Virus record (IMG/VR): IMGVR_UViG_3300048109_000170 | Coordinates: 1-27,206 of that record | Strand: one strand, 5' to 3' | Length of the DNA: 27,206 bases | From: a virus | In this document: piece after piece, positions 1-27,206 of the stretch | Layout of the letters: every line of letters starts with the position of its first letter | How positions within the stretch are numbered: position 1 is the stretch's first letter | Notes under the pieces: generated by a model | What the model was told of the DNA's origin: nothing | Database searches by the model: none | Seen by the model: only the letters and a program-made list of their open reading frames with translations | Translations under genes and position numbers: made by a program

Positions 1-119
1 CCAGGAGGTCCCCAAATAAAGACAGGGCGCTTACGATTCATTGCATAGTTAACTTCTTCACGAATATCGCTTGGGCGAACTAGACGTACATCCATATCTG
101 CTGCTGAAACTTGTGCCAT
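1..119 (-). CDS. MoxR-like AAA+ ATPase, N-terminal part (cut by window edge)
   Basis: Only the first 39 codons are in the window. The ATG at 117-119 begins MAQVSAADMDVRLV, and the visible part ends in VFIWGPPG, the start of a Walker A (P-loop) motif. The P-loop close to the N-terminus after a short helical lead is typical of MoxR-type AAA+ ATPases, which often work with von Willebrand factor A proteins as chaperone-like remodelling machines; such genes occur in T4-like marine phages. An AAAGAGAA stretch upstream can serve as ribosome binding site, and a host-type promoter lies at 152-180. Family assignment rests on the P-loop and its position only, so another P-loop ATPase is possible. Confidence 0.65.
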   Translation of the reverse strand, partial: MAQVSAADMDVRLVRPSDIREEVNYAMNRKRPVFIWGPP

Positions 120-151
120 TATGATTCTCTTTCTATGTTGATTACTACTAT

Positions 152-180
152 AGTATAGCGTAGTTGAATTGAACTGTCAA
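152..180 (-). promoter_or_regulatory. Sigma70-type promoter for the MoxR-like gene
   Basis: On the minus strand a perfect TTGACA (180-175) is followed after exactly 17 nt by TATACT (157-152), about 33 nt before the ATG. The spacing is identical to six other promoters in this window. Confidence 0.75.
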
Positions 181-188
181 GAACTTTT

Positions 189-497
189 TTAAGTCTGGAG
201 AGGTGATACTGGAATTGCATTTTCTACTAGAAAAGCACGATAACCTTCGTCCACATCCATTAACTCGTTTTGCCATTCTTTCCATGTAATTGCTTCTAAC
301 GGAAATTCTTTGCAATGCAGATCATTTACCATATATTTTGCAGCAATAAATGCCATAGCATCTTGTGGACGTTCTACATCGTTCACAATATATTCATTGC
401 CGCCCTTCATTTTCCAGTAAGCATTGCCATTTGAAAATTTGCCATCGGCTGAATGTGCACCATAATTTTCCAGAATTTGTGTTTTGACAACAAACAT
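189..497 (-). CDS. Small conserved phage protein of unknown function (102 aa)
   Basis: The product begins MFVVKTQILENYGAHS and has a YWKMKGGNEYIV segment around residues 27-38. It reads like a compact soluble alpha/beta protein with no membrane segment or signal peptide. I have a general memory of similar 'VKTQ-ENYGA' small proteins in T4-like phages, but no function is known to me. The start is supported by AAAGGA about 8 nt upstream of the ATG and by its own host-type promoter at 529-557, so it is probably early-expressed and monocistronic or read on into the MoxR-like gene. Confidence 0.75.
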   Translation of the reverse strand: MFVVKTQILENYGAHSADGKFSNGNAYWKMKGGNEYIVNDVERPQDAMAFIAAKYMVNDLHCKEFPLEAITWKEWQNELMDVDEGYRAFLVENAIPVSPLQT

Positions 498-528
498 ATC
501 ATATTCCTTTATTACTGTCTATGTATTC

Positions 529-557
529 TTTATATAGTGATTCGTTTCTATTGTCAA
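529..557 (-). promoter_or_regulatory. Sigma70-type promoter with AACGAATCACT spacer element
   Basis: TTGACA (557-552), 17-nt spacer, TATAAA (534-529) on the minus strand. The spacer contains AACGAATCACT (546-536), one base upstream of the -10. The same 11-mer sits at the same place in the next promoter at 842-870. Confidence 0.8.
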
Positions 558-570
558 CAACTTTCTTGAA

Positions 571-810
571 TTATTTTAAATAAACATGAAGATTGGTATA
601 GACACTAGTATCACCATTTAGAAGTTCGGTTGCATCAATAAGAAACCAGCGACCATCATCATCCTCTACAGTCACTTGGATATCATTGCCGTACTTTGTA
701 CGTGTAGAGATAATTTTGCCAAGAAAAGGAGTATTTTTATAATAACCACTAACCTCTGTGCCAATAGCGTTATATATTGCGTTCATAAAGTTATTAATAC
801 CGGTAGACAT
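571..810 (-). CDS. Small protein of unknown function (79 aa)
   Basis: A 79-aa product beginning MSTGINNFMNAIYNAIG. The second half (GKIISTRTKYGNDIQVTVEDDDGRW is split around residues 31-55) looks like short beta strands with an acidic turn, possibly a small barrel; this is only an impression. There is no transmembrane segment. AAGGA lies about 8 nt before the ATG, and a promoter with the AACGAATCACT element precedes it at 842-870, so it is probably an early gene. Function is not recognised. Confidence 0.7.
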   Translation of the reverse strand: MSTGINNFMNAIYNAIGTEVSGYYKNTPFLGKIISTRTKYGNDIQVTVEDDDGRWFLIDATELLNGDTSVYTNLHVYLK

Positions 811-841
811 GTTCTTATCCTTTTGGCCAACTTATACATTA

Positions 842-870
842 TATATAGAGTGATTCGTTATGGAAGTCAA
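842..870 (-). promoter_or_regulatory. Sigma70-type promoter with AACGAATCACT spacer element
   Basis: TTGACT (870-865), 17-nt spacer, TATATA (847-842) on the minus strand. AACGAATCACT occupies 859-849, one base upstream of the -10, exactly as in the promoter at 529-557. Confidence 0.7.
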
Positions 871-889
871 GAGTTATTTTACATGAAAT

Positions 890-1255
890 TTATAATTGTG
901 CAAATTTTTTGTTTTGTATCCATAGATCAAAATCGCAGCTTAATAGCACAAATTCTGCTGCAAGAGTTTCTTCAAAAATAGTAAGTTTGCCATTTTTAAG
1001 ATAGTATGGCGTTTTCATATACTTATCTAACTCTATTATTTGTGATCCTGTCTCTAGTTTAGACGATGAATATAAAAATAATTCATATTTTTGAAAGTAT
1101 TTAGACATTGTACCTTTGCCGAGACCAGTGAGTCTAAAGTTTTGGGTTTGATTTGATGAACTAATAAAAATATCATTAATTCTAAATTCTTTTCTTCCTG
1201 CTTTTTTACCAGATGTATTTTTATTCAAATATTCTATTAGTTCATTTTTTGTCAT
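890..1255 (-). CDS. Hypothetical protein (121 aa), second gene of a pair
   Basis: The frame is open further upstream to 1336, but that would overlap the preceding gene by about 70 nt. I choose the ATG at 1253-1255, ten bases after the upstream stop, giving MTKNELIEYLNKN. The N-terminus looks like a short amphipathic helix followed by a lysine-rich turn (GKKAGRKEF, residues 16-24), as in small DNA-associated proteins, but no fold is recognised. It forms a two-gene unit with the 96-aa gene at 1266-1556, behind a late-type promoter box. Confidence 0.65.
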   Translation of the reverse strand: MTKNELIEYLNKNTSGKKAGRKEFRINDIFISSSNQTQNFRLTGLGKGTMSKYFQKYELFLYSSSKLETGSQIIELDKYMKTPYYLKNGKLTIFEETLAAEFVLLSCDFDLWIQNKKFAQL

Positions 1256-1265
1256 TTTATATAAG

Positions 1266-1556
1266 TTATTTTGGATATAACTTTTCTCCTTCTGACAATT
1301 TAAAAACTTCAAAATCATCACATTTGAACAAATCATTTAGTTTCTCTGCTAGATTGAATGCGTGTCCAGAATTAGAAAATGATACTTTTTTATATTTAGG
1401 ACCAGGAAAATTTACAAGACTATTAAGGCTTCGTAAATTTATTGCTTTTCCTTTATAGAATACTGCAAATATTGCATCTGCCTGTAGTACTTGTTCACTT
1501 CTATACGTCTTTGCATTAGTGTACTCTAGTATTATATTTGGTTTAGGTCTAGCCAT
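1266..1556 (-). CDS. Hypothetical phage protein (96 aa)
   Basis: The product starts MARPKPNIILEYTNAKTYRS and ends in SEGEKLYPK. A QVLQADAIFAVFYKGKAI segment and the NFPGPKYKKVSFSN stretch suggest a small beta-rich domain with a basic face. There is no signal peptide or membrane helix. A GATAAATA late-promoter-like box lies 28 nt before the start, and a strong terminator separates it from the SbmA-like gene upstream, so it starts a new transcription unit. Function unknown. Confidence 0.7.
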   Translation of the reverse strand: MARPKPNIILEYTNAKTYRSEQVLQADAIFAVFYKGKAINLRSLNSLVNFPGPKYKKVSFSNSGHAFNLAEKLNDLFKCDDFEVFKLSEGEKLYPK

Positions 1557-1583
1557 ATTATTTTATTCCTTGATTGTTAAATA

Positions 1584-1591
1584 TATTTATC
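1584..1591 (-). promoter_or_regulatory. Late-type promoter box GATAAATA
   Basis: GATAAATA on the minus strand, 28 nt upstream of the ATG at 1556. It differs at one base from the T4 late promoter TATAAATA. The same octamer lies 30-38 nt upstream of two other transcription units here. Confidence 0.5.
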
Positions 1592-1622
1592 TAAATTTAA
1601 CAATTATGTACCGATATAATGT

Positions 1623-1650
1623 AAAAAAGCGTCCAAATTGGACGCTTTTT
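1623..1650 (-). terminator. Rho-independent terminator after the SbmA-like gene
   Basis: A GC-rich GCGTCC/GGACGC stem, extended by AAAAA/TTTTT arms, with a 5-nt AAATT loop. It lies 23 nt after the stop of the gene at 1674. T-runs on both sides make it work in either direction. The same six-base stem is used at 24873-24902. Confidence 0.85.
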
Positions 1651-1673
1651 AATGTGATATATTGACACTGCTA

Positions 1674-2711
1674 TTAGGACGTAGCGTTATTATCTGCTTC
1701 ATCAAGAACTTTATTAAACTCTCTTAATCGTTTAATTACAGATTGGAAATCAACAATCGTTGTCCATCTATCGATAAAGAATGTTAGTGCACCTTCTACT
1801 CTGCCAAATGCATTTAGCACCTGAATAAGAACACCAAATGTAATCAACTGTGCAAAATAACTTGGTGCTAATATTACAATAGCAACATTACCTGCTAGTA
1901 ATGAAAATCCAGTTTGCCATATACCAAAGCCCATATAGTAGTTGAATAGGCGATAGTAGTTACGTTTGATTGATGCAAACATTGGGAACAAGTCTTCTGA
2001 TAACCGTTCTTTAAAATCATCTTCACTATGAACAAGTTTTTTACGAAACTTTGCTTCTACTACTTGGTTTTTATATTCCAAACCTGGAAGTTTAATACCT
2101 AGCAAGAATGATAATAGTGTTCCACCTATACTCATTATAAGTGCAGCCCAAACTAGAAAGCCAGGAATAATTTGACCATTCCAAACTGGTAGACCTTCAC
2201 TTAATGTCCATAATACAGGTAAGAATGCAGCAAGAATGAAAATCTTATTGACAAAACCAGTGAATAGTGATTGTAGGGTTTTACCAAAGATCATTAGATC
2301 CTCTTGAATACGCTGTGAACCACCTTCAATCTTTGCTGTAGAAGATTCCCACCGCTTTAGATAGTAATGTGTATTTGCTTCTCTCCAGCGGAATGTAAAT
2401 CGTTGTGTTTGCCATGTGGCATACGTTGCCATTGGTACATAGATAAGAAGTATTTCTAAGAAACTAGGAACAGTGGTTGTTTCGTCCATACTGAACGTGA
2501 TAAACTCCCATAGTCTAACTGGATTAAAACTCCAGAATAGTTCCCAAAATCTTGCCTCTTGTAGTGTTTGTATAGCATCATAAAACTCGCGGTTCCATGC
2601 GTTATAATAAACTAGAATTTGAACATTATACCATCCAATGAATAACAGCCAAGCAAGCATTAGCCAAGCATATAGAAATTGCGATGGAGTCCAAAAGAAA
2701 CTCTTTAGCAT
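1674..2711 (-). CDS. SbmA/BacA-family inner-membrane peptide/vitamin importer
   Basis: The 345-aa product resembles SbmA/BacA along most of its length: NAWNREFYDAIQTL (37-50), a FRWREANTHYYLKRW block (108-121), IEGGSQRIQEDLM (128-140), AAFLPVLWTLS (161-171), GIKLPGLEYKNQ (205-216) and an AFGRVEGALTFFIDRW block (301-316). Hydrophobic segments lie near 12-34, 82-100, 152-170, 182-206 and 268-300. SbmA and BacA form homodimeric importers for proline-rich peptides and microcins, and a mycobacterial relative carries cobalamin; they lack an ATPase domain, as here. E. coli SbmA has about 406 residues; this protein lacks roughly the first 60, including the first membrane segment. AGGAGG precedes the ATG. 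It follows the membrane-anchored protease by 31 nt, sharing its late-type promoter. SbmA is not part of the T4 core genome, so this is an accessory gene. Confidence 0.88.
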   Translation of the reverse strand: MLKSFFWTPSQFLYAWLMLAWLLFIGWYNVQILVYYNAWNREFYDAIQTLQEARFWELFWSFNPVRLWEFITFSMDETTTVPSFLEILLIYVPMATYATWQTQRFTFRWREANTHYYLKRWESSTAKIEGGSQRIQEDLMIFGKTLQSLFTGFVNKIFILAAFLPVLWTLSEGLPVWNGQIIPGFLVWAALIMSIGGTLLSFLLGIKLPGLEYKNQVVEAKFRKKLVHSEDDFKERLSEDLFPMFASIKRNYYRLFNYYMGFGIWQTGFSLLAGNVAIVILAPSYFAQLITFGVLIQVLNAFGRVEGALTFFIDRWTTIVDFQSVIKRLREFNKVLDEADNNATS

Positions 2712-2742
2712 TTTGTAGTCCTCCTATTAGGCAACCTTATCC

Positions 2743-3615
2743 TTATACTGGATCAAGTGTTGCAGTAGTCAAACCCCAAAAATTTACATAATTTGTTGCC
2801 AAAGAAACTAGTCCTGGCTTCGCTTTGAAGTCAGTTGGTTTCAACCAATACATAGTTTGATTTGGGATTTGTATAAACAATTTACGAACTTCTGGATCGT
2901 CAACCCCAAGTTCTTCTAATAATCCCAAGAGATTACTAGCAGTACGATATGCCCCAGATTCTGCTTGTCTAGCAGGCATTCTACTAATAAATTGTTCTGG
3001 TGTACCTGGTCCGTGAATACCGAACCAAACATCACCTATAAGATATCTTCTATCTCCGCCTAAAAACATAAGACCACATGCACTTGCGCATACTGTTTTG
3101 TTTTTTAGGTGATCGATATCTAATTCATCTCCAACTTTACCTGGAGAGTATATAATTTTACCGTTTTCATTCATTACTGGTGTATCACGCACAACTGTCA
3201 CAACATTTCTTAATTTAAAGTGTGCTGCAATACAAGATCCTTCTGCTAGATTGCCACCTGGGCTTTCTAGAATAACAGTAAAGTCCATTGGCATATTGGG
3301 GACGATACGGTCACAGTCTCCATCACCAACACTTCCAGTTAATGTGTATAAGAAATCATCTATCTTAACAAAATCTAAATGCTTTTCTTCTTCTGCTTTT
3401 AGTTTTTCTGCCTGCGCATCTGCATCATTTAGTCTTTTAAATTCTGCTATATATGAATTCACATAGTTTTTTAAGTGCAACCCACCTAGCACTATAACTA
3501 CAACAATTAGCAATAGATACATAGGTTTTGATACAAGTTTTATAAGTTGTTTATATATCCAAGTTGATTTTATTGTTAAGATTGCGACTTCACGTGCTTT
3601 ACTTAGATATTTCAT
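2743..3615 (-). CDS. Membrane-anchored ClpP/crotonase-like serine protease
   Basis: The 290-aa product has a basic N-terminus, one transmembrane helix (about 32-47), a helical linker rich in A/E/K (about 55-80), then a ClpP-like domain. ESPGGNLAEG (117-126) matches the ClpP strand-turn that forms the oxyanion region; CASACGLMFLGG (176-187) places the likely nucleophile at S178, and GIHGPG (199-204) provides H201, a spacing close to the ClpP Ser-His pair. The orientation (positive N-terminus inside) would put the catalytic domain in the periplasm, like COG3904-type predicted periplasmic proteases. Two paired cysteines (C176, C180) fit an oxidising compartment. It precedes SbmA by 31 nt, behind a GATAAATA box, so the two are probably co-expressed late. 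The substrate is unknown. Confidence 0.75.
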   Translation of the reverse strand: MKYLSKAREVAILTIKSTWIYKQLIKLVSKPMYLLLIVVVIVLGGLHLKNYVNSYIAEFKRLNDADAQAEKLKAEEEKHLDFVKIDDFLYTLTGSVGDGDCDRIVPNMPMDFTVILESPGGNLAEGSCIAAHFKLRNVVTVVRDTPVMNENGKIIYSPGKVGDELDIDHLKNKTVCASACGLMFLGGDRRYLIGDVWFGIHGPGTPEQFISRMPARQAESGAYRTASNLLGLLEELGVDDPEVRKLFIQIPNQTMYWLKPTDFKAKPGLVSLATNYVNFWGLTTATLDPV

Positions 3616-3644
3616 AAACTATATTCCTTATTGGTATTATAGTA

Positions 3645-3652
3645 TATTTATC
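3645..3652 (-). promoter_or_regulatory. Late-type promoter box GATAAATA for the protease/SbmA unit
   Basis: GATAAATA on the minus strand, 30 nt upstream of the ATG at 3615 and in the 37-nt gap after the preceding gene. The leader that would follow carries AAGGAAT as ribosome binding site. Confidence 0.55.
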
Positions 3653-3955
3653 TTATTTCCATCCATCCTTATTTTCTTCTGGTAATTCTGGAGTTGATGG
3701 TGCTACATTTTGTTTATTATACAATTCCATTTGTCTTTGAAATTCTTCTTTTGTAACACATTGTGCTGTCTTATACATTTTATATTCTAGATCCATAGTG
3801 AATCCTGCTGGTTGTGTTACTGCATATTGTACATATTCTTGGCATCTATCCATACTTGGAAATGGCATAAATTGATATAGTGGTTGTCCTAGTGGAATTT
3901 GAAATATAGAAACAACAAAGTGTCCTATAATCATAACTGCGTTAAAATCTGGCAT
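3653..3955 (-). CDS. Hypothetical protein with hydrophobic N-terminus (100 aa)
   Basis: The first 22 residues (MPDFNAVMIIGHFVVSIFQI) are hydrophobic and could be an uncleaved signal anchor. The rest is polar, has two cysteines (C38, C66) and ends in a proline/acid tail. The start codon overlaps the stop of the 62-aa gene upstream by one base (TAATG), so it is translated by coupling. Topology suggests a periplasm-facing small protein. No family is recognised. Confidence 0.65.
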   Translation of the reverse strand: MPDFNAVMIIGHFVVSIFQIPLGQPLYQFMPFPSMDRCQEYVQYAVTQPAGFTMDLEYKMYKTAQCVTKEEFQRQMELYNKQNVAPSTPELPEENKDGWK

Positions 3956-4143
3956 TAAAATTTTCCTCCGTCAAATGTGACTGTTTTTGGTGTTGTGTTT
4001 GTATCTTTTAATTCCATAAGAAGTAGAGATAATTCTGTTTGTAATTTAACTGCATCTTCCATACTTATACGAATATATGGATCTTTTCTAACTGCAGATT
4101 TATTAACCGAAATAAGAAAACTTTTTATTTGTGTATACGACAT
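3955..4143 (-). CDS. Hypothetical small protein (62 aa)
   Basis: A short product beginning MSYTQIKSFLISVNKSAVRK, mostly helical in appearance (residues 28-46 form a leucine-rich amphipathic stretch). It starts two bases after the stop of the 168-aa gene and its stop shares a base with the next start, which supports its being a real gene in a coupled operon. Function unknown. Confidence 0.6.
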   Translation of the reverse strand: MSYTQIKSFLISVNKSAVRKDPYIRISMEDAVKLQTELSLLLMELKDTNTTPKTVTFDGGKF

Positions 4144-4145
4144 AT

Positions 4146-4652
4146 TTATACTGCTTCCCGTTTATTTGCCATAAGTGTCTCTGTTTGCATTTCAGATTTT
4201 GTTTTATATGGTCCTATAAAGTTACATGAATTTAATGTATCAAGTTTGCCACCATAAAACCATCTCCAATCACTTGGAAATCTTACTCCATAGTATCCTG
4301 CTGCATAACGTACTTTACTTGTGATACTCTTTGTATATGTTGGAATTTGTTTACCTTTTAATTCTATCGTTTCTATATTGAATGCACGATGTTTACATGG
4401 ATACCCTTCGACTTCATCAATTGAATATCCACTATCTTTGCCTACACTTTCAATTTTTTTAACTTGGCGAGATTCTAGAATTTTACTTCCAAATTTTTTG
4501 ACAAGATTATTGAATGACAAGATTTCAATATCATTTGTATCTTGCATAATTATTTCATAGTCACCCGATTTTACTTTTCTTATAATACCAAGTTTTATTC
4601 CAGTATCTTCAATTATCCAAAATTTATCTGTTACTATTTCAACTGTATACAT
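4146..4652 (-). CDS. Hypothetical protein (168 aa)
   Basis: Begins MYTVEIVTDKFWIIED and looks beta-rich in its first half (alternating hydrophobic residues through GIIRKVKSGDYEIIM). The second half carries PCKHRAFNIETIE and an aromatic YYGVRFPSDWRWFYGG segment near residues 118-133. No signal peptide, membrane helix or catalytic signature is visible. The start lies 14 nt inside the end of the phosphomannomutase-like gene, so translation is probably coupled. Function not recognised. Confidence 0.65.
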   Translation of the reverse strand: MYTVEIVTDKFWIIEDTGIKLGIIRKVKSGDYEIIMQDTNDIEILSFNNLVKKFGSKILESRQVKKIESVGKDSGYSIDEVEGYPCKHRAFNIETIELKGKQIPTYTKSITSKVRYAAGYYGVRFPSDWRWFYGGKLDTLNSCNFIGPYKTKSEMQTETLMANKREAV

Positions 4653-5355
4653 TCTTTAAAATCTCATATGTTTCTTCCCACTTGAATACTTTGTGGGTTC
4701 TACCTACACCTTTTTTCTTAATTGCCTGTGCTAGTGTGTAATCATTTCCGCCATCAAAGATGCCATCTCCAAAGAATATAATTGTATCATTTTTATTGAA
4801 GTCTGTAAGTATCTGGCTCTTATCAGAGCCCGTGGGACCTATATCAATACCAGTCTCTCCACCTACCGTGGCAGTTACATCTTTAAATTCATCATTGTTG
4901 TAATTAATATACAATGCCATGTTTTCACGTTCATTATATTCTTTGTCCCACTTTACATACTCTGCACGTTGTTCAGTATTAGCACCCCGTCCCACAATTG
5001 AGAAGTTAACCATGCCCGGGCGTTCTTCAATATGAGTACCGGTAAGATGTGGAAATTTTGTATTTTCTAACCAGTATCGTAATGTTTGATGTGCTGGTAC
5101 TTTTATCTTCCATGGATTATTGTGCACGTTTGCACCTTTCTCCCATACAGAATTACCATTACAGTTATAAGAACGTGTTACAGAATTAAATAATTCTTTT
5201 CCTATTTGCTCAATAGTCTTTGGCGCATCACTTCCTGTTGCTAAGTATACAGAATTGTCTTTTACAAATCTCAACATAAATCTTAAAAACTTTGGATCAA
5301 TGGCACATCTACTTGGAGTTAGTGTGCCATCTACATCAAAGATGAATCTAAGCAT
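4639..5355 (-). CDS. Phosphomannomutase-like HAD (eukaryotic PMM/Sec53 type)
   Basis: The 238-aa length is close to human PMM2 (246 aa). FDVDGTLTP holds the HAD nucleophile D7 and acid/base D9; ATGSD (39-43) is in the position of HAD motif II; ERPGMVNFSIVGR (111-123) matches the cap segment that binds the substrate phosphate in PMM; GGETGIDIGPTGSDK (165-179) matches the segment carrying the motif III lysine; FFGDGIFDGGNDY (194-206) carries the Mg-binding aspartates and the PMM-characteristic GGNDY. PMM turns mannose-6-phosphate into mannose-1-phosphate for GDP-mannose synthesis. All key residues appear intact, but the substrate could be another phospho-sugar. The gene overlaps the 5' nuclease gene by 8 nt and the next gene by 14 nt, so it belongs to the same operon. 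Confidence 0.8.
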   Translation of the reverse strand: MLRFIFDVDGTLTPSRCAIDPKFLRFMLRFVKDNSVYLATGSDAPKTIEQIGKELFNSVTRSYNCNGNSVWEKGANVHNNPWKIKVPAHQTLRYWLENTKFPHLTGTHIEERPGMVNFSIVGRGANTEQRAEYVKWDKEYNERENMALYINYNNDEFKDVTATVGGETGIDIGPTGSDKSQILTDFNKNDTIIFFGDGIFDGGNDYTLAQAIKKKGVGRTHKVFKWEETYEILKNVYS

Positions 5356-6349
5356 GTGGATAACCTTTATTTAAGATAGCAGCCATTTCATCTGGTGCTT
5401 TTGCTAGATTTTGTAAGTCCCATTCGCCGCACCAGCGAAGAAAGTTTACGCCAACACCTGCTTTGTTCTTAGGAATACTGCGATCAGCGATAGTTTCAAT
5501 AAACTTTATCTTTAAATCTTGTGGCTGCGCAGTAAGATCAATCAACTTTTTATTACGTTCATACATATCACGTACTGTATGTTCTTCGCCATTATGATCT
5601 GTCCAACGCTGTAGCATAAAGTTATTCCAATTGAAGCCACCTGTATTACGATCTTCATATGCTTCAATCATGCCTACTTTGTTCTTAGTGCCTTTCTTGC
5701 GACAACCAGGATAAGCACTGAATATATTATCACTTGTATCGCCACGAATACACTTTTCGAAAAGCAACCACTCGGGGTCAGGTGGAGATAATACTTCTTT
5801 GGTTTTTTTATCTTTAATGGGTGTACGTTTCTTATCATCTTTGAAGAATCCATCTGGTGTAATAATACGATTTTGTACACCATCGTAGATTGTCACGTTA
5901 TCACAAATTAACTGTTGATAATCGCTATCACTACTGATAATAACATGATGATCATTTGGATGAGATTCAATAAACAGCGCAATCATATCATCTGCTTCTG
6001 CTTCTGGATTTTGTAACAATGTACAATTGGTGCGTTCATCTAAGAACTTTATCATATTATCATATGCACCAAACATGATAGCATCTTCTTCTTGTTCACG
6101 TTCACTTTTTGCCATCTGTGCGGCTCTACGCTGTGCTTTATATGGTGTATAGAAGTCCTTACGCCAACTGCGTCCTTCTAAACAAAAAACTGCATGATCT
6201 GCATTAAACATATTATAGCACATCTTCACACTGGACATCATAATGTGAAAAGACATGCCAATTTTAGTGTCGATATCAGCACCACGATGTGTCACATGCT
6301 TTGCACGATGATACATGTTGAGACTATCAACTAGAATGAAAGTAGCCAT
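5348..6349 (-). CDS. rnh: 5'-3' exonuclease / RNase H, FEN-PIN family (T4 Rnh type)
   Basis: This nuclease family removes RNA primers and 5' flaps at the replication fork. The acidic metal-binding residues are in order: D8 (ILVDSLNMYHRA), E116-x-E118-A-D120-D121 (EAEADDMIA), D141 and D143 (SSDSDYQQL), and D204/D207 in CIRGDTSDNIF. These form the two-metal site. A helical-arch region with KxxR-like basics (KAQRRAAQMAKSERE) lies at 71-85. A 5'-side insertion near 170-190 is lysine-rich. Length 333 aa is close to T4 RNase H (305 aa). A host-type promoter sits at 6378-6406, and the gene leads an operon that continues with the PMM-like gene by an 8-nt overlap. Confidence 0.9.
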   Translation of the reverse strand: MATFILVDSLNMYHRAKHVTHRGADIDTKIGMSFHIMMSSVKMCYNMFNADHAVFCLEGRSWRKDFYTPYKAQRRAAQMAKSEREQEEDAIMFGAYDNMIKFLDERTNCTLLQNPEAEADDMIALFIESHPNDHHVIISSDSDYQQLICDNVTIYDGVQNRIITPDGFFKDDKKRTPIKDKKTKEVLSPPDPEWLLFEKCIRGDTSDNIFSAYPGCRKKGTKNKVGMIEAYEDRNTGGFNWNNFMLQRWTDHNGEEHTVRDMYERNKKLIDLTAQPQDLKIKFIETIADRSIPKNKAGVGVNFLRWCGEWDLQNLAKAPDEMAAILNKGYPHA

Positions 6350-6377
6350 TATTACCTCTGTTTATGAATATGATTCT

Positions 6378-6406
6378 ATCATAGATGATTTTATTATGAA
6401 TGTCAA
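6378..6406 (-). promoter_or_regulatory. Sigma70-type promoter for the 5' nuclease operon
   Basis: TTGACA (6406-6401), 17-nt spacer, TATGAT (6383-6378) on the minus strand, about 30 nt upstream of the ATG. The -35 overlaps the stop codon of the preceding gene. Confidence 0.78.
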
Positions 6407-6876
6407 GAGTATTCTACTGTATCATCATTATCAGTTTTTAATTTTTGAATGATTAGACCTTGTTTGCTTTTTGTATCTACACTTTTTGTTATGCCATCGC
6501 TATCTTCTAATCCTTCCATTACAATATTTTGACACAAATCATTGAACCAATTATCAACTATTTCATCTGGCTCTACACCTTCATATCCACTATCAGCAAG
6601 ATATTCAACAAAATTTTCATTAAAGTCTAGTTCAAAATATCCCGCACTTGGCGATTTGGAATCCATTTCTAAATTAACGACACGAATATACGGCTCACCA
6701 TCTAATGTTGCCGTTTGTTTATCAAATTCATCTTGCGTAATATTAGAATGTTTTAGATTATAATCTAAAAGTTTTCTTTTTTTTGAATCATTATCCGGCG
6801 CCTTTTCAATGAGATATTTTTCTTTACTTTTTTGATCCATAAGAATTGTTATGAACCAATCTTTTATTTTACTCAT
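6403..6876 (-). CDS. Hypothetical acidic protein (157 aa)
   Basis: Begins MSKIKDWFITILMDQKSKEK and becomes strongly acidic from about residue 75 (ELDFNENFVEYLADSGYEG, then EPDEIVDNWFNDL). No signal peptide or clear membrane helix, although the first 14 residues are amphipathic. It follows the 60-aa gene by 4 nt and is the last gene of the sliding-clamp transcription unit before the promoter at 6378. Highly acidic small phage proteins sometimes mimic DNA, but nothing here proves that. Function unknown. Confidence 0.65.
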   Translation of the reverse strand: MSKIKDWFITILMDQKSKEKYLIEKAPDNDSKKRKLLDYNLKHSNITQDEFDKQTATLDGEPYIRVVNLEMDSKSPSAGYFELDFNENFVEYLADSGYEGVEPDEIVDNWFNDLCQNIVMEGLEDSDGITKSVDTKSKQGLIIQKLKTDNDDTVEYS

Positions 6877-6880
6877 AAGA

Positions 6881-7063
6881 TTAGTACTCCACAGTTTGTT
6901 TTAGGTGTTGTATTTCTATAAATTTAGATACTGTTTTTTCATCATAACCATCGTTTAGCCTATATGACACCCCTTGCTTATACAATTTTACATTTAATTT
7001 ATTAAGGTCTTTCATCAATGTTTTTAGTTCCTTAATCATGTCTTCTACCTTTGGATCTTTCAT
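6881..7063 (-). CDS. Small coiled-coil-like protein (60 aa)
   Basis: MKDPKVEDMIKELKTLMKDL at the start gives a heptad-like pattern of I/L/M residues through about residue 28, so a short coiled coil is likely. The remainder (GVSYRLNDGYDEKTVSKFI) is polar. The start ATG overlaps the stop of the small frame ending at 7060 (ATGA), showing coupled translation with whatever is translated there. Function unknown. Confidence 0.6.
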   Translation of the reverse strand: MKDPKVEDMIKELKTLMKDLNKLNVKLYKQGVSYRLNDGYDEKTVSKFIEIQHLKQTVEY

Positions 7064-7146
7064 ATTTTTTTCCTAATATTTTCCAATTGTTCATCTGATG
7101 TAATACCACGATTATATTTTGTAACCTCGTCAAGTCCCCCAGGCAT
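7060..7146 (-). CDS. Possible 28-aa ORF coupled to the next gene
   Basis: From the ATG at 7146 a 28-residue peptide (MPGGLDEVTKYNRGITSDEQ, then eight residues ending RKKI) runs to a stop at 7060 that overlaps the next start as ATGA. It overlaps the end of the queE remnant by 17 nt in another frame. Below the overlap, the peptide has ordinary protein-like composition, unlike the hydrophobic shadow frame further upstream. It lacks a clear ribosome binding site, so it may be translated only by coupling or not at all. Confidence 0.3.
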   Translation of the reverse strand: MPGGLDEVTKYNRGITSDEQLENIRKKI

Positions 7147-7582
7147 TTCCGAATAAAGATATGTGGAGTCTTGGTGCAAATCTCCATCCTTGCGCCATGC
7201 AGAGTTCCGCCACTTCCTGTACGTTAAGGGAATATTCTTCACTGCGTCCCCCCATCGGCATAAGATATACTGGGCATTCCAACCCGGCATTCCTGTATTG
7301 CTGAACAGCCCTAGTAACTTCGTCAACATCGTTTCTATCAGAAACAACAAACTTAAGGTAAACGTCACTAGCATCCAAAATATTATACTCATAAGCAATA
7401 TTAGGCTTAATAGCATCATCCCAAGACTCGCCCGAAACGGATAGTTTTGGTGAGCAACTAAAAGTGACTTGAAGATAATCATTATTGTTGAAATAATTGA
7501 AGAGTTCATCGCAAAGATGCTGCGTAGTGTTGGTTTCGAATGTAACATTTTTTGGTCCTGGGTATAATATTCTTAAATTAAC
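7130..7582 (-). pseudogene. queE: queE remnant: 7-carboxy-7-deazaguanine synthase lacking its N-terminal half
   Basis: The minus-strand frame is open from 7582 (after a TAA at 7583-7585) to a stop at 7130. It encodes recognisable QueE C-terminal sequence in order: NVTFETNTTQ, VTFSCSPKLSVSGESWDDAI, VYLKFVVSDRNDV, CPVYLMPMGG, and GWRFAPRLHISLFGNAWGT at the end. QueE is a radical-SAM enzyme that makes the 7-deazaguanine core for queuosine or preQ0-type DNA modification. The N-terminal part, with the CxxxCxxC iron-sulfur motif, is absent; a DUF465-like gene occupies the space. No ATG lies in frame; the only alternative start is TTG at 7378, which leaves 82 residues. It therefore cannot be an active QueE. 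The surviving half has no internal stop, so the loss may be recent or the fragment retained. Confidence 0.8.
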
Positions 7583-7589
7583 TTAGAAT

Positions 7590-7769
7590 TTATTCAATGA
7601 TATTTAGGTCCTTTTCAATATCTAAAATTTCTTGCTTCAATCTAAGTTTTTTCACTTTTAGTTCTGATACATCATTTCTTAGATTGTACTCTTTTTTTAC
7701 ACGGGTATCAAGTGTTCGATGTTCGATTTTTAGTTGTTCTAATCTTTGTAATTTTTTGTCAATATGCAT
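7590..7769 (-). CDS. DUF465/YdcH-like small helical protein (59 aa)
   Basis: An ATG at 7769 opens a 59-residue product starting MHIDKKLQRLEQLKIEHRTL and continuing DTRVKKEYNLRND. The EHRTLDTRV block followed by a K-L-x-L-K-x-E-I helix (residues 41-48) is the layout of DUF465 (YdcH-type) proteins, small antiparallel helical hairpins of unknown function. Lysine-rich heptads suggest coiled-coil pairing. AGGACAAC-like sequence lies upstream of the start. It sits between the sliding clamp and the queE remnant, exactly where the missing queE half would have been. Confidence 0.7.
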   Translation of the reverse strand: MHIDKKLQRLEQLKIEHRTLDTRVKKEYNLRNDVSELKVKKLRLKQEILDIEKDLNIIE

Positions 7770-7825
7770 ACTTTAGTTGTCCTCCATGCTATGATATTAT
7801 TATATAATGAAATGTCTGGCAACTA

Positions 7826-8581
7826 TTAGTTGCCAGATTTTGCTGGTAGAATATACTCATACAATCCCATGCCAGAATCAATATGAATTGCCATTGCCCC
7901 CTGATCTGAAATTTTGATGCTCATTGTAGAAGTATCGCCTAATTTTAAAATAGTTAAAACTGTTGCAAGTGGAAAACTCCAACCAGTACTTAGTGTGCCC
8001 TCTACGTTTGTCGCAAACTTCAAACTTAGTTTATCTGTTGCTGCATCACCGATATGAAACAGTAGATCATTTCCTTCAGTTTTCACCGTAAATAATGGAT
8101 CATATGCACTTAAAATACCTGCAAATGTCTGTAAATCTTTAACGGCCTTCGAAGAAGGCATAATTTCTACATCCCATTTAGCCCCTCTGAAGTTTGCTGT
8201 TTTAATTTGTGAGTCTACTAGTTCACTCGAAATTACACGATACGTAGCATCAAATACACCCTTCATTGAAAATTTAAACTCAGATGGAACAGTTTCACCA
8301 TTACGTTCCATTGTTCCTACACTTATATCAGCACCGTAACTTTTACCACTATCATCTGTGTTTTCGTATGATAGATATCCACTTGTTACACCCAAGCGTC
8401 CCATACCAAATTTGCCTGCAAATTCTTCTACCCGATTGTGCATTTTTGCTCGTAGCACAACAGTTCTATCATCATCCATTGCATCTAATACGGTTGAATT
8501 ATCATCTGTTGTAACTTTCACTGCTTGGATAATACCAAGACCATGTGTGTGTTTTACAATATCTTTTAAAATGTCACGCAT
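7826..8581 (-). CDS. 45: DNA polymerase sliding clamp (T4 gp45-like)
   Basis: At 251 aa it is slightly longer than T4 gp45 (228 aa). The chain shows two clamp-like halves of beta strands with a central linker near residues 125-150, a KWDVEIMPSSKAVKDLQTFAGIL helix region (split near 140-160), and ends LYEYILPAKSGN, the typical last strand of PCNA-type clamps. The clamp forms a trimeric ring that holds the polymerase on DNA and, in T4, also activates late transcription. AGGAGA precedes the ATG, and a host-type promoter lies at 8607-8635. The polymerase in this window ends in a matching clamp-binding tail. Sequence similarity to gp45 itself is weak, so the call relies on fold-like features and context. 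Confidence 0.75.
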   Translation of the reverse strand: MRDILKDIVKHTHGLGIIQAVKVTTDDNSTVLDAMDDDRTVVLRAKMHNRVEEFAGKFGMGRLGVTSGYLSYENTDDSGKSYGADISVGTMERNGETVPSEFKFSMKGVFDATYRVISSELVDSQIKTANFRGAKWDVEIMPSSKAVKDLQTFAGILSAYDPLFTVKTEGNDLLFHIGDAATDKLSLKFATNVEGTLSTGWSFPLATVLTILKLGDTSTMSIKISDQGAMAIHIDSGMGLYEYILPAKSGN

Positions 8582-8606
8582 TGCGTTCTCCTATGTTATA
8601 TGTTAT

Positions 8607-8635
8607 ATATTATCATAATTAAGCAAAGTTGTCAA
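8607..8635 (-). promoter_or_regulatory. Sigma70-type promoter for the sliding-clamp operon
   Basis: TTGACA (8635-8630), 17 nt, TAATAT (8612-8607) on the minus strand; an overlapping GATAAT could also act as -10. The -35 lies inside the inverted repeat at 8624-8653. Confidence 0.75.
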
Positions 8636-8653
8636 TATAAATCGACAACTTTG
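8624..8653 (-). terminator. Inverted repeat, possible terminator after the outer-membrane protein gene
   Basis: CAAAGTTGTC (8624-8633) pairs with GACAACTTTG (8644-8653) across a 10-nt loop, 13 nt after the stop at 8667. A T-run follows only on the plus-strand side, so termination of minus-strand transcripts would be weak. It overlaps the next promoter's -35. Confidence 0.4.
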
Positions 8654-8666
8654 TATTTTTATAATC

Positions 8667-11408
8667 TTAGAAAGTCCAAGATAAACCTGCAGTTATGGAA
8701 TCACTAGTATCATAGTTTGATATATTCCGATTAAATCCTACCATCAAATTTAATTTATCACTAATAGATTTATTAATATCTAGACCAATTCTGGTAGTGT
8801 CATATTCGTCAAAGTCTTTGCGAATACTTGCGGTAAATACATCATAATCAACATTGATACCGATTGTTGGATAATTATATGTATCTTTCTCAGTTGTATA
8901 ATCTAGAACCGCTAGTGTGCTGCCAGTTTCAGTATAGCCTTGTGTTTTTCGTTGTCCAATTGTATAACCAACGAACGGACGAAAATTACCAGTTTCTTTT
9001 TCTAACATAAGACTTACATAATTATCAGTTGATGCCGTTTCGCCAGCCGCAGCATAGTTGCCAATTGCTCTTGAATATGAAATATTGGATGTCGTATGAT
9101 TAAATGATGTAGTTAATTTTGTATCATTGTTATCAAATGATTTGTCAATATCAATTCTATATGCGTGGGTTTTCATACTACCATTACTATCACTTCCTGT
9201 CATAGTGGTATTAACTTCATTATACTCTACACCAATCAACATATTATCATTGCCCGAAATATCTTTAATTCCAATGCTATACACATTTGTATCTGCATTG
9301 TAGCCATTATTCATTTTATGATTAGTTTTCGTAACTGAAATACCATGCTCAATATCCATATTTCTGTGAATATCAATACCCAATAATTGTTCTACCTGAT
9401 CAACTCTGCCAACAACTGATTCAATATTACTAGATGTTTTGACAATATCATTTCGCGCAGTTATTGTGGTAGTTGTATCTCCATCTGTTACTACCTCTGA
9501 ACCATCATCATATGTTACTGTAGTGCGAACAAATGTCTCTGTTGTAATGTCCATTGGTGTTGTTACCAGTGTGAAAGTTTCTTTAGAAATAGTTTGTAAA
9601 TTGTTGTCAACTGTAGAATCATGTTTTACAACATTTGACGTTAATACTGGCAAAGTTGTACTTTGTGTTTCTATCGTTGATGAAATAGTTTCGCTTGATG
9701 TGTTCTCAACAACGGGCAGTGCTTGTATAGCCATCAGTTGCAATCCTACACCTGGATCAGAAAATGTGCTAACTTGTACTTTCGCAGATGATTCCACAAT
9801 CTGTAATACAACAACTTCCTCTACAACAGTCTCTTCTGCTGCTACACGTGCTGCTTCCTCTTCGGCTGCTACACGTGCTGCTTCTTCTGCGGCTGCTACA
9901 CGTGCGGCTTCTTCTGCGGCTGCAACACGCGCTGCTTCTTCTGCGGCTGCTACACGCGCTGCTTCTTCTTCGGCTGCTACACGCGCTGCTTCTTCTGCGG
10001 CTGCAACACGCGCTGCTTCTTCTGCGGCTGCTACACGCGCTGCTTCTTCTGCGGCTGCTACACGTGCTGCCTCTTCTGCTGCTACACGTGCTGCTTCTGC
10101 TTCCTCGGCAGCAATTCTTGCTGCTTCTGCCTCTTCTGCTGCTACACGTGCTGCTTCTGCTTCCTCGGCAGCAATTCTTGCTGCTTCTGCCTCTTCTGCT
10201 GCTACACGTGCTGCTTCTGCTTCCTCGGCAGCAATTCTTGCTGCTTCTGCCTCTTCTGCTGCTACACGTGCTGCCTCTGCCTCTTCTGCTGCTACACGTG
10301 CTGCCTCTGCCTCTTCTGCTGCTACACGTGCTGCTTCTGCCTCTTCTGCTGCTATCCGTGCTGCCTCTGCCTCTTCTGCTGCTACACGTGCTGCTTCTGC
10401 CTCTTCTGCTGCTATCCGTGCTGCCTCTGCCTCTGCCGCCTCACGCTCTGGCGCGGCGATTGCGGCTTCTGTTGCAGTTCCAATATCTTCAACCACCCAA
10501 TCATTATCAGCACCACCGCCAGCGTCTTCTGAATCTTCAATGGCATCAAAGACAGTTTCGCCTAAAATGTATGCATAGTTTATTGAAAGAATATCACCTA
10601 CTGCGACATCAGTCCAGTGCCAACTAATACCAATTGTATCGTCACCTGTTCCATATGGAACTTCTTCACCGTCCGCATTTTTATATTTTGAACCATCATA
10701 TGCATCCGCATCTGTTGCCCATGATTGAATACCTGCAGTTACGTTAGTATCTGTTGTATATAATCCTAGTGCATATTTTGAAACATTTGCTTCGCTAATA
10801 ACCAGATTAGTCTCTGGAACACCAGAATAACCTAATACATTTTCAGTTGCGCTGGTATCGCCTGCCACACCTTGTGAATCTGGATCGATGTACTTTCCAT
10901 AATTTACTGATTGTGCATCTGAACCAGCGGTCACCGTTGTTGTAACATCAATGTAAGATTTGTTATCTTCTAGTTTAAATACATTCTTAACATTCCAAGT
11001 GGAATCATTATGGCTGACATCGCCACTCCATGTTATGCTACTAGTTCCATTTGAAAGTCCATCTGAATCAACAATATCAGTTGAATACACAGACCAGTTG
11101 TTATTTTTATAATTTGTATCGTCTACCATAAGTGCTTGCCCATCGAATGGCGCACCTGGGGTCAGATAGTCATAATTATTATCGAATGATCCAGTGCCAT
11201 TAGGATCAAATAATATACCAGGAGTGTTACTGTCACCACTACCGAACGTACCAGATTCTTGATTGATACCAGTTTTAATCCATTGATTTTGTAGTATGCC
11301 ATCATTGTCTGATTGCATAAAACTCGTGTCAGCAATTGCAGTGGAACATAATAACATCGTCGCTGTACTAGCCATTGTTATTCTATTATATTGAATGTTA
11401 ACAAACAT
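8667..11408 (-). CDS. Autotransporter-like outer-membrane protein with Ala/Glu/Arg repeat stalk (913 aa)
   Basis: Residues 1-26 form a Sec signal peptide ending in AIA before D27 (h-region [15 protein letters not shown]; a second possible start is M12). Residues 27-310 are a beta-rich, N/D/T/G-rich extracellular-type domain. Residues about 323-523 are a repeat stalk: 12 units of 10 residues ([20 protein letters not shown]), then 9-residue units (EEAARVAAA), probably one long charged helix. After a V/T-rich linker (525-660), the C-terminal 250 residues show alternating amphipathic strands and end in GLSWTF with a terminal Phe, the signal recognised by the BAM complex. The layout is signal, passenger, stalk, barrel. 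It has its own host-type promoter at 11446-11474 and AAAGGG before the ATG, so it is probably made early. The role is unknown: host surface remodelling or superinfection exclusion are possible; a virion role is less likely given the promoter and signal peptide. Confidence 0.8.
9841..10440 (-). repeat. 600-bp in-frame tandem repeat (12x30, 1x24, 8x27 bp)
   Basis: The stalk of the outer-membrane protein is encoded by 30-bp units from 10440 to 10081, one 24-bp unit (10080-10057) and eight 27-bp units (10056-9841). All lengths are multiples of three, so gain or loss of units keeps the frame. Confidence 0.95.
10081..10260 (-). repeat. Three identical 60-bp copies inside the tandem repeat
   Basis: Bases 10081-10140, 10141-10200 and 10201-10260 are identical. 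Each holds two 30-bp units, one coding the Ile and one the Val variant. Perfect identity implies recent duplication. Confidence 0.95.
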
Positions 11409-11445
11409 TATATACCCTTTCGGTATTGATTCTATCTATATTTTT

Positions 11446-11474
11446 TTTATATCAGAGATAGAATTAAATGTCAA
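11446..11474 (-). promoter_or_regulatory. Sigma70-type promoter for the outer-membrane protein
   Basis: TTGACA (11474-11469), 17-nt spacer, TATAAA (11451-11446) on the minus strand, about 37 nt before the ATG at 11408. Confidence 0.8.
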
Positions 11475-11479
11475 GTGTT

Positions 11480-12055
11480 TTATTCAAATAAAATATCGAA
11501 TTGAGATGATTGTTGTTCTTTTGTTTTTCTTGGATTTGCTGTAGATGGATTATCAACCCAATAGATTGTATTCGGTGGTAAAAATCCATGTATAAACCAG
11601 GCGTTTCCAAATGGTGGTGAGCCACCACCAGTAAAGTCAACACGATTATTGTAAACTAGTGCAGACATACCATATTCCATAAACATTTTGCCTCTTCCCG
11701 CTCCTTGAAAACTTGCAACGGGCAAGAATAATGCAAATGGTTTGCCCAAATCATAACAATGCCGGATAAACTTATCTTTTATGGAGTAGGGAGGATTTGT
11801 GATTACTCCGTCATGTACATCACCTGGCACACATTCAAAGAAATCTTTACCGTTGCTTGGCTCAATATTGTAACCAAATTTGGTAAACCCTTCTACAATA
11901 AGACCTGATTTGCCACTTGTTGCTTCATAGTAAGTCGAATCCTTGTCTAAGTACTTCAACAGCGGTTCTATACTATCAGGCGGTGTATAACACTCGTCTG
12001 ATGCAGCATTTCTGCCTAAATTTTGTACTAGTTTTGTATAAGTCTTTTTAGCCAT
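11480..12055 (-). CDS. Adenine-type DNA methyltransferase-like protein (191 aa)
   Basis: The frame is open to 12103, but the ATG at 12053-12055, one base after the polymerase stop, is the natural start (MAKKTYTKLVQNLGRNAASD). The catalytic motif NPPY lies at 87-90 within DGVITNPPYS, as in amino-methyltransferases acting on adenine N6 or cytosine N4. YYEATSGKSGLIVEGF (42-57) is in the place of the AdoMet-binding motif but lacks the usual GxG. LGKPFALFLP (around 103-112) follows as the expected strand. It is short, with no obvious target-recognition domain, like orphan phage Dam-like enzymes. Its position directly behind the polymerase suggests it marks newly made phage DNA, perhaps against restriction. 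Confidence 0.78.
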   Translation of the reverse strand: MAKKTYTKLVQNLGRNAASDECYTPPDSIEPLLKYLDKDSTYYEATSGKSGLIVEGFTKFGYNIEPSNGKDFFECVPGDVHDGVITNPPYSIKDKFIRHCYDLGKPFALFLPVASFQGAGRGKMFMEYGMSALVYNNRVDFTGGGSPPFGNAWFIHGFLPPNTIYWVDNPSTANPRKTKEQQSSQFDILFE

Positions 12056-12056
12056 T

Positions 12057-14855
12057 TTAAAACTCAAATAAATTTTCAAATTGTTCACTGGCGTTTGCAG
12101 CACTAAGATCCCACTTTAGAACACCAATTAGATTATCAATCTTTTTATCAATAATTGCTATTTCCATAGAATCATGGTCAAATGGAAGATCCTGAAACCA
12201 TTGTGGAATACGAGGTTCATCAATTGGATATGCAATACTTGTCATTTTCATTGGATTATCACGTAATTTACATACAATAGTTTTCATACCATCAGTTATT
12301 TCAACTGAGTATCTATCACTATTCATTTCACGCAAAGTATTCCAATTCAATGCTGCACTAACATGTCCGGGCAAACGTGGCTTTTCCAGTTTGTCTTCTG
12401 ATCTTCGTAATTTAAAATCTGCATTTTGTGCACGTTTATATTTTGATACATCATTTTTAAACTTAGTTAAATTATTAACACGTTTAGGAGTGCCTTTCTC
12501 CCAACCAGGCTTTTCACGAAATTCTTTTTTGAATTCTTTAACCATTGTAATAATATCGTTTTGTTCGCCGCCGGTAAGAACTTTAACAAGACATTCACTA
12601 AGAAAGTTTTGCATATAATCAGGAGTATCACTACGTTTCAAGTCAAGTCCCATTGCTTTTACTTTGCCAGGTTTGCCATCAATATCACGCCGTATACCAT
12701 CATCATCATAGATAAGCATAGCATATCTTTTCTTCTTAATAAAGATAGCCATAGTTGCTAAGTTCTCACGTCCAGCGGCAATGATTTCACCTTGGTTGCG
12801 TGGACAATTGAAAAACTCTTTCATAAAATCTGGAAAACTAGCATTAACTTGATTGGCGATTTCATCATACATTGTAAGAGCAATTTCTTTATTCCATTCA
12901 ATCTCACCACTATCAATCTCTTTTTGATATGATGGATACATTGAATAATAGATAGAATCTGTGTCACCGTATATCACGGATTTGCCTTTATAATCATATG
13001 TGCCATCGATTACTTCATTTGTCTTTGCACCCATATGTCTTGTGATACAACGACCTGACAGAGTAGTAGATTGTCCGATGCGCTTATCATAAAATCGACA
13101 GCCTTGATTCAAAATCGCACCGTATAGGCTGTTCAAGTTAATCTTCTTAACTAGTTGTCGTTTATCCCAAAACGCAATTTCTTCATCTGAGCCACCGTTT
13201 TCTCTAACTTCACGCATATTCTTTTGAAGAACTTTACGTTCAGCATACCAGCGTTCTAACAGACTAGGAATAATACCTTGAATATCTTGTTTGAATACGG
13301 TACCATTCGCACTTATAGCCCATGGCAAATCTGAATTATATACTAAATCGAATGCTTCTGCACCAGTAACTTCATGTACCTCACCATTCTCCATGTCTAA
13401 ATTCATTATGGTTGTTTTATCTTTTTCATTAAAGAACCTAAATTCTTCGGTTGAAAATGTATCTTCCCATGCTTGTGCTGCACCATAGCCTTTGTTCTTA
13501 CCACCGCGTCCAGACCTGATACGATTTTGTATCATTTCTTCTGTATAATCTTGTCTTAGTTGTGCAGTGATGGTTTCCGGCGACATATTCAATGCACGAA
13601 TAATACTCGGGTATAGAGAATTAATATCAATACCTGCTACCCATCGTTGTACGCCAATCTGAGGATTAGCAACAAATGCGCCCGCTGCTTTCTGTGCTTC
13701 TGCGGCTGCTTCCTCTTCTAGTGTTGGTTCATAATCTTCATCTTCTACATCCCAACTACGTTTTTTTCTATCAGGCACAACCATACCTCGACGATGTGCT
13801 TCATTGATAATTGCCTGTTCGGTAACAGCAACAGCACCCATTGTAGTTTGAATATTAACGGTATTATCATGTGCGATTTCATTCGCTAGATCAATGAATC
13901 TTAGTTTTTTATCTAGGTTATCAAGTAATGCAACATCTTGTCTATTATATTCTATAAACTTATAAAAATCTTGATTATATAGTTGATCCAATGTACCTTC
14001 ATATGCAACTTTTCGTTCACTTAATTCATATTCGCCAATTGCATCAAGTGAGTATGAATGCATTTCATGGTATGTATATTTGCGATATAATTCTAGATAA
14101 TCTAGATGAATACGTCCACTTAAAACATAACTAATTTGTTCTTTGCCATACTTAACGATAGTCTTTGCTTTTGGAAGAAGGTCCCAGAGGCATAATTTAC
14201 GAGTATGTGATTTGCTTAAAACTCGAACAATACGATTTACGGTGTACGGAATATCAAAGCCTTCGCTATTCCATCCGCTAAGAACATCTGCATCATCTAT
14301 AAGTGTTAAGAAGTCATTTAACATGTCGGCTTCACTTAGATATAGAAATGTATCTGGAAATTTATCACATAGACGCTGTGCTTCTACTAGACCTTCGCCA
14401 TCCCTCATATGCTCTGGTGGCATAACAAAGGTAACAAGTTGATTTGACCATTGTAAGTGTACTGTAATAGCAGTAATTGGCATAAAAGGATCTTCAGGTG
14501 GCGCAAATCCTTTATCAGCGTCAAAGTCAACTTCAATATCGAAGAATGCAACATTTAATTTTGGTGAATCTAAATTCAGATAGTTTTCAGCAAGACATCT
14601 AACCTCAGGTTTTATATCACTCTCATATATTTTTTTATCAGAATTCATACGCAATTCTTTGTGCATGTCTTTTAATCGTTTTACCTTTACCTGACGAACC
14701 TTTTCACCATGAATACTAGTATGTGATCCTCTATCATCGCGCACATAAAATGTACGCCACGCTGGATAATCTTGATATATACGTTTGCCGTCTTTTCGTT
14801 CAACGACATTTACAATATCTTTATCTTTGTTGTAGTATGCATCTACATAACTCAT
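12057..14855 (-). CDS. 43: DNA polymerase, family B (T4 gp43-like)
   Basis: The 932-aa product is the replicative polymerase. The proofreading exonuclease shows FFDIEVDFD (Exo I, D106/E108), GWNSEGFDIPYTVNRI (Exo II, D201) and EYNRQDVALLD (Exo III, D307). The polymerase domain shows GIDINSLYPSII (motif A, D410), KKINLNSLYGAILNQG (motif B, 570-585) and IYGDTDSIYYSM (motif C, D631 and D633). The last residues, QFENLFEF, resemble the T4 polymerase clamp-binding tail, which fits the clamp gene at 7826. T4 gp43 has 898 aa, so length is normal. An E/A-rich stretch (377-393) in the palm entry is unusual. It starts directly after the stop of the dsbA-like gene and ends one base before the methyltransferase start: one operon. 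Confidence 0.97.
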   Translation of the reverse strand: MSYVDAYYNKDKDIVNVVERKDGKRIYQDYPAWRTFYVRDDRGSHTSIHGEKVRQVKVKRLKDMHKELRMNSDKKIYESDIKPEVRCLAENYLNLDSPKLNVAFFDIEVDFDADKGFAPPEDPFMPITAITVHLQWSNQLVTFVMPPEHMRDGEGLVEAQRLCDKFPDTFLYLSEADMLNDFLTLIDDADVLSGWNSEGFDIPYTVNRIVRVLSKSHTRKLCLWDLLPKAKTIVKYGKEQISYVLSGRIHLDYLELYRKYTYHEMHSYSLDAIGEYELSERKVAYEGTLDQLYNQDFYKFIEYNRQDVALLDNLDKKLRFIDLANEIAHDNTVNIQTTMGAVAVTEQAIINEAHRRGMVVPDRKKRSWDVEDEDYEPTLEEEAAAEAQKAAGAFVANPQIGVQRWVAGIDINSLYPSIIRALNMSPETITAQLRQDYTEEMIQNRIRSGRGGKNKGYGAAQAWEDTFSTEEFRFFNEKDKTTIMNLDMENGEVHEVTGAEAFDLVYNSDLPWAISANGTVFKQDIQGIIPSLLERWYAERKVLQKNMREVRENGGSDEEIAFWDKRQLVKKINLNSLYGAILNQGCRFYDKRIGQSTTLSGRCITRHMGAKTNEVIDGTYDYKGKSVIYGDTDSIYYSMYPSYQKEIDSGEIEWNKEIALTMYDEIANQVNASFPDFMKEFFNCPRNQGEIIAAGRENLATMAIFIKKKRYAMLIYDDDGIRRDIDGKPGKVKAMGLDLKRSDTPDYMQNFLSECLVKVLTGGEQNDIITMVKEFKKEFREKPGWEKGTPKRVNNLTKFKNDVSKYKRAQNADFKLRRSEDKLEKPRLPGHVSAALNWNTLREMNSDRYSVEITDGMKTIVCKLRDNPMKMTSIAYPIDEPRIPQWFQDLPFDHDSMEIAIIDKKIDNLIGVLKWDLSAANASEQFENLFEF

Positions 14856-15116
14856 TTATAGTGTGCGTCCCACAGTTTCAAGTACGGTCTCTACATCTTC
14901 AAAGTCTTGCTTTGCTCCCTGTAGATTTGCTTTATGTGCTAGTGAAATAGCCTTATTAAGTACTGCAGGTTTAATATCTAATTCTTCTGCAATTGCTTTT
15001 ACAGTATCACGCAGTCCACCCTTTAGGTCGTCAACTTCCTGTAGAACAGAACACCCTTCATCTACCAATTGTTTTAATTTTGCTTTTTCTTCGCTTGTAA
15101 CTGAATCTAGTGACAT
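14856..15116 (-). CDS. dsbA: DsbA-like double-stranded DNA-binding protein (late transcription)
   Basis: An 86-aa, mostly helical protein: MSLDSVTSEEKAKLKQLVDE, a central LRDTVKAIAEELDIKPAVLNKAI segment that is helix-turn-helix-like (about 35-58), then an acidic C-terminal helix. Size and layout match T4 DsbA, which binds late promoter regions and enhances late transcription; the D-I-K-P-A-V-L-N-K-A block aligns with the core of the T4 protein as I remember it. AGGAG precedes the ATG. It has a host-type promoter at 15170-15198 and its stop abuts the polymerase start, so it leads the replication operon. Confidence 0.72.
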   Translation of the reverse strand: MSLDSVTSEEKAKLKQLVDEGCSVLQEVDDLKGGLRDTVKAIAEELDIKPAVLNKAISLAHKANLQGAKQDFEDVETVLETVGRTL

Positions 15117-15146
15117 ATAATAATCTCCTAATTAGATATAAAAAAT

Positions 15147-15165
15147 GAAGCTCTCTAAGAACTCC
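15147..15165 (-). terminator. Possible leader attenuator before dsbA/polymerase
   Basis: In the leader RNA a 7-bp stem with G-U pairs (GGAGUUC/GAGCUUC, 5-nt loop) is followed by AUUUUUUAU, between the promoter and the dsbA ATG. It has terminator form but a weak stem. Confidence 0.3.
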
Positions 15166-15169
15166 ATTT

Positions 15170-15198
15170 AATATAGCATAGTATTGTTAGGTTGTCAA
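15170..15198 (-). promoter_or_regulatory. Sigma70-type promoter for dsbA-polymerase-methyltransferase
   Basis: TTGACA (15198-15193), 17-nt spacer, TATATT (15175-15170) on the minus strand; leader about 50 nt. Confidence 0.78.
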
Positions 15199-15202
15199 TA
15201 GA

Positions 15203-16684
15203 TTATTTTTCTTTGTTTGCCTTTTTGATCGATTCATTCATGATTGTATCTGTGATTGATTCGATGGATTCTCTTCTACCCGAATATGAACTGCCACTTA
15301 AACCAAATTCCGGCTGCGCTGCGATTGCTGATCCTATACCTTTTGCTACTTTACCAACAGATTGTAAACGTGAACTTACTTTCCCAGTAACATCTGCCGC
15401 TTTCTTTGAAATTGCCATACCTTTATTTGCGATATCTTGTTTTTTAGCAATAGACATATTTTTCATATCTTTATTTTTATCAGATAATGCGCTAATGCCT
15501 CTTTTGGCTGCGCCGATGCCTTTACTTGCAAGATCGCCAATTTTGCCTTCTTTCAGCATTTTCATTGAAAGATTTGCCACTTTCATCATGCCGTCTTTTG
15601 TTTTCATTAGGTTGTCTAGTTTTTCTTTATTTGCATCATTTACGTTATCATATACTGATTTAATTGCAGATGCAGTAAACATATCGACCATCATTTGACC
15701 ATTATCAAATTTAACTTTCATTGCACTTTTTTCATCTGCAATTTTACGAATTGTATCCATTGCTTTTGCTTCTTTAAGTCGTGAAGCAAGATCAGTAGTA
15801 GACACACTACTCTTTCCTGTATCTTTTCTTTCTTTTTCTTGGCGCCTTTTTGCTTTTTCTGTGGCCGCTTTCACATCAGCAATAGTTAATTCATTAACTG
15901 ACTCAGATATAACAATATCATAACCAATACGCTCTAGTTCAGCGGCTAGTTTTGCATATTCTTCTTTTGACGCTGGTTCTAAGTCAGTAATCAATGACTT
16001 GGATGCGTCACTATGCTGACCAATTGTCATGTATGAACCAATCAGACCACGACCCTGATCTTGTTCTGGAAACAATGCAATCACATCGCCCTCTGGGAAT
16101 TTTCTAAAGATTACTTTAACTTGTTCACTGTCATCTTCATTTACTGATTCTTCCCATGGTGCTTTCTTTAGAGATACTTTCTTTCTCTCTTCGCCACGCT
16201 CTGGTTCATCTGCTTTAGCAAGTGCACGTTGGCGCGCTTTTTCTTCATCTGAATCTTCGTTAATAGATTCTTCAACTTCTGATTTATTGTCCATTACTGC
16301 TGAATAATCTTCCATGTCACTATCACTTGGCATTTCAGAACTTGCTGGTGTATTCATTTCCATGTTGCCCATTGGATCACTCATCATTTCTGGCTCATCA
16401 ACACTACCCATTCCCATATCATCTTCTGGACCGTTCATCATATCGGTGGGACTATTCATTTCCAACGTGTGCATCCGAGCCTCAAGTGAGTCTGCCATAC
16501 GTTGGTATGCATCATAAGATTTATTGTGTTGATCTGCAAAAGTTAATGCTAAATCATGAACTGCATCACGTGGATTTTTACCTGATGATAATTCTGATAC
16601 TAGTTGTTCAGTTGCTCTATTTAAATAATCTTCAAATTCATCATTAGAGATTACAAAAGATTCAGTTAGTTGTGACAGTTTCAT
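15203..16684 (-). CDS. Putative internal virion (capsid core/cargo) protein with prohead-protease-like sites (493 aa)
   Basis: The N-terminus MKLSQLTESF resembles T4 capsid-targeting sequences. Residues 1-75 are helical, 76-135 are M/D/S-rich and disordered, and then three domain boundaries carry almost the same motif: EESINED (138-144), EESVNED (178-184) and ESVNEL (261-266). Between the second and third lies a compact domain (VKVIFRKFPEGDVIALFPE, then SYMTIGQH) that I recall from other phage genomes without a function. The C-terminal half is very rich in K, A and M with repeated short helices, ending in a RRESIESITDTIMNES segment. T4 gp21 cuts after I/L-x-E, so these could be processing points. 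It follows the 68-aa MKINEI gene by 11 nt. The start is the ATG at 16684. Scaffold-core protein is the main alternative. Confidence 0.6.
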   Translation of the reverse strand: MKLSQLTESFVISNDEFEDYLNRATEQLVSELSSGKNPRDAVHDLALTFADQHNKSYDAYQRMADSLEARMHTLEMNSPTDMMNGPEDDMGMGSVDEPEMMSDPMGNMEMNTPASSEMPSDSDMEDYSAVMDNKSEVEESINEDSDEEKARQRALAKADEPERGEERKKVSLKKAPWEESVNEDDSEQVKVIFRKFPEGDVIALFPEQDQGRGLIGSYMTIGQHSDASKSLITDLEPASKEEYAKLAAELERIGYDIVISESVNELTIADVKAATEKAKRRQEKERKDTGKSSVSTTDLASRLKEAKAMDTIRKIADEKSAMKVKFDNGQMMVDMFTASAIKSVYDNVNDANKEKLDNLMKTKDGMMKVANLSMKMLKEGKIGDLASKGIGAAKRGISALSDKNKDMKNMSIAKKQDIANKGMAISKKAADVTGKVSSRLQSVGKVAKGIGSAIAAQPEFGLSGSSYSGRRESIESITDTIMNESIKKANKEK

Positions 16685-16695
16685 TTTAATCTACC

Positions 16696-16902
16696 TTATC
16701 GTTTAATCATTGGGCTTTTTACTGGAGTTGTGTAAGCAAGGTTGCCTACATCTGCACTATATCCCATCTTTGATTTCTTTTTCTTTTTAGTGGCAGGCTT
16801 TTTTGCATACACACTTGCATTTGGATCACCCGCACCCAATCCCATGGGAACACTAGCAAATGCTCCGGCAAAGTTTTCAGATATGATCTCATTTATTTTC
16901 AT
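16696..16902 (-). CDS. Small basic protein with capsid-targeting-like N-terminus (68 aa)
   Basis: The frame can be read from a TTG at 16917, but the ATG at 16902 gives MKINEIISENFAGAF, which aligns with the other tagged proteins; I choose it. IxE followed by N at residues 7-10 fits a prohead-protease cut like those that remove T4 capsid-targeting peptides. The rest is Gly/Ala-rich, then a strongly basic block (KKPATKKKKKSK), which would suit DNA binding inside the head. A GATAAATA box lies just upstream, and a 12-bp hairpin separates it from the 1081-aa gene. Confidence 0.6.
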   Translation of the reverse strand: MKINEIISENFAGAFASVPMGLGAGDPNASVYAKKPATKKKKKSKMGYSADVGNLAYTTPVKSPMIKR

Positions 16903-16907
16903 AATAG

Positions 16908-16915
16908 TATTTATC
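16908..16915 (-). promoter_or_regulatory. Possible late-type promoter box GATAAATA (very close to the start)
   Basis: Same octamer as at 1584, 3645 and 24834, but only 5 nt before the ATG at 16902. A transcript from it would be leaderless, so either the box is chance or initiation is unusual. Confidence 0.25.
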
Positions 16916-16927
16916 AAATTAAACAGA

Positions 16928-16957
16928 TAATGGATGCGAATAAAATCGCATCCATTA
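16928..16957 (-). terminator. Hairpin terminator after the 1081-aa propeller protein
   Basis: A perfect 12-bp inverted repeat, TAATGGATGCGA/TCGCATCCATTA, with a 6-nt loop, 14 nt after the stop at 16972. The downstream tract on the minus strand is only moderately T-rich (TCTGTTTAATTTG). Confidence 0.65.
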
Positions 16958-16971
16958 AACTTGCTACACTA

Positions 16972-19900
16972 TCATAAACCTGTGCTATATTGATATATGG
17001 TGTCGGTCTGACTTCCAGATACATACATTTTAGTGCCATCAGTATTGAAGGCTATGTCCAATGGGTCATTATCTTGAGAATTAACACTAATACTCACATT
17101 ATCGTAAGAGGTTGAGCTTAAATCAAAAGCAGTTGCTAGGGAATATTGGTACACCGTATCAGTTCTGGACGAGACCACATACATCTTGGTCCCATCAGCG
17201 TTGAAACGGAAACCCCATCCTTGAGTAGCCTGATTGGTCACACTGAAGCTGACATTATTAAATGAGGCTGAACTTACATCGAAGGCAGTAGTCAACCCAT
17301 ATTCATGTATGTTATCACCGAAACCACAAACATACATCTTAGTGCCATCAGGGTTGAAGACTATGCCAGTTGGATAACTTTCCTGAATAGATATGTCATA
17401 GGCCTGATTTGCATAGATAGCGGTACTTATGTCAAAAGCTACTGATAGAGAATATTGATAGACAGTCGCGTTTGCAAACCCACAAATATACATCTTAGTG
17501 CCATCAGTGCTGAAAAATAATGCGCTGGGACTAGTCTCTTGGCCACTTGCATTTATATCAAATGTTCTTGAAAGTGTTGGCGCTGTGCTTAGGTCAAAAG
17601 CGGTTGATAGCGTGTATTGAATTACCCTTTTTGTATTGGCTCCAAGCTGATACATCTTAGTGCCATCAGCGTTGAAGGTTATTTGATAAGGCGTACCATC
17701 TATATTGCCTATACCGAAGCTAACATTATCGTATGTCACATTCGAAAGATCAATAGTCCATCCAGTAGATTCTTCTGCAGGTGCACTTGCTTCTATAATT
17801 GGCGCACTAAAGATATAGGATTTGCCTGAATTTGTACCACCAGCGTCATCTTCAAACATTGCACCTACAATTATATTTGAGCCAGATATTGACACTCTGT
17901 CACCGAATCTATCCTCCTGACTCGTACCATAAGCATTTGGATTATCTAATGTATTTGTTAATGATCCATCTGATAAGTCATATATGTAGACTTTACCTGA
18001 AGTATTACCATCAGCATCGTCTTCTCCAATCGCACCAACAATTGCATGTGTATCAGATATTGAAACTGACACCCCAAAATGATCGTCTTGACTAGTACCA
18101 TATGGATTTGGATTATCTAGTGTATATGCTAATGATCCATCTGATAGGTCAAAGATATATGCTTTACCTGAAGTTGTACCACCAGCATCATCTTCGCCAT
18201 ACGCACCTACAATTGCATGTGTATCAGATATTGCTACTGATCCGCCAAAGTAATCAAATTCACTAGTACCATACCCATTTGGGTTATCTAATGTATAAAC
18301 TAGAGAACCTGAAGTCACATTGAAGATATATGCTTTACCTGATCCATTGCCACCTGAATCATCTTCAAGCCGCGCACTTACAATCGCATAGTCACCAGAT
18401 ATCGACACTGCAGTGCCAAAGTAATCTTGTACACCGTCACCATAAGCATCTGGATTATCTAGGGTATGTAATAATGAACCATCAGATACGTTAAAAATGT
18501 AGGCTTTACCCGAATCATTCCCACTGAATGCACTCCCAACGCCATTGTCATCATCTTCGTACATTGCACCAACGATTGCATAGTCACCAGATATTGCCAC
18601 CGAATTACCAAACATATCATTGGAGTAGCCATTCGACGTAGCAGTACCATAAGCATTTGGATTATTTATTGTATGTGCTAATGAACCATCGGATACGTTA
18701 AAAATGTAGGCTATACCTGAATTAAAACCATTTGAATCATCTTCGCTATAAGCACTTACAATTGCATGTGTATCAGATATTCCGACCGCAATGCCAAAAA
18801 GATCCCCAGGTTCTGAATGAGTACCCTGATTGGGATTATCTATTGTATGTGCTAATGACCCATCCGATAAGTCAAAAATATAGGCTTTGCCTTCAGCACC
18901 CACCGCTTCATTTTGCGCACCTATAATTGCATGTGTACTAGATATTGCGACATTAGCAAAGTAATCATCCTGACTCGTACCATAAGCATTTGGATTATCT
19001 AGTGTATATTTTAATGTAGCATTACTCCAGTCTGCAGTTCCAGTAGATTCTTGTACTTCTTGGCCGGGATTAGAGTATATAAGAAACGCTCCGGTATTGT
19101 TCGTACTATCTTCAGAACCGTTTCTAGAGCCGATAATGGTTTTACTGTCAGTGATTGCAACTGCGGAGCCAAAAGCCCCCCCAATGCCTGGATTTAGCCA
19201 TGTAGATATGTCAGTCGCATCAGTTTCGGTGAACGTTTGTAATAATGTGCCAGTTGTTAAATCATATACAGCGGCAGGACCAAAATCCCAACCGAGATTG
19301 CCCGCAACTAAATAATTATCTTTTATATTTACTGTTGCACCAAACGTTGCAGCCGCACCTATAGGTGCTGCCAAAGTATGAAGTAGTGTTCCTGTAGTTA
19401 GATCATAAACAAAAATTTTGTCTACGTCATTAGTCCAGCCTAACGCCAAATAATTACCTTCAGCGGTCAATGATGTGAAACTAACTGTTGCATTTATTGT
19501 CAGGCTAGTAGTATTTAAATTGCCATTAGATAAAGCAGTGGGTATATCATGCACTGTTATTATGGAGCCATTATTTGACGCAAGTATCAAATTATTACCA
19601 GATATATCCATCGTTCCAACCCCTCCGCCAAAATATGCAGCGGAATCATAATTTGGATCCGGGAAGGTTGTAAGAGTGCTGGTTGCTAATTCAAATATTT
19701 TAATCGGCCCAGCCCCAGATCCAGGATCAAAACCACCCAATCCACATCCAACTGCATAATTTTCATCAATTGCAACATTTCTAGCGGCGCCGGTAATTGT
19801 TGTAATTAGAGCCCCCGTTGATACATTATGTATGGTTGCATAGCCGCTGCCATTACCTGCAATAAAATAATCTCCATGTATATCAATTTGCCAACCAAAG

Positions 19901-20217
19901 CCGTTAGTCTGCGCAGGTGGCGATGGGGCTGGCACTGTCATATGAAACGAACCGTCTGATAAGTTCCAAATATGTGCCTGATTATAATCACCGTCTCCAG
20001 TAACTAAATAATCACCGTATGCCGCAAAACTACTTTGTCCGTAAATACTTGAATTTCTGCCGCCAATAATAGCCCCATCCGGACCGCTGACTGTTTGTTG
20101 TAGGACGAATGATGATCCTGATATTGCAGTTGATGCTTTTAAAAATGCAAGCATTGCTTGTTGTGCAAGTCCGACAGTGCTTATTGCACCACTTGCGAAT
20201 GATCCTAAAATTGGCAT
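16972..20217 (-). CDS. Triple beta-propeller fibre/adhesin-like protein with FG-GAP repeats (1081 aa)
   Basis: After a short helical N-terminus (MPILGSFASGAISTVGLAQQ), three repeat regions follow. Residues about 40-385 hold divergent propeller blades (for example KIFVYDLTTGTLLHTL). Residues about 395-800 hold seven FG-GAP-type repeats of about 57 residues, each with TLDNPNAYGTS, FG-x-SVAISDTHAIVGA, an acidic EDDAGG loop that could bind calcium, and SGKAYIFDLSDGSL. Residues about 820-1081 hold five blades of another type (FNADGTKMYV, then VYQYSL-x-x-AFDLSS). Such propellers mediate adhesion; in a phage the best guess is a tail fibre or receptor-binding protein. No signal peptide. It lies 28 nt after a 34-aa gene and is closed by a hairpin terminator. 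Virion location is inferred. Confidence 0.7.
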   Translation of the reverse strand: MPILGSFASGAISTVGLAQQAMLAFLKASTAISGSSFVLQQTVSGPDGAIIGGRNSSIYGQSSFAAYGDYLVTGDGDYNQAHIWNLSDGSFHMTVPAPSPPAQTNGFGWQIDIHGDYFIAGNGSGYATIHNVSTGALITTITGAARNVAIDENYAVGCGLGGFDPGSGAGPIKIFELATSTLTTFPDPNYDSAAYFGGGVGTMDISGNNLILASNNGSIITVHDIPTALSNGNLNTTSLTINATVSFTSLTAEGNYLALGWTNDVDKIFVYDLTTGTLLHTLAAPIGAAATFGATVNIKDNYLVAGNLGWDFGPAAVYDLTTGTLLQTFTETDATDISTWLNPGIGGAFGSAVAITDSKTIIGSRNGSEDSTNNTGAFLIYSNPGQEVQESTGTADWSNATLKYTLDNPNAYGTSQDDYFANVAISSTHAIIGAQNEAVGAEGKAYIFDLSDGSLAHTIDNPNQGTHSEPGDLFGIAVGISDTHAIVSAYSEDDSNGFNSGIAYIFNVSDGSLAHTINNPNAYGTATSNGYSNDMFGNSVAISGDYAIVGAMYEDDDNGVGSAFSGNDSGKAYIFNVSDGSLLHTLDNPDAYGDGVQDYFGTAVSISGDYAIVSARLEDDSGGNGSGKAYIFNVTSGSLVYTLDNPNGYGTSEFDYFGGSVAISDTHAIVGAYGEDDAGGTTSGKAYIFDLSDGSLAYTLDNPNPYGTSQDDHFGVSVSISDTHAIVGAIGEDDADGNTSGKVYIYDLSDGSLTNTLDNPNAYGTSQEDRFGDRVSISGSNIIVGAMFEDDAGGTNSGKSYIFSAPIIEASAPAEESTGWTIDLSNVTYDNVSFGIGNIDGTPYQITFNADGTKMYQLGANTKRVIQYTLSTAFDLSTAPTLSRTFDINASGQETSPSALFFSTDGTKMYICGFANATVYQYSLSVAFDISTAIYANQAYDISIQESYPTGIVFNPDGTKMYVCGFGDNIHEYGLTTAFDVSSASFNNVSFSVTNQATQGWGFRFNADGTKMYVVSSRTDTVYQYSLATAFDLSSTSYDNVSISVNSQDNDPLDIAFNTDGTKMYVSGSQTDTIYQYSTGL
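17920..19010 (-). repeat. Seven FG-GAP coding repeats
   Basis: Units of roughly 160-190 bp recur, marked on the plus strand by phrases such as 'gcatttggattatctaatgt' and 'gcatgtgtatcagatatt'. The same phrases occur in the gene at 24947. Confidence 0.85.
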
Positions 20218-20245
20218 TATAACTCTCCTAAATTATAAATGGTAA

Positions 20246-20350
20246 TTATACCATTTCCCATCTGTTTTTACTTTGATTCCAACGAAATGTTTTATTATTT
20301 ACTTTTACTTCTTTTCCATCCTTTGGACGAGTTGGTAACATTATTGGCAT
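20246..20350 (-). CDS. 34-aa small protein upstream of the propeller gene
   Basis: ATG at 20350, stop at 20246: MPIMLPTRPKDGKEVKVNNK followed by a short Trp-containing end (FRWNQSKNRWEMV). AGGAG lies 8 nt upstream of the ATG. The DGKEV and W-x7-W pattern looks like a tiny beta-hairpin domain of the sort found at the ends of phage fibre-associated proteins. It fills most of the 168-nt gap between two large genes. Function unknown. Confidence 0.6.
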   Translation of the reverse strand: MPIMLPTRPKDGKEVKVNNKTFRWNQSKNRWEMV

Positions 20351-20384
20351 TTCATTGCTCCTATGTGTTCGTTGATTTTATACA

Positions 20385-22400
20385 TCATTTATTTCTTAAA
20401 TTCTTTTTTGGTTTGCCATCTCTATCAACATCATTGCCAAACTTTTTGACTTGATTGATGATTTCATCTACACCTACGTCAACAGTAGTGTTAACACCTT
20501 TTACGACACGACCAACGCCAGCAGATTCTTTAACTTCATTGACACTATATTCGTATGTATCAACGCCTGTCTTTTTTAGCCATGCAAACTTATCAAAAAA
20601 CTTCTGATTCGTTACTTTATATATTGTTAATGATAATTTGTTTTGATCTGAATATGATTTTATTGCATTCATAACTTTAGCACCAATGCCATCGCCTCGT
20701 TTTGACGTTGATATTTGCGACATTACGATTTTATCTGGGCGATAACTCTTTGCAGTATCCAACAGTATATGTCCAAAGTCTCCTTTAAGCATATATGTGC
20801 CACCCCCACCAATCATTTCTGTATCAGACCATGGAACTCCAACTTTGCCCCAACTAGTCCAGCTAGTTGCACTAATAGCATTACCTATATGTTTGATTAG
20901 TGGATAATCATCGTTTAGCGGCCACCATTTCTTATCAAATTCAATATCAATGTATCCATTCTGAATAGCGTCAAACTCTTCTTTTGATACTTCGTTAACA
21001 CTTTCATTAGTCTGTGGATAACGGATCATTGTTTCTCTAAAGCGGAAGTCTTTGTTGCGACCTTTGTTTGGCACAAAACCAAAACGCTTATAGAACTTAA
21101 TTAGTCTATTCTTGTTTCCACCAAATGCATCATCTGGTGTTAGTGCGATAATAGCACCTTCTCTATCCATTCTGTCAACAATGTCTTGCATTGCTTTTGT
21201 GCCTTGACCAGCATCACGCTCATCGCTTGATACTTCAATCTTAGATAACACATAACCTTTTTTAGCATCGCCGTGTAACGATACTTCAACTCCTTCATCT
21301 AGTGCATCCCAATACTCTTGTTCACGTGGAATTGGTTTAGGATTAACTAGTCTAAAGAATGCTGTGTTATTATCTCTTGTAGTACTTTGCTCTAACTTCC
21401 AACCTAGTTTACTTGCAAGTTGTTTAGCAAATCTAGTATACAGTTTTGCTCTGCCGTCACTAGCATGTTCGTCTTTGTTAGCACCAAAATCAAAACTTTC
21501 TACGTGTTTAATACCAACTGTTTTGATCCACTTTGTCATCATTGCAACTACAGTTGCGAATACTCTAAACTCGTCACCTGCATCTGTTTTGCCCATGCTC
21601 TTGCCAACTGAAAAGTCAATACCAAAGTTATCATAGTCCGTTGTTTCAAAGTCCATTCTTAACACACCATTTGGTGTTTTTGCAATTGCTGAAAATTCTT
21701 GTGACTCACTTGGTCCAGTAAGGTTAAATGGATATGGGTTGTCTAAGGATTCATTAAACGCTGTAGTTGCTGCGGCGTTTGCACTTGCGCCTTTAGTATG
21801 TTTAGGATTAATGCCAACAGTGTCGCCATTCATTAGGTCACTGATATTAGCACTTTTGCCTATCTTGTCTAGTAGAATATGCAATCTATCTGTTGAATCA
21901 TATCCGCCTGTTTCGTAGCCACTCTTACCACGAACTTCTGTACGCTTGCCAGTTGCCGTATCAGTAATATGTAACACCATCATATCAGTGTCACGCTCTA
22001 GTTTTAGTTTATATCCTTCGCTTAGTTTAGACTCTGATAGCGCATTAACTAATTGTGGTACTATTTCTTTATTACGTGGTGCATCTGGTAGATCATTTTT
22101 CTTTATTGCACGAATACTTTTAATAGTTGTGTGTTCGTTTTTTTCAAATCGTTTTACAAATTGTTTAACAGGCAATGCACCATCAAAGTCGATTAATTTA
22201 TTGCCTACTTTAACAGCAGCATGGTCTGCAATACCTTTTTTATTTACTAATACCACAATATCACCGCCATGTATTTTTTTGAGTGCCTGTGCTATCAGTA
22301 CGCATCCGCCATCAAAAGGACCACACTCGACATTATCAAGTATATTATATACTTCGTCAGTACTTTTTATCTTTGGTGATTGTATTTCATTTATATTCAT
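20385..22400 (-). CDS. Polyprotein-like virion cargo: Cys-peptidase-like domain plus two GNAT-like domains (671 aa)
   Basis: The N-terminal tag MNINEI leads a papain/NlpC-like domain (about 12-90): GPFDGGCVLIAQAL offers C33, DHAAVKVGNKLIDFDG offers H60 and D71/D73. A linker has LSESKLSEGY and FNESLDNP. Residues about 235-352 form a domain (EFRVFATVVAMM, then RAKLYTRFAKQLASKLGW) that I remember from other T4-like phages. Residues 371-462 form a GNAT acetyltransferase-like domain with RDAGQGTKAM as the acetyl-CoA loop and LIKFYKRFGFVP. After NESVNEV (465-471) comes a second, divergent GNAT-like domain with KRGDGIGAKVM (568-577), then YSVNEV (618-623) and a basic tail. The ES-VNE motifs fall between domains, as expected for protease-processed cargo. 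It is third in an operon behind a late-type promoter. The peptidase catalytic assignment is inference. Confidence 0.62.
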   Translation of the reverse strand: MNINEIQSPKIKSTDEVYNILDNVECGPFDGGCVLIAQALKKIHGGDIVVLVNKKGIADHAAVKVGNKLIDFDGALPVKQFVKRFEKNEHTTIKSIRAIKKNDLPDAPRNKEIVPQLVNALSESKLSEGYKLKLERDTDMMVLHITDTATGKRTEVRGKSGYETGGYDSTDRLHILLDKIGKSANISDLMNGDTVGINPKHTKGASANAAATTAFNESLDNPYPFNLTGPSESQEFSAIAKTPNGVLRMDFETTDYDNFGIDFSVGKSMGKTDAGDEFRVFATVVAMMTKWIKTVGIKHVESFDFGANKDEHASDGRAKLYTRFAKQLASKLGWKLEQSTTRDNNTAFFRLVNPKPIPREQEYWDALDEGVEVSLHGDAKKGYVLSKIEVSSDERDAGQGTKAMQDIVDRMDREGAIIALTPDDAFGGNKNRLIKFYKRFGFVPNKGRNKDFRFRETMIRYPQTNESVNEVSKEEFDAIQNGYIDIEFDKKWWPLNDDYPLIKHIGNAISATSWTSWGKVGVPWSDTEMIGGGGTYMLKGDFGHILLDTAKSYRPDKIVMSQISTSKRGDGIGAKVMNAIKSYSDQNKLSLTIYKVTNQKFFDKFAWLKKTGVDTYEYSVNEVKESAGVGRVVKGVNTTVDVGVDEIINQVKKFGNDVDRDGKPKKNLRNK

Positions 22401-22410
22401 GGCTTAGTCA

Positions 22411-23787
22411 TTACATAGGAATATTAAAATCATTAATAGCCTGCATAAATCCTTTCTTCGTCTTTATATATTTGTGAATTATATCACGCTGTTCATCTGC
22501 CATCTTATAGTATACGTCCATAAATTTCTTTGCTTTTTTGGGTGTTACTTTTATTATAGTATCATCATAAAACTTTACTGGAAATTCCCTATTATCACTT
22601 CTATCTGCAAGTTTGTCCAATACTACTAATGGATTACTTTGTTTCGCTTCTTCTAAAGTCTCATCTATGCCATATTTCAATTTATACAATGCCAATAGTT
22701 CTTTTGAACTCATTCCATTGAATGATCTTGCAATGTCAAACGCATAACTTTCAATTGACTGTCTTGACTCTTTACTTTCTTGTAATCTATGTAGTGCTTC
22801 TAATGCTGCATTCCAAAATTTCTTTTCTTGTTCAGACTTACCTGCTAAAAAATCTTCTCCCATTTCACTTTCTGATAACTTGGCATCTAATGCTATACCT
22901 GCTTGTTTTGTAAGTTTACGAAGTTTGTTAAGACCTTTGCCAGTTTTAACTGCAACTTTAAACATTGTTTTAATACCAGCAACTGTAGTCTGTGCTAGTA
23001 CTGCAAGAACGATCAAGTCTACTAATGGAGGTAATGAACCGATGTCTTCATTTATTCCTTCTGAATTGAATAAACTTTTACTCCAATTTACAATTTTGTC
23101 AAATCTATTTCTAGCCGGTTTAGGAGTTGGTACCCTTGTTTTAGTAGTGGTCGATGTATTTACTGTTGTGCCAGACATTCCAGGAAAGTTTATTTTAGAT
23201 CCCAGTGTTGATGTTTCATTCATTTCCTGATTAATTAAATATCTATAATGATCTGCTTGTTGATTATTAATATCCACGCGCTTGCCATTTTGATATGCTT
23301 CTATGTCTAGATGATCTTTTGCTACGCTGGGATGATCTATTCGTTTCCAATGAATTTCTACGTTATTCTTTTCATCGGAATACACACCAGACTGGTTATC
23401 ACTTTCAACTGCAAATTCTTTATTTGATGATTTGAAATCTTTTTTGCGCATAACGGTTTTGGCAACTAGTTCTAGTTCTTCGCCATTCCAATTAAGAACA
23501 AATGGTATATTAATATCAGTTTCTAAGTCCTTCATTACTGCTTGAGCATCTGGGCCTAGTTGTGCAATTGGTTTACCATATTTAACAAATTCTTTTTTAA
23601 ATAACATTGCAAGTTCTTTGATAGTTATAGGACGAATATTACGTTCATCATTAACACGATCTATAAAGTGTTTTGTAAACTCAACATCAATGCCTACACT
23701 TGAAAATACACGATCTAGAACATTTTCAAGTGAATCTAGTTGTTGTTGTGTTACGCCTATATTTTTATCTAATTCATTAATTTTCAT
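22411..23787 (-). CDS. Conserved phage protein with capsid-targeting-like tag and internal GINED site (458 aa)
   Basis: The tag MKINEL leads a conserved domain (about 30-128) with FTKHFIDRVNDERN, a GKPIAQLGPDAQAV block and VLNWNGEELELVAKTVMRKKDF; I recall this domain from marine T4-like phages, without a known function. It also resembles, in pattern only, small RNase-toxin-like folds (F-x-x-H-x-x-x-R). A linker of T/P/S residues (200-226) and GINED (244-248) mark a boundary, after which residues 253-280 are hydrophobic and could insert in a membrane. The C-terminal part is helical and basic. It lies 19 nt after the nucleotidyltransferase gene and 10 nt before the polyprotein gene, in one unit. 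Confidence 0.62.
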   Translation of the reverse strand: MKINELDKNIGVTQQQLDSLENVLDRVFSSVGIDVEFTKHFIDRVNDERNIRPITIKELAMLFKKEFVKYGKPIAQLGPDAQAVMKDLETDINIPFVLNWNGEELELVAKTVMRKKDFKSSNKEFAVESDNQSGVYSDEKNNVEIHWKRIDHPSVAKDHLDIEAYQNGKRVDINNQQADHYRYLINQEMNETSTLGSKINFPGMSGTTVNTSTTTKTRVPTPKPARNRFDKIVNWSKSLFNSEGINEDIGSLPPLVDLIVLAVLAQTTVAGIKTMFKVAVKTGKGLNKLRKLTKQAGIALDAKLSESEMGEDFLAGKSEQEKKFWNAALEALHRLQESKESRQSIESYAFDIARSFNGMSSKELLALYKLKYGIDETLEEAKQSNPLVVLDKLADRSDNREFPVKFYDDTIIKVTPKKAKKFMDVYYKMADEQRDIIHKYIKTKKGFMQAINDFNIPM

Positions 23788-23806
23788 TTATCTTCTCACA
23801 TATTCT

Positions 23807-24796
23807 TTATTTTCTACTAGTCTTTAGATTTTTCAATTCCTGTGTTAGCGAATTTATCTGTTTCTCTAATTTTGCAATATTATTATCTACATTATTTTCA
23901 ATTGCTGCAATATCAATACTGTGTTGTATATCATTTTGTTTACTCACTGTTTGTGAATCTTCCACATCTGCAACTAATGCACCCAATAAATTATCAGCAC
24001 CTGGATATTTAACTTTTAAATTATTTAATGCTCTAGCAGTTTTAACATCAAATGATTCCAAATCAGATTTGTCTTCAGTAATCATCTGATGCTGTAATTC
24101 CGCTTCAAGTAATATCGAATACAAATCTTCTTCTTCCCAATTTTCACTAATAGATGAACTACCAAGTTTTCTTTTAAAAATTTCTATTACATTTTCTGGA
24201 ATATCACTACGCCCATACAAATCTTGTAGTATTTGATTTAACTCCGTGTCATCCGCGTTTGAAATCATATTACGAATTTGTGTAGCACTATTAACTGCTT
24301 CGCCGCGTATCTTGAACGTAAATGTAGGAACTGTAGTTATATAACTATGTTGGCGAAGTGGTTTAGCACCGTCTATTCCTCTCCACATTTGGATATGTGC
24401 AGGGTCTCCGTTCTTTTTCATCTTTGGCCCTGACGTAGGAAAGTCAAATCTTGGATCTTCCGCCATATCTTTTTCGGATACAGCATATATAACAACCGTA
24501 TTATCAGGATCATATCTATCTGTGATTTCACTCGCAACGTATGGAATTTTTGCTTGTACTATTGAATTTGGATCAACGCCTGCTAACATCATCATACTTT
24601 TCTTTTCATCGAATGAAAATGGAGATTTGTGTGCATCTGTTTTGCCTGAACTAGCAATAAAAACTTGTGCACCTTTAAATTTCTGTTTTAGATACTTAAA
24701 TACTTTTCCATGTCCAATATGAAAAGGATGAAACCTTCCCGGATAGATAATAACTACCCTTGTATTTTCATTTTCTATTAAATCAAATAGTCTCAT
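23807..24796 (-). CDS. Cytidylyltransferase-like nucleotidyltransferase with tag and coiled-coil tail (329 aa)
   Basis: Residues 14-175 form a Rossmann-type nucleotidyltransferase: PGRFHPFHIGHG holds the H26-I-G-H29 signature and SATQIR (170-175) the second motif (S/T-x-x-R), both needed for nucleotide transfer in NMN adenylyltransferase, phosphopantetheine adenylyltransferase and relatives. The substrate cannot be told from sequence alone; nicotinamide mononucleotide is a reasonable guess because other large phages carry NAD synthesis genes. The first eight residues, MRLFDLIE, resemble a capsid-targeting tag with a cut after LIE. After residue 215 (SSISENWEEEDLYS) a helical, K/E/N-rich tail ends in a coiled coil (about 285-325). 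It is the first gene after a GATAAATA box at 24834, which suggests late expression. Confidence 0.75.
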   Translation of the reverse strand: MRLFDLIENENTRVVIIYPGRFHPFHIGHGKVFKYLKQKFKGAQVFIASSGKTDAHKSPFSFDEKKSMMMLAGVDPNSIVQAKIPYVASEITDRYDPDNTVVIYAVSEKDMAEDPRFDFPTSGPKMKKNGDPAHIQMWRGIDGAKPLRQHSYITTVPTFTFKIRGEAVNSATQIRNMISNADDTELNQILQDLYGRSDIPENVIEIFKRKLGSSSISENWEEEDLYSILLEAELQHQMITEDKSDLESFDVKTARALNNLKVKYPGADNLLGALVADVEDSQTVSKQNDIQHSIDIAAIENNVDNNIAKLEKQINSLTQELKNLKTSRK

Positions 24797-24833
24797 TGTG
24801 TTATATTTCCTATGTATTTAAATAACTCAAGTG

Positions 24834-24841
24834 TATTTATC
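24834..24841 (-). promoter_or_regulatory. Late-type promoter box GATAAATA for the internal-protein operon
   Basis: GATAAATA on the minus strand, 37 nt before the ATG at 24796, just after a terminator; this is the expected place for an operon promoter. Confidence 0.55.
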
Positions 24842-24872
24842 ATTTATAAAAAACTATATTAACATTACTCAA

Positions 24873-24902
24873 GAAAAAAAGCGTCCTAAGGACGCTTTTT
24901 TC
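24873..24902 (-). terminator. Bidirectional rho-independent terminator after the FG-GAP gene
   Basis: GCGTCC/GGACGC stem with a TAA loop, flanked by an A-run and a T-run, 45 nt after the stop at 24947. Same stem sequence as at 1623-1650. Confidence 0.88.
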
Positions 24903-24946
24903 TTAAACTTGTTAATATTTTAATTAATCACTAAACTATTATAAAT

Positions 24947-26536
24947 CTACACTAATTTAAAGATATAAGCCTTGCCTGAAGAATTTGCAGAAGTGCCACT
25001 GCCATCATCTTCTCTACTAGCACTTATAAGAGCACGCCCATCGGATATTGCAACTGCGTGGCCAAATCTATCATGCTCAGTAGTACCAAAGGCATTTGGA
25101 TCATCTATTGTATTTACTAATGATCCATCGGTTAGATCAAAGATATAGGCCTTGCCTGGGTAGTTATTACTAACATCATCATCTTCATATGGTGCACCAA
25201 CAATTAAAATGTTGTCATCATCAATCGCAACAGACAACCCAAAATAATCATCCTCACTAGTACCAAATGCATTTGGATTATCAAGTGTATATGCTAATGA
25301 TCCATCTGACATGTCAAAAACATATACTTTGCCTGAATCATCACCACCAGCGTCATCTTCCAAGGGTGCACCAACAACTGCATAGTTATCATTAATTGTA
25401 ACCTGACTTGGCGAATGATATATGCCCATGGACCCAATAGAATCAGGGTAAGAAGTACCATAAGCATTTGGATTATCTAATGTATATACTAATGATCCGT
25501 CAGATAAATTAAAGATATGTGCTTTTCCTGAATAAGACCCATCGGCATCATTTTCATTGGGTGCACTAACAATTGCATAATTATCAGATAACGCAACTGC
25601 CCAACCAAAATAAGCATTCGCAGCGGCCGTTGGATTTGCAATTATTATAGGCTGCGAAAATAATCCATCAGAGGATATATTATAGATATAAGCAGCGCCG
25701 GTTGTAGAAGCACCCCAATCCTCGCCCCACGCACCAACAATTGCATGTGTATTGGATATTGCGACTGAGAAGCCAAATAGATCACCGGCATAATTGCCAT
25801 CCGGATTCCGGTCGTTTAAAGTTTTTATTAATGATCCATCTGCTAGATCATAGATATATACTTTACCTGAACTATAGCTTCCTGTAATTTCATCTTCTTG
25901 AAAAGCACCAACCATTGCATATGTATTAGATATTGCGACCATATGTGCAAATTTGTCATCAAGACTTGTGCCAACTGGATTTGGATTATCTAATGTATAA
26001 AGTAAGGATCCTGTTGTTACATCAAAGATATATGCTTTTCCTGAAGTAGTACCACCAGCATCATCTTCAAATTCTGCGCCAATTATTGCATGGGTACTAG
26101 ACATTGCAACTGCCATGCCAAATTGATCATTCTCACTAGTACCAAATGGATTTGGATTATCTAGTGTATGTTCTAATGTAATATTACTCCAGTCTACAGA
26201 TATTGCTGCAGCCGAGTTCATTAATTTTCTTCGTTTAATCCAAACAGAGTCTTCTTCGACTACAAAAGTATCTGCAGATACGTTACCATAGTCATATTCG
26301 GCTGCTATTTCCCACAATCCGCCCATATCAATAGATGTACCAATTGCTGACTTTGGACTTGCATTTGATCTTTTTTGATGACCGGCACCGGCTGTTCTCA
26401 ATTTACTAGGATTTTCACTGACTGATCCACGATCTGTAATCTCAACAAAATCAACAGTTGGTTCAACTTGAACTCTTGATAATTTAGTTGTTGATTTTAA
26501 TCCTGATATATTCAGTCCTTTATAGTTATTTGGCAT
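24947..26536 (-). CDS. Seven-repeat FG-GAP propeller protein, fibre/adhesin-like (529 aa)
   Basis: The N-terminal 110 residues (MPNNYKGLNISGLKSTTKLS onward) are polar, without a signal peptide, and include DMGGLWEIAAEYDYG; they may attach the protein to another virion part. Residues about 118-529 hold seven FG-GAP repeats with TLDNPNPFGTS, VAMSSTHAIIGA, EDDAGG and SGKAYIFD, closely matching the central propeller of the 1081-aa protein. Seven repeats suit one closed seven-bladed propeller; acidic D-x-D/D-D loops could bind calcium. AGGAG lies before the ATG, 17 nt after the upstream fibre-like gene. A strong terminator follows. A receptor-binding or tail-fibre role is inferred from repeats and neighbours only. 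Confidence 0.7.
   Translation of the reverse strand: MPNNYKGLNISGLKSTTKLSRVQVEPTVDFVEITDRGSVSENPSKLRTAGAGHQKRSNASPKSAIGTSIDMGGLWEIAAEYDYGNVSADTFVVEEDSVWIKRRKLMNSAAAISVDWSNITLEHTLDNPNPFGTSENDQFGMAVAMSSTHAIIGAEFEDDAGGTTSGKAYIFDVTTGSLLYTLDNPNPVGTSLDDKFAHMVAISNTYAMVGAFQEDEITGSYSSGKVYIYDLADGSLIKTLNDRNPDGNYAGDLFGFSVAISNTHAIVGAWGEDWGASTTGAAYIYNISSDGLFSQPIIIANPTAAANAYFGWAVALSDNYAIVSAPNENDADGSYSGKAHIFNLSDGSLVYTLDNPNAYGTSYPDSIGSMGIYHSPSQVTINDNYAVVGAPLEDDAGGDDSGKVYVFDMSDGSLAYTLDNPNAFGTSEDDYFGLSVAIDDDNILIVGAPYEDDDVSNNYPGKAYIFDLTDGSLVNTIDDPNAFGTTEHDRFGHAVAISDGRALISASREDDGSGTSANSSGKAYIFKLV
25070..26170 (-). repeat. Seven FG-GAP coding repeats
   Basis: Units of about 150-200 bp share phrases such as 'gcatttggattatcta' and 'aatgatccatc' with each other and with the repeats at 17920-19010. 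One unit (around 25600-25680) is divergent. Confidence 0.8.
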
Positions 26537-26553
26537 CGTATTCTCCTAATTAA

Positions 26554-27206
26554 TTATGGTGCGCCGAAATCTGTTTTATCTAGTTTGTCACCATTAGATG
26601 GTTGATCTGGAGTACTATATACATATCTGCCATTTGCTGATACTGTCAATGTACTGTCAGAGAATTGCTTAGAGTGATTTGCTTGGCTCAATAATGTTTT
26701 AGTTGATGATATATCAAATGCAGTTTCTAATGAATAGATGTTTATTTGGCCTTGACCCTGTAGCCATACAGTTAGGCCATCTGGCGCCATGAACCCCTTA
26801 GGTCTGGTTTGATTCCAATTATTACTAACAGTGCCATGAGAAAAGTATGTAGCGGTAGATAAATCCCATGCCGATGTTAAATTGAAAACAATTACACCAG
26901 TCTTATATGTTGAACCAGATAGTGTTCTGGTCCATGTATCAGTACCAGAATCGTAAGATAAGTGTGAACAAAGAATAAATGCAGTTAGTTTTGTTCCATC
27001 TCCTGAAATGTTCCAACTCATCACAGAATTACTAAAATCCCGCATGTTGGAATAAGTTGAATTAGTTGTAAGCGAAGTCATACTAAAGTTTGATGAAGAT
27101 GCAGCAGGCCAGGTATATACGTCTTTTTCACTTAAATTATAAAGTGTCACACTATCAAGCCAACCTCTTAAAACTCTGTTACCATCATTGACCGCCTCTA
27201 TTGCTG
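26554..27206 (-). CDS. Fibre-like protein with propeller blades, C-terminal part (cut by window edge)
   Basis: The frame stays open to the right edge of the window, so only the last 217 residues are visible; a GTG at 27150 is an internal Val codon, not a needed start. The visible part has blades of the type seen at the C-terminus of the 1081-aa protein: SWNISGDGTKLTAFIL, VIVFNLTSAWDLSTATY, and INIYSLETAFDISS. Serine, threonine and asparagine are abundant. It sits 17 nt upstream of the FG-GAP protein and probably shares its transcript. A tail-fibre or baseplate-associated role is inferred from the repeats shared with its neighbours. Confidence 0.65.
   Translation of the reverse strand, partial: AIEAVNDGNRVLRGWLDSVTLYNLSEKDVYTWPAASSSNFSMTSLTTNSTYSNMRDFSNSVMSWNISGDGTKLTAFILCSHLSYDSGTDTWTRTLSGSTYKTGVIVFNLTSAWDLSTATYFSHGTVSNNWNQTRPKGFMAPDGLTVWLQGQGQINIYSLETAFDISSTKTLLSQANHSKQFSDSTLTVSANGRYVYSTPDQPSNGDKLDKTDFGAP

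Follow-up and report, generated by a model that had tools for sequence, protein, structure and literature searches.

ClpP proteases of the S14 family (PF00574) form a tetradecamer that works with an AAA+ unfoldase, and ATP is absent from the periplasm. Motors of the MotA/TolQ/ExbB-ExbD/TolR/MotB class, including ZorAB, consist of a PF01618 channel and a single-TM partner with an Asp residue in the membrane. Peptide importers of the SLiPT family (PF05992), to which SbmA and BacA belong, have no nucleotide-binding domain; they are known to transport antimicrobial peptides (PMC12003926, PMC13316013), and a glutamate proton ladder has been described for SbmA (PMC13316013). For Lentisphaerae phages, a potential auxiliary ExbB gene has been reported and listed with polysaccharide genes; the passages concerned describe no ExbD, SbmA or ClpP-like partner (PMC11361711). 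In the open-access literature, we found no description of a ClpP-like protein paired with SbmA, or of the larger module reported here.

The stretch of DNA analysed here (the window; 27,206 nucleotides) is a 27 kb virus record that encodes a family-B DNA polymerase, and no Rfam match or tRNA was found within it. Its close relatives are, according to their contig names, IMG/VR virus records, which we read (without computing it) as mostly marine. The minus-strand open reading frame at 2743-3615 encodes, as the first-pass annotation had described, a protein of 290 aa. On the basis of the reading frame, alignment, AlphaFold, Foldseek and charge distribution, we describe it as a membrane-anchored ClpP-fold protein, hereafter ClpP-TM, with a cytoplasmic N-terminus (residues ~1-29), a TM helix (~30-50) and a periplasmic domain (~78-283). 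Its dN/dS versus relatives is ~0.10-0.16, indicating purifying selection and a genuine gene. Located 31 nt downstream on the same strand (1674-2711, minus strand) is the gene for an SbmA/BacA-type peptide importer of 345 aa, identified by PF05992 and by alignment with E. coli SbmA; its dN/dS is at most ~0.06. Directly upstream of ClpP-TM, at a distance of 37 nt, lies a gene for a protein of 100 aa (f2; 3653-3955, minus strand). f2 has a single hydrophobic segment near its N-terminus and, in an alignment, two Cys residues that are invariant; it is present at 40 of the 68 ClpP-TM loci described below. Behind SbmA, folding detected an intrinsic terminator that a pattern scan had missed (1624-1650, minus strand; 12-bp stem, dG -16.6 kcal/mol, z -5.6); its end is T-rich, and the other strand is T-rich too. 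Co-transcription of ClpP-TM with the importer, already proposed in the first-pass annotation, is likely in view of the common strand, the short gap between the genes and the strong terminator after SbmA. Since f2 is also closely spaced and the hairpin lies directly behind SbmA, all three genes probably form a single transcript.

The AlphaFold model of ClpP-TM (mean pLDDT 85.7) has helices at residues 2-74, followed from residue 81 by a core of alternating alpha and beta elements. When this model was compared with the PDB by Foldseek, the listed matches were all ClpP (best E 1.5e-7), with TM scores against the ClpP chain of 0.64-0.70 for most of them. A comparison of the ClpP-TM profile with the cytosolic S14 ClpP of the same phages gave E 6e-5 at a probability of only 65, and superposed the SPGG, Ser and His regions. 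The S14 family profile PF00574 did not match ClpP-TM. No Pfam, PHROG or NCBIfam model exceeded its cut-off, and sequence comparison with the PDB gave no credible match.

The catalytic residues were assessed by aligning 34 family members that are 42-92% identical to the window protein. Ser178, the nucleophile in the CASAC motif (codon at 3082-3084, minus strand), and His201 in GIHGP (3013-3015, minus strand) are each invariant (34/34). Ser178 falls on the serine of phage S14 ClpP, His201 lies at an S14-like distance from the RR motif, and in an ungapped register the two correspond to Ser100 and His125 of an S14 ClpP (L060). The SPGG motif at residues 118-121 (3253-3264, minus strand), a signature of the ClpP oxyanion loop recognised by alignment, is also invariant among the 34 sequences, and its Pro is replaced by Lys in L123. 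Four further residues, Cys101, Cys128, Cys176 and Cys180, are invariant and may form disulphides. The proposal that Ser178 and His201 are placed as in ClpP is thus borne out by the alignments and by the modelled fold. The complete Ser-His-Asp triad, which the first-pass annotation had put forward for testing, is not: in the profile alignment, the position of the canonical Asp falls on Thr254/Met255, so that ClpP-TM has no ClpP-like Asp and no classical triad. Asp262 was considered as the third residue and dropped, as L143 and L151 have His at this position. Judged from these alignments, the active site could possibly be a dyad or include a relocated acid.

ClpP-TM therefore resembles ClpP in its fold, the SPGG loop and the positions of Ser and His, but differs from it by a membrane anchor, a periplasmic domain and conserved cysteines, and by having no recognised adjacent AAA+ partner. 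As it also fails on the canonical Asp and on PF00574, it is not filed as S14. Searches of GenBank phages and plasmids yielded no relatives, nor did tblastn with L151, a divergent relative. In bacteria, homologues are distant and few in number: a GTDB scan revealed three loci, one of which is a phage-like contig in a MAG, and in the class to which Roseovarius belongs, 4 out of 190 genomes gave weak matches. The proteins L085 (Roseovarius) and L086 (Hyphomicrobiaceae) share 24-27% identity with the window protein and do not adjoin SbmA. We take them to be predicted periplasmic ClpP-like proteins of alphaproteobacteria of the COG3904 type, a group that also takes in the 'putative periplasmic protein' of Agrobacterium phage Atu_ph08. 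Proteins of this type share with ClpP-TM the SPGG motif, a Cys-x-Ser-x-Cys-like Ser motif and the His, and L086 has a signal-peptide-like segment. They lack, however, the combination of a TM anchor with SbmA pairing, whereas the phage family has additional conserved C-terminal motifs, MYWLxPxDF and LATNYxNFWG.

The orientation of ClpP-TM was deduced from its charges. Its one N-terminal TM helix is preceded by a mean net charge of +2.8 and followed by one of -3.3, an asymmetry that argues for an N-in, domain-out topology. In L151, a cleavable-looking signal peptide replaces the anchor. Taken together, these observations indicate that the domain is most likely periplasmic, in agreement with the earlier suggestion of a domain held by one N-terminal helix.

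It had also been proposed to look for the same gene pair in other phages. When viral contigs were searched with the ClpP-TM alignment, 68 loci were obtained, and SbmA was the next gene on the same strand in 65 of the 66 that have a following gene (median gap 19 nt). A search that started from SbmA yielded 67 loci of this type, with ClpP-TM directly upstream in all 64 that have room upstream; both counts refer to contigs, all of them metagenomic and several near-identical, and not to independent events. Clustered at 70% identity, the ClpP-TM sequences form 27 clusters; at 60%, they form 13. The outer neighbours and the gene order of the pair vary between groups, so shared synteny alone is insufficient to account for the pairing. 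The pair is thus conserved, and with a near-absolute pairing ClpP-TM and SbmA constitute an obligate two-gene unit.

The phage importer matches SbmA_BacA (PF05992) with an E of 1.1e-78 over residues 13-336 of 345, and contains no nucleotide-binding domain. The nearest NCBIfam model is PRK12369, which it matches below that model's cut-off. It is ~41% identical to E. coli SbmA, from which it differs not only by its pairing with a protease but also by the loss of most of TM0, the first ~80 residues of the E. coli protein being largely missing from the alignment. Most of the glutamate ladder is present: E193, E269, E276 and E287 are retained, E378 is replaced by Asp (rarely Glu), and E203 is replaced by Gln in most phage copies, with Glu found in L076 and L077. 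This pattern is compatible with proton-driven import rather than proof of it. In several contigs, a different, BacA-like SbmA follows the motor genes described below without a ClpP-like gene (L174 3185-4156; L175 8181-9152; L276 12049-13017; L281 11653-12642; L316 11573-12550). This second lineage has ~36% identity to the first, and its ladder is intact, including E203 and E378. Matches to SbmA were also obtained in 'Acinetobacter phage MD-2021a' and in a short Salmonella record (H1). The former was rejected as an SbmA phage, since sbmA lies among bacterial housekeeping genes in what is apparently a mislabelled chromosome; its records CAKLQH020000002 / CAKLQF020000003 (254 kb) carry sbmA, pepO, gatAB and other bacterial genes.

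The first-pass annotation was right about the pair and overlooked its association with a putative motor. In 33 of the 68 loci, ClpP-TM and SbmA are accompanied by a triad of genes. The first encodes a MotA/TolQ/ExbB-type channel of 146-170 aa, which matches PF01618 above the curated cut-off (1.4e-9 and 1.8e-7). The second product is ExbD-like, with one TM helix containing an Asp13 that is invariant in 23/23 sequences, and a periplasmic beta-sandwich; the third, f5, is a 2-TM protein. The periplasmic domain of the ExbD-like protein matched no Pfam family, ExbD/TolR and OmpA-like families included, nor any PDB fold at E <1e-3. Like the known motors, the triad combines a PF01618 channel with a single-TM partner bearing a membrane Asp; unlike them, it has a very short channel, a partner whose beta-sandwich matches none of the established families, and a fixed third protein. 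It is a variant of the MotA/TolQ/ExbB class not seen before. Among the nearest named models of the channel is ZorA of Zorya (9.7e-8; 1.4e-5), the match covering the channel part only. Neither the long tail of ZorA nor any other protein of Zorya was seen, and the ExbD-like and 2-TM proteins match nothing. PADLOC assigned no defence model to ClpP-TM or SbmA and matched the channel to ZorA only in this common part.

The arrangement of these genes differs between phages. We observed the orders ExbB-ExbD-f5-f2-protease-SbmA, protease-SbmA-ExbB-ExbD-f5-ClpP and ClpP-protease-SbmA-ExbB-ExbD-f5, and a cytosolic S14 ClpP is found at 23 of the 68 loci. In the group to which the window belongs, only f2-protease-SbmA is present at the pair locus. 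The nearest relative of the window, a contig of 120,762 b with a 99% identical protease, carries ExbB-ExbD-f5 tens of kb away, as do three further contigs of this group; the triad was absent from 4 of the 8 window-type contigs tested, which may be fragments. The triad is much more widespread than the pair: 354 viral loci were confirmed for the ExbD-like protein and 301 for the ExbB-like one. Among 152 triad loci analysed, ExbB was nearby in 151, f5 in 146, SbmA in 37 and ClpP-TM in 27. As most triad loci thus have neither SbmA nor ClpP-TM nearby, import is not the sole role of the triad.

Several observations concern the neighbours of the triad. In window-type phages, it lies behind Fe-S genes (L159 4915-7692, L160 4398-7593, L161 5563-8465), namely an A-type Fe-S carrier (PF01521, 3e-14, tested for L159) and, identified by eye, an HscB-like protein; in L160, an acyl carrier protein (PF00550) is also among the genes before the triad. 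In seven contigs, a protein of 275-285 aa with a signal peptide and a C-terminal Phe directly precedes the triad-protease-SbmA cluster. By eye it is porin-like (L064 2130-2957; homologues in L065, L069, L071, L072, L074 and L075), and it has no Pfam match. ExbB-ExbD-f5 also occurs in alphaproteobacterial chromosomes (L344 8744-10768, L345 9176-10969, L346 9020-10262), and the ExbD-like protein was found in 23 of the 190 genomes of Roseovarius' class. In three of the bacterial cases examined, the triad lies close to a PQQ-dependent alcohol dehydrogenase with a cytochrome c domain or neighbour, which hints at a cellular role in envelope uptake.

Among cultured phages in the GenBank set, the ExbD-like protein was found only in Rhizobium/Sinorhizobium phages (27 records). 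In 16-3, NV1.1.1, TM3_3_14B and X2_25, a gene for a trypsin-fold protease lies just 5' of the triad; the two tested matched PF13365 (3.6e-20 and 6.8e-21). At their N-terminus, these proteases have a membrane segment or a signal peptide. The 150 kb Pootjesviridae also encode the protease, unlinked to the triad and again with an N-terminal hydrophobic segment. At least 24 of the 27 triad-bearing records also encode such a protease, a co-occurrence that is only suggestive because few, related phage lineages are behind the records. One contig, L316, has the order ExbB-ExbD-f5-SbmA(II)-197 aa-HtrA-like lipoprotein. The same motor is thus repeatedly accompanied by exported serine proteases, and these are of two unrelated folds; this points to proteolysis as part of the function. 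In the temperate phage 16-3, protease and triad are situated between the immX and attP regions.

The anatomy of the module, that is, its gene structure, the ClpP fold, the Ser and His positions, the outward orientation of the domain by the charge rule, the pairing and the co-occurrence with the triad, is well supported. From it we infer protease activity, substrate, coupling and benefit. Our leading reading, held tentatively and with a little less than even confidence, is that pair and triad form a unit for periplasmic proteolysis and peptide import driven by the proton motive force. ClpP-TM in the inner membrane would hold a ClpP-fold serine-protease domain in the periplasm and cut periplasmic peptides or proteins of the infected cell, and SbmA would carry the pieces into the cytoplasm together with protons. 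The ExbB/ExbD-like proteins would use the proton motive force to drive some envelope step, substrate delivery to the protease being the most likely one. The benefit to the phage would be nutrient supply, which fits SbmA and the porin-like exported protein before the triad in one lineage. Cutting periplasmic proteins and importing the fragments, as the first-pass annotation had put it, seems the best single reading; the conserved pair and the modelled fold speak for it, and the full Ser-His-Asp triad is not supported. Other findings fit it less well: the canonical Asp is absent, and protease activity is a prediction; the ladder Glu at E203 is Gln in most phage copies; the ExbD-like domain has no known relative; the trypsin co-occurrence comes from few related phage groups; and the triad is often found apart from SbmA and ClpP-TM (near in 37/152 and 27/152) and is missing from half of the window-type contigs tested, possibly fragments. 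A wider proposition, which we consider possible but doubtful, is a trans-envelope machine in which an ExbB/ExbD-like, ion-driven motor with a novel periplasmic domain feeds a tethered periplasmic protease of ClpP or trypsin fold and SbmA imports the products, serving uptake or exclusion.

The main rival is a protective role of the module in the infected cell or lysogen, by superinfection exclusion or peptide detoxification. Here, the protease would destroy phage proteins as they enter, bacteriocins or antimicrobial peptides, SbmA would clear the periplasm of peptides, and the channel pair would sense or power the response. The place of the 16-3 genes between immX and attP, the ZorA-like channel and the transport of antimicrobial peptides by SbmA/BacA are consistent with this, but the Zorya resemblance ends at the common channel part and a conserved importer would be odd in an exclusion system; we regard it as unlikely. 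If the missing Asp and the missing S14 Pfam match are given most weight, the one-to-one pairing with a transporter could mean that the ClpP-fold domain is a non-protease binding or regulatory partner of SbmA, e.g., a periplasmic substrate receptor. This appears improbable, since Ser, His and the Gly-Gly of the oxyanion loop are strictly kept under purifying selection and other triad phages carry a catalytic-looking exported protease of a different fold. Action on envelope proteins late in infection, aiding lysis, which had also been suggested earlier, draws on the periplasmic location and protease fold only; we found nothing further in its favour. No endolysin, holin or spanin was recognised adjoining the pair in the loci examined, in a search that was not systematic, and it is not evident how an importer would serve lysis, which makes this very improbable. 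That the genes adjoin by chance, or simply because close relatives share synteny, might be argued from the many near-identical, metagenomic contigs, but we consider it negligible in view of a pair that persists at 65/66 and 64/64 loci over 27 clusters (70% identity), at least three gene orders and different outer neighbours. Should the proteolysis-and-import reading be true, numerous uncultured phages would remodel the envelope of their host by means of a proton-powered unit of their own, a kind of virocell metabolism undescribed in the literature searched. Protein families that lack annotation in many large phages would then be joined into one testable system, whose common motor-protease part is accessible in the laboratory through the cultured Sinorhizobium phage 16-3 and other rhizobiophages. 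The trans-envelope machine, if true, would represent a type of uptake or exclusion system carried by viruses for which no precedent has been described.

Further genes of the window were noted. A phosphomannomutase/HAD-like hydrolase gene (4639-5355; PF03332, 1.7e-26) adjoins a 5'-3' exonuclease domain gene (5348-6349; PF02739), and both are kept beside the ClpP-TM/SbmA pair in window-type phages. Open frames of 379 and 279 aa at 9439-10627 (plus strand) lie antisense to a 913-aa reading frame (8667-11408) without PHROG or Pfam match, and are probably an effect of codon usage. Two large FG-GAP repeat proteins (16972-20217 and 24947-26536; PF14312, 5.5e-65 and 1.5e-64), encoded within one region of the phage, are possibly tail or surface proteins.
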